Part shown: positions 1-64,000 of the stretch, one piece after another
Layout: each line of letters starts with the position of its first letter
Numbering within the stretch: position 1 is the first letter of the stretch
Program-made: the position numbers and the translations under genes
The notes under the pieces: generated by a model
What the model was told of the DNA's origin: nothing
The model's database searches: none
The model's input: only the letters and a program-made list of their open reading frames with translations
Assembly (NCBI GenBank): GCA_026988315.1
Contig: JALSLJ010000024.1
Span: 1-64,000, forward strand
Direction of reading: 5' to 3'
DNA: 64,000 nt
From: Sulfurimonas sp.
GTDB lineage: Bacteria > Campylobacterota > Campylobacteria > Campylobacterales > Sulfurimonadaceae

Positions 1-10
1 TAGCTATCTT

Positions 11-22
11 CGACCGTTATAT
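11..22 (+). repeat. attC-like cassette boundary (partial, left edge): CGACCGTTATAT
   Basis: Exact 12-bp match to 1104-1115, the right arm of a larger imperfect palindrome; the rest of this site lies upstream of the window. Confidence 0.4.
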
Positions 23-53
23 CCAAGAAGCCACATTATCTGGAGATTTGAAT

Positions 54-242
54 ATGCCTATTTTTAATAAAATTGGTAAATTTAATTTCAAGGTACTTAT
101 TATGAAAGGTCCTAAGGTAAAATCTGGTCCAACATTTGGAAAAGTTCGTTCAAGAAATAAAAATGGACAATGGAGAAGAAAAAGATCTGATGCAGGTTTC
201 AGCAGAGCTTTTTGGAATTTAGTCAAAAAAGTATTTGGATAA
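54..242 (+). CDS. small strongly basic hypothetical protein
   Basis: ORF 48-242 starts at TTG; the first ATG is at 54. Lys/Arg-rich middle (VRSRNKNGQWRRKRSDAG). Confidence 0.5.
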   Translation: MPIFNKIGKFNFKVLIMKGPKVKSGPTFGKVRSRNKNGQWRRKRSDAGFSRAFWNLVKKVFG

Positions 243-245
243 ATT

Positions 246-467
246 ATGTTTGCATTTATAGCAACATTCATTTCCATCCCTATTGTTCATTTTTTGGTTA
301 CAAATCAAAGTATATTTGGAACAGCTACTATCGCTTTATTCGCTGGTTTTATTGGTTTTTATATAGGAAGTATGTTTTATAGGATATTCATTGTATTTTT
401 TGCATTAGCAATAATTTCTACTTCTTGGAAAATTATAAATATTGTAAATGATAAAATCAAAACTTAA
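246..467 (+). CDS. small hydrophobic (membrane) hypothetical protein
   Basis: 73-aa ORF with two hydrophobic stretches, 3 bp after the previous ORF. Confidence 0.55.
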   Translation: MFAFIATFISIPIVHFLVTNQSIFGTATIALFAGFIGFYIGSMFYRIFIVFFALAIISTSWKIINIVNDKIKT

Positions 468-525
468 AATATTCAAGTATACATTATTTTGATATAATAG
501 TGTATATTTAAAATCGGAGTTTATT

Positions 526-759
526 ATGTTAGCCTTAAAACAAGAGCAACTATTTGATGAAATAGATATTTTACCAATAGATTTAAAAACTAAAATTGTT
601 GATAAGATATTAGCTAGTATCACACCTTCAAACACTTCAATAGACGCACTATGGATAAAAGAAGTTAATAAAAGGAAAACTGATATTGAGACAAATAGTG
701 CATCTCTGGTCGATGGGGATGAAGTTTTTCAAAAAATAGCTAAAAGATTAAATTCATAA
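526..759 (+). CDS. addiction-module antitoxin-like protein
   Basis: Resembles short addiction-module component proteins (LPIDLKTKIVDKILASI...ALWIKEVNKRK); immediately abuts a RelE/ParE-like ORF. Confidence 0.75.
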   Translation: MLALKQEQLFDEIDILPIDLKTKIVDKILASITPSNTSIDALWIKEVNKRKTDIETNSASLVDGDEVFQKIAKRLNS

Positions 760-1053
760 ATGACATATTCATTTCATCCAGATGCTGAACTTGAGCTAAA
801 TGCTTCAGTTGATTATTATGAAGAGTGTAAAACAAATCTTGGCTCAGAGTTCGCTTATGAAGTTCAAAAAACAATCCAAAGAATTTTAGAATTCCCAACT
901 GCTTGGCAAAAACTAGATGGAGAAATACGAAGATGTCTAACTAACCGTTTTCCTTTCGGAGTAATTTACTACAAACGAGATGAAGAGATTATTATTTTAG
1001 CCATTATGCAACTCCAAAGAAAACCCAACTACTGGAAAAAGAAAAAGATATAA
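760..1053 (+). CDS. RelE/ParE-family toxin
   Basis: ParE-like pattern (FHPDAELELNASVDYYEE...FPFGVIYYKRDEEIIILAIMQLQRKPNYW). Confidence 0.8.
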   Translation: MTYSFHPDAELELNASVDYYEECKTNLGSEFAYEVQKTIQRILEFPTAWQKLDGEIRRCLTNRFPFGVIYYKRDEEIIILAIMQLQRKPNYWKKKKI

Positions 1054-1115
1054 CAAAAACGAGGAGACTAATAATTTCCCTAGCGGAAAATTATCGCTCA
1101 CGACGACCGTTATAT
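1048..1115 (+). repeat. attC-like imperfect palindrome
   Basis: ATATAAC (1048-1054) and GTTATAT (1109-1115) are perfect inverted ends; the interior CGAGGAGACTAATAATTTCC...GGAAAATTATCGCTCACGACG pairs imperfectly; overlaps the toxin stop codon. Confidence 0.45.
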
Positions 1116-1236
1116 GAAGCCCAACGGCAAGACTTCCACCCATTCCATTTCAAAATGACATACTTTTAAGCCTAAATGATAAAACTTGCTATAAATCCTA
1201 CACCCCAAGAGTACTTCCTCGCTTCGCTCACGGCGC

Positions 1237-1695
1237 ATGTGCAAAATTCAAGAGTTATCAACTGATACTAAAAGCTATAAACCCAAATATGAGATGCAAG
1301 ATATATTCAAGCTCTATGGAGATGATTATATATCAAGACATAAACTTAATTCTATGCAACTTAAAGCCATTAGAAATATATCGGTGTGTAGAACTTCTGC
1401 TATGGGTTATAATACCAAAGAGTGCAATGATTGCAAAAACATAGAGTTCACACCCCAAGGGCATTTCTTTCAGGGCGCGTACAACTCGTGTCGCAATAGA
1501 AACTGTCTTAAGTGTCAAGGGGATGAGATGCCCCTGAGGGTACAAGCGATATCATTGGATAGGTTGCTACATCATTCACGCGTCATTAATATTCTGGGGG
1601 ACTCATATCGTTTAAAAGAGAAAAAAGAGGAAGGCTTGGTTGATTCAGGCTTGTATAACTTTCAAGCTACTAAATCAGTAAAAGGAGCTAAATAA
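1237..1695 (+). pseudogene. chimeric transposase remnant: IS91-like zinc-binding N-terminus fused to IstB (IS21)-like C-terminus
   Basis: N-part has CxxC motifs and NSCRNRNCLKCQ typical of IS91-type zinc-binding domains; from ~1519 it reads GDEMPLRVQAISLDRLLHHSRVINILGDSYRLKEK, like the IstB C-terminus; neither domain is complete. Confidence 0.65.
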
Positions 1696-2068
1696 TTAGT
1701 GTTGTTTAAGGTTACAGTTCGTAATTTTTTTACGAATTTAACTCCGCCGTTGACAGGTCGTCTTTGGTTCTGAAATTTCTTCTTACAATCTTTGTATAAG
1801 TAGCTCTGAACATCTCTTATGTTTTCTATCTTTATTATATTTTTGGAAGAGCATTTTGGACAGTTTTTAGTGTTTTCTTATAATCAATTTATAAAAGAAT
1901 TTTTTTAGAGTTTCTAGCACCAATAATTTTTAGATCGTAATAGTTTTATTTCATTTTTAAATTATTATAGAAAAAGAGATAAATTACGGATATTTAACAA
2001 TGATACTTTATCTTCAATTTTTGTTAATTCATTTGTAGTACAATTCACCAAATTTTTTAAGGGGAATA

Positions 2069-2734
2069 ATGAAAACACTTTTTGGTGATAGACAAAAATG
2101 CTATAAATGCTACAGACCTGTAATTTCATGCATGTGTAAACATATTTGTCAAGTAGATACAAATACAAAATTTATCATTCTAATGCACCCAAAAGAGTTT
2201 AAAAAAGTAAAAAATGGTACAGGTCATTTTACACATCTAGCATTAAATAATTCAGAGTTATTTATAGGAGTTGATTTTACTAATCATCATAAAATAAACA
2301 AAATTATTTCAACACACCAAAGCTTTGTACTCTACCCATCTAAAGATGCTATTAACATAAGTACTACCGATATTTCCACAAGTTTAGACAACAAAATAAA
2401 TATGGCTATATTTATCATAGATTCAACATGGTCATGCTCTATAAAAATGTTAAAAAAAAGCAAAAACCTTCAAAAACTAGAGCATCTTAGTTTTAGCACA
2501 AATAAGCTCTCAGAATTTAAAATAAAACAACAGCCAGAAGAGTACTGTTTATCAACTATAGAATCAACCCTTTGCATCTTGGAGGATTTAAATCGACTAA
2601 GCATTGAAAATATAGATAAAAATAATTTAAGTAATTTTTTAAACCCTTTTCACAAGATGATAGAGTATCAAATCAAATGTATAGATAATCCCCTAAGCAA
2701 TGCAGTTAGATATAAACCTAGAAATAATTATTAA
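2069..2734 (+). CDS. DTW domain-containing protein (tRNA-uridine aminocarboxypropyltransferase-like)
   Basis: N-terminal CYKCYRPVISCMC zinc motif, MHPKEFKKVKNGTGH, and IDSTWSCSIKM resembling the DTW motif. Confidence 0.8.
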   Translation: MKTLFGDRQKCYKCYRPVISCMCKHICQVDTNTKFIILMHPKEFKKVKNGTGHFTHLALNNSELFIGVDFTNHHKINKIISTHQSFVLYPSKDAINISTTDISTSLDNKINMAIFIIDSTWSCSIKMLKKSKNLQKLEHLSFSTNKLSEFKIKQQPEEYCLSTIESTLCILEDLNRLSIENIDKNNLSNFLNPFHKMIEYQIKCIDNPLSNAVRYKPRNNY

Positions 2735-2784
2735 GTTTTTTTTGCTATAATCTTAGCTAATATTAACCTTATTAGGATTTTTAA

Positions 2785-3075
2785 ATGCAAGTAGATGACG
2801 CACTATTAACTAAACTAGAAAAACTATCATTTTTAAAAGTATCGGATGATAAAAGAGAAGAAATTATCACTCAACTCTCAGAGATTGTAAACTTTGTCGA
2901 TAATTTAAGCGAATTAAATACTGATGGAGTAGATGATAACTTCGCTATGAATAATGCTTCTACTACCTTGAGAGAGGATATTCCATCATGTGACACAAGC
3001 ATCAACGAAGATATTATAAGTCATGCTCCACTCAGTGGTGATAATTTCTTCATAGTACCTAAAATAATTGAGTAA
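2785..3075 (+). CDS. gatC: Asp-tRNA(Asn)/Glu-tRNA(Gln) amidotransferase subunit C
   Basis: GatC-like size and pattern (LEKLSFLKVSDDKREEIITQLSEIVNFVDNLSELNTDGV...LREDIP). Confidence 0.9.
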   Translation: MQVDDALLTKLEKLSFLKVSDDKREEIITQLSEIVNFVDNLSELNTDGVDDNFAMNNASTTLREDIPSCDTSINEDIISHAPLSGDNFFIVPKIIE

Positions 3076-3077
3076 AT

Positions 3078-3419
3078 ATGATTCAAGTTTATGGAATTAC
3101 AAACTGCGATAGTGTAAAAAAAGCTCTATCATTTTTTAAAAAGCATAACCTAACATATACTTTCCAAGATTTCAAAACAGATAAAGTAGGCTGTAATGAA
3201 ATTTCCAGATGGCTTACACAAGTTGATATGAAAACACTTTTCAACTCAAGAAGTACCACATATAGAACATTAAAACTTAAAGAACTCAACTTAAATGATG
3301 ATGCAAAAAAAGAGTGGCTTTGCAAAGAAAACCTACTCATCAAAAGACCTGTAATAGAGTTTAATAACAGTATAATCGTAGGCTTTAATGAAGACAATTT
3401 TAAAGGAGCGTTTTTATGA
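3078..3419 (+). CDS. ArsC/Spx-family reductase-like protein (YffB-like)
   Basis: VYGITNCDSVKKALSFFKKHNLTYTFQDFKTD, typical of the ArsC family. Confidence 0.85.
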   Translation: MIQVYGITNCDSVKKALSFFKKHNLTYTFQDFKTDKVGCNEISRWLTQVDMKTLFNSRSTTYRTLKLKELNLNDDAKKEWLCKENLLIKRPVIEFNNSIIVGFNEDNFKGAFL

Positions 3420-4537
3420 GTGAAAAAGTTGCAAACAATCAAGTTAGCCATCCAAATGTATCTGATGTAAAAAAAAGTATCGACATTAAAAAACTACTTA
3501 AAAGTGTTTTAGCCTATGGTTCTTCAGATTTACATCTTGTTGTTGATAGTGAACCGCAAATTAGGATAGATAAAGAGCTAAGACCTTTAAAGTCTGCTGT
3601 TTTAAGTGCTAATGACATAGAGGAGATGGCATACTCTTTACTCGAAGATAAGCAAAAGAAAATTTTTGAAGATACGAATGAACTTGATTTTTCTTTTGAG
3701 CTAAAAAATATTGGTCGTTTTAGAGCTAACTACTACCGAACTATCGGCGGTGTAGCCTGTGCCTTTCGTATGATTCCACTCGACATTCCTACACTTGATG
3801 AGTATGGAAATAAACCAATTTTTAAAGAGTTAGTAAAAAAAGAAAAGGGACTCATTTTAGTAACTGGACCAACAGGTAGTGGTAAGTCAACAACATTAGC
3901 TTCTATGCTCAAACAAATTAATATGACAGAAAAAAGACACATTATAACTATTGAAGATCCTGTAGAGTTTGTACATAAAAACGATAAATCTTTGTTTTCT
4001 CAAAGAGATGTTGGAAACTCTACAGAATCATTTGCTATAGCCTTGAAGTATTCACTCAGACAAGACCCCGATGTTATACTTATCGGAGAGATGAGAGATG
4101 CCGAGACAATTGGTGCTGCACTAACAGCTGCTGAGACTGGTCACTTAGTTTTTGGTACACTCCACACAAACTCTGCTCCAGGAACTATCAACCGTATTGT
4201 AGATGTTTTTGATGGAGCAGAACAAGCTCAAGTGAGAGCCCAACTTTCATCTTCACTTGTAGCCGTTATAGCACAGTCATTGATACCAAGAATTGGTGGT
4301 GGTAAAATTGCTACTCAAGAGGTTCTCATCAGTAATCCAGCTATTGCAAACCTCATTAGAGAAGATAAAGTCCATCAAATCTATTCTCAAATGCAGCTCA
4401 ATCAAAAAGAGACCAATATGACAACGCAAACTCAAGAGCTTCTTGAATTATTACAAACCAAAGCCATTACAAAAGAAAATGCTATTAAAAATTCAAACAG
4501 ACCTGAAGAACTTGCTAAAATGATTGCAGAATTATAA
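3416..4537 (+). CDS. pilT: type IV pilus twitching motility ATPase PilT
   Basis: Walker A GPTGSGKSTT, IGEMRDAETIGAALTAAETGHLVFGTLHTNSA, PilT-type length. Confidence 0.93.
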   Translation: MSEKVANNQVSHPNVSDVKKSIDIKKLLKSVLAYGSSDLHLVVDSEPQIRIDKELRPLKSAVLSANDIEEMAYSLLEDKQKKIFEDTNELDFSFELKNIGRFRANYYRTIGGVACAFRMIPLDIPTLDEYGNKPIFKELVKKEKGLILVTGPTGSGKSTTLASMLKQINMTEKRHIITIEDPVEFVHKNDKSLFSQRDVGNSTESFAIALKYSLRQDPDVILIGEMRDAETIGAALTAAETGHLVFGTLHTNSAPGTINRIVDVFDGAEQAQVRAQLSSSLVAVIAQSLIPRIGGGKIATQEVLISNPAIANLIREDKVHQIYSQMQLNQKETNMTTQTQELLELLQTKAITKENAIKNSNRPEELAKMIAEL

Positions 4538-6547
4538 GTCCTGCGAAGATGTGCCTAGAGCTACAACTCTATTTCTTCCTGCATTCTTTGCTTCATAAAG
4601 TGCTTTGTCCGCTTCTCTAAAAGCATTGTTAGCATTTTCAAGCTCTGCACCCTCTAACAGTTTAACACCTATGGAAATAGTTAGATGCTTTGAACTATAA
4701 TGGTTTCTATGAAGTATTTTTAAATTTTCAACTGCTTGTCTTATTTTATTTGAAAACTTTATTGCATTTTCTTTTATTTTATAATGATAGAGCATTGCAA
4801 ATTCTTCACCACCAATTCTAAAACAGTAATCATTTGGACGGTACATTAAAGATTTAATAGTTTTAGATACAGCTATTAGTGCCTTGTCTCCCTCTTGATG
4901 TCCATAAGTATCATTATATTGTTTAAAATAATCTATATCTATAATCGCTAATGCGATTTGTTTTTTTTCTCTTTGTGCGATTAATAATTGCTTTAGAAAC
5001 ACTTCATCAAAATACCTTCTGTTATAAAGCTTTGTTAAGGCATCTGTTATTGAAAGTTCTTCTACTAATTTTTTATTTGTAATATCGTGCTTGATTCCCG
5101 TGTAGCCAATTATATTTCCATTCAAATCAAAGTTAGGAGCAATAATATTATCTGCCCAATAGTATCCACCTGTTTTCGTTTTATTTTTTATTTCACCACG
5201 CCAAACAAGCCCTTTTTTAATAGTATCCCAAAGTTTAATATATAAACTATGAGAGGTATCTTTATGTCTAAATATTCTATGGTTATTTCCAACAAGTTCC
5301 TCTTTTGAAAATCCAGATAGATTACAAAATTCTTCACTAACATCGATAATATCACCGTTGAGATCTGTTTTAATCACCATAATATTTTTATCAATAAGTT
5401 GTAAGTAATGTGCTGTTTGATTATCTTTTTCTGATTGATAAATATAATTAGACATAATATATATAACACGCTTTAAAAAATCCATCTCACAATAATCAAA
5501 ACAATCACTAAAGTAAAGTTGAACAGCTCCTATACTTTTACCTAAACTAACAAGAGGGATGCTTACAAGTTCCTGCACTTGTACTCTATCTGCACCATTT
5601 ATCAGTTCTATGTTAGAGTGTGTAATTTTATATTGATGATCAATAATACAATCGCCGATAAGATTATCATGAATTGACACAGTAGCATCTATGCTAGCAG
5701 AGTCAATTCCAAAAGTACCACCAAGATATAATTTATAATTATTATCATCATATATATAGAGTATCCCACTCACAGCATCAAACTTTTTGACTAGCTGATA
5801 GATTGATATCTCACACAAATGCTTAAATGAAGAGGATGCAAGTAGTGTCTCTTTTAGTGTAGCAACATATTTATCATCATTTTTTTTCTTATCAACAGCT
5901 CTTAATAGTTTACTTGATTTATAAAAATTTCTCTGCATAACCAAGATTGTCAAAAGGATGATGATAAAATAAAGCAAAGTGCCATAATAAAGTTTATCGG
6001 CGATAACACCTTCTCTCGTATATAATCTCTCCAATAGTAGATCTTTTGTTTCTTGATGAAGCTTACTTAAAGAGTTTTCTATCTTTGAGAGCATTAAATC
6101 ATACTCATTTGTAGTGTTTTGCAAAAGCGCAAACTCTTCTATAAGATTTTTAACACCTTTATCTAATTTATCTATATCAATATTTTTTATTTTTATTAAA
6201 ATTTCAGAGATTTTATTAAGATTTTGTAAAAACTCTTTTTTATTATTTTGTGCTATAAATATATAATGTTCATGTTGTATATTTTTAAGTTGATGTATAT
6301 TTTTTAAAGCTTGAGGTATTGTGGATGTTATTATTGAGATTAAAAGTGCCTCATCTCTTTGTGGCTCTAAAAACAAAGAAAACATCTCATCTTCATTGCC
6401 ATAGATAGAACTACTTTGTATCCCTTGTATCTCTTGCTTTGTGACGGAGTGTTGCTCCTGATAAAAATCTCTTAGTATTAAAAATAATATTGTAAAGATA
6501 ATTATAGAAATAATTCCTGGAAAAATAACTTGTTTTTGTACTTCCAA
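4532..6547 (-). CDS. membrane diguanylate cyclase with GAF and PAS domains
   Basis: GGEEF active-site motif with RxxD (RPND) five residues upstream; PAS-like region (IDVSEEFCNLSGFSKEELVGNNHRIFRH) and GAF-like region; two TM segments. Confidence 0.9.
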   Translation of the reverse strand: MEVQKQVIFPGIISIIIFTILFLILRDFYQEQHSVTKQEIQGIQSSSIYGNEDEMFSLFLEPQRDEALLISIITSTIPQALKNIHQLKNIQHEHYIFIAQNNKKEFLQNLNKISEILIKIKNIDIDKLDKGVKNLIEEFALLQNTTNEYDLMLSKIENSLSKLHQETKDLLLERLYTREGVIADKLYYGTLLYFIIILLTILVMQRNFYKSSKLLRAVDKKKNDDKYVATLKETLLASSSFKHLCEISIYQLVKKFDAVSGILYIYDDNNYKLYLGGTFGIDSASIDATVSIHDNLIGDCIIDHQYKITHSNIELINGADRVQVQELVSIPLVSLGKSIGAVQLYFSDCFDYCEMDFLKRVIYIMSNYIYQSEKDNQTAHYLQLIDKNIMVIKTDLNGDIIDVSEEFCNLSGFSKEELVGNNHRIFRHKDTSHSLYIKLWDTIKKGLVWRGEIKNKTKTGGYYWADNIIAPNFDLNGNIIGYTGIKHDITNKKLVEELSITDALTKLYNRRYFDEVFLKQLLIAQREKKQIALAIIDIDYFKQYNDTYGHQEGDKALIAVSKTIKSLMYRPNDYCFRIGGEEFAMLYHYKIKENAIKFSNKIRQAVENLKILHRNHYSSKHLTISIGVKLLEGAELENANNAFREADKALYEAKNAGRNRVVALGTSSQDL

Positions 6548-6693
6548 AAGATAGCCTTTTGCTCTTCAATATAACTAAAATTATTTATCAGAAAAGGTAA
6601 CATATATATAATAAATGTTTACTAAATATATTTTTATAGTTTTGTATCGGTAGATTATCAAAAGTAATATATCTTATATTTAATAAAAGTTCT

Positions 6694-7713
6694 TTATATA
6701 CTTTTTCTAAACCTTATCATCTTAAACCTTTCACCTAAAAAATCTGGTAATATCAGCATTTTAACTTTTTCTAACTCCTGCTTATATAATTCCTCTTCAA
6801 CATTCTCTTTTAGTATCTCTAAAAGGTCTAGTATCCCCATATCTACTAAAGCAACCATTTGAGCCTTTAACTCTATAAACTCTACTCCAGCGTCAGCGTA
6901 AGCATCTTTCACATGAGCAAATGTTACATCATAAGTTATGTCCGACTTTGCAAATAGCTTTTCTCGCTGTATATCTTCTTCAAACAATGGGATAACCTTA
7001 TGTTTTTCATACACTCTTATGGAAAAATCAGGTCTTGCTGCCATCTCCCCATAATCAAAACTCATAAACTCAAACTTTTCACAAGACTCCGCCATCTCAC
7101 AAGCAAACTCTTCATATCCAAGAGCTATTTCGCCTCTATCTTTATGATACTGTTTCGCTTTTTCATCTACCCATGAATTATCTACATCAAACTCAATGTT
7201 ATGTGCATCAACTCTCGCAGTTTTTCCTTTATAGTAAAGTTCACAAGGGAATGCATCAAAGATTTCATTGGCAATAAAAAAAGCATTTTTACATTTGAAT
7301 TCAGTAAGTGATTTATAATGAGTTAGCGATACAACATCTCCAAATGACTCTTTAAAATAATTTGTTTGAAACTCCTGCAAGTTATCAAATCTCTCTATAA
7401 TCACAAATTTTAATGTTGTGAGTAATTTTGGTCTAAGTGTATATATAAATTCAATCACATCCGCTAAAAAGTAGCCATGATGCGCACCAATCTCACAAAC
7501 TGTCCCACTTGGATGTAGAAACCCTTCATCCACCAAAGAGATAATATGTTTAGCTACACATCCACCAAAAAACTTACTTGTACTCACAGCGGTATAAAAG
7601 TCACCACTTTTACCTATGTTTTTATAAGTTGCATAGTAGCCATTTTCACCATACAACCACTCACTCATATACTCGCTAAATTTCATACTATCTGTCATTT
7701 TTATACATCTCAT
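6694..7713 (-). CDS. class I SAM-dependent methyltransferase of the MidA/NDUFAF7 family
   Basis: GENGYYATYKNIGKSGDFYTAVSTSKFFGGCVAK and VCEIGAHHGYFLADV match the COG1565/NDUFAF7 pattern. Confidence 0.8.
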   Translation of the reverse strand: MRCIKMTDSMKFSEYMSEWLYGENGYYATYKNIGKSGDFYTAVSTSKFFGGCVAKHIISLVDEGFLHPSGTVCEIGAHHGYFLADVIEFIYTLRPKLLTTLKFVIIERFDNLQEFQTNYFKESFGDVVSLTHYKSLTEFKCKNAFFIANEIFDAFPCELYYKGKTARVDAHNIEFDVDNSWVDEKAKQYHKDRGEIALGYEEFACEMAESCEKFEFMSFDYGEMAARPDFSIRVYEKHKVIPLFEEDIQREKLFAKSDITYDVTFAHVKDAYADAGVEFIELKAQMVALVDMGILDLLEILKENVEEELYKQELEKVKMLILPDFLGERFKMIRFRKSI

Positions 7714-8914
7714 ACAGACTTAACAATTCAAGTTGTTTATCTATTTCAAATATCTGAGAATCTATGTTTTGAATATTGACAGAATTTTTCAATAACTCTA
7801 CATCGAAATTAGTTTTGTATCCAGCCTTGTATAAATCAACTGTATCTGCTAAAAGTTTCTCATATATCTCTTTGTTTTCAACGCTTAGTGCAATCTTTTT
7901 TTCATAATTGGATATATTTAGCATAACCTGTTCAAAAAGTGCTTTAAGCTCTCTTTTTTTATCTTCAACTACTACTCTTGATTTTAAATAATCTACTCTT
8001 GAAGACTCTATATCACTAAAAGTATTTATATCTATTGGGATTGAAACCCTTATGCCATAGTCATAATAGTTTTTTTCACTAGAAAATGCTGGTATAGTTG
8101 GTGAGAATTGTTGATTTTGAGTTTTTGACCAGTTATATCCAGCTGTAAAACTTATGCGTGGAAAGTACTTTGCCATTGTAACTTTTTTATTATAGGATGT
8201 TTTTTCTATATCACTCTGCGTCATATTAAGAACGATGTTATTTTCTAAGAACTTTTCTTCACTTAAAAGCTCTAACCTTGGTACAATTGCATCATCATAC
8301 TTCATATCGCTTAGAGTAGCAAAAGTTGAAATAAGTCTTTGTTTATTTGTTTGCATATCATAAAGTGCTTGAATGACTGCATTTCTAGCAATTATTGCAT
8401 TATCTAAAAATCCAGAATCTAACTGTCCATTAAGATACTGCTCTTTTTGTTGCTCTAAACTTATCTCGGAGTTTTTTATAACTAAGTTCTGCTTATCAAT
8501 CATCAAGCCCATCTGTTTTATCTGCATCAACAAAGAGATAGCTTCTTTGGTTAATTTTCTTTTTGCAACATCAATCGAATAATCCGAATAAACCTTAGAA
8601 GCATCTACAAACTTAACACCATAGTAGATGCCACCAAACTGAAAAATAGGCTGGTCCATTTTTATTGCAGCACTTTGTGAAGTTTGCTCCACATCATAGG
8701 GCTTACTTTTTGAATAGCTGTATTGTAACATTATTGGTGCTATCCATGAATCATGAAGCTTAGAACTTTCAGCTTCTATCTTTTCATAATCATACTTAAA
8801 CTGTTTCTTTTTTGAGTCTGATAGATATATATCTAAAGATTCATTTTTTTCTTCCGCTAGCAGTAGTGAACTACAAAGTAGCGAGAGCGCGATTAAGAGA
8901 TTTGAAGCCTTCAT
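7688..8914 (-). CDS. TolC-family outer membrane efflux protein
   Basis: Signal peptide, coiled-coil efflux repeats, RISFTAGYNWSKTQ and GIRVSIPI motifs. Confidence 0.85.
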   Translation of the reverse strand: MKASNLLIALSLLCSSLLLAEEKNESLDIYLSDSKKKQFKYDYEKIEAESSKLHDSWIAPIMLQYSYSKSKPYDVEQTSQSAAIKMDQPIFQFGGIYYGVKFVDASKVYSDYSIDVAKRKLTKEAISLLMQIKQMGLMIDKQNLVIKNSEISLEQQKEQYLNGQLDSGFLDNAIIARNAVIQALYDMQTNKQRLISTFATLSDMKYDDAIVPRLELLSEEKFLENNIVLNMTQSDIEKTSYNKKVTMAKYFPRISFTAGYNWSKTQNQQFSPTIPAFSSEKNYYDYGIRVSIPIDINTFSDIESSRVDYLKSRVVVEDKKRELKALFEQVMLNISNYEKKIALSVENKEIYEKLLADTVDLYKAGYKTNFDVELLKNSVNIQNIDSQIFEIDKQLELLSLYEMYKNDR

Positions 8915-10055
8915 CTATTTCCTCTTTTGTTATTGTAAGTGGTGGTAAAAATCTCAGTGTGTTTTTACCAGCTTTTAAAACCATCACACCCTCATCTTTA
9001 GCATTTGCTATGATTTTACTTAAAGTATCTGCATTGTTAACACGCAATCCACACATCATCCCTATACCAACCTTAGATGTAAAAAGATTTCTATTTGTAC
9101 TATATATCTCTTCTAACTTTTGGTTAAAGTAAGTTGTCATTTTTTCTAATTCACCACTTTTAGCATACTCTTTTAAAAGGTCAAGTACAGCACAAGCAGC
9201 GGTAGCACTTAAATAGTTTCCACCAAAAGTTGAACCATGATCACCAGCACTTAATATATCTTTGAGAGATGTCATAACAACACCGATAGGAACTCCACCA
9301 CCTAAACCTTTTGCTAAAGTTATAATATCTGGCTGTATCTCATAAACCTGTGAAGCTAAAAATTTACCTGTTCTATAAACACCAGTTTGCACTTCATCAA
9401 CTATAAGTAGTACATTTTTTGATGCTAACATCTTTGCTAGAGCTTGAACCTCTCCCTTGTCTTGTGGCTGAACACCACCCTCCCCTTGCACAAGTTCTAT
9501 CATAACAGCGCAGGTGTGATCATCAACTAAGCCCTCAATATCGCTCATAGTATCAGCATACACAAAACCATCAGGGAAAGGTCCAAAATAGTTATGCATT
9601 GACTCTTGACCCGTAGCTTTTACAGTTGTGATAGTTCTGCCATGAAACGAATGCTGTAGTGTAATAATCTTATATCTCTTCACTTCACCATCAATTTCAC
9701 CAAACTTTCTTGCAATTTTAATAGCACCCTCATTCGCCTCAGCTCCACTATTTCCAAAAAAACATTTCATATCGTAGCCACTTTGCTCTACTATCTTTTG
9801 TGCAGCTTTTACTTGGGGAGCGATATTATAAAGATTTGATGTATGAGTAATATTGGAAATTTGCTCACAAATAGCACTATTGACTTTTTTATTTGCATGA
9901 CCAACACTCACAACCCCTATCCCTGAAGTAAAGTCTATATATTTTTTTTCATCACTATCAACTAATCTCGCATTATCCCCGCTTACAAACTCTACATCTA
10001 CTCTCGCATATGTAGGCAAAACATATTTATTATCTAATTCTTGTGTATTACTCAT
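8871..10055 (-). CDS. argD: acetylornithine aminotransferase
   Basis: Class III PLP aminotransferase motifs (FGNSGAEANEGAIKIARK, LLIVDEVQTGVYRTGKF, HGSTFGGNYLSATAA). Confidence 0.92.
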   Translation of the reverse strand: MSNTQELDNKYVLPTYARVDVEFVSGDNARLVDSDEKKYIDFTSGIGVVSVGHANKKVNSAICEQISNITHTSNLYNIAPQVKAAQKIVEQSGYDMKCFFGNSGAEANEGAIKIARKFGEIDGEVKRYKIITLQHSFHGRTITTVKATGQESMHNYFGPFPDGFVYADTMSDIEGLVDDHTCAVMIELVQGEGGVQPQDKGEVQALAKMLASKNVLLIVDEVQTGVYRTGKFLASQVYEIQPDIITLAKGLGGGVPIGVVMTSLKDILSAGDHGSTFGGNYLSATAACAVLDLLKEYAKSGELEKMTTYFNQKLEEIYSTNRNLFTSKVGIGMMCGLRVNNADTLSKIIANAKDEGVMVLKAGKNTLRFLPPLTITKEEIDEGFKSLNRALATL

Positions 10056-11782
10056 CTACTTACCTCTACTTTATTTTCTTGATATATTGCATTTTTCCCA
10101 TCAAGTGAATGCTTAGAACTTGTTAAATTATTGACCCCCTTAGTTCCACTATAAATTAAAACACAATCACTTCGTACATCATCATTTATCTTAACTTTTA
10201 AACATATACTTCCATTATCTGAAGATATAACCACCTTTTCATCTTCTTGAAATCCAAGTTTACTATGAAGATATACATTCTCCTCTCGTGCAAACTGAGA
10301 GTTTAAACTTGTGATACTTTTTGGAGTTATAAGAAATAACTTTTCAGAGTTTCCTAAAGGTTCAAACTCTTCTAAAAAACAAAATTCACTATCATCAGTA
10401 TCAAAGCCATTTTTATATGGAATCTCTACTCTATCTGTAACAACAAAACTACCATCCTCTTTTTGCGTACCAAAACTTTTAAAATGATTTATATAAAACT
10501 CTTCGCTCTCTAAGTCAACAACAAACTCTTTACAGAGATAAGCACTTAAATCATACTCACTTATTCCATATAAACTCACATCCATGTAAGGCATATTTAT
10601 TATTGCATTGTGAGAGTATGAAGTTCTAATATCGTTTTTATGTAAAAAACTTTTTGCAGGAATTATCAAATCTGCAATTGCACTTGTCTCATTTTCGTAA
10701 AGTCCAAAATAGATAACATTTTCAACACTTTGCAAAGATTTCTCAACTCTGGATGTATCAGGCATTTGAGAAAGGGGATTTGCCCCTTGAATAAACACAG
10801 TTCTAAATTTACTAAACTCTGTGTTAACCTTCGATACTCGTTTTGCTTTTGTCTTAAAAGGTGAGCTAATTTTATCTTTTGAATTGCCAAGATAAGCCAC
10901 TCCGCATCCCTCTTTGCCAAAAAGACCTTTCATTGTTGCAAAAGCGTCAATCGCTCTTATTACATCCGCACCATCACTATATTTTTGGATACCAACACCA
11001 CAAACAATTGCAACTTTTTTATCCTTTGTTAACTCTAAGAGCTGACCAATTTGACCAAGAGTTACACCTATTTCATCTAAGGTAGCCTTTATTCTTATGC
11101 TTTGGGTCAACTCATAAAACTCTTCATATTCAGGTGCGTGCTCTTCTAAAAACTCTATATCACAAGCATTATCTATATGTACAAAACGACTCATTAGCAT
11201 AGCAAGATATAAATCTCCATGTGGCTGTATCTGTATATGTAAATCAGCCATTTTAGCAATTTTTGTTTTTAATGGATCTATCACTATGATAGTCTTATTT
11301 TTTATAATTGGTAGCAGATGAGATGAAGTTGTATGTGGGTTTCTTCCCCAAATAATCACCACTTCAGATTTTTCTATCTCAGAGAGTGGCATATTGATAT
11401 TTGAACCTCTTCCATCAATAATTCCAGCTTCACCTGCCCCATCACAGAGACTTCCATCAGTTAAAGTTGCACCTATGGAGGTGAAAAAATGATCACTTAC
11501 CTCCTGCATAAGTCCAAAGTTACCAGAGCCTCGATAGTGCAGAACTTCCGTATTTGGAGTTGATTTTATTATTGCACTAAGTTTTATAAGAGCATCTTGC
11601 AAACTAATCTCTTTACCTTTATACCTAGGCTTTTGTATAGTTTCATATTGAGTATAATGATTAAGATGTGGGCATAAAAATCCTTGAGTATGACCTTTTT
11701 TGAGACCTTTTATTTTAGCATTTTCATAGCTAATTTCACAGGCATCATAACAATCAAGAGGACAAGCGGTAGTCTTATTCAT
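10052..11782 (-). CDS. molybdopterin-dependent oxidoreductase
   Basis: N-terminal 4Fe-4S motif CPLDCYDAC...C; VVIIWGRNPHTTSSHLLP; FIQGANPLSQMPD. Confidence 0.85.
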   Translation of the reverse strand: MNKTTACPLDCYDACEISYENAKIKGLKKGHTQGFLCPHLNHYTQYETIQKPRYKGKEISLQDALIKLSAIIKSTPNTEVLHYRGSGNFGLMQEVSDHFFTSIGATLTDGSLCDGAGEAGIIDGRGSNINMPLSEIEKSEVVIIWGRNPHTTSSHLLPIIKNKTIIVIDPLKTKIAKMADLHIQIQPHGDLYLAMLMSRFVHIDNACDIEFLEEHAPEYEEFYELTQSIRIKATLDEIGVTLGQIGQLLELTKDKKVAIVCGVGIQKYSDGADVIRAIDAFATMKGLFGKEGCGVAYLGNSKDKISSPFKTKAKRVSKVNTEFSKFRTVFIQGANPLSQMPDTSRVEKSLQSVENVIYFGLYENETSAIADLIIPAKSFLHKNDIRTSYSHNAIINMPYMDVSLYGISEYDLSAYLCKEFVVDLESEEFYINHFKSFGTQKEDGSFVVTDRVEIPYKNGFDTDDSEFCFLEEFEPLGNSEKLFLITPKSITSLNSQFAREENVYLHSKLGFQEDEKVVISSDNGSICLKVKINDDVRSDCVLIYSGTKGVNNLTSSKHSLDGKNAIYQENKVEVSR

Positions 11783-12572
11783 CTCGCAACTCTATCTTTA
11801 CAACTTTTGAAAATACTTTTGGAGCATCAATAATAATTTGTGCCATATATTTAGAAATGTTTTTACTATCTGCAATATTTAAAATTCTACTAATCTTATA
11901 AGTGCTTTTTTCTTCATCTATATATACCACTTTTGTTTTAGCATCTGCTACATCTTTTTCATCCAGATATATAGTCAATTTTGCTCTGGATGTATCAGCT
12001 AACTTTGCAACTGGAGTTGCCATCCCAACCACTTGACCAGTTTTAACTAAGATATTATAAAGCACAAAACCTTTTGCATTAAAGTTTTTATCTCTAATAG
12101 TTTTAATCAAAGATGCCTTTCTAAGTTTTAAATCTGTGATCTGAACTTTTAAATTTTGAACCGTGTTTTGAGTATTTAAAAAAAGATTTTCACTATTTAT
12201 CAAATCATGAAACTCTCTATCTTTATCTACAATGGATTTAGTTTTTAAAGACTCTACTCTTTTATAGTTCATTCTTTTTCTCTGCAAAGAACTTTCTAAA
12301 TTAATTAAAACATTTTCATTTGCTTTGACCATTTCTCTAAGATACTCTAATTTATCTTCGATATATTTCAATTCAACATTATCAAGCTCTGCATCTATAC
12401 GAACATAAGATTTATTTGATAATTTTTTACCAATCATATCTTCATCAATAAATATTACTTCTCCAGATACATTTGAAGAGATATCTCTAATCTCATATGG
12501 TTCAACTTTCGAGTAAAAAACTTTAGCGAACGATAAAGTAAACACCAAAGAGATAATAATTAAAATTTTCAC
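11775..12572 (-). CDS. HlyD-like periplasmic adaptor (membrane fusion) protein
   Basis: Signal peptide, long coiled-coil hairpin, flanking lipoyl/barrel-like segments (GKKLSNKSYVRIDAELDN, VLVKTGQVVGMATPVAKLAD). Confidence 0.75.
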   Translation of the reverse strand: MKILIIISLVFTLSFAKVFYSKVEPYEIRDISSNVSGEVIFIDEDMIGKKLSNKSYVRIDAELDNVELKYIEDKLEYLREMVKANENVLINLESSLQRKRMNYKRVESLKTKSIVDKDREFHDLINSENLFLNTQNTVQNLKVQITDLKLRKASLIKTIRDKNFNAKGFVLYNILVKTGQVVGMATPVAKLADTSRAKLTIYLDEKDVADAKTKVVYIDEEKSTYKISRILNIADSKNISKYMAQIIIDAPKVFSKVVKIELRDE

Positions 12573-12686
12573 TTTTCATACCTTTATAAAAATATAAGTT
12601 ATTTTACCAATAGATCACTTAACATTCAAGCATATTTCATTATATTTTAGATATTATAAAGCAAGTTTTCCTTAAAGGGTGTAGAT

Positions 12687-13637
12687 ATGTCTGTTTTAGA
12701 TAATGTAGATGCTTCAACAAATTTAGCAAAAAACAACGAACTCCAATTATTAGTCTTTAGAGTAAGCGAAAAAGGTGAATCAGCTTATTATGCGATTAAT
12801 GTTTTTAAAACGAGAGAGGTTGTAGAGGCGAAAAACCACTATATCACTCAAATACCTTCAGCACACCCTTTATTAGAAGGAACAATTATACTTCGCGAAC
12901 TACAAATTCCAATTCTAAATCTTCCACAATGGCTTGGCATAGAACTCACTCCAAAGGAGATACAAAAATCAAATATTTTAATTTGTGATTTTAATGGTAT
13001 CACAATAGGGCTTAGAATCATGTCTGCATACAGAGTTATAAAGAAAAACTGGAATGAGATGCACGCACCTGACAGCTATAGACTCAAAAATGACGGTCTT
13101 GTTATGAATGATACACGATTAGAAGATGGGAGTTTATGCCTTATCTTAGATTATGAAAAATTTCTCGCAGAAGTTATACCTCAAGCGATGGTTAATGTAC
13201 AAGAGTCACCTGAAAATATTAAAGATTTGACAATCCCTGAGAGACTAAAAAATGGGACTGTTTTAATTGCTGAAGATTCTAAAACAGCACAAAGACATTT
13301 AACTCAAATTTTTAAACATTCAAACATAAATATGAAAATATTTGACAATGGAAAAAAGCTTGTTGATTATATCCAAGAGTTAGGTGAAAGGGCTATTTAT
13401 ATTCCAGCGGTTATCACTGATATAGAGATGCCTGAGATGTCGGGTTTTACAGTTATTAAAACATTAAGAGATAGTCCATATGCTAAAGACCTTCCGATCA
13501 TTGTAAACAGTTCAATGACTGGCAATAACAACAAAAGAGAAGCCGAAGTTTTAGGTGCTAGTGCATTTATAGATAAAACTAAAAGTCATGATGTCATCCC
13601 TCTAATTATCGAGACAATGAATAATCATTCAATTTAA
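12687..13637 (+). CDS. cheV: chemotaxis protein CheV (CheW-like plus receiver domain)
   Basis: N-terminal CheW-like domain; receiver domain with VLIAEDS, AVITDIEMPEMSGF. Confidence 0.9.
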   Translation: MSVLDNVDASTNLAKNNELQLLVFRVSEKGESAYYAINVFKTREVVEAKNHYITQIPSAHPLLEGTIILRELQIPILNLPQWLGIELTPKEIQKSNILICDFNGITIGLRIMSAYRVIKKNWNEMHAPDSYRLKNDGLVMNDTRLEDGSLCLILDYEKFLAEVIPQAMVNVQESPENIKDLTIPERLKNGTVLIAEDSKTAQRHLTQIFKHSNINMKIFDNGKKLVDYIQELGERAIYIPAVITDIEMPEMSGFTVIKTLRDSPYAKDLPIIVNSSMTGNNNKREAEVLGASAFIDKTKSHDVIPLIIETMNNHSI

Positions 13638-13641
13638 ATAT

Positions 13642-13665
13642 GTAACGCTCTTATTATAGCGTTAC
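13642..13665 (+). terminator. candidate rho-independent terminator downstream of cheV
   Basis: Perfect 8-bp stem GTAACGCT / AGCGTTAC with 8-nt loop just after the cheV stop. Confidence 0.55.
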
Positions 13666-13754
13666 CTCTCTCTTTATTATCCACTTTCAAATATACTTTT
13701 TCCTTTCAATTTTAACTATAGATTTAAGAAATAACAAAAAAAACTATGAAATAA

Positions 13755-13858
13755 AAAATTCAAAGAGTAGTGTATATTCAAGGCGCATAGAGAGGAAATG
13801 TACTATAAGTACATGACGAACGGTAGCAACGCAGAAGATGCGTTGCTATTTGAATTTT
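13755..13858. repeat. nested multi-hairpin intergenic element
   Basis: Outer arms AAAATTCAAA / TTTGAATTTT enclose ATGTACT-ata-AGTACAT (13798-13814) and TAGCAACGC-agaagat-GCGTTGCTA (13824-13848). Confidence 0.6.
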
Positions 13859-13869
13859 GTGTCAGTAAG

Positions 13870-15189
13870 TTACTGGAATAAAGATATAAGTACACCAGCT
13901 GCTACGGCTGAGCCAATAACACCTGCAACATTTGGACCCATTGCATGCATTAGAAGCATGTTTGAGCGGTCATATTCCATACCTACTTTGTTTGACACAC
14001 GAGCTGCCATTGGAACTGCTGAAACTCCAGCTGAACCGATTAGTGGATTTACTTTATGTCCTGGGAACATATTCATAACTTTCGCCATAAGTACACCAGA
14101 TGCAGTACCCACAGAGAATGCAACAATACCAAGAGCCATAATAAACATAGTATCTGGAACTAAGAACTCATTTGCTGCGAGTTTTGAACCAACACCTAAG
14201 CCTAAGAAAATAGTTACAGTATTGATAAGTGAATTTTGAAGAGTATCATTCAAACGCTCAACAACACCAGATTCTTTTAAAAAGTTTCCAAACATAAATG
14301 CACCGATAAGTGGTGTAGCTGCAGGTAAAACTAATATAGCAAGAGTTAGAACCATAATAGGAAAAACTAATTTTTCTAAACGAGATACATGACGAAGTGT
14401 AGTCATTTTAATCTTTCTCTCTGCTTCAGTTGTTAATGCTCTCATAATTGGAGGTTGAATAATAGGAACCATAGCCATATAACTATAAGATGCAACTGCA
14501 ATAGCACCTAATAATTCAGGAGCAAGCTTAGTAGCAATAAAGATAGATGTTGGACCATCAGCCCCACCAATAATTGAAATAGCTGAAGCTTGTTGCAATG
14601 TAAAATCTGCAAGACCAATTTGAGTTAATGCTACCGCACCGACAAGTGTTCCAAAGATACCAAACTGAGCAGCTCCACCAAGAAGTGCTGTTTTTGGATT
14701 AGACAGAAGTGGACCAAAATCAGTCATAGCCCCAACACCCATAAATATAAGTATGGGAAACATCTCATTGGCAAGACCCATATTATAAATTACACCTAAG
14801 AAACCGTGATCTCCAGCAATACCAGCAATTGGGATATTTGCCAACAATCCACCAAAAGCAATTGGCAATAATAATAATGGCTCAAAACCTTTTTTTATAG
14901 CTAGCCAGAACAGAAAGAAAGTAACAAGAATCATTATGATTCTACCCCATGATTTATGGAAATCACTCATCTCTTTGCCATGAGGATCCAACTCCTCGGG
15001 ATCGGGATTTATAAAAGCAGCAATACCTGTAGAGCCTAAAAACCCTGTAATCATTTCAGAAAAAGGCTGACTCACATAAGTCTCTTCTTGATGCGTTGAG
15101 AGAGCTTCAGCTGATGCAGGTGCACTAGCATGTAAAGCACCAAAGCTTAAAAACATAAGCGCGAGTAGTTTTATAACAAAAGATTTCAT
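13870..15189 (-). CDS. oadB: sodium ion-translocating oxaloacetate decarboxylase beta subunit
   Basis: [50 protein letters not shown], typical of OadB/GcdB. Confidence 0.92.
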
Positions 15190-15193
15190 CCGC

Positions 15194-16978
15194 TTATCCT
15201 AATACTGCTACAACTTGACCTTCTACTACTTTGTCGTTTGTTGCAACATTAATAGATTTTATAACGCCACCTTTTGGTGCTACAACATCTATCTCCATTT
15301 TCATAGATTCTAAAATCATAATCACATCACCCTCTTGCACACTTTGACCTGGATTAGCAACTATTTTCCAAACATTACCCGGTAAGAGAGCTTTTATTGA
15401 GATTTCATCACCAGACGATACTGGAACTGAAGTAGATGCACTCTCCCCATTTACAGCTGTAACTTGAATATCTGCATCACCCTCTGCTACTTGAACACTA
15501 AACTTTTGACCATCTACAACTACTGTATAATTTCCGTTACCCATGTTTGAATTTCCTTCTTCTTTCATATCTGATATTTTTCTAACATTTACTTCTGCTT
15601 CACCTTTTAAGAAAGTGATACCTTTTTCTTGACAAGCGGCTGCGATAAATACATTTTCATCTGTAATCTCAATACCCTCTTCTTCAAGCTTTTTAGTCCA
15701 GTGTGCCAAAGACTTAGTCTCATCAGCATCAGCCAAATCAAGAGCATTTTTTGTTGTTGGCTCTAAGCCTAATTTTTCTGAAGCAATTTTGACAATTTCT
15801 GGATCTGGTTCAACTGGTGTTTTACCAAAGTAACCAAGCACCATTTTTCCATAACCTGGAGCTATCGCTTTCCATGGACCTTGCATAACATTATTAAGCG
15901 CTTGTTGAAAATAAAACTGAGAAACTGGAGTTACTGATGTACCATAACCACCTTTTTCCACAACTTCACGCATAGCATCGATTACATCTGGGAATCTATC
16001 TAAGATATTATTATCACGCATCATCTGCGTATTTGCAGTTAATGCACCACCTGGCATTGGCGAAAATGGAATAAGAGGAGAAACCATGGTAGCTTCTGGT
16101 GGCATAAAATAGTCAGACAATGCACCTTGAAGCTCTTTTTCATATGTTAAAATCTTTTCTATCTCTAAGCCACCAAGATCATAATCCATCCCCTTAGTAG
16201 CATGAAGAATAGTTAAAATATCTGGTTGAGAAGTACCACCTGAAACTGGTGCAGCTGCCATGTCGATACCATCTATTCCAGCATCGAGTGCAGCCATATA
16301 AGCAGCAACTGAAACACCCGCAGTTTCATGAGTATGTAAACGGAGGTGTGTCCCCTCTGGAACTAAACCACGAGCCATTTTAATAGTTTCATAAACCTTT
16401 TTAGGGCTTGAAGTACCTGATGCATCTTTAAAACAAATACTATCATATGGGATACCACTATCTAAAATATCACGAAGAGTTTTTTCATAAAACCCTACAT
16501 CATGAGCACCATGACATCCAGGAGGTAAATCCATCATAGTTACAACTATCTCATGTTTTAAACCATAATGGGAAATTCTTTCACCTGAATACTTTAAGTT
16601 TTCAATATCATTTAATGCATCAAAATTGCGGATAGTTGTAGTACCATGCTTTTTAAACATTTTTGCATGTAAGTCGATAAGCTCTTTTGAACCTGTATCG
16701 AGCATAACTGTATTAACACCACGAGCAAGAGTTTGAAGGTTCGCATCGGGTCCAACAATTTCACGAAATTTATCCATCATAGTAAACGCATCTTCATTTA
16801 AGTAAAAGTAAAGTGATTGAAACCTTGCTCCTCCACCAAACTCAAAGTGAGTAATGCCTGCATTTTTTGCGGCTTCAACCGCAGGAAAGAAATCGTCCAT
16901 TAGAACACGACCACCAAATACTGATTGGAATCCGTCTCTAAAAGTTGTGTCCATAATATCTATAAATTTTTTAGCCAT
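15194..16978 (-). CDS. oadA: biotin-dependent oxaloacetate decarboxylase alpha / pyruvate carboxylase subunit B
   Basis: [10 protein letters not shown] carboxyltransferase motif, C-terminal biotinyl motif ESMKMEI. Confidence 0.92.
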
Positions 16979-16986
16979 TTTAATCC

Positions 16987-17217
16987 TTAACCTTGTTTAT
17001 GGTGAGTAATCGCTGCTGTTATCGCCGCAATTATCTTCTTATTATCTTGTTGTTTATTCTCAGAGCCAGAAGCAACCTGCTTTGGTTCAGGGAAAAACTT
17101 TTGTATTACTATTGACATCACATTCATCATAAATATCAATATAATCAGAAAAAGGAATACCGTTCCCATCCCTAGAGCCATAAACTTAAAGCCCTCTATT
17201 ATGAGGTTTGTTTCCAT
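16987..17217 (-). CDS. oadG: oxaloacetate decarboxylase gamma subunit
   Basis: Short single-TM protein (METNLIIEGFKFMALGMGTVFLFLIILIFMMNVMS) directly upstream of oadA; the ORF extends to 17319 but METNL fits family N-termini. Confidence 0.8.
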   Translation of the reverse strand: METNLIIEGFKFMALGMGTVFLFLIILIFMMNVMSIVIQKFFPEPKQVASGSENKQQDNKKIIAAITAAITHHKQG

Positions 17218-17370
17218 AAATTTACCTTTTTGACATATTTGCGACAAGTATAGTATAAAGATGTTTAAAAGACTTTTTAAAGTACAGCTTATTTTTAAAA
17301 TAAGTTTTAAAATAGTCATATTGTTACTTTTTGATTATATACTTCCACAAATAATTACACAGGATGAAAT

Positions 17371-17670
17371 ATGTTTAAAGATTATATAAAAAAGTTTAGG
17401 CATGCTGGTATAATCGAGGGGTATTCTTACATAACTCTTCTCTTCATTGCCATGCCCCTTAAATACTTAGCAGATATGCCATTAGCTGTTAAAATTGTTG
17501 GAATGACTCACGGCATTCTTTTTATTGTATTTTGTATCCTTTTGCTAAAAGCTTGGGAAGAAGCAGAGTGGTCGTTTAAAGAAAGTGCAATCTTTTTTAT
17601 AGCTTCCCTTATCCCTTTTGGAACATTTTTCACTGATAAAAAAATTAAAGCTTATGAGTCAAATAATTAA
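17371..17670 (+). CDS. DUF3817-type membrane protein
   Basis: EGYSYITLLFIAMPLKYLADMPLAVKIVGMTHGILFIVF pattern. Confidence 0.8.
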   Translation: MFKDYIKKFRHAGIIEGYSYITLLFIAMPLKYLADMPLAVKIVGMTHGILFIVFCILLLKAWEEAEWSFKESAIFFIASLIPFGTFFTDKKIKAYESNN

Positions 17671-17722
17671 AAGTATTATTTAGATATAATTACAAACTTT
17701 TAAATTAAGGACTAACAATATT

Positions 17723-18025
17723 ATGATAGCTGGGATGAACGAACAAGATTTAATAGCATATTTAATTTTTGGTCTTATACTCAATTTTCTTTTTTCAATT
17801 TTATTTGGAATTTATCTTAGTAAAAACATTGGTATGCAAGAGATGATAGAGTCAAAAGGGGATAAAGAGCAATCACTATTAGTGAGCCTTAGTCTTCTTA
17901 TCCCTTATGCAAAAATGATGATAACTTTATATAGAGTTGCGATACTTCAACTTTACTTTTTAAACAAAGGTCACACACATAAAGAATTTTGGGTTTATAT
18001 GACTCATGAGCGCACAAAATCTTAA
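17723..18025 (+). CDS. hypothetical membrane protein
   Basis: 100-aa ORF with hydrophobic segments. Confidence 0.6.
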   Translation: MIAGMNEQDLIAYLIFGLILNFLFSILFGIYLSKNIGMQEMIESKGDKEQSLLVSLSLLIPYAKMMITLYRVAILQLYFLNKGHTHKEFWVYMTHERTKS

Positions 18026-18028
18026 TCT

Positions 18029-19270
18029 CTACAAAGAGCTTTTCAGCTCTTTCATTACCCTCTTTTGTACAAAATAAGAGACAATAAACATAATCACATA
18101 GCTCGACACTAAAGCTATAATCACAGATATAATACTTTGTGAAACAAAGTAGTATATAAAATAAAAAACTATCACTAATGACACAACACCTAAAAGTCTA
18201 ATAAATAATGCACTTAAAAATGCACCACTAGCTTTTATAAATGCAACTTGATATGCGTTTACAATCAAAAATATAAAGAAAAATGAGAGATGCTTGAGCA
18301 TTAAAGAAGCATTAGCATACTCAGGTGGAAAAAGAGATGCGATAATTTGCTCAGAAAACAGCAATGAAACAGATACGAAAAAAGCACTTACAATAAATGC
18401 ATATTTCAATATCCAGTTTTTTAGTGCATCTATCTCATGAAATTTTTTCTCTGCAATTAATTGTGATAATTCTGGCAAGACAAATCTAAATATTGGAAAA
18501 ACAAAGAGCATAATCATATATGAGAAAATTGGCTTCGAGACAACTTGAAAGTCACCTAACTCTTCAGCACTAAAATAATTAATCATAAATAAAACAGCAA
18601 TATAAAAAAGCACAATCCCCGAACCAAACTCGACAGTTGAAATAACAGAATTTTTTAGAAACTTTATAGTTTTTTCATCAAAATCTGGTTGTTCAAACGA
18701 AATAACCTTACAATGCTTTTTTTTCTTTCTATACATGTATAAACTAACCAATAAGGTACTCAGTATTGTTGCAATAAAAAGTGACTGAACTCCATCTACA
18801 CTAAAGATATAAAAGGCAAATAAAAACCAAGCAAGAAGCAAGATAGGCTCTAAAATCGTTACAATATTTATAGCACTATATACTCTATACATCGCTATTA
18901 TATTTGAAAAATATATGCTTAGACTTATCCCAATTACTGTTGCAACAAGATACCAATAATCTACATCCACCCCTATTTTATGCTTCAAAAATGGTATAAC
19001 TAAAGCCCAAACAATTAAAACAACAACAATTAGTACACCTCTAAATACATTCACTATCATCTGGGCGTTTTTCATTTGAGCAAATGTTACAACCATAGAT
19101 GAGCGAAAACCTACTAAAATTAAAAGTGTTACTGTAAAGATGTCTATAGCAGTAAAATAGAGCGTTAACATAGACTTCTCAATAAGGTTCGCAGAGATCA
19201 CTTTAAATGTAAAATTTACAATAATACTGGCAAGTGTAAACAAAATACCACTATAAAAAAACTTTTTCAC
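18029..19270 (-). CDS. polysaccharide flippase-like membrane protein (MOP/Wzx-like)
   Basis: About 12 hydrophobic segments arranged like the oligosaccharide flippase family. Confidence 0.65.
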   Translation of the reverse strand: MKKFFYSGILFTLASIIVNFTFKVISANLIEKSMLTLYFTAIDIFTVTLLILVGFRSSMVVTFAQMKNAQMIVNVFRGVLIVVVLIVWALVIPFLKHKIGVDVDYWYLVATVIGISLSIYFSNIIAMYRVYSAINIVTILEPILLLAWFLFAFYIFSVDGVQSLFIATILSTLLVSLYMYRKKKKHCKVISFEQPDFDEKTIKFLKNSVISTVEFGSGIVLFYIAVLFMINYFSAEELGDFQVVSKPIFSYMIMLFVFPIFRFVLPELSQLIAEKKFHEIDALKNWILKYAFIVSAFFVSVSLLFSEQIIASLFPPEYANASLMLKHLSFFFIFLIVNAYQVAFIKASGAFLSALFIRLLGVVSLVIVFYFIYYFVSQSIISVIIALVSSYVIMFIVSYFVQKRVMKELKSSL

Positions 19271-19273
19271 ATA

Positions 19274-19792
19274 CTACCTTTGCTTGCTAAGTTCAGATAT
19301 ACAATTTTTCAAAATTTTTGAATTCCACATCCCAATTTTTTCTGCTTTAGCTTTAAACTCTGCTTTTTGATAACTATAAATAAACTCTTCATCTTTAAAT
19401 TGAGGTTTCACTACTGCTAATCCTTTTTTTAGTAATTGCTCTGCTAAAGTGATCTCACCTTGAGCATATAAAATACATCTCTTATCTTTTAACTCTAAAT
19501 GATATGTCTGTCTTACCTCTAAAATACCATCAGTGAAATATTTTAAAGTTGGATTTTTTTTGTAAAACCCAACTATGCTTTGTTGGCATATGGATTCTTT
19601 CTCTGAGCTACTATATAGTCGCTCTAGTGTCACAACACCATAAGGGGTACAATAAAAGCTGTAATTGTCTATGCCAAATTTTTGAGTGTCATTTGATATT
19701 ACATTCATAAGTATCCCTAAGGTTGGCTCTTTAGCCTTCAGCGTGGTAAATATTAAGATATGTAGGAAAATAAAGAATATAATTTTACGCAT
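19274..19792 (-). CDS. secreted thermonuclease (SNase)-like protein
   Basis: Signal peptide; ITLAEQLLKKGLAVVKP and YQKAEFKAKAEKIGMWN resemble the SNase C-terminal half. Confidence 0.6.
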   Translation of the reverse strand: MRKIIFFIFLHILIFTTLKAKEPTLGILMNVISNDTQKFGIDNYSFYCTPYGVVTLERLYSSSEKESICQQSIVGFYKKNPTLKYFTDGILEVRQTYHLELKDKRCILYAQGEITLAEQLLKKGLAVVKPQFKDEEFIYSYQKAEFKAKAEKIGMWNSKILKNCISELSKQR

Positions 19793-19843
19793 ATAGTATT
19801 TTACATGATATAATTAAACATATAAATTTAATTTAGGCAATTT

Positions 19844-20008
19844 ATGGAAGATTACAAACTAAAACTTACTCTTAGTGTTCTCGGTGGCATAGTTTTTTCA
19901 TTTATATTCATACTACTTGCTTTTGCACTTCCAACAAAAGAGCCAGAAGTTCTCAAAAAACCTGAAAATAGACTAGAAGCAGTTTCACAATCATTTAAAG
20001 ATAGATAG
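19844..20008 (+). CDS. small single-TM hypothetical protein (54 aa), not in supplied ORF track
   Basis: Manual translation MEDYKLKLTLSVLGGIVFSFIFILLAFALPTKEPEVLKKPENRLEAVSQSFKDR*; one TM near the N-terminus. Confidence 0.55.
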   Translation: MEDYKLKLTLSVLGGIVFSFIFILLAFALPTKEPEVLKKPENRLEAVSQSFKDR

Positions 20009-20009
20009 A

Positions 20010-21176
20010 TTATGTACCATAGACTTTTTTATATGCACTCATTCTTTTAGTAACTCTCTTTAGGTAGTGTTTTGGTTCATCCCATCTCAAATCTTTTAGC
20101 AGTTTATTATATACCTGTTCTGGAGTTAATTTATTTATCAAAGGGGCAGCTTTATTCATATTGTAAGTTTTAGTAAATGCCCATGCAATATTCCCAGCAC
20201 CAGTATTGTAAGCCGCTATAGCACAGTAAAGTCTGCTATCTGGATTTTTAATTTTTCTTAAATATCGATAGTAAAGTATATGCAAATAAGCTGTACCCAT
20301 GGTGATATTGTTTGTACTGTCATAAAGATAGCTTCCACTTACTAGCTTTTTTTTCTTATATAAAAAATTATATGTGTCTATACCTGCTGTTTTTGGGACT
20401 ATTTGCATTAGTCCATACGCAGGGATGTGAGAGCGTGCTCTTGGGTTAAAGTTACTCTCTGTATGCATAATCGCAAAAATTAAAGGAAGCGGAAGCTTTT
20501 GTTTTTTTGCATGTTTTTTGATAGTTTTTTCATAAACTTTAGAGCGTTTAATCATCGCATCTTTAGGCATTTTCACACTAACTTTATAAACTTTGGCATG
20601 CTTTATCTTGCTTGAATTTACAGCTACCATTTTTGCAGTTGTTACATTTTTATGTACATAGTCTCTCACACTCTTTTTTGTTGGAGGTTTATTAAAAACA
20701 ACTGTTGCAAGTATGGGTTCTGCTTTTACCTTACCATCAACCATCCCATCTGGTTTTTTTAGTTTTGCTAATTTTTTCTCTAAAGGGTCGGTCTCTTGTA
20801 CGGTTTTAGTGTCTATTGTAACAACTTTAGCAAGAGCCACCTGTAATTTTTGCTTTGCTTCTTCTGGTGAACTAGCAATAGTCTCAACAGTAATAAGCTC
20901 TTTTGAAAAATCAACATCAGTTCTAGTCTTTTTATCTTTAGTGTAGCCTACCCAAGTTTTTTTCGTTGATAACTTTGGTTCATCCCAAAAAGCACCAATC
21001 TCTTTTTTATAATCATTAAATGCTTTCATTTGAGCTTTTTTATACTCTGCAAAACCCTCTTCTTGAGACTTTTTATAAGAGTTAAAACCCTGCATTTGTT
21101 CTTTTTGAAACTCCGCTGCTGTCTGTGCGTTTATGCTTACTACGAAAAAAATAAACAATACCAATACTTTTAGCAT
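20010..21176 (-). CDS. lytic murein transglycosylase (SLT/MltC-like)
   Basis: ESNFNPRARS, AYGLMQIVPKTAG, AAYNTGAGN motifs; signal peptide. Confidence 0.88.
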   Translation of the reverse strand: MLKVLVLFIFFVVSINAQTAAEFQKEQMQGFNSYKKSQEEGFAEYKKAQMKAFNDYKKEIGAFWDEPKLSTKKTWVGYTKDKKTRTDVDFSKELITVETIASSPEEAKQKLQVALAKVVTIDTKTVQETDPLEKKLAKLKKPDGMVDGKVKAEPILATVVFNKPPTKKSVRDYVHKNVTTAKMVAVNSSKIKHAKVYKVSVKMPKDAMIKRSKVYEKTIKKHAKKQKLPLPLIFAIMHTESNFNPRARSHIPAYGLMQIVPKTAGIDTYNFLYKKKKLVSGSYLYDSTNNITMGTAYLHILYYRYLRKIKNPDSRLYCAIAAYNTGAGNIAWAFTKTYNMNKAAPLINKLTPEQVYNKLLKDLRWDEPKHYLKRVTKRMSAYKKVYGT

Positions 21177-21192
21177 TTAAAAATCCTCTTAT

Positions 21193-22569
21193 TTATAAAA
21201 TATTTGACCAGAAAAACTGAGCAACTATTACTATGAAAAATATCCCTATAAAGTTTAAAATAATACCATAACGAATCATATCTTTCACTTTAACTGCGCC
21301 ACTACTCATCGCTATAGCATTTGGCGGAGTAGCGATTGGGAGCATAAATGCGTAACTTGCACATAGAGTTGCTACCATCATGAAAAGAGTTATATTGATA
21401 CCCGTTTGTTCTGCAACTGCATAAATCACAGGAAGCATGATGGAGATAAGAGCTGTATTGGATGTTATCTCTGTTGTAAAGGTTATCAGCATCGCCACAC
21501 TAAACAAGAGCAGTATAGGAGGCAAGTCAGTCATAACTATAAGATAAGATGCCACTTCATCAGCAAGTCCAGTCGCCGCAAAAGCCTTCGCTATAGAAAA
21601 ACCAGCACCAAACAAAAACATAATCTGATACGGGATTTTAGACCAGTCCTCTTTCCACTCTAAAACATTAAAAGGTGGCATAAAAAGTAAGAGACCAACT
21701 CCTAAAAGTATTCCAGCTTCACTAAGACCAAGTCCACCCCAAAAAGGCTTCATAGGAGCATTTACTAGCAATAGCAAAATCAAACCACCCATAAGAAAAA
21801 CTATCTTCTTTTGAGTTACATCCAAAGGTTTTATTTCAAAATTTGTATCTATATTTTTATTTTCAACACCTAAACTTAAAAGAAAAGCAACTACAACAAA
21901 CATAAGCAATACAAGTGGAGCCACCATCCACATCCATTGAAAAAATGGGATAACATCCATCCCCTTATCTTGCATAATACCAAGTAAAATGAGGTTTGGC
22001 GGAGTACCAATAGGGGTTAAAATTCCACCAACACTAGCACCATAAGCGATAGCTAAAGCAAATCTCATCTTTAACTTAATCTCATTCGTAATAAAAAGTG
22101 CAATCGACATAAGCAAAAGTGTCGTAGTTGTGTTTGAGAGTATAGAACTTAACATCCCTGATGTAATCACTAAAGAGAAAATCATACCGCGTGGAGTGCT
22201 AGGAAACAACCCCAACATCTTATCCGCTATCCACAGATGTAAATTTGATTTTTCAACCGCAATAGCAAGTAAAAAACCACCTAAAAACAAGAAAATAATA
22301 GGATGTGCGTAATTAACCGTAGTCTCTTTTGTTGTCAATATAGAAAAAGCGGGAAATAAAATAATAGGGATAAGAGAAACTACACCTAAAGGCAAGCCTT
22401 CATTTGTCCAAAGAGTAACCAAGAATGCTATTAGCCCCAAAAGCGTTGCTTGTGTTGTATTAAAGATACTTAATGATAAAGCAAATGCTAAAATTCCAAC
22501 TAAAATTCCAAAACCTATCTTTTTAAACTGTTCCATGTGCTGTGCCATACTACTTTCTCCTATAGGCAA
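21193..22569 (-). CDS. SLC13/DASS-family anion:sodium symporter
   Basis: GGILTPIGTPPNLILLGIM and LPIATPPNAIAMSSG signatures. Confidence 0.88.
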   Translation of the reverse strand: MPIGESSMAQHMEQFKKIGFGILVGILAFALSLSIFNTTQATLLGLIAFLVTLWTNEGLPLGVVSLIPIILFPAFSILTTKETTVNYAHPIIFLFLGGFLLAIAVEKSNLHLWIADKMLGLFPSTPRGMIFSLVITSGMLSSILSNTTTTLLLMSIALFITNEIKLKMRFALAIAYGASVGGILTPIGTPPNLILLGIMQDKGMDVIPFFQWMWMVAPLVLLMFVVVAFLLSLGVENKNIDTNFEIKPLDVTQKKIVFLMGGLILLLLVNAPMKPFWGGLGLSEAGILLGVGLLLFMPPFNVLEWKEDWSKIPYQIMFLFGAGFSIAKAFAATGLADEVASYLIVMTDLPPILLLFSVAMLITFTTEITSNTALISIMLPVIYAVAEQTGINITLFMMVATLCASYAFMLPIATPPNAIAMSSGAVKVKDMIRYGIILNFIGIFFIVIVAQFFWSNIL

Positions 22570-22609
22570 TGATATTGAGTATATTATCAGTCATAATCGC
22601 TGTTTATTG

Positions 22610-23500
22610 CTAACTTGAGAGTAAATCTTTTAGAGATTTATATGGATTTTTACCCTCTAAAAGTTCATACACTTCATGTGCTATAGGGAGATACAAATCT
22701 TTTACTTCTGCTATCTCATGAAGCGCATAAGCGGTACCGATACCCTCTGCTACCTCACCCAAATCATTAAGAATTTGCTCTTGCGTTTTTCTTTTTGCTA
22801 AACCAAGTCCAACACGGAAGTTTCTACTCATAGTGGATGATGCTGTTAAAAACAGATCTCCAGCTCCACTAAGTCCTATAAAACTTTCATCTTTAGCACC
22901 ATAAACATGACCAAATCTTTGCATCTCAACTAAACCACGAGAGATTAATGATGCAGCAGCATTTTTGCCTAAACCTAAGCCCTCACAAACTCCAGCAGCT
23001 ATCGCTATAACATTTTTATACGCACCAGCAACTTCAGCACCCATAACATCTGTAGAGGTATATGTTTTTATAAACGATGGGAAAAAGGAGGCAAACTTTT
23101 CACTCACCTCTTCATTGTGAGCATTAACAACTAAAGCAGTTGGCAATGATTTTTGAACCTCTGTTGCAAAAGATGGACCTGAGAGAAAAGCGATATTTTC
23201 ATCTGGAACATGTTTACCATATATGTCATTTAAAAACTTACCTGTTGTAGCTTCTATCCCTTTTGCAGCAACTAAAACCTTTTGTCCACTAAATACAAAA
23301 TGCTCATCTAACCATGATGAAATTTGTTGTGCAGGTATTGCTATAACTAAATACTTGCACTGTAAAATCTCTTCTAGTGATACAAAATTTTTCACATCTC
23401 TGGGTGTTCTTGAGGTTATAAAAACTTCATTTTTTTCTGACAATGCAAAAGCTAGGGCAGAACCCCATTTACCTGCTCCTATGACTCCAATCAACATCAC
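22610..23500 (-). CDS. gpsA: NAD(P)H-dependent glycerol-3-phosphate dehydrogenase
   Basis: IGVIGAGKWGSALA, LSGPSFATEV, GAYKNVIAIAAGVCEGLGLGKNAAASLISRGLVEM. Confidence 0.95.
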   Translation of the reverse strand: MMLIGVIGAGKWGSALAFALSEKNEVFITSRTPRDVKNFVSLEEILQCKYLVIAIPAQQISSWLDEHFVFSGQKVLVAAKGIEATTGKFLNDIYGKHVPDENIAFLSGPSFATEVQKSLPTALVVNAHNEEVSEKFASFFPSFIKTYTSTDVMGAEVAGAYKNVIAIAAGVCEGLGLGKNAAASLISRGLVEMQRFGHVYGAKDESFIGLSGAGDLFLTASSTMSRNFRVGLGLAKRKTQEQILNDLGEVAEGIGTAYALHEIAEVKDLYLPIAHEVYELLEGKNPYKSLKDLLSS

Positions 23501-24203
23501 ATCTACTCCCTATTAATTTTTCAAACTCTTCTATATCTTTTGCATACCCAACAACAATAAATATATCTCCATTTTTTATAGCATGGTGTTTTGCTTTTGA
23601 TGAGTAGATAAACTCAGTACTCATATCTTCATGCATAATAGAGAGTACAATAACTCCATGTTTCTTACTCCACTCTACATCAGATGGGTATTTTCCATCA
23701 AAATAGCTGTGGTTTTCTACTTTTATTTGAGCAATTTTCAAGTCACTAGTTTCATAAAGTATATTATGTAAAACATCAGTAATAATAGGCTTATTTAGCA
23801 TCTCTACAATTATATCAGCTGTTGTTTGAACCAGCGGAATAACTTTATTTGCTCCAGCCATAGTGAGTTTATTAGCACTCTCTTTATTTTTTGATAAGGC
23901 TATTATGGTTAAATCACTAAATGATGCCCTCAAAGAGATTGTTAAAAATATATTTTTTGCATCATTTTCAAGCACACAAAAAGCTATTGATTTCTGCATA
24001 TCATAAGTACTTTTAAAATCTTCCCAATCATCACTCAAGTCAAAACTATTTACCTCATATAACTCATCACTTTTTTCAATCATATCTTCATCTAATTCAA
24101 AAATATGCACATCAGGATATTTATGCACAATATTTTGAACAATCTTCAAAGAGTAATCATTCCGTCCAAATATCAAAGCACTTGTTTTTTTAGAATCCAT
24201 CAT
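23469..24203 (-). CDS. RCK/TrkA-like regulatory protein
   Basis: Degenerate TrkA-N (ALIFGRNDYSLKIVQNIV) and TrkA-C-like C-terminus (IKNGDIFIVVGYAKDIEEFEKLIG). Confidence 0.75.
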   Translation of the reverse strand: MMDSKKTSALIFGRNDYSLKIVQNIVHKYPDVHIFELDEDMIEKSDELYEVNSFDLSDDWEDFKSTYDMQKSIAFCVLENDAKNIFLTISLRASFSDLTIIALSKNKESANKLTMAGANKVIPLVQTTADIIVEMLNKPIITDVLHNILYETSDLKIAQIKVENHSYFDGKYPSDVEWSKKHGVIVLSIMHEDMSTEFIYSSKAKHHAIKNGDIFIVVGYAKDIEEFEKLIGSRCDVDWSHRSR

Positions 24204-25765
24204 TTTCTTATCTTCTTATGTAAATATCTCTCAAACTCTTTTATAAATACAGAGTTACCAATCACTAGTAAATAGTCACCTTGTTCTATTATAGTACTCT
24301 CTATTGGATTGAACAAAAATTTTTGTGTAGCTTTTTTATATATACCAAGAAGAATTATTCGGTATCTTTCATTATACAATTCACTTACAAAAGTAAAATT
24401 ATTGCTCATTCGTGTGTCTATAAAAATCTCTTCTATATCTATATTTGAATATTCTGATCGTAATGCATGAATTGCCTCAAAAGCAACTGGCTGACCAACA
24501 AACTCTTTAGCAACAATTCCCACTAGCTCTTGTGTGTATAAAATTTCATTTACACCTGCAAAAGATAATTTATTCTTATGTACATCATTTATTAGTATAG
24601 ATAAAATAAATATATCTTTATTGATAGAGCGAACAGTGAGTGCTGTATAAACATTCTCTACATCACTTTCCCTAAGGCAAAGTATAGCCTTAACTTGTTT
24701 ACTCATATCTATATGCAAATTTTTATAACTCTCAACACTTCCTGGATTGTAATTTAAAGCTTTAAAGCCATCTTTTTTTGCATTTTCTGTTCTTGACTCA
24801 TCTTCATCTAGTACTATAATGTTTGCACCACTTAAAGAAAGCTTTTTTGCAACCTCTTTTGCAACATTTTCGTATCCACATATGATATAAAATTTTTTTA
24901 GTTTTGAAATATCTTCTATAGTTTTCGTATCTCTAATCTCATTAAGTTTTTCTGTAAACGCAGATACAACCAGTGAGGTTGTAAATGCCAAAACAGCTAT
25001 ACCAGCGGTAATAACTACCATAGCAACAAATCTTCCTAAGTCTGTAACTGGTGATAAGTCTCCATATCCAACTGTAGATATAGTAACTATGGACCAGTAA
25101 AAAGCTTCATACAAGGTTGTAATAGAAGAGCCTTCATCATTTGCTTCTACTATATAAATAAGTACAGTTGAGACAAATATAACTATGCTTGAGAACATTA
25201 AAAGAGTTATAAATTCAAATTTTTTAGTGGCTAATACTGATATAAATGTTTGAAAACTTCTTGCATATCTAAAGAGTTTAAATACTCTAAAGAGTATAAA
25301 TATACGAAGAAGTCTTAGTTCATGGAAAAATGGTAAAATTGCTAATAAATCGATAATGGCTCTAAATGATGTTATATATTTTAGTTTAATTCTTGTTATT
25401 TTTAAGAATGCTTTTAATAAGTTAAACTCTTTGTTGAGCATAGAGTCATATTCACTTTGTTTTATGATAACATCTGTGACACTACTACTTACCCAAAGCC
25501 GAAGAAGATACTCAATAAGAAAAATAATACTTATGACGATATTATTAAAAAACAGTAAAGAATCATCAACTTCATACTTTACACCACGCACCAAAACAGC
25601 AACGCTTATAAAAATAAGCATAATCATAAAAAGATCAAAATATTTTCTAAAGCGATAGTTTTCGTTTTCTAAAAGATTATAAAAAAAGCGTCTTTTTTGT
25701 TGATAAGCATCTGAGGTATTTAAAAAATATGCACCATCAACAATCAAACGCTTAAAAAAGCCCAT
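24200..25765 (-). CDS. voltage-gated-type potassium channel with RCK domains
   Basis: Selectivity filter TVGYGD, Arg-rich S4-like segment, YIICGYENVAKEVAKKL Rossmann motif. Confidence 0.9.
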   Translation of the reverse strand: MGFFKRLIVDGAYFLNTSDAYQQKRRFFYNLLENENYRFRKYFDLFMIMLIFISVAVLVRGVKYEVDDSLLFFNNIVISIIFLIEYLLRLWVSSSVTDVIIKQSEYDSMLNKEFNLLKAFLKITRIKLKYITSFRAIIDLLAILPFFHELRLLRIFILFRVFKLFRYARSFQTFISVLATKKFEFITLLMFSSIVIFVSTVLIYIVEANDEGSSITTLYEAFYWSIVTISTVGYGDLSPVTDLGRFVAMVVITAGIAVLAFTTSLVVSAFTEKLNEIRDTKTIEDISKLKKFYIICGYENVAKEVAKKLSLSGANIIVLDEDESRTENAKKDGFKALNYNPGSVESYKNLHIDMSKQVKAILCLRESDVENVYTALTVRSINKDIFILSILINDVHKNKLSFAGVNEILYTQELVGIVAKEFVGQPVAFEAIHALRSEYSNIDIEEIFIDTRMSNNFTFVSELYNERYRIILLGIYKKATQKFLFNPIESTIIEQGDYLLVIGNSVFIKEFERYLHKKIRK

Positions 25766-25768
25766 ACT

Positions 25769-27193
25769 TTAGCCTAATTTTGCTTTAAGAAGCTCGTTTA
25801 CAGCTTGTGGGTTTGCACTACCTTTTGATGCTTTCATAACCTGCCCAACAAAGAAACCAAAAAGTTTATCTTTTCCACCTTTATACTGCTCAACTTTCTC
25901 TGGATTTGCAACTAATATCTCGTCAATCATCGCGTCAATTGCACCTGTATCACTCACTTGTTTTAAACCAAGAGTATCAATTACACTATCAACATCTACA
26001 TCATTTTGCATTAAATAATCAAGAACCTCTTTAGCCGCTTTTCCACTAATGGTTTTATCTTCGATACGACTTACTAGAAAGCCTAGTTTTTTAGCATCGA
26101 CAGGAGAATTACTAATATTAAGCTCTCCTTTTAGACGCGCTTGAAGCTCAACTGTTAACCATGTTAGAGCATTTTTAGCAGTAATTCCCTTTTCCATCAT
26201 AGACTCAAAGAAATGTGCCATCTCAAGACTTGATGTTACAACACTTGCATTATAATCATTCATGCCGTAGTCTTTTATAAACCTTGCCATTTTTTCATCT
26301 GGAAGTTCAGGAATATCACTAAACTCTTCCATCATCTCATCTGTTACAACAACTTTTAAAAGGTCAGGCTCTGGGAAGTAACGGTAATCTGCTGCTTCCT
26401 CTTTACCACGCATTGAACGAGTTTCTTGCTTTACTTGATCAAAAAGTCTCGTCTCTTGAAAGATTTCTTCATCATAAACTCCATCTTCCCAGGCTTCAAC
26501 TTGGCGAGCAACTTCCACCTCGATAGCTTTTTGGATAAACTTGAAACTATTTATATTTTTAATCTCAACACGAGTGTAAAGTTTTTCATCACCTTTTGGA
26601 CGGATGGAAACATTGACATCCACACGAAATGAACCCTCTTGCATATTTGCATCACTAATATCTAAATATCTCACAATAGAGTGAAGTTTTTTCAGATAAA
26701 GAACAACCTCCTCAGAACTTCTCATATCAGGCTCAGATACTATCTCTAAGAGTGGAGTTCCCGCACGATTCAAATCTACTTTTGAGATATCTCCATCGTG
26801 GATGTTTTTCCCTGCATCAGCCTCAATATGTGCACGATTTATTCTAATTATTTTATGAGAACCATCTTCAAAATTAATTTTGAGTGCACCATGCTCTACA
26901 ACAGGAGTATAAAGCTGAGTGATTTGGTATGCGCTTGGGGAATCAGGATAAAAGTAGCTTTTTCTATCAAAATATGATGTTTTATTTATGGTTGCATCTA
27001 TGGCTGTTCCAAGCATAATAGACTTATGAAGAACCTCTTTATTAAAAACAGGCAATGCACCTGGTAGAGCTAAACATGTTGGGCATGTATTTGTGTTTTG
27101 TTTATGGTTAAAACTTGTTGGGCATGAGCAAAAAAGTTTTGTATTTGTATTGAGTTGGGTGTGAACTTCAAGACCGATAACTACTTCAAACAT
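25769..27193 (-). CDS. gatB: Asp/Glu-tRNA amidotransferase subunit B
   Basis: [47 protein letters not shown]. Confidence 0.96.
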
Positions 27194-27451
27194 AAGTTTC
27201 CTTGATTAAAAATTATTGATTATCTATTTTAACTAATTTTAGCTTTTAACTCTTATAAATTGAAAATAAAATTTAAAAACCCATTCTATATCTGATATAA
27301 TAATTATATCAAAGAAGTTAAAAATTGATATTTTACACTCTTAATATCTATAATTTTATCTCTCAAATCTGTTTTTTATAAAAAAGATAGCGTTTTTTGG
27401 ATGTTGGCATATTTCGTAGTTGTTTTAGCTCTTTAAATATATAAAGTTTTT

Positions 27452-27712
27452 TTAGGTATGTTTTGAGTAGATTTTTTTAAGAAGTTCTGTCTGTTTTTTA
27501 GCTTCATTTAAGCGCTCTTTATTTACAGAAAATGCGTCTAATGATAAAATCATAAAAAGTGAGAAAAATACAAAAATTATAGTGATAAAAAAAGATAAAG
27601 CGAAGCCTAAAAAAAGGAAAAGATTAAAAGTTATAATAGCACCAAAAAGGACAATCGCCCATGATGCTCCATGCAAAAAGCTTATAATTCTATCGAATAT
27701 ATCTTTTTGCAT
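27452..27712 (-). CDS. hypothetical membrane protein
   Basis: 86-aa ORF with two TM segments, close to atpB. Confidence 0.6.
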   Translation of the reverse strand: MQKDIFDRIISFLHGASWAIVLFGAIITFNLFLFLGFALSFFITIIFVFFSLFMILSLDAFSVNKERLNEAKKQTELLKKIYSKHT

Positions 27713-27734
27713 ATTTTCTATCTACTTGGATGAC

Positions 27735-28409
27735 TTAGTGGTCTTCTACAGCCACTGCACTACCAAGATATACAGTTGTTAGCATCATGAAGATAAATGC
27801 TTGTAGCAATGCCATAAAAGTAAGAAGTGCAAATGGGATCATTGGTAACAACCAAGGAGCTAGCATAAGGATTACCATCAAGAACATATCATCACCCTTT
27901 ACATTACCAAATAAACGGAAACTAAGAGAGATAAGGCGTGAAAAATGAGATACTATTTCAATTGGAAACATCAACCAATATAACCACCAAACTGGACCTA
28001 AAAAGTGTTTAAAGTATTTAACAACACCCTGACGACGGATACCCTCAAAGTTATAGTAAACAAACACTACAATTGCTAAAGTTAATGCAAACTCTAAAAA
28101 TGCAGTTGGGGCTTCAAAACCTGGAATGATACCAATTAAGTTAGCTATTGCTACAAAAAGACCAATTGTAGCAACGAGAGGAATATAACGACGAGCATTT
28201 TCTTTACCCATAACATCAATACCCATCTGAAGAACACCTGAAATGTAAGCTTCCATTAAGTTCTGAGTTCCCTTTGGAACTATTTGAAGGTTTGACATTG
28301 CAACCCTAACAAGAATTAAAGCAAGACCTGCTGACAACAACATATGTGTCATATAGATAAAAGTCTTATCGTGAGAAATAAGACCGAAAAAAGTAAACAA
28401 TTCTGGCAT
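27735..28409 (-). CDS. atpB: F0F1 ATP synthase subunit a
   Basis: SLSFRLFGNVKGDDMFL with the essential Arg region; LQAFIFMMLTTVYLGSAV. Confidence 0.94.
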   Translation of the reverse strand: MPELFTFFGLISHDKTFIYMTHMLLSAGLALILVRVAMSNLQIVPKGTQNLMEAYISGVLQMGIDVMGKENARRYIPLVATIGLFVAIANLIGIIPGFEAPTAFLEFALTLAIVVFVYYNFEGIRRQGVVKYFKHFLGPVWWLYWLMFPIEIVSHFSRLISLSFRLFGNVKGDDMFLMVILMLAPWLLPMIPFALLTFMALLQAFIFMMLTTVYLGSAVAVEDH

Positions 28410-28522
28410 AAAGCACTCCCTGTCGCGAATAAATTGCGTAATTATAATCTAAGTTCCATTAAATTATTATAATAGCATATACAATTTAGTAAATTTTTTT
28501 ATATTTACTAAAAATATAGATC

Positions 28523-30115
28523 TTATTTTAATTTATAACTACTAAATTCCCCTCCATATATCATATCTCTCAAAAAGTGACCAATATGTTTTTGAGAACT
28601 TTTTATATAAGCTTTGATTATATTTTCAATTGTTTGATTTACTTCATCTGGTTTTATCTTCGAATTTTTCATTTTTTCTCCAAATTTTGATTGTGTTCCT
28701 TCAAGATTACCGCCTAAAACCACTTCAAAACCTGAAATAGTTTCACCATTTTCATCCTTAAATTTTGCTCCGACTAACCCTATATCTACTATGTTTGGAT
28801 GTGCGCATGAATTTGGACATCCATTGACAGATATTGATACAGTTTCATTAAAGTCAGGAAAACTTTTTTCTAAGTGTTTTACTAAACTGATTGCCGTATC
28901 TTTAGTCTCACTCATAGCAAATTTACAGTACTTTATACCTGTACATGAAAGCGTCCTAGCCTTAAAAGGGCTTGGTGTTGCATCGATACCGAGTAAAGCC
29001 AAATCATCTGCTAAATCTTGTGTAGCAAATGATGGAACATCCAGCACTACAAAATTTTGTGTATTTGTTGCTTTTATAGTGTTAGCACCATGTTTGTATA
29101 AAACACTTGCTAAATCTTCTAAGCCCTTTGCTCCAATAAATCCACCATTAATCGCACATCCAATGTATGACTCTGTTGCTTTTTTAGATAAATGGATTCC
29201 GAAATGCTCTCTTTTACTATATGGAGTGTATTCTTGAGCAACCTCATCACCTAGTTTAAACCCTAATGAGTTCTCTAATTTATCTTTAAACTTTTGAAGA
29301 CTCCACTCTTTTATTAGATGCCCTAATCTAGCTTTTTTTCTACTCTTTCTTAAACCATAGTCTCTATAGATTACACTTACAGCCCGAACAACCTCTAAAA
29401 TCTGCTCAGGCATTACATATCCTATATGATGCGCAAACTGTTTGTTTGAAGCTAAACCGCCACCTACACTTACATCAAAAAGAATTTGTCCATCTTTACA
29501 TTTCACCGCAGTAAATGACAAATCTTGTATCTCGTGCCCCATGCAGTGTTTTGAACATCCACTGATCCCAACTTTAAACTTTCTTGGTAAATTCGCTAAA
29601 GATTTATTGCCTTTAAAGTAATCATTTACCTCTAAAACCAACGCTCTTGTATCGTATATCTCATCCTTATCAATTCCAGCTACAGGACAAGTAGAAATGT
29701 TTCTAGGTACATCACCTGCTGCAAAAACTGTACTTAATCCTACACTTTGTAGTCTATGAAAAATTTCTGGCAAGTTTTTTACTTGTATAAAATGAAACTG
29801 TAAATCTTGTCTTGTTGTAAAACTAGCAGTTCCTCTTGCAAACTCTTTAGATATACCAGCTAAAACTCTCATCTGATCAATATTCATAGAGCCTTGGACA
29901 AGTTTCACTCGCAACATGAAATACTGAATCTCATCATCCTTAGCTTGAGATGTTTTATTTTGAGCATAAAGACCGTACCATTTAAATCTGTCTATATCCT
30001 CTGGATCAAGCTCATTATCAAAGATAGCATATTCATATATATCTTCAAGTACATCTAAGCCACTTTTTTCTTTTTTTATACGCTCAACTCTTTGTGCTGC
30101 TGTTTCTTTTGCCAT
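28523..30115 (-). CDS. nitrite/sulfite reductase (siroheme-4Fe4S), probably assimilatory sulfite reductase
   Basis: TCPVAGIDKDEIYD, FKVGISGCSKHCMGHEIQDL, SVNGCPNSCAHPNIVDIGLVG; lies in a cysHDN cluster. Confidence 0.88.
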   Translation of the reverse strand: MAKETAAQRVERIKKEKSGLDVLEDIYEYAIFDNELDPEDIDRFKWYGLYAQNKTSQAKDDEIQYFMLRVKLVQGSMNIDQMRVLAGISKEFARGTASFTTRQDLQFHFIQVKNLPEIFHRLQSVGLSTVFAAGDVPRNISTCPVAGIDKDEIYDTRALVLEVNDYFKGNKSLANLPRKFKVGISGCSKHCMGHEIQDLSFTAVKCKDGQILFDVSVGGGLASNKQFAHHIGYVMPEQILEVVRAVSVIYRDYGLRKSRKKARLGHLIKEWSLQKFKDKLENSLGFKLGDEVAQEYTPYSKREHFGIHLSKKATESYIGCAINGGFIGAKGLEDLASVLYKHGANTIKATNTQNFVVLDVPSFATQDLADDLALLGIDATPSPFKARTLSCTGIKYCKFAMSETKDTAISLVKHLEKSFPDFNETVSISVNGCPNSCAHPNIVDIGLVGAKFKDENGETISGFEVVLGGNLEGTQSKFGEKMKNSKIKPDEVNQTIENIIKAYIKSSQKHIGHFLRDMIYGGEFSSYKLK

Positions 30116-30124
30116 AACAGTTTC

Positions 30125-31579
30125 CTATAAAACCTCTTTTGCTTCCCAGTGAGGAAAGTGTTTTCTAACTAGTGCATTCATCTCAATTTCAAACTCAGAA
30201 TATTTATGGGATGAATCAGATAAGGAATCACCTAGCTTTTCAACAATCATCCCAGCACCTACAGTAGAGTTCGTATATCTATCTATAATAATAAAGCTTC
30301 CCGTGTATCTATTATGATCATATGGATCCACTGCTATATCTCTATCTACTGAAAGTGTACATTTTGCAATATCATTTAACTCTAAAGTATCTGTTTGAAG
30401 TTCCTCAAATGTATTTGCATCCTTTTTGTACTCAATAGACTTAAATGAACCGTTTATTACAGATGTAGCTCTTTTTATTATATAGCTCTGATGTAACTCC
30501 AATGGTTTTTCATCCATCCAAACAATCATAACGCTAAATTTAGAAGCTACTTCTGGAATAGAATCACTCTTTACTATCATATCTCCACGAGATATGTCTA
30601 TCTCATCTTCAAGTGTAAGAGTTGTTGCCATTGGGGCAAAAGCTCTTTGTGTGCTCTCAACACTCTCATCTTTTCCTTTAGGGCGAAGATCTTTTATATC
30701 ATTTGAAACTATCGATTTCACTTTAGATGTTTTTCTTGATGGAAGAACAGTAATTGCATCACCAACACTGATAGAACCACTAGCTATTGTCCCACAAAAA
30801 CCTCTAAAGTTTAAGTGAGGTCTGCTTACATACTGAACTGGTAGTCTAAAAGTCTCATTAACAGCTTTTGAAATATCAACACTGTCAAGCAACTTCATAA
30901 GTGGTTTGCCAGTGTACCAAGGCGATTTAGCTGAATTAGTTAAAATATTGTCTCCATCTAATGCTGAGAGAGGGATGTAATTAAATACAATCTCTTCATT
31001 ATTTGATAAGTTAGGGATAATACTCTCATAGTCACTCTTAATCTCTTCAAATCTCTCCTGCGAAAAATCAACTAAATCCATCTTATTTATAGCTACTATG
31101 ATGTTTTTAATTCCAAGTAATGAAGCTATATATGAGTGTCTCTTAGTTTGAGTAAGTACACCTGTTCTTGAATCGATCAATATAATTGCCACATCCGCAG
31201 TAGAAGCCCCCGTTGCCATATTTCTAGTGTACTGTTCATGACCTGGAGTATCTGCAATGATAAACTTTCTTTTTTCAGTTGAGAAAAATCTATATGCTAC
31301 ATCTATAGTGATGCCCTGCTCTCTCTCACTTGCTAAACCATCTACTAAAAGTGCAAGATCAATTTTATCACCCGTAGTCCCACTCTTTTTAGAATCTTTC
31401 TCTATTGCAGCTAACTGATCTTCAAAAATCATCTTAGAATCATACAAAAGTCTTCCAATGAGTGTACTTTTCCCATCATCAACACTCCCACAAGTGATAA
31501 ACCTGAGTATCTCTTTGTTTTCATGTTCGTGCAAATACTGCTCTATATTTTCCGCTATCAAATCTGATTGGTGTGCCAT
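30125..31579 (-). CDS. cysN: sulfate adenylyltransferase subunit 1
   Basis: GTPase motifs (TCGSVDDGKSTLIGRLLYDSK, DTPGHEQYTRNMATGAS, NKMD); likely start MAHQSDL at 31579 rather than 31693. Confidence 0.92.
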   Translation of the reverse strand: MAHQSDLIAENIEQYLHEHENKEILRFITCGSVDDGKSTLIGRLLYDSKMIFEDQLAAIEKDSKKSGTTGDKIDLALLVDGLASEREQGITIDVAYRFFSTEKRKFIIADTPGHEQYTRNMATGASTADVAIILIDSRTGVLTQTKRHSYIASLLGIKNIIVAINKMDLVDFSQERFEEIKSDYESIIPNLSNNEEIVFNYIPLSALDGDNILTNSAKSPWYTGKPLMKLLDSVDISKAVNETFRLPVQYVSRPHLNFRGFCGTIASGSISVGDAITVLPSRKTSKVKSIVSNDIKDLRPKGKDESVESTQRAFAPMATTLTLEDEIDISRGDMIVKSDSIPEVASKFSVMIVWMDEKPLELHQSYIIKRATSVINGSFKSIEYKKDANTFEELQTDTLELNDIAKCTLSVDRDIAVDPYDHNRYTGSFIIIDRYTNSTVGAGMIVEKLGDSLSDSSHKYSEFEIEMNALVRKHFPHWEAKEVL

Positions 31580-31580
31580 C

Positions 31581-32492
31581 TTAAAAATACCCCTCTTGTT
31601 TTTTCTTCTCCATAGAAGCATCCCCATCACTATCGATGAGTCTTCCTTGTCTCTCACTTGTTGTACAAATAAGCATCTCTTGAATAATCTCACTAAGAGT
31701 TGAAGCTTCTGAGTTTACCGCTCCAGTTAATGGGTAACATCCAAGTGTACGAAATCTCACCATCTCCTCCTTAGCAGTTGCACGCAACTCCTCAGGCATA
31801 CGCTCATCATCTACTAAAATCTTTGTTCCCATATATTCAACTACAGGTCTCTTTTTAGAAAAATATAAATCTGGGATAGGAATACCCTCAAGATAAATAT
31901 ATTGCCAAATATCAAGTTCTGTCCAGTTAGAGAGTGGAAATACTCTAATTGATTCACCCTTTTTATGTTTGCCGTTATAAATATTCCAAAGTTCTGGTCT
32001 TTGGTTTTTAGGATCCCATCTATGGTTTTCATCACGAAATGAATAAATTCTCTCTTTTGCACGAGATTTTTCCTCATCCCGTCTAGCCCCGCCAAATACT
32101 GCATCAAATTTTTGAATATTTAACATCTGCTTAAGACCCTCCGTTTTCATAACATCCGTATGAAGAGCTGAACCGTGAGTAAATGGAGATATATTCATAT
32201 CTATCCCTTTTTGGTTGGAGTACACTATAAGCTCCATCCCAACCTCTTTAGCGCGTTTATCACGAAACTCAATCATCTCTTTAAACTTCCATTTTGTATC
32301 CACATGAACAAGTGGTAATGGCGGAGGTGCAGGATAAAATGCTTTTTGCAAGATATGCAACATTACAGAGCTATCTTTACCAACACTATAAAGCATTGCA
32401 GGATTTGAAAACTCCGCTACCACTTCTCTCATTATATGCATAGATTCTGCTTCAAGTTGTTTTAAATGTGTTAATCTATCTTTACTTATCAT
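31581..32492 (-). CDS. cysD: sulfate adenylyltransferase subunit 2
   Basis: [32 protein letters not shown], typical CysD; likely start [10 protein letters not shown]. Confidence 0.94.
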
Positions 32493-32503
32493 AAATGCTT
32501 TCC

Positions 32504-33220
32504 TTATATAGTATAGTTTGGTATTGTTTTTAGATGCAATCCACACTCTTTATGCTCTGGGTTTTCCCACCACCATCTACCACTTCTAACATCTTCACCT
32601 GCCTCAACTGCTCTTGTACATGGAGCACATCCGATACTTGGATACCCCTCATCATGAAGAGAGTTGTATGGGACTTTATTTTTCTTTATAAAATTCCAAA
32701 CTTCACTTTCACTCCAATGAAGTAAAGGATTTACTTTAATCACTTTATTGACTTCATCATACTCAACAACATTCAACTCTTCTCTCGTTACACTCTGAGA
32801 TGCACGAAGTCCCGTTATCCATACGCTAACATCAGATAATGCTCTTTGAAGTGGCTCTATCTTTCTAATAAAGCAACACTCTTTTCTATTTTCTATCGAT
32901 TGATAAAATCCGTTAATTCCTTGAGCTTTATATAGCCCTTCAACTCTCTTAGTATTTGGAAAAAAAACATTTACTTTTATGCCATATTTTAGGTTTGTAG
33001 CATCCATAACACTATATGTTTGTGGATGGAGCCTTCCTGTATCGAGTGTAAAAATATTTGCATTTTTATCAATACTTACAAGCATATGTGTTAGCACTTG
33101 GTCTTCGACTCCAAAACTGCTAGAGAGAGCTATTTCACTTCCATATATTTTAAAAAAATATTCTAAAATCTCTTTTGGGTCAGCATCTAAAAACTTGTTA
33201 TTTAATCCTTGTAAATCCAT
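32504..33220 (-). CDS. cysH: phosphoadenylyl-/adenylylsulfate reductase, APS-reductase type
   Basis: [27 protein letters not shown], two Cys pairs (KECCFIRK...GCAPCTR). Confidence 0.9.
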
Positions 33221-33229
33221 TATTAATTC

Positions 33230-33496
33230 CTATATTTGGTATTCTGGTTGACTTTTTTCTATTCCAAAAGACGACTTATTCCAAGCACGCTCATGAAAAT
33301 AGTAAAGAACCATCTTTGTAACAAGCTCTATAGAGCCAATGGCTGCTGCCATCCCTAAACTACCTGTTACAAAATAAGATATAACTATTGTGTCTAATGT
33401 TCCTAAAGCTCTCCAAGATATGGTTTTAACAACACTTCTGTAAGGTTTTTCATGCATACCTTTCTCCATACTTACTATATCTATAGATTTACTCAA
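33230..33496 (-). CDS. DUF2061 membrane protein
   Basis: KPYRSVVKTISWRALGTLDTIVISYFVTGS...YYFHERAWNK pattern. Confidence 0.85.
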   Translation of the reverse strand: MSKSIDIVSMEKGMHEKPYRSVVKTISWRALGTLDTIVISYFVTGSLGMAAAIGSIELVTKMVLYYFHERAWNKSSFGIEKSQPEYQI

Positions 33497-33683
33497 GATT
33501 AAAGATAAAAAAATATCTTAGCTAAAATCTTTTAAATTTTTCAATCTTAAGTGGGATTATATTGGAAACTCTTACTAATGTCAAGAAAAATACTTGTGAT
33601 TATTGAAATATAATTCTAATTATTGCCAAATAAGCCTAAATACTGCATGTAATTAATTCATACTATTTAAGTATGGATTAAAA

Positions 33684-34691
33684 TTATTTCTTTACATCCT
33701 TTGCTGTAAAGTTTTTTGCGGCTATATTTTCTAAAAATACAGTTGCATAAGAACCTTTAGGAAGGGTAAATGTTATATTCAATAAACCAAAATCTTTTTT
33801 ATATCTACATTCTATAGATGTTGGATATACTATTGCTTCACGCCTCAAACCTTTTTCTACTAAATACTCATCATCATATTTTGCTTCAATCTCTCTTGCA
33901 GCATCACGAGAACGAAATGCACCTCTACCACATAAAAGACCTGTTGGAATCACTTTTTTCGCTATAAAATCTTTAAGAGGCTTTATTTTTGGAGTAAACA
34001 GTTTTGCATCCTCAGATATATATATATCCCCATCAAGAAGTAAAAATTTTCCCTCTTCTTTGCTCATCTGCACCCTCTCTTTGAGCCAGTCATTAAAGAA
34101 AATACTCTGATAAATTGAGATTAAAAACTTTTTTACTTTTGCATCATGAATATGAAGTTCCCCAGCTATCATCTCTTTAGCTTGTTCTATGGAATCATTG
34201 TCCCGACCAAATCTTTGATAACCAAAATAGTTTGGAAGTCCATTTTTCTCTGTTTTTCTTGCCAACTTCTCAATTTGCCCCGCTTTAATATCATCAATAT
34301 CATAAAGATTAATACTAAACCTATTGCCGTATAAATCCCCCATTCTTATTGAATGAGTGTGCTTAGTTCTTTTTAAAATAGTTATCTGTGGATGCTTAAA
34401 TCTTTTAAGGCTTTGTTCATACTTTGCCTCTATTGAGATATACTGTGTCGTGGTTGCATGTTTGTCTTTTAACCCTGCGTAACCTATCTTCTCAGCAGGG
34501 ATGTTTATGTGCTGTGCAAAAGCAGCTATCATATCCCAAGTTGTCATTTCAACTTTTTTTATCAATAGGATTAGGTAATTGCCTCTCCCTTTAAACTCTG
34601 TATGCGCAATCTCATCAACCACAAAATCTTTTGGATTTTGATAAAAATCAAATTCTATTTTATTGTTGTTATTTAAATATACTCTATCCAT
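33684..34691 (-). CDS. truD: tRNA pseudouridine(13) synthase
   Basis: GYAGLKDKHATTTQYISIE, PNYFGYQRFGRDNDSI. Confidence 0.95.
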   Translation of the reverse strand: MDRVYLNNNNKIEFDFYQNPKDFVVDEIAHTEFKGRGNYLILLIKKVEMTTWDMIAAFAQHINIPAEKIGYAGLKDKHATTTQYISIEAKYEQSLKRFKHPQITILKRTKHTHSIRMGDLYGNRFSINLYDIDDIKAGQIEKLARKTEKNGLPNYFGYQRFGRDNDSIEQAKEMIAGELHIHDAKVKKFLISIYQSIFFNDWLKERVQMSKEEGKFLLLDGDIYISEDAKLFTPKIKPLKDFIAKKVIPTGLLCGRGAFRSRDAAREIEAKYDDEYLVEKGLRREAIVYPTSIECRYKKDFGLLNITFTLPKGSYATVFLENIAAKNFTAKDVKK

Positions 34692-34701
34692 TATCTCTCT
34701 T

Positions 34702-35523
34702 TTATAGTTGTAAAAATTTGAGCTCTTTTGAAGCTGTTCTTATATCTTTTTTTATTGCTATTTTTAGCTCTTGTATAGAATCAAACTTCTTATTGTTTCG
34801 TATAAAAGAGATAAAACTTATACTCGCTTTTTCTTTACATATAACCTCACCATCAAGAATATGACTTTCAATAGCAAAAGAACCATCAGTTGTAATTCTA
34901 TGTCCAACAAAAGATACTGAGGGGTGAAAGTGCTCTTCATCATCTATACGAGTTAAAGTTGCATACACACCCTCTTTAGGAGTTAAAAAACACTTAGTCT
35001 CTATGTTTATAGTTGCTACTAGCTCTTTTTTACCGATACCTTGACCACTCACATGTTTGCCATGCATGCAGTAGTTATGACCTAAAAAGGCATTTGCACC
35101 TTTTATATCACCTATACCGAGCTTTGCTCTGATTTTATGAGAGTGTACAGAATCACCATGATGAGAAACTTCATCTATTACAACAACTTTCCCCTCAAAC
35201 AAGGTATTTAAGTCATTAAAAGAGTATTTTCTATCTTTACCAAAGTGAAAATCATACCCAACAACTATTTTTTCTAGTTGGGGAAATTGATCTTTTAAAA
35301 AAGTTATAAAACCCTCCCCATCAAGATGACGAATATCCTCTAGTTCCAAATAATAAATAGGATAGTGAGTAAACTTCTCTCGTTCACGCCTAGGTGTAAG
35401 GTTAGCATACCCTGTCTCAATAACCACAATAGTCCCATTGTCACCCAAAGCATTAAAAAGGCGTTGATGACCTATATGCATCCCATCAAAACCGCCAATG
35501 GCAATGGCGGTACTATTTTTCAT
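34702..35523 (-). CDS. ribF: riboflavin kinase/FAD synthetase-like protein
   Basis: AIAIGGFDGMHIGHQRLF nucleotidyltransferase motif; VVGYDFHFGKDRKYS; start likely MKNSTAIAIGG. Confidence 0.85.
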   Translation of the reverse strand: MKNSTAIAIGGFDGMHIGHQRLFNALGDNGTIVVIETGYANLTPRREREKFTHYPIYYLELEDIRHLDGEGFITFLKDQFPQLEKIVVGYDFHFGKDRKYSFNDLNTLFEGKVVVIDEVSHHGDSVHSHKIRAKLGIGDIKGANAFLGHNYCMHGKHVSGQGIGKKELVATINIETKCFLTPKEGVYATLTRIDDEEHFHPSVSFVGHRITTDGSFAIESHILDGEVICKEKASISFISFIRNNKKFDSIQELKIAIKKDIRTASKELKFLQL

Positions 35524-36222
35524 AGTAGTAACAGTACTCAAGATTACCCTCCTTTCCACTCAACTTAGATGGTGATTTTACAATCAATTTCCATCCCTTA
35601 AGCTCACAAGCATCTTCAAATTTCTTCATCGCTTGTTGTATTGCTTTTTCATCAGTAACTACACCGTGATTATCTCTTTTTGCTTCGCGTCCCACTTCAA
35701 ACTGTGGTTTAAATAGAAGTATTATTTTATCAGATGAAAGCCTATCAATATCGTCTAAAATATATAAAAGTGAGATAAAAGCTACATCACTGACTACTAT
35801 GTCAAACTTTTTATCACTCTGAAACTTTCGGATGTCACAACTCTCATACGAAAAAACTCTCTCATCTTCTTTAAGAGTTTTATGTAGTTGCTCACGCCCA
35901 ACATCTACAGCACTCACCTCTGCTACTCCTGATTCTAAAAGCACCTGAGTAAAACCACCCGTTGATGAACCAATATCCAAAGCCACATACCTATTTAAAT
36001 CCAAATCTAGTTCTTCTAAAAAGGCATTAAGTTTTTGAGCGGAACGGGATACATAATTCCTATGATTTTGGAGTAAAACTTTATCGTTATCTTCATCAAT
36101 TTTATAGGCACTCTTTCGTGTAACTATACCATTTACGCTCACAAGTCCATCTTTAATAAGCCCCTGTGCTTTAGTTCTACTATCGACCAGATTTTCCTGT
36201 GTCAAGTAATGATCTAAACGAA

Positions 36223-36226
<4 letters not shown>
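35513..36226 (-). CDS. tlyA: TlyA-family rRNA (cytidine-2'-O)-methyltransferase
   Basis: S4 domain N-terminus; ALDIGSSTGGFTQVLLESGVAEVSAVDVGREQL. Confidence 0.92.
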
Positions 36227-38744
<2,518 letters not shown>

Positions 38745-38956
38745 TTATATTCCAAACAATATTTTTAAGTTGTTGTGATTTTATCTAAATGTTCATAAAA
38801 TTATAGATTTGCCGATAGTAAATAGGATAAGAAATAAAAAAATCTTTATCTGCGTTATAACTCTACAAGCAAAAATCGTTCTCAAAATTAAATAATTCAC
38901 AATTACTTCACAGTTTAAAAATATACTTACATGTAACATTAAAAAAAGGAGATACA

Positions 38957-39268
38957 ATGTATGTAAGTGGATCAGGCTCAATGGAGCAAATGCAAATGAG
39001 AAGAATGGATGGTACTGGTGGCGGTCAAGGCGCTGGTAAAGGTGGCATGAAAGATATTATGCAAAGTTTATCGGCTGAGGATCAAACTGCAATGAAAGAG
39101 CAATTAAGCTCAATGAGTTCAGAAGATAGAGCAGCAGCGGTAGCTGAGATGAAAGCTGTTGATAAAACGACTATGACGAGTGAAGATTACACACAATCAC
39201 TTCTTGATATCTTAGATACAACAACTGCAAATGAAGCAGAAACTGAAGGTTTTTCAGTATATGCATAA
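38957..39268 (+). CDS. hypothetical Gly/Met-rich small protein
   Basis: AAGGAG-type ribosome-binding sequence before ATG at 38957; 103-aa ORF upstream of a two-component system. Confidence 0.65.
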   Translation: MYVSGSGSMEQMQMRRMDGTGGGQGAGKGGMKDIMQSLSAEDQTAMKEQLSSMSSEDRAAAVAEMKAVDKTTMTSEDYTQSLLDILDTTTANEAETEGFSVYA

Positions 39269-39292
39269 ATGTTTTTTTAGGTATAATTTTTT

Positions 39293-39949
39293 ATGAAAAT
39301 TTTATACCTAGAAGATGATATAACTTTGAGTGAAACTGTTGAAGAATTTTTAAGCGATGAAGGTTTTGATGTCACCTCTGTATATGATGGAGATGAAGCA
39401 CTAGAAGCTATTTACGAGCAAAATTTTGATATCTTTATCTTGGATGTTAATGTTCCTGGCATTAATGGATTTGAGCTCCTTAAAAATTTAAGAGAGACCA
39501 ACATCCAGACCCCTGCAATTTTTACAACATCCCTGAGTAGTATTGATGACTTATCCCAAGGATTTAATGTTGGTGCTGATGATTATGTTAAAAAACCTTT
39601 TTTACTTAAAGAGTTGCTTTTTCGTACCAAAGCACTTTTAAAAAGAGAATTTAAATCTCAAGATTCTTTAGTGAGTATTAGCGAAAATATAGTTTTTAAC
39701 ACTCAAGCTAATGAGCTTCTCATAGATAAGAAAAGAGTTCCTCTGCATCCAAAAGAGTTGCTGTTGTTAAAACTACTACTTAAGCACAAAAATGAGTGTG
39801 TAACATTTGAAAATATTTATCAAACTGTTTGGACTTTTAATGAAAGCCATAGTGATATGAGTCTAAGAACTTATATAAAAAATCTTCGTAAACATTTAAC
39901 AAAAGAGAAAATACTCAGCATTAAAAAGGTTGGATATAAGCTTGTATAA
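39293..39949 (+). CDS. OmpR-family response regulator
   Basis: ILYLEDDITL, FILDVNVPGINGFELL, DDYVKKPF; winged-helix C-terminus. Confidence 0.93.
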   Translation: MKILYLEDDITLSETVEEFLSDEGFDVTSVYDGDEALEAIYEQNFDIFILDVNVPGINGFELLKNLRETNIQTPAIFTTSLSSIDDLSQGFNVGADDYVKKPFLLKELLFRTKALLKREFKSQDSLVSISENIVFNTQANELLIDKKRVPLHPKELLLLKLLLKHKNECVTFENIYQTVWTFNESHSDMSLRTYIKNLRKHLTKEKILSIKKVGYKLV

Positions 39950-41090
39950 AAGTGAAAAACGCACTATCTTTAATGTTTTAGCTCTATACTTGAGTTCAAA
40001 CCTACTTCTGATTGCTACTATTTTTACTAGTTATTATTTTTACCAGCATGAACAACGCATAGATAGTGAAAAAGAGGTCTTAAAAAAATACTCTGTCGAA
40101 CTAGAAGATAAACTCTCAAATATCCATCAAAATAGCAATGAAAGATATGAATATCCAAGATTAAAAAACTTTAAAAGTGCCATATATGATGTTGATAAAA
40201 ACCTTATATTTTCAACACTTGATGTAAAAATAGATAACCTTGATGAAGACTTCTTTATAAAAGAAAATAACTCTTACTCTGTCTCTGCTTTAAAACCCTA
40301 CTATCTTGGTGCAGCTTTTATTGTTACACAAAAGAAGACGCAAGCACTCAATATTTCAAATGATTTTGTAGCCATTGCATTTGTTATAGTATTAATCACT
40401 ATTTTTACATCTTTTTTCTTAGTTAAACTTGTCTTAAAACCTTTACGTGAAAATTTACATCTCCTAGATAATTTTATTAAAGACACAACGCACGAGTTAA
40501 ATACCCCTATAACAACCATCTTAGCAAATATTGAAACATTAGATACAGAGCATTATGATGAGAAATCTTTGAAAAAATTCCAACGTATAAAAATTGCTTC
40601 ACTCAATATCTCTAATCTTTATCAAGACTTGGTATATCTTCTTCTCAATCATAAAATCTCCTCTAAGAATGAAGAGTTAAATATAAGCTATATTTTAAAT
40701 GAGAGAGTGCAGTACTTTACACTGATGGCAAATGCAAAAAAACTAACATTCAACTTGGACATAGAAGAAGATGTGATTTTTTATGCTGACAAACAAAAGT
40801 TTGAAAGAGTTGTCGATAATATTTTTTCTAATGCGATTAAATACAGCAAAAAAGCAACTACCATAAAAGTTATTTTAAAAGACTCTACTCTCTGCGTAAT
40901 GGATGAAGGTAAAGGGATGAGTCAAGAGGAGATAGAAAACATATATGAAAAATATCGTAGATTTGACAATGTACAGGGTGGTTTTGGTATAGGCTACAGC
41001 ATCATAAAATCAATTACGGATGAGTACAATATAGATGTAAATATTGAATCTGAAGTTAATGTTGGAACAAAGGTAACACTCAAATGGTAA
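39930..41090 (+). CDS. sensor histidine kinase (start uncertain, TTG-type)
   Basis: H-box DTTHELNTPITTI, N-box DNIFSNAIKYSKK, GGFGIGYSIIKSI; overlaps the response regulator gene. Confidence 0.9.
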   Translation: MDISLYKSEKRTIFNVLALYLSSNLLLIATIFTSYYFYQHEQRIDSEKEVLKKYSVELEDKLSNIHQNSNERYEYPRLKNFKSAIYDVDKNLIFSTLDVKIDNLDEDFFIKENNSYSVSALKPYYLGAAFIVTQKKTQALNISNDFVAIAFVIVLITIFTSFFLVKLVLKPLRENLHLLDNFIKDTTHELNTPITTILANIETLDTEHYDEKSLKKFQRIKIASLNISNLYQDLVYLLLNHKISSKNEELNISYILNERVQYFTLMANAKKLTFNLDIEEDVIFYADKQKFERVVDNIFSNAIKYSKKATTIKVILKDSTLCVMDEGKGMSQEEIENIYEKYRRFDNVQGGFGIGYSIIKSITDEYNIDVNIESEVNVGTKVTLKW

Positions 41091-41409
41091 AACTAATATC
41101 TATACTTCTACTTTTAACACTCTCTTTAAACGCCACTTCTTTTAAGCAAAACTGCTTAAAGTGTCATAGCAATGAGTTTCAACTCGCTATGTTTATGAAA
41201 AAATATATTCTAAAACATAGTAGTGAAAAAAGAGTAAAAAAAGCACTTTATAGTTATCTAAAAAATCCCACTTACAAGGAATCCGTTCTCCCTTACGGGT
41301 TTTTAAATAGGTTTGGGATAAAGGAAAAAAGTTCCCTTAATGATGATGAGTTACAAAAGATGATAGATGTTTACTATGATAGATACAATATCAAATCAAA
41401 AATATACTA
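40911..41409 (+). repeat. 499-bp direct repeat, copy 1
   Basis: Aligned by eye against 42190-42688 (offset 1279) with no mismatch noticed; diverges outside these limits. Confidence 0.93.
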
Positions 41410-41410
41410 G
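41084..41410 (+). CDS. small secreted c-type-cytochrome-like protein, copy 1
   Basis: Signal peptide plus CLKCH heme-binding motif; overlaps the histidine kinase stop. Confidence 0.75.
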   Translation: MVKLISILLLLTLSLNATSFKQNCLKCHSNEFQLAMFMKKYILKHSSEKRVKKALYSYLKNPTYKESVLPYGFLNRFGIKEKSSLNDDELQKMIDVYYDRYNIKSKIY

Positions 41411-41481
41411 GTTGTAGTAGAGTTTTAATCAAGTCTCCACTATCAAAAGCTCTCAACATAGCAATATTATATGAGGTTTTG

Positions 41482-41775
41482 TTATATATTTTCTTTAGCT
41501 GGCTTATTTTGGTTAAAGATTCTTAATATTTCGATTGTACTTTTTTGAAAGCTAACTTTATAAATTATCGTATAACCTTTATAGGTCATATCTCTTACAT
41601 TTTCATTTTTAAAATAAATTGATGGCTTGTATTTGAGAGGATTATCTGGTATTAAAAATATTAGTTTTTCAAGTTCATTCGCAAAATTTATACTCGCATT
41701 AATCTTGTCTTGAGCTATATAAGTTACAATATGTAACAATTGCTTTTCAAAAGTTTTTTTGTAGATTACCTGCAT
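41482..41775 (-). CDS. RelE/ParE-family toxin
   Basis: VIYKKTFEKQLLHIVTYIAQDKINASINFANELEKLI...GYTIIYKV pattern. Confidence 0.82.
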   Translation of the reverse strand: MQVIYKKTFEKQLLHIVTYIAQDKINASINFANELEKLIFLIPDNPLKYKPSIYFKNENVRDMTYKGYTIIYKVSFQKSTIEILRIFNQNKPAKENI

Positions 41776-42018
41776 TTAATTTATAGACTTTAAATGCTTG
41801 TTTATATTACTCCATAAATCATCATGTGAAATCATTTCAGCTTTTCCACTTTCCACTTCTTCTAAGTCTTGATGCAATTGATTTTGTCTTTCATAAAAAT
41901 ATGGATCTATCTCAAGATTTTTGTCTTGAGTTATTTCTATTGCTTCTTTTCTTTTAGAAACAAAATTTAAAAATTCTTGAAAAACACTATCTTGAATATT
42001 AATAGTTAAAGTATGCAT
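41776..42018 (-). CDS. cognate antitoxin
   Basis: Abuts the toxin ORF; LTINIQDSVFQEFLNFVSKR N-terminus and acidic C-terminus. Confidence 0.75.
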   Translation of the reverse strand: MHTLTINIQDSVFQEFLNFVSKRKEAIEITQDKNLEIDPYFYERQNQLHQDLEEVESGKAEMISHDDLWSNINKHLKSIN

Positions 42019-42047
42019 TATGTTTCCTTGATACTATGTTTCCATGA
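42019..42047 (-). promoter_or_regulatory. tandem near-identical 13-mers upstream of antitoxin (TATGTTTCCTTGA / TATGTTTCCATGA)
   Basis: 12/13 identity at 42019-42031 and 42035-42047, next to the antitoxin start. Confidence 0.4.
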
Positions 42048-42156
42048 TTATAGCAAAAATTGATTTTCTTAATGATTATGGATTATATTTTTCAATAATT
42101 TTAATATTTCTTCACTTACTTATGTTAACTCTATATATACTTTTTTTGCCTCGTTA

Positions 42157-42369
42157 ATGAGGTATTGGTATCACCAGACCCTTATGTTCAAAGGGATGAG
42201 TCAAGAGGAGATAGAAAACATATATGAAAAATATCGTAGATTTGACAATGTACAGGGTGGTTTTGGTATAGGCTACAGCATCATAAAATCAATTACGGAT
42301 GAGTACAATATAGATGTAAATATTGAATCTGAAGTTAATGTTGGAACAAAGGTAACACTCAAATGGTAA
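42157..42369 (+). pseudogene. truncated histidine kinase C-terminal (HATPase) fragment
   Basis: C-terminal 58 residues (KGMSQEEIENIYEKYRRF...VTLKW) identical to the kinase ending at 41090, with an unrelated short N-terminus. Confidence 0.9.
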
Positions 42370-42688
42370 AACTAATATCTATACTTCTACTTTTAACACT
42401 CTCTTTAAACGCCACTTCTTTTAAGCAAAACTGCTTAAAGTGTCATAGCAATGAGTTTCAACTCGCTATGTTTATGAAAAAATATATTCTAAAACATAGT
42501 AGTGAAAAAAGAGTAAAAAAAGCACTTTATAGTTATCTAAAAAATCCCACTTACAAGGAATCCGTTCTCCCTTACGGGTTTTTAAATAGGTTTGGGATAA
42601 AGGAAAAAAGTTCCCTTAATGATGATGAGTTACAAAAGATGATAGATGTTTACTATGATAGATACAATATCAAATCAAAAATATACTA
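42190..42688 (+). repeat. 499-bp direct repeat, copy 2
   Basis: Second copy of 40911-41409. Confidence 0.93.
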
Positions 42689-42689
42689 A
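42363..42689 (+). CDS. small secreted c-type-cytochrome-like protein, copy 2
   Basis: Protein identical to 41084-41410. Confidence 0.75.
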   Translation: MVKLISILLLLTLSLNATSFKQNCLKCHSNEFQLAMFMKKYILKHSSEKRVKKALYSYLKNPTYKESVLPYGFLNRFGIKEKSSLNDDELQKMIDVYYDRYNIKSKIY

Positions 42690-42715
42690 AAGAGCGCTAT
42701 TTTATATGCTCTTTT
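42688..42715. terminator. candidate bidirectional terminator
   Basis: AAAAGAGC / GCTCTTTT stem between convergent genes; absent after repeat copy 1. Confidence 0.5.
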
Positions 42716-44202
42716 TTCGCTACTAAGGCTTTTACCAAGGCACTTTTAATTGACTGATACGCTTTTTCACTTTGTTCTAAAACTTTTGATTCTCTAGTAA
42801 ACTGTCTATCCAATATATTTAAATCTCTATCTAAACTGCTAAACTTATTGAGTATATCGGGCTTAATTTTTTGACGAATCAGTTTAGTTTTTTCCTTTTC
42901 AAATGACGATAATTCTTCTGTAATCTGATGTATCTCATTCCTTAGCAACTCTTTTTTAGCATCATTTTTTGATGCGCTTAGAGAGTCAGTTTTAATATCA
43001 TACTTGTGCTTTAATTTGTTAATACTAATTTCAACCGTTTGTATATCTCTAAGAGTTTTTGCATTATGTTCTAAAGGTGTATTCTCACCAATGTAGAGAG
43101 TTGAAATCTGGTTTTCTAGATTATAATAATCTTTTTTTATCACATCTATAGATAATTTTGTTTTTACATACGCCTTTGAAACAGACAAAATCGACACAGA
43201 GTTCCAGTGTTGGCCACTATCTGATTGCAATGATGGTATTTTATATTTTACACCATCTACGATAATAATATCCAAAGAATAGTATTTTAAAAAATCTATC
43301 ATATAGCCATTTAAGTGTGAAATCTCCTCTAATATCAAATCTGCTATATGCTCAAAGACCTCTTTAAAATATATTCTAAATATATAGCCAGAAAAACCGA
43401 TAAAAAAATCATTATTTTGATTAAACTCTTCACTTAACTGCTCTATGATTATTGATTGGATGTATGAAAATACTTTAAGCTCATAATTATCATTAGTAAT
43501 TTTTTTTTCTTTAAAGTATATATCTACAAATCGCTTTGCAGTAAAATAAAAAAAGTCTTTATTTTCTTGCAGGGAAAAGTAATCATTTTGAAAAGTGATT
43601 AACTCCTCTTCATCGATACCGTTATATCTATTTGCAATTGTATTTTTTTGGGTTTCTGGAACACTCTTTTTATATGTAAATATCTTTATAAAAATTTTAT
43701 TTTTTTTGCTGATTATAATATCACTATGCTTAAGTTTCAAGGCTTCTCTAATAGCATATTTTATTAATTCTTTTTTATTTATCTCTTCATTTTCTATCGC
43801 GTACGCAAACTCATTAATTTTCTCTACCAATTCCTCTTTTATGAGGATTTGATCTTCTTTACCCTTATAGTTATACTCAATTAAATCTTCATTCTCATTC
43901 AAAATGTCAACAATACTCCCTAAATTTACACTCTCTTTTGGCTCAATGGTATAGGGAAATACTTTGAGCCTAATCTGCTTATTTGTCATTTTAAAAAGTA
44001 TATATCCTACACTCTCAAAGTACTCTTTAAAAGCTCTTTTTATCTCTAGTATATTTTCATATTTGTCTATACTTTCATCAGGGAAAAATTCGTTTATATG
44101 CTCGAACAGCTTTTTATTATCTTCATCACTCCATCTAAAATTGATTGATGGTTTTTGCAAATTCGCTTTTAAATAATAAATCAACTCTGAATACGCCATC
44201 AA
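42697..44202 (-). CDS. hypothetical protein with C-terminal coiled coil
   Basis: 501-aa ORF; C-terminal ~150 aa heptad-rich; no family recognised. Confidence 0.7.
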   Translation of the reverse strand: MMAYSELIYYLKANLQKPSINFRWSDEDNKKLFEHINEFFPDESIDKYENILEIKRAFKEYFESVGYILFKMTNKQIRLKVFPYTIEPKESVNLGSIVDILNENEDLIEYNYKGKEDQILIKEELVEKINEFAYAIENEEINKKELIKYAIREALKLKHSDIIISKKNKIFIKIFTYKKSVPETQKNTIANRYNGIDEEELITFQNDYFSLQENKDFFYFTAKRFVDIYFKEKKITNDNYELKVFSYIQSIIIEQLSEEFNQNNDFFIGFSGYIFRIYFKEVFEHIADLILEEISHLNGYMIDFLKYYSLDIIIVDGVKYKIPSLQSDSGQHWNSVSILSVSKAYVKTKLSIDVIKKDYYNLENQISTLYIGENTPLEHNAKTLRDIQTVEISINKLKHKYDIKTDSLSASKNDAKKELLRNEIHQITEELSSFEKEKTKLIRQKIKPDILNKFSSLDRDLNILDRQFTRESKVLEQSEKAYQSIKSALVKALVAKKEHIK

Positions 44203-44315
44203 CTACCCTATAATCTTTTTAAATTATCACAATTTTAACTCAATTTTATTTATATATTAATAAAATTAAAATTATAAGTCCTGAATCAAAAATAACACCA
44301 ATTCAGAACTTACTT

Positions 44316-45644
44316 TTATACTTTCGTATGTAACCACTCTTTCTTTTGATAAATATAGTAATATATCAAACCTTTTAGGAGTGTTTCTACATTCATTATC
44401 ACAAAAATTGCAATAATGCCAAAGCCAAATTTATACGCTATATATGATGGGACAACCCTTAAAAACCAAAGCGATAAAACATTTATTTTCAATGTTATTT
44501 TAGTTGCTCCTGCCCCGCGAAGTGCCGCTGAATATACAAAAACTATAGCAAGAGGAATTTGTGCTAAACCAACAAGTATTAAATAGTACGAAGCTACGGC
44601 GATTGTTGCTTCATCTTTTGTAAACAAAGCAACTAAAGATTCAGGAAAAAGTATCAAAATCAAACCAATACTTCCCATAAATATGTAGGCGATTCTACCA
44701 CTTATAATTCCCATATTATAGGCTTTATCTATATGCTGTGCCCCTAAATTTTGCCCAACCAAAGCCATAGCAGCTATAGCAAAACCAAATCCTGGCATAA
44801 AAGCAATTCCTTCTATTCTAAGACCAACCTGATATCCCGCTAACTCTACTGTTCCATATGCAGTAATTATAGATACAAAAACTAAAAAAGATAAACTTGA
44901 TACTCCACGGTCAAGTGCCGCACTCCATCCAACATGCCACACTCGCTTCATATCACTGAGTCTAATTATTGGGATAAGATTGAGCTTAGCTTTAGGAATT
45001 TTTAAAAGAAAAAAATACGCTAGTACATTAAAACTATAAGCTATAATAGTTGCATACGCTGCACCTTCTATCCCCATTGCATCAAACCCATAGTGACCAA
45101 ATATAAACACATAGTTTAAAAAAGCATTTAGGGCAGCTGAAAAGAGCTTTATATATAAAGAACTTTGTGTATCTCCAGCAGCAGAGAGTGCATTATAAAG
45201 CAATGTATCTATAAATATTACAGCAATTCCAAGAGAAATTATCTGAAAATATAAAGAGCCTTGATGAACAACCTCTGGTTGTGCACCCATAACACTATAG
45301 ATAAATTCACTCCCAACATAGCCACCAATACTTACAAAAATGGATAAAATTATTGCAAATATACCAAGAGTAAAAAGCAATGCAGACGCCCGTTTCTTTC
45401 TTCTTTGTCCAATTAACCTAGAGATTAGAGCATTGCCACCAACTACATAAAGGGTCATAAGAACATTTATTATCATCATAAACTGCATACTCATACCAAC
45501 AGCAGCTAGGGCGTATATACTTATCATGCCAACCATAATCATATCGATTAAAATTTGTAATATATCTACTAAGTGTTTTAATGCAGCAGGAATAGCAAGT
45601 TTAAAAACTTTTTTAGTATCTGTAGAGATTAGTTTTGAAATAAT
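44316..45644 (-). CDS. MATE-family efflux transporter, apparent non-canonical (ATT) start
   Basis: Track ORF begins at 45542 inside TM1; in-frame upstream codons encode IISKLISTDTKKVFKLAIPAALKHLVDILQILID; AAGGTGG precedes ATT. Confidence 0.75.
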   Translation of the reverse strand: MISKLISTDTKKVFKLAIPAALKHLVDILQILIDMIMVGMISIYALAAVGMSMQFMMIINVLMTLYVVGGNALISRLIGQRRKKRASALLFTLGIFAIILSIFVSIGGYVGSEFIYSVMGAQPEVVHQGSLYFQIISLGIAVIFIDTLLYNALSAAGDTQSSLYIKLFSAALNAFLNYVFIFGHYGFDAMGIEGAAYATIIAYSFNVLAYFFLLKIPKAKLNLIPIIRLSDMKRVWHVGWSAALDRGVSSLSFLVFVSIITAYGTVELAGYQVGLRIEGIAFMPGFGFAIAAMALVGQNLGAQHIDKAYNMGIISGRIAYIFMGSIGLILILFPESLVALFTKDEATIAVASYYLILVGLAQIPLAIVFVYSAALRGAGATKITLKINVLSLWFLRVVPSYIAYKFGFGIIAIFVIMNVETLLKGLIYYYIYQKKEWLHTKV

Positions 45645-45901
45645 TGTGCCACCTTTGTCATAGTAAGGATAAGCTCCTCTTTAGTTTCAAAATCAAGTAC
45701 AATTTTATCTTTTACCTCCTCTTTTTGGGGAGTAAAATCAAAAACTAAGATATATCCCTTTAAGTGAACTTTACCCTTATTTATCTCCATCCACTCCAAA
45801 CTCATCTCAGCAACTTCCCCTTGCATTGCAACTACAGCAGCAGGATACAGTCTTGTTAATTTACTTAAATCTATATCTCCAATTTTAGATTTATATATCA
45901 T
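45629..45901 (-). CDS. conserved-looking hypothetical protein
   Basis: 90-aa ORF between and overlapping two transporter genes. Confidence 0.6.
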   Translation of the reverse strand: MIYKSKIGDIDLSKLTRLYPAAVVAMQGEVAEMSLEWMEINKGKVHLKGYILVFDFTPQKEEVKDKIVLDFETKEELILTMTKVAQLFQN

Positions 45902-47133
45902 TTTATCTCCTTAATTTTTTGAGTTTTTAGTATCCAGATAAAATAAATACCGCCAACTAAAAATCCAGCTCCTATCACAACAGTAATAAATTCTAAAGAG
46001 TAGCCATCTGTTGCTAAAAAACCAATCATAAAAGAGGTAAAAGCAGCTGAACTTAAAAACAGCATATCATTATATGCTACGATTCTTCCATAATATTTTT
46101 GCTCTATATTTTTTTGCAACAAGGTATAAGTGTAGGACCAAAGAGTTGTTGTAAAGAAACCAACAACTACACTCGCAAAAAGTGAAAGATAAAAATCTTT
46201 CATCACATAAGCCCATAAGTAAATAGAAAAAGCTTGCCCAATAAAAATATAAACTATCCGTTTATTATTTACCCAATTACTAATTACAATCGGTCCAATC
46301 ACTAAACCAATGGCACGGGAGGCATGAAGAAGTCCTAGAGCTAACGAAGTAGCAATTACAGATGCATAATACTTATCTACCATTAGTGCAACCAAGGCAT
46401 CAAAAGCAGTTAAACCAACAAAGGCGTGAATCAACATAAGGTGAACAGCTTGTGGCGTTTTTTTCAAATACCTAAAAGTATCACCCATCATCTGGAGTAG
46501 ATTCTCACCTGTTTTAATCATTTCAACCTTTATCTCTAAATTATAAAGTAAAACAAAACCAACAACAAACATACAAGCATCTAAAACAAATGCGACTTTA
46601 ACTCCAAGCAGATATACAACAAAACCACCCAAAGCCATACCAAGGGTATATGAAAACGACCAAATAATAGAATGGATTTCATTAGCCTTTTGTAGTTTAA
46701 CTCCATCTAAAATTTTGGGTAACAATGACATCTCAGTTGTAAAGTAAAACGAAGCAGCTGCCATTTTTAGAAAAATTAAAGTATATAAAAGCCATAAATC
46801 CGATAAATTATTTACAAAAACTAGAAAGAAAGTTGCAAATATTTCTATGCATATAAGAACCAACATTAAGTTCTTTGGTTTTACACTATCTATAATAGAA
46901 CCAGAAAAAGGTGCTTGAATAACACCTGCTAAGAAATGTAACATTGCGACAAATGCTACTATTTCAGCACTCACTTTCATATCCAAGAGTAGCGTGTATA
47001 TTGCTACATTACTAAACCATGCACCAAAGTATGCAATAAGTTGTATGGTGGATAGTCTTCGTAAAACTGGCTCAGCTTTTAGTAAAATTAAATAATCATT
47101 CATAAATGCAAGGTTATCATAATAAGGAATCAT
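45898..47133 (-). CDS. MFS transporter
   Basis: 12-TM-like pattern; STIQLIAYFGAWFSNVAIYTLLLDM resembles enterobactin-exporter-like MFS proteins. Confidence 0.85.
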   Translation of the reverse strand: MIPYYDNLAFMNDYLILLKAEPVLRRLSTIQLIAYFGAWFSNVAIYTLLLDMKVSAEIVAFVAMLHFLAGVIQAPFSGSIIDSVKPKNLMLVLICIEIFATFFLVFVNNLSDLWLLYTLIFLKMAAASFYFTTEMSLLPKILDGVKLQKANEIHSIIWSFSYTLGMALGGFVVYLLGVKVAFVLDACMFVVGFVLLYNLEIKVEMIKTGENLLQMMGDTFRYLKKTPQAVHLMLIHAFVGLTAFDALVALMVDKYYASVIATSLALGLLHASRAIGLVIGPIVISNWVNNKRIVYIFIGQAFSIYLWAYVMKDFYLSLFASVVVGFFTTTLWSYTYTLLQKNIEQKYYGRIVAYNDMLFLSSAAFTSFMIGFLATDGYSLEFITVVIGAGFLVGGIYFIWILKTQKIKEIK

Positions 47134-47168
47134 AGTTATTTAAAAATAAAAAATTACAATATTTTTAT

Positions 47169-47195
47169 TAAAGATATTTTTATTTGTGTCGATAT
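47169..47195 (+). promoter_or_regulatory. sigma-28-like (FliA) promoter upstream of flaG
   Basis: TAAAGATA, 11-nt spacer, GTCGATAT, versus consensus TAAAGTTT-N11-GCCGATAA. Confidence 0.65.
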
Positions 47196-47234
47196 GGTAT
47201 GTAATTACTATAAATATAAATCGAGGAGTTAGTC

Positions 47235-47633
47235 ATGGATGGCATAGCAGGTGCTTTAAAACAGCAACAAACTCAAACAAGTAACCAGGGATCTCAAGGA
47301 AGAGCAACTCAAAAGGTTCAACACTCACAAGCTCAAAAGATTGATGTTTCCAAGCAAGCTCAAGAGGTATCGACAACAAAAAACACTCAAAGTAGTAAAA
47401 AAATCTCTTCAGAAGAACAAGCAAGGGAGCTAGTAAACAAGCTCAATGACGCTTTGGCACCAATGAGTACAGATTTAAGATTTGGTTTTGATAATACTGA
47501 TGAAGTATTTTATGTGTCAGTAATTGAATCATCTTCAAATAAAATGATTAGAAGATTTCCAGCAGAACAAGCTGCTGATTTTTTACCAAAAATGCAAGAA
47601 GTTACAGGCATCCTTTTTGATTCAAAAGGGTAA
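47235..47633 (+). CDS. flaG: FlaG-family flagellar protein
   Basis: LVNKLNDALAPMSTDLRFGFDNTDEVFYVSVIESSSNKMIRRFPAEQAADFLPKM. Confidence 0.88.
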   Translation: MDGIAGALKQQQTQTSNQGSQGRATQKVQHSQAQKIDVSKQAQEVSTTKNTQSSKKISSEEQARELVNKLNDALAPMSTDLRFGFDNTDEVFYVSVIESSSNKMIRRFPAEQAADFLPKMQEVTGILFDSKG

Positions 47634-47650
47634 AAAGATTTTACCCTTTT
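47624..47650 (+). terminator. rho-independent terminator overlapping flaG stop
   Basis: Perfect 12-bp stem AAAAGGGTAAAA / TTTTACCCTTTT with 3-nt loop. Confidence 0.75.
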
Positions 47651-47811
47651 AGCATAATTGCCATACTAATCTCTTAGCTCTATCTTTTGTTTTGTCTCTT
47701 ATTACTCTAATTAACCTTATATATTTTAACTTATAAATATTCACTAACCATTTTTTAATCTCTTTTATTGTAAAATCGCGGTAATTATTTTGCTTATTAA
47801 AGGTTTTTTAT

Positions 47812-49050
47812 ATGAAAAAAGAAGTTAAAAAAGTAGTTCTTGCCTATTCTGGTGGACTCGATACAAGTATTATTTTAAAATGGTTACAAGATGAGTATAA
47901 AGCTGAAGTTATCACTTTTACAGCTGATCTAGGTCAAGGCGAAGAGGTGGAACCAGCTCGTCAAAAAGCACTTGACAATGGTATAAAACCTGAAAATATT
48001 TTCATCCTTGATATACAAGAAGAGTTTGTAAAAGATTATGTTTTTCCTATGTTTAGAGCAAATGCTATTTATGAGGGTGAATATCTTCTGGGAACTTCTA
48101 TTGCGAGACCACTTATTGCAAAAAAACAGATTGAAATTGCAAAAAAAATGGGTGCTGATGCCGTGAGTCATGGAGCAACTGGAAAAGGTAACGATCAAGT
48201 CAGATTTGAACTTGGATATCTAGGTTTAAACCCAGATATCACAGTTATTGCTCCATGGAGAGAGTGGGATTTAAATTCAAGAGAAAAACTTTTAGCTTAT
48301 GCAAAAGATCATGGTATCAACATTGATCAAAAACATGTGGATGCTGATGGAAATCCAACTGTTAGCCCATATTCTATGGATGCCAACCTTCTTCATATCT
48401 CTTATGAGGGACTTCACCTAGAAAACCCTATGAATGAGCCGGAAGAGTCTATGTGGCTATGGTCCAACTCTCCTGAAAATGCTCCTGATAAGAAGGAATA
48501 TATCACTATAGGGTACAAAAATGGAGACCCAGTAACACTTAATGGAAAAGAATTATCTCCAGCTACTATGCTTAGAACGCTTAATGAATACGGAAACAAA
48601 CACGGTATCGGGCGTATTGATATAGTAGAAAATAGGTTTGTCGGGATGAAAGCTCGTGGATGTTATGAAACTCCAGGTGGAACAATTATGCTTAAGGCTC
48701 ACAGAGCTATAGAATCTATCTGTTTAGATAGGGAAGAAGCACATATGAAAGATGGGATGATTGCTAAGTATGCAGAACTTATCTACAACGGTTTCTGGTT
48801 CTCTCCAGAGCGTGAAATGATGCAAGCGGCAATCGATACTACTCAAAAATATGTTCAAGGAGATGTAAAGTTAAAACTTTACAAAGGGAATGTTGAAGTG
48901 GTAGGACGCAAATCAGACATGTCTCTCTACTCTGAAGAGCACTCAACATTTGAAGAGGATGAAGTATATAATCAAAAAGATGCCGAAGGGTTTATTAGAC
49001 TTAATGCATTAAGAAGAATTATTGCTGGTAAAAAAAGACAAGGATTATAA
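47812..49050 (+). CDS. argG: argininosuccinate synthase
   Basis: [33 protein letters not shown]. Confidence 0.97.
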
Positions 49051-49051
49051 A

Positions 49052-49783
49052 ATGATTAAAATAGATATGAATTCACCTGAGTTTCAAGCTAGAATGGAAA
49101 AAACGATTAAGTTTACAGATAAAGTATGTGAATCTCGTGGTTGGGTATATAATCCTCAAGAAGAAGTTAATGAAGGTGTACAAATGGGTCTTGCTCGAAA
49201 CAAGATGATGTACAACAAACTGTTTTGTCCATGTTTTATGGTTGAAGAGGTTGATGGAAAACCGCAAAGCGTTGACAACAGAATTTGCCCTTGTAAACCT
49301 GCTATAGAAAAAGAGATTCCCGAGAGTGGCGCTTGCCATTGTGGGATATTCTGCACACCAGAATTTGCAGCTGCTAAACGCATAGAGCTTGGAATGGAAG
49401 AAGCTGTGCATACACACTCACGCGGTCTAAGTAAAGAGGAGTGTGCACAATTAGTAGAACAAAATGAACTTGATGGAGATGAACTTCAAGCACTTATCGA
49501 AGCAAGAGAAATCGGCATCGTTGAATTTAAACTTGTAGATGTTCGTGAGCACATGGAGTGGCAGATGGGTCACATCAAGGGTGCTGATGCACTTGTTCCA
49601 ACAAGTAGTTTTTTTCAAACTTGGGATGCAGCGAAACTAAAAAAAGATGAAAATATAATTCTATATTGTCATGTTGGAAGCCGTTCAGCACATGTTGCAA
49701 GAATTTTAGCAGATATGGGATACTCAAAAATAGGAAACTTAACTCATGGTATCGTTACCTACAGTGGCGAAATAGAAAAATAA
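49052..49783 (+). CDS. ferredoxin-thioredoxin reductase catalytic domain fused to rhodanese domain
   Basis: FCPC...ICPC...ACHC cysteine pattern of FTR beta, then DVREHMEWQMGHIKGA...ILYCHVGSRSAHVA rhodanese. Confidence 0.85.
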   Translation: MIKIDMNSPEFQARMEKTIKFTDKVCESRGWVYNPQEEVNEGVQMGLARNKMMYNKLFCPCFMVEEVDGKPQSVDNRICPCKPAIEKEIPESGACHCGIFCTPEFAAAKRIELGMEEAVHTHSRGLSKEECAQLVEQNELDGDELQALIEAREIGIVEFKLVDVREHMEWQMGHIKGADALVPTSSFFQTWDAAKLKKDENIILYCHVGSRSAHVARILADMGYSKIGNLTHGIVTYSGEIEK

Positions 49784-49802
49784 ATAAATTTTAGGAAAAA
49801 AA

Positions 49803-50249
49803 ATGAAAGTATTATTAATCAAAGATGTAAAAAGCCTTGGGAAAAAAGGTGAAGTTAAAGAAGTTAAAGATGGTTATGGGAAAAACTTTCTTATTGCTAA
49901 GGGCTTTGCAAGATCTGCAACACCAGAGATACTAGCGCAACACGCACAGGATGAACTTATTGTAGCCCAAAATCTTGAAAAAGAGGTAAATGCCCTCAAA
50001 GAGATAGCTGCACAACTTGATAAATGTGAAATTATAATTACAAAAAAACTTGGTCAAAATGGTCACCTTTTCGGTTCTGTCACAAAAGATGAAATTGCAG
50101 TAGCACTTAAAGATCAACACGGGATTGAAATTGATAAAAAACATATCAATGAAAAGCATGCTATTAAAACGATTGGTGAACATGACTTAGATTTTAAACT
50201 AGGTCATGGTTTACATGCAACACTTCATGTGGATGTACAAGGCGAATAA
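49803..50249 (+). CDS. rplI: 50S ribosomal protein L9
   Basis: [31 protein letters not shown]. Confidence 0.97.
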
Positions 50250-50791
50250 TGTTTGATGCCACTACGATACTTGCTTATAAGGGCAAAAATAGAGCTGTAA
50301 TTGGGGGAGATGGACAAGTTACTTTTGGAGATTCAGTTCTTAAAGGTAATGCTACAAAAATACGCACACTTCACAAAGGTAAAATACTTGCTGGTTTTGC
50401 AGGAAGTACAGCGGATGCTTTTAATCTTTTTGATATGTTTGAAGAGTTCTTAGAAGATAAAAAAGGCGATATTTTAAAGTCTGTAATTGAGTTCTCTAAA
50501 GCTTGGCGTAAAGATAAAGTTCTTCGTCGATTAGAGGCTATGATGATTGTTTTAAATAATGAACATATCTTTATCCTTACTGGGAATGGGGATGTAGTTG
50601 AACCAGAAGATGGTGAAATCGCATCTATAGGTAGTGGGGGGAACTACGCTATCTCCGCTGCACGAGCTCTTAAAAAACATGCCTCTTTAGATGAGGAAGA
50701 ACTTGTTAAAGAGAGTTTAAATGTAGCAGCAGATTTGTGTATCTACACAAACCATAATATTAAAACTTTAACATTAGAAAAAGGTAAATAA
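50249..50791 (+). CDS. hslV: HslUV protease subunit HslV
   Basis: [24 protein letters not shown]; starts on the previous stop (TAATG). Confidence 0.95.
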
Positions 50792-52119
50792 TGGACTTAA
50801 CTCCAAAAGAGATTGTTGAATATCTAGATAAGTATGTCATATCTCAACAAAATGCAAAAAAAACGATTGCTCTTGCTTTAAGAACAAGATATAGAAGAAT
50901 GCAGTTAAGTGCAGAACTTCAAGCTGAAATAATGCCAAAAAATATTTTGATGATCGGCTCTACTGGTGTTGGTAAAACAGAAATATCACGCCGTTTAGCA
51001 AAGATGATGCAAGTGCCTTTTATTAAAGTAGAAGCTTCGAAATATACAGAAGTTGGGTTTGTAGGTCGTGATGTCGAATCAATGGTCCGTGATTTAGTTG
51101 TCGCATCAATAAGCATTGTAAAAGCTGAAAAAGAGGAAGAAAATAAAGAGAAGATTGAAAATTATGTTACCAACAAGATAGTAGAAAAACTTCTTCCACC
51201 TCTTCCAGATGCTGCGAGTGAATCAAAAAAAGATGATTACCAAAGACTCCTGAGTGCAATGGAAGATAAAGTGATAAACGGTGAAGTAGATGATAGAATT
51301 ATTGAAATAGAGTTTGCTAAAACTAATATAGAGTTTAATGACACAAACCTACCACCAGAGATGGCAAAAGTTCAAGAAAGCTTTTCTAAAATATTTACTA
51401 CTATGAATAAAGATGATAATAAAAAAGAAGTGACTGTAAAAGATGCCAAATCACTACTTAAGCATGAAGCTAAGTCCAAACTTCTTGATATGACAAGTAT
51501 CAATACAGAAGCGCTCAAGCGTGCTGAAGATGGAGGGATAATCTTTTTAGATGAGATAGATAAAATTGCTATAAGTGCAAAAAGCCAAGGGAGAAACGAT
51601 CCATCTAAAGAGGGAGTTCAAAGGGATTTACTCCCTATTGTTGAGGGGAGCAGTGTTACTACAAAATATGGTGTTATCAATACTGATCATATCCTCTTCA
51701 TCGCTGCTGGTGCATTTCACTTGACTAAACCTAGTGATCTTATTCCAGAACTTCAAGGTAGATTTCCTCTTAGAGTTGAGCTAGAATCACTTACAGAAGA
51801 AACACTTTACAAAATACTCACACAAACAAAAAACTCTTTACTCAATCAATACGAGGCTCTCTTAGGTGTTGAAGATGTTAAATTAGTATTTGAAGATGCA
51901 GCTATTAAAGCTATCGCAAAGCTCTCTCACCGTGCAAACGAGATAACAGAAGATATTGGTGCGAGAAGGCTCCATACGGTTTTAGAAAATGTTCTTGAAG
52001 ATATTAGTTTTGATGCTGATGAGTATAAAAATAAAGAATTTGTTATAACAGCAAATTTGGTACATGAAAAACTTGATGTAGTAGTTGAGGATGATGACCT
52101 CTCTCGCTATATCTTATAA
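50791..52119 (+). CDS. hslU: HslUV ATPase subunit HslU
   Basis: LTPKEIVEYLDKYVISQQNAKKTIALALRTRYRR, Walker A GSTGVGKTEI. Confidence 0.97.
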   Translation: MDLTPKEIVEYLDKYVISQQNAKKTIALALRTRYRRMQLSAELQAEIMPKNILMIGSTGVGKTEISRRLAKMMQVPFIKVEASKYTEVGFVGRDVESMVRDLVVASISIVKAEKEEENKEKIENYVTNKIVEKLLPPLPDAASESKKDDYQRLLSAMEDKVINGEVDDRIIEIEFAKTNIEFNDTNLPPEMAKVQESFSKIFTTMNKDDNKKEVTVKDAKSLLKHEAKSKLLDMTSINTEALKRAEDGGIIFLDEIDKIAISAKSQGRNDPSKEGVQRDLLPIVEGSSVTTKYGVINTDHILFIAAGAFHLTKPSDLIPELQGRFPLRVELESLTEETLYKILTQTKNSLLNQYEALLGVEDVKLVFEDAAIKAIAKLSHRANEITEDIGARRLHTVLENVLEDISFDADEYKNKEFVITANLVHEKLDVVVEDDDLSRYIL

Positions 52120-52134
52120 ATACAAGGTAACACA

Positions 52135-53010
52135 ATGACAAAAGCAGGTTTTGTATCTCTAATAGGCCGTCCAAACGCTGGAAAAAGTACACTAATGAAC
52201 TCACTATTAGGTGAAAAAATAGCAATGGTTAGCCAAAAAGCTAATGCTACAAGAAGACGCTCAAATGCTATTGTTATGTATGAAAAGACTCAAATAATAT
52301 TTGTAGATACTCCTGGATTACATGAAAGAGAAAAAATATTAAACCAGTTTATGCTTGATGAAGCCCTCAAGGCGATGGGCGATTGTGACTTAATTGTATA
52401 TCTAGCGCCAGTAACTGATTCAGTAGATCATTATGAAAAATTCTTACAACGCAATAATGGCAAGGTGAAACATATTATTGTTATTAGTAAAATAGACCAG
52501 GTATCTCAGGAAAAATTATTTAAAACAATCAGTTCATATAATAAATTTGCTCAACATTTTGAAGCATTAATTCCAGTAGCTATTCCCAAAAAAGTTGGAC
52601 ACTTAGACTTACTACAAATAATCTCTAAAAATCTTCCAGAATCTCCTTTTCTTTATGACCCTAATGATTTAACAAGTGAACTTGTTAGAGATATCTATGC
52701 CGGCTTTATCAGAGAGGGAATATTTGAAAATATAAGTGATGAGATACCCTATGAATCTGATGTAATTATTGATAGTATTGAAGAGGATGCAAATCTAGAT
52801 AAGATTCATGCAACTATAATTATAGAAAAAGATTCTCAAAAAGGTATAATCATTGGTAAAGGTGGAGAGTCTATTAAGAGAATTGGAAAATATGCCAGAG
52901 AAAAGATAGAGTTTCTTAGTGGTAAAAAAGCTTATTTAAACTTACAAGTGAGTGTTAAAAAAGGCTGGACAAAAGATAAAGCATTTTTAGAAGAGATAGG
53001 ATATAAATAG
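52135..53010 (+). CDS. era: GTPase Era
   Basis: GRPNAGKSTLMN, DTPG, C-terminal KH domain GIIIGKGGESIKRIGKYAREKIE. Confidence 0.96.
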   Translation: MTKAGFVSLIGRPNAGKSTLMNSLLGEKIAMVSQKANATRRRSNAIVMYEKTQIIFVDTPGLHEREKILNQFMLDEALKAMGDCDLIVYLAPVTDSVDHYEKFLQRNNGKVKHIIVISKIDQVSQEKLFKTISSYNKFAQHFEALIPVAIPKKVGHLDLLQIISKNLPESPFLYDPNDLTSELVRDIYAGFIREGIFENISDEIPYESDVIIDSIEEDANLDKIHATIIIEKDSQKGIIIGKGGESIKRIGKYAREKIEFLSGKKAYLNLQVSVKKGWTKDKAFLEEIGYK

Positions 53011-53978
53011 TGATACTCAGAAGCATATTATTACTACTCATCATTTATATATCCGCTAGTGCAAATTCATTACTTTTAGATTATAGAATTAATGGTATCC
53101 AAAAGATAGAAAAACAGATGGACTTAGAACTTACACAAAAGGCATATTGGAGTGAGTATATAAAAAATATAGATACTACATTTGGCTATATTGAATCTTA
53201 CTCGTCCGTGCTTGCTTGCGATAAAAACAAATCAACTCTTGTGCTTTATAAACATGATGAAAACAAAACATTTACACTAGAGAAAAATTATAATGCTTTT
53301 ACTGGTGAAGTAGATGGGGATAAAGTAAGAGAAGGAGATTTAAAAACACCTCTTGGAGTTTATAGATTAACAAAAAAAATCTCTCAATTAGATCCATTTT
53401 ACGGTCCATTAGCATTTGTAACTTCCTATCCAAACACTTATGACAAATATAGGGGTAAAAATGGTTCTGGCATCTGGATTCATGGTCTTCCTATAGAACA
53501 AGAAAGGGATGAGTTCACAAAAGGTTGTATCGCTATAAACAATATCAATATTACGGAATTGGATAAAAAAATTGATATTAAAAAAACTCTACTTATTATC
53601 AATCAGTCTCAATTAACACAAACAACAACAAAAGAAAAATTATCATCTATACTTTCTCAATTATATTTATGGAGATATACATGGTTGTATAATGATATAG
53701 AGGGGTACCTTAATTTTTATGCAGATAACTTTGTTCGAAATGATGGGATGAAAATTGATGAATTTAAAAATTATAAAAAAAGAATATTTGCAAAAAATGA
53801 AAAAAAAGAGATTATCTTTAATGATATTAATATAATCCCTTATCCAAATACAACAAATATTTTTCAAGTAACTTTTAAGGAGTATTACACCTCTAGCAGT
53901 TTTCAATTTATTGGTGATAAAACCCTTATGATAAAAGTTGATGACAATCATAATATAAAAATATTTACAGAAAAATAA
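53010..53978 (+). CDS. L,D-transpeptidase-fold enzyme, Csd6/Pgp2-like
   Basis: YkuD-like IWIHGLP...FTKGCIAINN with catalytic-Cys motif; C-terminal NTF2-like region. Confidence 0.8.
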   Translation: MILRSILLLLIIYISASANSLLLDYRINGIQKIEKQMDLELTQKAYWSEYIKNIDTTFGYIESYSSVLACDKNKSTLVLYKHDENKTFTLEKNYNAFTGEVDGDKVREGDLKTPLGVYRLTKKISQLDPFYGPLAFVTSYPNTYDKYRGKNGSGIWIHGLPIEQERDEFTKGCIAINNINITELDKKIDIKKTLLIINQSQLTQTTTKEKLSSILSQLYLWRYTWLYNDIEGYLNFYADNFVRNDGMKIDEFKNYKKRIFAKNEKKEIIFNDINIIPYPNTTNIFQVTFKEYYTSSSFQFIGDKTLMIKVDDNHNIKIFTEK

Positions 53979-53989
53979 GAGAATTAAAG

Positions 53990-55288
53990 ATGCATTCATA
54001 CTTGCTGAAACTAATTTTCTTACTAGCTTGTACTGCCAGTTTTTCCCATGCAAACATCCAACTTATTAAAAAAGAAAACAGTGATTCTAACACCACTCTT
54101 CTTGTTATAGCTGGAATTCATGGGGATGAACCAGGTGGGTACTTTGCTGCATCAATTCTCTCCTCACACTATAATATAATTTCTAAAAATCTATGGATTA
54201 TTCCAAACCTTAATCAAGCTAGTATTCTAGCCAATAGAAGAGGAATTCATGGAGATATGAATCGAAAATTTTCTACAATAAAAAAACATGATAAAGATGC
54301 AAAAATTATAAAAGAGATAAAAGAGATAATAGTTTCACCTAAAGTATCCTTAGTTTTAAACCTCCATGATGGAAACGGCTTTTATAGGAAAGAACATCAG
54401 GGTAATATTTTTAACCCTAACTCATGGGGGCAAACATGTGTTATTGACCAAAATCAGTTAAACCCTAACCAACCATTTGGAAACCTCAGTGAAATAGCTT
54501 CTACTGTTAAAAATAATATGAATAAAAAACTATTACAAGAGCATCACAGCTTTGATGTAAAAAACACTAACACAAAGTTTCATGATGAAGCTATGCAACA
54601 TTCACTTACTTATTTTGCTGTAACGAACAACAAGCCAGCTTTTGCAATTGAAAGTAGTAAACACCTCCCCTCATTATCAAAAAAAGTTTTTTATCAACTA
54701 CTAGCTATCGAAGAATTTATGAAAGTGATGGATATTAAGTTTGAAAGAAAGTTTGCACTAAATGCAAAGATGATAGATAATATACTCAAACAATATGGCA
54801 CTTTAGCAATAAATAACAATATCTTATTAAACCTTAGTGATATAAAAAAATCTTTAAGCTATATTCCGATAAAATATACGGGTAATGTGTTTAAGTTTTC
54901 TAATCCTCTAGGGAGTGCTAGGAAAGTTAGAGATGGTTATGTAGTATATATTGGCAACAAAAAGATGACAACACTCAGACCGCAATACTTCAAAATTGAA
55001 GAGGACTGCCCTGATAGATTTGACTTAAAAGTTGATAATAATTCAATTTCATTGAATATTACTTCAGATATTTTTGTTATTGACGATTTTAATATCGACA
55101 AAAGTAATCAATTACGCGTAAATGTTATAGGTTATAAATCGAAAAAACATAGTAACGAGAGCGGGATAGATATTAATCTCAAATCGTTAGATAAAAGATT
55201 TTCCGTTGATAAAGGAAACAAAATTTATAGAGTAGAGTTTTATAAAAAAGATAAATTTTGTTTTATGTCGATGGTACATTTTAAATAG
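53990..55288 (+). CDS. M14/M99-family metallocarboxypeptidase, Csd4/Pgp1-like
   Basis: VIAGIHGDEPGGYFAA zinc-binding HxxE, LHDGNGFYR, signal peptide. Confidence 0.85.
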   Translation: MHSYLLKLIFLLACTASFSHANIQLIKKENSDSNTTLLVIAGIHGDEPGGYFAASILSSHYNIISKNLWIIPNLNQASILANRRGIHGDMNRKFSTIKKHDKDAKIIKEIKEIIVSPKVSLVLNLHDGNGFYRKEHQGNIFNPNSWGQTCVIDQNQLNPNQPFGNLSEIASTVKNNMNKKLLQEHHSFDVKNTNTKFHDEAMQHSLTYFAVTNNKPAFAIESSKHLPSLSKKVFYQLLAIEEFMKVMDIKFERKFALNAKMIDNILKQYGTLAINNNILLNLSDIKKSLSYIPIKYTGNVFKFSNPLGSARKVRDGYVVYIGNKKMTTLRPQYFKIEEDCPDRFDLKVDNNSISLNITSDIFVIDDFNIDKSNQLRVNVIGYKSKKHSNESGIDINLKSLDKRFSVDKGNKIYRVEFYKKDKFCFMSMVHFK

Positions 55289-55299
55289 GATTAGATTTA

Positions 55300-56835
55300 A
55301 TGAATCAAGATGCACAACACTCTTTTACAAGTGTAATTTCAGTTAATCCATATACAGATAAATATCTTAGCAGTATGGCTAGTTTTTTAAGTGAAACTAC
55401 TTCTCCCCAATATGATAAAAATCAATTCGCTATTTCACACCTTAATGCAAATGGTTTTATGACTAGTAAGATTTCTATCTCTAAGAATATCCCCGAAGAA
55501 GATTTGTATGATGCAATAAGCAATAAAGTATATGATGATTTATCACTTGATCAAGCTTTAACATATCAGATTCAGTATATAGAAACTTTTAATAACTTAG
55601 ATGAAAAAGATAGATTTTTTCATGTATTTGTTGCTGATCCATCAACAATTAATGATGTTTATGCAGATGCTGTAGAAGCTATAAAGTATATTGATGTAAT
55701 AATCCCTACCCCTTTACTTTTAAAATCTCTATATGCTAAAGACATTATAGAAGATGGTGGTCTTCATTGTTTTATTTATTTCCAAAAAGACGACACTTTC
55801 TTAACTGTATATAATGAAAAAGAGTTTCTTTTTACAAAATCACTTAACTACTCTTTTGTACAGATGCATGAAAGATTTTGTGAACTTTATGGTGAAAGGA
55901 TAGAATATGAAGAGTTTGTAAGCTTCGTATCTCGTGAAAACCTTAAAGAAACATCAAGCGAATATAAAGAATATTTCATCAAACTTTACAAAGAAATCTT
56001 TGCCAATACAAATAGTATTTTAACATATGTTAAAAGAGTTTTTGATATTGAAAAAATAGACCATATCTATATAGGTACTCAATTCTCAACTGTTACTAAG
56101 CTTGATGAGATAGCTGAAGTTGAACTCAATGTCAAAACAAGTAATTTTGATTTTGACTATGGTTTTGATAGTGATGGAACATATATAGACCAAATAGATT
56201 CTTTGATGCAAATATACGCTATTTTGCCAAATGAAGATAAATATGAGTGCAATTTTACAAACTTTGTCCGCCCCCCTAAGTTTACACAAAGAGAAAGCGG
56301 GAAGCTGATAATGCTTACTGCAGCTTCATTTATAATAGCTTTTATATATCCTGTTTCTTACTGGATGATCACTTATGCTCAAACTTTTCAATACCAATCA
56401 TTAAGTCAAGAGTATATAGAGGTACATAATCAAAAAATAACCAGAGAAGCTACTATCAAAAACAGAGAAACTGATAAAGAAAAAATCATAGCCCTACTCA
56501 ATAAAGAAAATAAAGAATACAGAGATAAGAAAAATACACTCATTAAGATTCACGATGTTAAAGTTAATTACCCTATGAAAGCGAAACATTTAGCTTTGCT
56601 AACAAAGGATTTGAATAACTACAATATTGGATTAGAATCACTTACTTATTCAGAAGCAAATAATAGCAAAACATTTCAACTTAGCCTGCTCGCTTCAAAT
56701 GATAGAAAGATAACTCTTCTTCTTGAGCATCTTACAAAAAAACATGAAGGAAAATTTAACTTTTCACTTGAGAAAATCTTTTATAATGAAGAATCTACAT
56801 ACTACTCAAGCGAGTTAAAGGTAAAATTATTATGA
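55300..56835 (+). CDS. GspL/PilM-N-like assembly platform protein
   Basis: Cytoplasmic N-domain, single TM at ~residues 335-355, periplasmic coiled coil plus ferredoxin-like C-terminus; first gene of pilus-like operon. Confidence 0.6.
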   Translation: MNQDAQHSFTSVISVNPYTDKYLSSMASFLSETTSPQYDKNQFAISHLNANGFMTSKISISKNIPEEDLYDAISNKVYDDLSLDQALTYQIQYIETFNNLDEKDRFFHVFVADPSTINDVYADAVEAIKYIDVIIPTPLLLKSLYAKDIIEDGGLHCFIYFQKDDTFLTVYNEKEFLFTKSLNYSFVQMHERFCELYGERIEYEEFVSFVSRENLKETSSEYKEYFIKLYKEIFANTNSILTYVKRVFDIEKIDHIYIGTQFSTVTKLDEIAEVELNVKTSNFDFDYGFDSDGTYIDQIDSLMQIYAILPNEDKYECNFTNFVRPPKFTQRESGKLIMLTAASFIIAFIYPVSYWMITYAQTFQYQSLSQEYIEVHNQKITREATIKNRETDKEKIIALLNKENKEYRDKKNTLIKIHDVKVNYPMKAKHLALLTKDLNNYNIGLESLTYSEANNSKTFQLSLLASNDRKITLLLEHLTKKHEGKFNFSLEKIFYNEESTYYSSELKVKLL

Positions 56836-57464
56836 AAATAAATATTGAAGACTATTTACATAAGATAGACTCTAGTTTTAAAGATAAGACTCAAAGAGAT
56901 ATATATATGATTTATATCATGATTTTTGCTGCGATATTTGCATTTTCATATCTACTCTTTTGGGAAACCTCCGAAAATGATTTCATCAAAAAAAATGATC
57001 AAATATCTGATATTAGAACTAAAATAAATAATGATCAAATATTTTTAAAAATCAATCCATCAGTTAAAATAGATATGTTAGAACAAGATATAAAAAAAGC
57101 TGAGCTTGATTTAGTAGTTATTAAAGACAACAATGGATACATTAAAAATAAATTAGAAGACATTTCATCACTGATATATGATGAGAGAGCTTGGGGTGAA
57201 TATTTAGATTCTATCTCTAAAAATGCACAAATATATAATGTTAAAATACTAGAATTTACAAATGAGTATGGACAAACAAACAAATCATTTGGGCATGTTT
57301 TAGATATAAAGCTCAAAACAACTGCTAATTACAAAAATACACTAAAGTTTATCAATTCATTAGAACAAAGTGAACTGGTAGTGGATATACATGATTTACA
57401 TATCTATAAAGATGAAGATATGTACTCAGATATTAATATTTCAGTTTGGGGGATTTCATACTAA
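56832..57464 (+). CDS. GspM/PilO-like inner membrane protein
   Basis: N-terminal TM, coiled coil, PilO-like C-domain; operon position. Confidence 0.6.
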   Translation: MKINIEDYLHKIDSSFKDKTQRDIYMIYIMIFAAIFAFSYLLFWETSENDFIKKNDQISDIRTKINNDQIFLKINPSVKIDMLEQDIKKAELDLVVIKDNNGYIKNKLEDISSLIYDERAWGEYLDSISKNAQIYNVKILEFTNEYGQTNKSFGHVLDIKLKTTANYKNTLKFINSLEQSELVVDIHDLHIYKDEDMYSDINISVWGISY

Positions 57465-57916
57465 TGAAAAATAATTCATATATAACCTTATTACTGTTAT
57501 TGGCAATAGGTCTTAACGCTAATGAACTTGGCTGGGTAGATAAACAAATAGAAGCGATAAAACCAGCTAGAGAAGGTGTTAGCAGTTCTGTTATTGCAGA
57601 TTTGGATGATCCCTTTATCTTTTATAAGAAAAAAATTTCTAAAAAAGTATATAAACAAAAAGCAAGATATAGTGCTTCAAAAACAAATAATTCAACAAGC
57701 ACTACATATAGTGGGACTAATCTTTCTGGTTTCTCACTCAAAGCTATTATGAACAAGTCTGCTTTAATTAACGGTAAATGGTATAAAGAGAGTGAAAAAA
57801 TTGGACGATATAATCTATCGGCTATTAATACCACTTCTGTTGTGCTAACAAGAAATGGTAAAAAAAGTTTACTCTATATGAGCGACAAAAACAACAATCT
57901 AAAATTTAAAAGATAA
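57464..57916 (+). CDS. small GspC/PilP-like or CtsR-like periplasmic protein
   Basis: Signal peptide; FSLKAIMNKSALINGKWYKESEKIGRYNLSAINTTSVVLTRNGKKSLLYM resembles a PilP/GspC HR-type domain; directly before the secretin. Confidence 0.6.
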   Translation: MKNNSYITLLLLLAIGLNANELGWVDKQIEAIKPAREGVSSSVIADLDDPFIFYKKKISKKVYKQKARYSASKTNNSTSTTYSGTNLSGFSLKAIMNKSALINGKWYKESEKIGRYNLSAINTTSVVLTRNGKKSLLYMSDKNNNLKFKR

Positions 57917-57929
57917 GTAGGATTACATA

Positions 57930-59627
57930 ATGAAATCGATAAAAAAATCAATAAAAACGTCAGTTTTCTCAGCTTTACTAACGATATTGTTATTTAACAA
58001 TAGTTATGCTGACTGCTCTTATGAACTTTTCAGTATAAGCTCTACAAAAAACACTAAAATCATTGATTTTATAAGCCAACTTAGTGATGAATGTGAGTTT
58101 ACAATTATTGTTACTGACAACCTTGCACAAGGATACCTAAACACTAAACTCAACAAGATGCATCTTAAAAACTTAACAATAGAAGAGGTTTTAGATATAG
58201 TTTTAAAAGAGAGTAACTTATCTTATAGTTTAGAAAATAATATTTTAAAAATATCTTATTTAACTACTAAAGTTTTCAGTATAGACTATATACTTTCTCA
58301 GAGAAAAGGGATTGGTAGTACAGATATAACTTTAAGCTCATCATCAGCAAACAATAGTAAAAACACTAAAGGAAACACTGGAGCTACCAGCAGAAGCACT
58401 AATAATAACTCATCAAGAAACAATAAAAGCTCTTCTGCTCAATCTGGTATGAAAATACAAAGTAGTGATGAAGTTTTATTTTGGGAAGAATTAGACTTAG
58501 AATTTGAAAAAATCTTAAATAGACCTGGTGATATATATAAGGTTGAATTACCGATTATTAATAAAAATGCTGGTCTTGTTACTGTTACAGCGACACAAAA
58601 GCAGATGAAAAGATTTGATAATTATTTACAAAGACTTCAAGATAAGGTAGCACTTCAAGTTTTAATAGATGTGCAACTACTCTCAGTTACTATGAGTGAA
58701 GGTAAAACAACTGGTATTGACTGGCAGCAATTATATGCACTTCAAGATATTGAATTAAGCATCAACAATATACAAGCAAAGAATGTTTCTACATATGAAG
58801 ATAATATCATAACGGAAGCGATATATGGAACTGATCAAACAACTTCTCAGCTTGTCAATATAAAAGTAGGTGGCAGTTTAAAAGAGGTGATTAAATTTTT
58901 GCAAACACAAGGTGATGTAAATTCTATCTCAAATCCAAAAGTTTTAACACTCAACAATCAACCTGCACTTATTACAGTTGGTACAGAATATTTTTACAAA
59001 ATACAACAATCTTCAAACCAGCAAGGAACTAGTGGCGGTGTTGCTTCCACTACGCAAAATGACCTTATTCAGTCAGTGTTTGCTGGCGTACTTTTAGATA
59101 TTACCCCTGAGATTTCTGATAATGGAACAATTACATTAAAAATAAATCCATCTCTTTCAGAAACTAGATATGATATGTCACAACAAACATCCGTAGATAG
59201 ACAAATGCCACCAGATTTAAATCGTCGTCAACTATCATCAGTTGTATCAATTCAAGATGGAGATAGAGTTATTTTAGGTGGTTTAATTAACACAAGAAAT
59301 ACTTATAATGCCAACAAAGTTCCTTTGCTCGGAGATATACCTGGCCTTAGTTATTTCTTTAGATTTGAAGAAACGATTAAACATGTTGAAGAGCTTATTA
59401 TTATCATTGAACCACATATTATAAGTGAAGATCAAAAAGGTTTATCCTTAGCAGATTTAGGCTACCAAGGACTTACAAATAAATCTGTAAATATTGATAA
59501 TAACAGCGATAGTGACAATAAAACTATAATTGAAGTTAATAGCGATACAAATGATGAAATTATGCTTGAAGATACTGTTGTAAATAGTGATGACACAGAA
59601 AAAGAGAAAGAGGACAATGAGCTCTAA
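57930..59627 (+). CDS. secretin (MshL/PilQ/CtsD-like)
   Basis: C-terminal secretin domain: VILGGLINTRNTYNANKVPLLGDIPGLSYFFR, LIIIIEPHII. Confidence 0.9.
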   Translation: MKSIKKSIKTSVFSALLTILLFNNSYADCSYELFSISSTKNTKIIDFISQLSDECEFTIIVTDNLAQGYLNTKLNKMHLKNLTIEEVLDIVLKESNLSYSLENNILKISYLTTKVFSIDYILSQRKGIGSTDITLSSSSANNSKNTKGNTGATSRSTNNNSSRNNKSSSAQSGMKIQSSDEVLFWEELDLEFEKILNRPGDIYKVELPIINKNAGLVTVTATQKQMKRFDNYLQRLQDKVALQVLIDVQLLSVTMSEGKTTGIDWQQLYALQDIELSINNIQAKNVSTYEDNIITEAIYGTDQTTSQLVNIKVGGSLKEVIKFLQTQGDVNSISNPKVLTLNNQPALITVGTEYFYKIQQSSNQQGTSGGVASTTQNDLIQSVFAGVLLDITPEISDNGTITLKINPSLSETRYDMSQQTSVDRQMPPDLNRRQLSSVVSIQDGDRVILGGLINTRNTYNANKVPLLGDIPGLSYFFRFEETIKHVEELIIIIEPHIISEDQKGLSLADLGYQGLTNKSVNIDNNSDSDNKTIIEVNSDTNDEIMLEDTVVNSDDTEKEKEDNEL

Positions 59628-60426
59628 TATCTATAAAAACTCTAAAGATGTTTTTTTAGATGTTGTTAATCCTAATGACTATGTTCAACTCGATAGAGTT
59701 TCTATGGTTTATCAATCACTAAAGGAATCTATTAAAAAACCACTAAAAATGGTTTTACTCTACGGAAAGCCAGGAACAGGAAAAAGTATGTTACTTTCTA
59801 AGCTTTTTCAGGATTTGTCCCCTTCAGAAGAGATTTTTTTATACAAAACGCCCATAACGGATGAAAATGAATTTTTTAAAAAATTAGCAAAAGATGCTCT
59901 TGATACAAAATATGAAGGTATATTAAACTTTACGCAACTCCTAAATATTTTAGAAACCACTAACAAAACTCAAACTCCATTAATAATTTTAGATGAAGCG
60001 CAACTTTATCCAGGCGCGATGATGGAAAAAATAAGATTGATTTCTGATACAAGAAAAGTAAAGTTTCTCATCACTTTACATAAAACAGAAAAAGAAGACC
60101 TTATTGCAAAAGAGCATTTCCAAACTAGAATATGGGAAAGTATTGAACATCATAATGCTTCAAAGCAAGAATTAAAAGCTTACATACAGAAAAAATTAAT
60201 GAAGGCAAACTGTTTTGATTGTGCGAATATGTTTCCAACTAAATCAGTTGACCTTATCCACAAAATAACTCAAGGGAATTATCGGGAAACTAATAAACTT
60301 CTCTATACGCTCTTTGAGATTTATGAATGGTATAGTGAAAATAATTTATCTAAAATAAACTCCAATAATGTTTCCCATAAAATTATTGAAATGTCAGCGA
60401 TACATACAGGTTTAATCGATGCTTAA
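59617..60426 (+). CDS. ExeA/MshM/CtsP-like AAA ATPase
   Basis: Walker A YGKPGTGKSML, Walker B LIILDEAQ; likely start MSSNIYK. Confidence 0.85.
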   Translation: MSSNIYKNSKDVFLDVVNPNDYVQLDRVSMVYQSLKESIKKPLKMVLLYGKPGTGKSMLLSKLFQDLSPSEEIFLYKTPITDENEFFKKLAKDALDTKYEGILNFTQLLNILETTNKTQTPLIILDEAQLYPGAMMEKIRLISDTRKVKFLITLHKTEKEDLIAKEHFQTRIWESIEHHNASKQELKAYIQKKLMKANCFDCANMFPTKSVDLIHKITQGNYRETNKLLYTLFEIYEWYSENNLSKINSNNVSHKIIEMSAIHTGLIDA

Positions 60427-61306
60427 TATTCATGAACTCGAAAAAAGACACTTTAAATATAAACTAAAATCATATATACCTTATGTAGCAATATTTTTTA
60501 GTTTAACTGTGATTATTGGAATTGTATTTACCCTTATCAATATAGATATTTTCTCGCAAAATGATAATAAAGTAGCAGCTAATAGTGTTTCAAAAAATAT
60601 AACAGAGATTGCACTAGACAATACAACTTCAACTATTAGACAAACGACAGAAGCAGAACCTGAAAAAATCGAGCAGAACAAAGAGATAGTAAAACAAGAA
60701 TTAAACAATAGTATTGAAAAAAACAATAAGCTAATTGCTGCAAATATTCCAAATATTGAAGAGGATAAACCTGAAATAAAGAATGAAAAATTGGTTCTAA
60801 CTCCTTCAATGAACTTTATAGAAAAAATAAATACTCAATCTTCAACTACATCTACCTATAAAGAGCCTGAAAAAAAAGAGAGGATAACACCTAAACAACA
60901 AGTTAAAGTAAAAGAAGTTCCCAAGCCTAAACCACAACAAAGCAGACAAATATTTACTCAAGATGAAGTAAACTCTATACAAATTAAAAAGAATAATACA
61001 TATGATGATATTTATCATGTAATTAAAAGATTTGAAAAGAACAATAATCCTGCTCTGAGTCTTTTTATTGCTAAAAAATATTATGAACTAGGTGAGTATA
61101 AAAAATCTTATAATTATGCACTAAGAACAAATGAGATCAATAACAATATAGAAGCTAGCTGGATAATTTTTGCTAAATCTCTAGTAAAACTAAATAAAAA
61201 AAACATGGCTATTAAAACATTACAAAAATACATTAGTCATTCTGATTCAAACAAAGCTAAAATACTTTTAGATGAAATATCATCAGGAAAACTCAATGCA
61301 GACTAA
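60419..61306 (+). CDS. single-TM TPR protein (MshN-like)
   Basis: N-terminal TM, Lys/Pro-rich linker, C-terminal TPR-like repeats. Confidence 0.65.
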   Translation: MLNIHELEKRHFKYKLKSYIPYVAIFFSLTVIIGIVFTLINIDIFSQNDNKVAANSVSKNITEIALDNTTSTIRQTTEAEPEKIEQNKEIVKQELNNSIEKNNKLIAANIPNIEEDKPEIKNEKLVLTPSMNFIEKINTQSSTTSTYKEPEKKERITPKQQVKVKEVPKPKPQQSRQIFTQDEVNSIQIKKNNTYDDIYHVIKRFEKNNNPALSLFIAKKYYELGEYKKSYNYALRTNEINNNIEASWIIFAKSLVKLNKKNMAIKTLQKYISHSDSNKAKILLDEISSGKLNAD

Positions 61307-61862
61307 AAACAACTTAATTATAAAAACACTCATCCTTTTATCTCTTTGTATCGGTTTATATGCAGATGCAAAACAAGAGATGCTTAATCTTTACAAAAAT
61401 GAAAAATATGAAGAAGCATGTAAACTAGGTTTTAAGAACTTTAGTAGCTATAGAAAAAATGAATCTTTTGTCTCTTTATATGCTTTTTCTTGTCTATATT
61501 CTGACTATATAGATAGACTTTCAATTCCTATTGCAACACTAAAATTTACACCTGAGGGGCGCGCTAACTCAGCATACTTCTCTGTCATTTTAATGCAAAA
61601 AAAACTACTTTACCATGCCTTAATTGATGGCTATGATATCACATCACTTAACTTACCCACTACAGACTACATCTTTTCAAAAGTTTTTGACTTATATGTT
61701 GCATTAGGGGAACACAAACAAAGAAAAACTTATGTTTTTAATGATAAAGAAGATAAAAATACAGCCTATAAACTGTATGTTTTAAAGGATGAAAGATTAA
61801 GTAAAATAGTGGTAGAAGAGTTTTATAATAACATCTCAATAAAACAACATATTTACTGGTAG
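61296..61862 (+). CDS. hypothetical periplasmic protein of pilus-like operon
   Basis: Signal peptide and TPR-like N-part; overlaps the previous gene; start MQTKNN. Confidence 0.65.
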   Translation: MQTKNNLIIKTLILLSLCIGLYADAKQEMLNLYKNEKYEEACKLGFKNFSSYRKNESFVSLYAFSCLYSDYIDRLSIPIATLKFTPEGRANSAYFSVILMQKKLLYHALIDGYDITSLNLPTTDYIFSKVFDLYVALGEHKQRKTYVFNDKEDKNTAYKLYVLKDERLSKIVVEEFYNNISIKQHIYW

Positions 61863-61870
61863 GAGCGATT

Positions 61871-63607
61871 GTGGATAGGATAACAACAGATTTACTTTCT
61901 AATGGTCAAATTATGCAAGTTCAAGTTGATAGACTATTGGCAAAAGGGATAAGTAAAAATCACATTTTAAGAGATATTCTTTTATCTGGTTTTATGACAA
62001 CAGAAAGACTTGTTCGTTATATAGTTGAGCAAATAAAACAAGGTACATATGAACTTTCTCTCATAGAACATTACGATTATATCCCAGAAAAAACTGTTTT
62101 ATTAAAACTTGCAAGTGAGTTAAACCTTTGTTTTATTGATTTAGACACAATAGACATGGACTACAAGCTTATGCAAAGAGTTCCATTGATTCAACTCAAA
62201 AAACACAATGCAATCCCAGTATCAGAGGATGATTTAAGTGTTACTATCGTTTTTTATGATCCATTAGATATTAATGCACAAGAATCTATCCAAAGACTCT
62301 TTCCAAGAAAACCTATCAAAGTTGCCGTATCAACAAAGAAACAGATTCAATCTTACCTTTTTAAATTAGAATTAAAAGACAGTGTGAAAGGTTTGGTTAA
62401 AAAAATACATGACGAATTACACTCGATTACTACAATTGAAGAGCAACAAGAAGCATCTTCAATACTACTCCTAATCGATGTAATACTCAAAGCTGCCATA
62501 AATGGTCGTGCTAGTGATATTCATGTAGAGCCAACTGAAAAGAACTGCGTAATTCGCGTGAGAGTTGATGGTAAACTCACAGAGATGTTTATTTTTGAAA
62601 AAAAAATATACCCACCACTTGCCTCAAGACTAAAACTGTTGGCAAACCTTGATATCGCTGAGAGAAGAAAACCTCAAGATGGACGCTTTTCAACAACTGT
62701 TGGTGCTCAAGAATTTGATTTTCGTATCTCAACACTCCCTATACTCTATGGCGAATCAATTGTTATGCGTATCTTAGACAAGAGAAAAGCACTTGTTAAA
62801 CTTGAAGATGCAGGTATGGATACTCTTAGTTATAAGAAATTATTAAAAGGTCTTCAAGCACCACATGGTATAATCTTAGTTACCGGACCAACAGGAAGTG
62901 GTAAAACAACAACCCTTTATGGTGCTTTACATGAACTTAGAAATGTAGAAGACAAGGTAATTACCGTTGAGGATCCTGTTGAGTATAGGATGAATCTTAT
63001 TCAACAGGTTCAGGTAAACTCAAAAGTTGGTTTGAGTTTTGCGGATGCTCTGCGTTCTATTTTAAGACAGGATCCAGATAAGATAATGATTGGAGAGATT
63101 CGAGATAAAGAAACTCTTGAAATTGCCATTAAAGCCGCATTAACTGGGCATATGGTAATTTCAACTCTTCATACAAATGACTCAATTAGTGCTATCACTC
63201 GTATGGTTGATATGGGGATTCCACATTATCTTATCAGTGGAGCATTAGTAGCAATTCAAGCACAAAGACTTGTTAGAAAAATATGTAAAAGTTGTAAAAT
63301 AGAGGAGAATATCCCTATTGAAACCATAGAAGAGTTAAAAGGTTTTATACCAGAAAATGCTGTATTTTATACTGGCAAGGGTTGCAAAGAGTGTAATGAT
63401 ACAGGATTTTTAGGTAGAGAGATGATATGTGAGGTTCTCAATATTTCAGAAAAGTTATCTTCTATTATTGCAAAAGGTGGTTCAAAAGAGAGTATTTATG
63501 CTCAGGCTGTAGAGGAAGGTTTTGTAGGTATATTTGAAAATGGAATTCAAAAAGCATTAAATGGTGTTACGAGTGTTCAAGAAGTGTTAAAGGTATCAAA
63601 AACATGA
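61871..63607 (+). CDS. GspE/PilB/MshE/CtsE-like assembly ATPase
   Basis: Walker A GPTGSGKTTTLYGAL, ASDIHVEP, IGEIRDKETLEIAIKAALTGHMVISTLHTND, CxxC zinc motif pairs. Confidence 0.93.
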   Translation: MDRITTDLLSNGQIMQVQVDRLLAKGISKNHILRDILLSGFMTTERLVRYIVEQIKQGTYELSLIEHYDYIPEKTVLLKLASELNLCFIDLDTIDMDYKLMQRVPLIQLKKHNAIPVSEDDLSVTIVFYDPLDINAQESIQRLFPRKPIKVAVSTKKQIQSYLFKLELKDSVKGLVKKIHDELHSITTIEEQQEASSILLLIDVILKAAINGRASDIHVEPTEKNCVIRVRVDGKLTEMFIFEKKIYPPLASRLKLLANLDIAERRKPQDGRFSTTVGAQEFDFRISTLPILYGESIVMRILDKRKALVKLEDAGMDTLSYKKLLKGLQAPHGIILVTGPTGSGKTTTLYGALHELRNVEDKVITVEDPVEYRMNLIQQVQVNSKVGLSFADALRSILRQDPDKIMIGEIRDKETLEIAIKAALTGHMVISTLHTNDSISAITRMVDMGIPHYLISGALVAIQAQRLVRKICKSCKIEENIPIETIEELKGFIPENAVFYTGKGCKECNDTGFLGREMICEVLNISEKLSSIIAKGGSKESIYAQAVEEGFVGIFENGIQKALNGVTSVQEVLKVSKT

Positions 63608-64000
63608 AATATTTTATAGCGACTATACTTACAAAAGGTAAAAAAGAGCAGTTTCCAATTTATGCAAAAGATAGAAAAGAAGCGAGTGACAGCGCGAAAC
63701 TTAAATTTTCTGGCATCATTATAAAGGTTAGTGAAGAGAAAGAGCCTTTAGATGCACAAATCAAAAGATTTAAAACAAATTTTTTACTCAATATAAAAAA
63801 AAGAAAAATACATCCAGATGCATTAATCGCTGCAATTAGACAATTAGCCGTCATGACAAATGCTGGTATCTCCATTCATGATTCTCTTAGCGACATTGCT
63901 AGTGCTACAGAGGATGATAATCTAAAATATGTTTTTTCAAAACTTGCAGATGAGATAAATTCAGGTTTTGCTCTCTCCGCTTCTATGAAAAACTTTAGGT
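63604..64000 (+). CDS. GspF/PilC/MshG/CtsF-like inner membrane protein (truncated by window end)
   Basis: ATG at 63604 overlapping the previous stop; IHPDALIAAIRQLAVMTNAGISIHDSLSDIA matches T2SSF N-terminus; open to 64000. Confidence 0.85.
   Translation, partial: MKYFIATILTKGKKEQFPIYAKDRKEASDSAKLKFSGIIIKVSEEKEPLDAQIKRFKTNFLLNIKKRKIHPDALIAAIRQLAVMTNAGISIHDSLSDIASATEDDNLKYVFSKLADEINSGFALSASMKNFR

Follow-up and report, generated by a model that had tools for sequence, protein, structure and literature searches.

A 780-bp toxin-antitoxin module in Sulfurimonas sp. lies between two perfect 499-bp copies of the end of a signaling operon. Having analyzed the whole 64,000-nucleotide stretch around it (hereafter the window), we favor, with a probability of roughly 0.6, an insertion with long target duplication, in which an external 780-bp module entered at the stop codon of a cytochrome-like gene, with duplication of 499 bp of target DNA. 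Such an event would yield the order target, module, target (R-TA-R, with R for the repeated target and TA for the module), with one module and native outer flanks. The pattern is already known from restriction-modification genes of Helicobacter; the cargo differs.

Structure of the repeat and the module

The maximal exact direct repeat occupies positions 40911-41409 and 42190-42688, 499 bp at an offset of 1279 with 0 mismatches, as the preliminary description had concluded from a by-eye alignment. It is the sole direct repeat of 24 bp or longer in the 64-kb window, which excludes a chance origin, as does the 499/499 identity itself. With 0 differences in 499 positions, divergence between the copies has a 95% upper bound of 0.6%, suggesting that the event was recent or that ongoing gene conversion maintains their identity. 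Just beyond the repeat, the copies first differ by T/C at the left edge and by G/A at the right edge, where the mismatch falls on the third base of the CxxCH-gene stop codon. Checked base by base, the repeat does end inside this codon as first described, after its second base (TA/G in copy 1 and TA/A in copy 2). GC content is 32.2% in the window, 29.9% in the repeat and 25.6% in the 780-bp spacer.

The duplicated DNA is the 3′ part of a forward-strand operon that begins, outside the repeat, with an OmpR-type response regulator (39293-39949; Response_reg and Trans_reg_C domains). The full copy of the histidine kinase gene follows (39930-41090; HisKA and HATPase_c), and then a gene for a 108-aa, cytochrome-like CxxCH protein (41084-41410), whose TAG stop codon is completed by the insert. 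Each repeat copy takes in the final 59 kinase codons plus the stop (40911-41090 in copy 1), one codon more than the roughly 58 first counted, and the entire CxxCH gene as originally noted. An intact reading frame in both copies had also been proposed, which is correct for the cytochrome-like gene but not for the kinase. In copy 2, the latter is reduced to a remnant in a 70-aa open frame made of 11 insert codons and the last 59 kinase codons (42157-42369, + strand; partial HATPase_c), followed by the second CxxCH gene with its native TAA stop (42363-42689, + strand). The entire genome has two copies of this small gene.

A hairpin with a T-run, likely the native operon terminator, is present after copy 2 only (42688-42719, + strand; AAAGAGC...GCTCTTTTTT), in agreement with the earlier reading. 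We read it directly from the letters, as its loop is too long for the hairpin scan. Since the kinase and the cytochrome-like gene are both whole in copy 1, the host loses mainly the terminator position. Directly 3′ of the terminator is a 501-aa open frame on the reverse strand (42697-44202), which has no match in Pfam, NCBIfam or PADLOC and is absent between these genes in the relatives examined.

The insert (41410-42189) was characterized by its open reading frames, a Pfam profile search and a comparison of its ends. It contains only two genes, both on the reverse strand, no transposase or recombinase, and no inverted repeat shared between its ends. The first gene encodes a 97-aa toxin of the ParE/RelE type (41482-41775) that matches the Pfam family ParE_toxin (PF05016) with E = 3.6e-13 and 50.3 bits against a cut-off of 23, and whose 13 aligned relatives are 49-91% identical. 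Directly upstream of the toxin is an 80-aa putative antitoxin (41776-42018), so called from its position and from homologous pairs in relatives; it has no convincing match among curated families. The module is thus like type II ParE/RelE systems in having a RelE/ParE-superfamily toxin with a small adjoining partner gene, and differs in that the putative antitoxin falls outside the curated families and no sequence-level relative was found among solved structures. This supports the original call of a RelE/ParE toxin and antitoxin on the opposite strand of the 780-bp gap, for the toxin through Pfam and for the antitoxin as a putative assignment. The module occurs once in the entire genome, Rfam and tRNA scans returned nothing, and plasmid and phage records yielded toxins of just 35-37% identity.

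Relatives of the operon and of the toxin

Homologues of the small CxxCH gene were found in 15 of 41 relatives. At the eight loci examined within the genus (L002-L009), the gene lies directly after the kinase in a single operon, and none of the eight has a toxin-antitoxin pair after it. The sequence 3′ of the gene in L003, TAA-AGAGCC, resembles the TAA-AAGAGC that follows copy 2. The next gene in L006 is the transporter found at 44316-45542 of the window, and the transporter found at 45898-47133 lies downstream in L002 and L005. Given the gene order in these relatives and the continuity of copy 1 with the full kinase gene, we read copy 1 as retaining the native left flank, copy 2 as retaining the native right flank and, on this sequence comparison, the 780-bp module as the newcomer at the locus. 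The closest relative is just 57% identical in the small-gene protein, so the empty site of the window is defined by gene order and not at base level. The idea of an insertion duplicating its target, put forward in the preliminary description, is borne out by the single, module-free operons of relatives, by the L003 flank and by related events in the genus.

Of 135 genomes of the genus, 113 encode relatives of the toxin, and we searched 120 such toxin loci with their flanks for direct repeats around the toxin. The repeats had three causes: target-gene duplication, the uvrB gene, and attC-like repeats (60-145 bp) together with IS remnants. One clear target duplication away from uvrB was found among these 120 further loci, in addition to the window, so that target duplications around these toxins are rare. 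In this case (genome G103, locus L105), each side of a 683-bp toxin-antitoxin insert carries the end of a 426-aa gene together with a whole Haem_bd gene, and the outer copy has an internal deletion. Its empty site is defined at base level, as the close relatives G014 and G023 have the gene pair with neither module nor duplicate. G103 also answers the question, raised at the outset, of whether the same toxin family is flanked by target duplicates elsewhere. Locus L106 of G133, with 168-207-bp copies of a gene 3′ end and attC-like repeats too, may be a further case and is left uncounted. Two other candidates were rejected: L126 consists of a pair of antitoxin paralogs, and the repeat at L168 is a dispersed one. 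Toxins lay between repeats at 6 of 61 loci against a background of 0.9%; the window itself and IS/attC-like cases are inside this count, and for this reason it was not used as a test of mechanism.

A second kind of cargo was found in G016 (L162 3955-8737, on G016:C47), where two ribE copies (634 bp, 97.3%) enclose the genes for an NgoPII-type restriction enzyme and a C5-methylase, with a toxin-antitoxin pair ahead of the first copy. The ribE gene is single in nearly every other genome. At the new joint, the gene that follows ribE contributes its start (ATGAGCGAC, then AAAGCCGC) and the gene that precedes ribE its 3′ end (AAAGCCGCC), and the two sides have 8 bp of microhomology, AAAGCCGC, in common; start codons here were inferred from an 87-aa protein. 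Two alleles of one site have apparently been stacked. An end at microhomology combined with an end in a homologous gene would be the expected product of homology-facilitated illegitimate recombination, a kind of process described in PMC3240628. Among the 30 C5-methylase loci of the comparison set, the one with a flanking gene duplication is G016 itself. Toxins of the broad family also lie beside ribE in six places (G134:C1:66286-66996, G131:C1:18999-19726, G004:C15:76876-77601, G129:C3:1506-2229, G142:C121:7433-8160 and G088:C12:976-1689), which suggests that the spot is an old resident position for this family.

Route of entry and maintenance

Passages in three reports (PMC1643837, PMC3874152, PMC3031569) trace insertion with long target duplication to a comparison of H. 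pylori 26695 with J99 and note its frequent association with restriction-modification genes; the primary sources cited there are 2000, Gene 259:99 and Furuta et al. 2010, NAR 38:2428. From the association as those passages word it, we take restriction-modification cargo to be typical, not defining. The locus resembles the H. pylori cases in having an addiction-type gene pair between direct target copies (499/499 around 780 bp) in a Campylobacterota host, with no transposase, recombinase or terminal inverted repeats. The duplication, long in both, measures 499 bp here, while one of the sources (PMC3874152) speaks of "the order of 100 bp". The H. pylori cases often carry restriction-modification genes and were identified by sister-strain comparison, whereas the cargo here is a 780-bp toxin-antitoxin pair and the relatives compared are distant; restriction-modification genes are carried at the G016 locus. 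A few literature searches returned no report of a toxin-antitoxin pair moving by insertion with long target duplication. Together, a perfect toxin-antitoxin case and separate cases in the genus suggest that the pattern is tied to the entry of addictive genes into Campylobacterota and not to restriction enzymes per se.

We propose that one end of the incoming module-bearing DNA was joined by homologous recombination within R, and that the other end would have been closed by illegitimate or template-switch joining. Uptake of foreign DNA with homology-assisted or template-switch joining is preferred, since neither a recombinase nor an attachment core or a donor circle was seen. With no donor allele found, microhomology at the joint is not legible here. 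Laboratory systems of transformation-driven merodiploidy and homology-facilitated illegitimate recombination (PMC3784515, PMC3240628) likewise combine a homology joint with an unusual joint and leave both alleles in tandem, although the duplications there are far larger than 499 bp, or there are none.

The preliminary description had the module arrive as circular or cassette-like DNA. A 1279-bp circle of module plus R that integrates through a single homologous crossover in R, and leaves in the same way, yields exactly the observed product. Indeed, circle entry, one-step insertion and homology-assisted insertion all leave the same product, so the sequence cannot separate them. In four non-identical duplications that we tested, among them those of G103, G016 and uvrB, the differences are biased to synonymous sites, as if one copy had arrived with the incoming DNA. 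However, this bias fits later allelic exchange equally as well as divergence of functional alleles before acquisition, and does not decide between them. We found no 1279-bp circle, no donor allele with R beside the module, no attachment site and no recombinase, and a circle would leave the joining of module to R to be explained. We therefore keep the insertion from the original model and consider its circular form unlikely. A broader version, in which Sulfurimonas toxin-antitoxin modules are recombinase-free mobile units that carry a target copy, with R-TA circles released by recombination between the R copies, entering R of another cell through ordinary homologous recombination, and kept through selection by addiction, would be a long shot.

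The R-TA-R order could also have been reached in stages, starting from a simple insertion after the cytochrome-like gene. R-TA would then have been duplicated in tandem and the second module lost, or a module-bearing allele would have recombined with an empty one. The G016 locus lends this some plausibility, in that toxin-antitoxin and restriction-modification alleles appear to be joined there in tandem with microhomology at the joint. Against this, an extra step is needed, as tandem duplication alone would end in R-TA-R-TA, and a simple insertion after this gene is found in no relative examined; we regard the staged route as improbable.

We put a still lower probability on an assembly artefact, with the duplication absent from the chromosome. 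The assembly is a draft of 112 contigs, and exact repeats of about 500 bp commonly cause misjoins. However, the joints at 41409/41410 and 42189/42190 are both expected in reads and, given both and assuming no chimeric reads, R-TA-R is the only linear path; otherwise, the chromosome would be empty and accompanied by a free circle. In addition, a comparable R-TA-R arrangement at uvrB is found in a single-contig genome (L124).

For the insertion with long target duplication that we favor, maintenance has to be considered along with entry. Recombination between the two R copies would delete the module, and frequent loss would be expected unless it is selected against; a working toxin-antitoxin pair could provide such selection, and the preliminary description supposed that loss would be lethal or costly with an active toxin. 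The perfect repeats render the questions of route and of maintenance by addiction directly testable.

Integrase islands, cassette-like repeats and other neighbors of these toxins

In G136, G124 and G107, a toxin-antitoxin pair of the same toxin family lies between a truncated 5′ piece of uvrB and an intact uvrB. Additional truncated copies of its first ~104 codons are found in many genomes, with a maximum of 8 matches in G043, and most often break near codon 104. Since the islands at this site carry tyrosine recombinases, an integrase attachment site is the best reading of uvrB, and its cases were no longer counted in support of the mechanism. The loci concerned are L124, L182, L175, L219-L221, L227, L228 and L231, and within the genus uvrB looks like an integration hotspot that is used repeatedly.

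By analogy with uvrB, the locus could be viewed as what is left of an integrase island that used part of the target gene as a duplicated attachment site; the same toxin family is found between target-gene copies in both settings. The uvrB islands, however, have their own tyrosine recombinase, a fixed break near codon 104 and diverged copies, and the window has none of these. With no recombinase in the 780 bp, a perfect 499-bp repeat too fresh for a remnant and no junction sequence in common with the uvrB sites, a remnant is highly improbable, and an integrase island with a gene-fragment attachment site was rejected on the lack of a recombinase. Two further candidates were rejected for the window. 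An IS or composite transposon, of which L069 is a case elsewhere, does not match a repeat that encodes a kinase end and a cytochrome-like protein and no transposase. For an integron cassette, the repeats would be attC-like and 60-145 bp long; here they are protein-coding target DNA, and a by-eye scan of the insert for a degenerate attC showed none.

Repeats of ~45-120 bp that are attC-like and spaced ~650-2100 bp apart flank related toxins at L084, L092, L099, L106, L116, L245, L264, L268 and L281, in Sulfurimonas and other Campylobacterota. Some of these repeats have GTTGTATC/GATACAAC ends, and from their sequence the loci resemble integron cassettes. In G097, G149 and G043, toxin-antitoxin pairs are accompanied by a repeat of ~130-145 bp that returns at intervals of ~750-820 bp, in a cassette-array-like arrangement tied to uvrB (L134 2956-4653; L137 161-1041, overlapping the uvrB junction; L122 4165-9163).

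Low-complexity small proteins of one apparent family (SGS..QMQM..GGGQG..KGGMKDIMQSLS) are encoded near both clear target duplications, at 38957-39268 of the window and at 11698-12012 of L105, which is probably a coincidence. Finally, a uvrB 5′ fragment in G043 has two toxin-antitoxin pairs next to it (L220 12285-13538), in tandem at a distance of 746 bp, and their starts are, as far as shown, identical.
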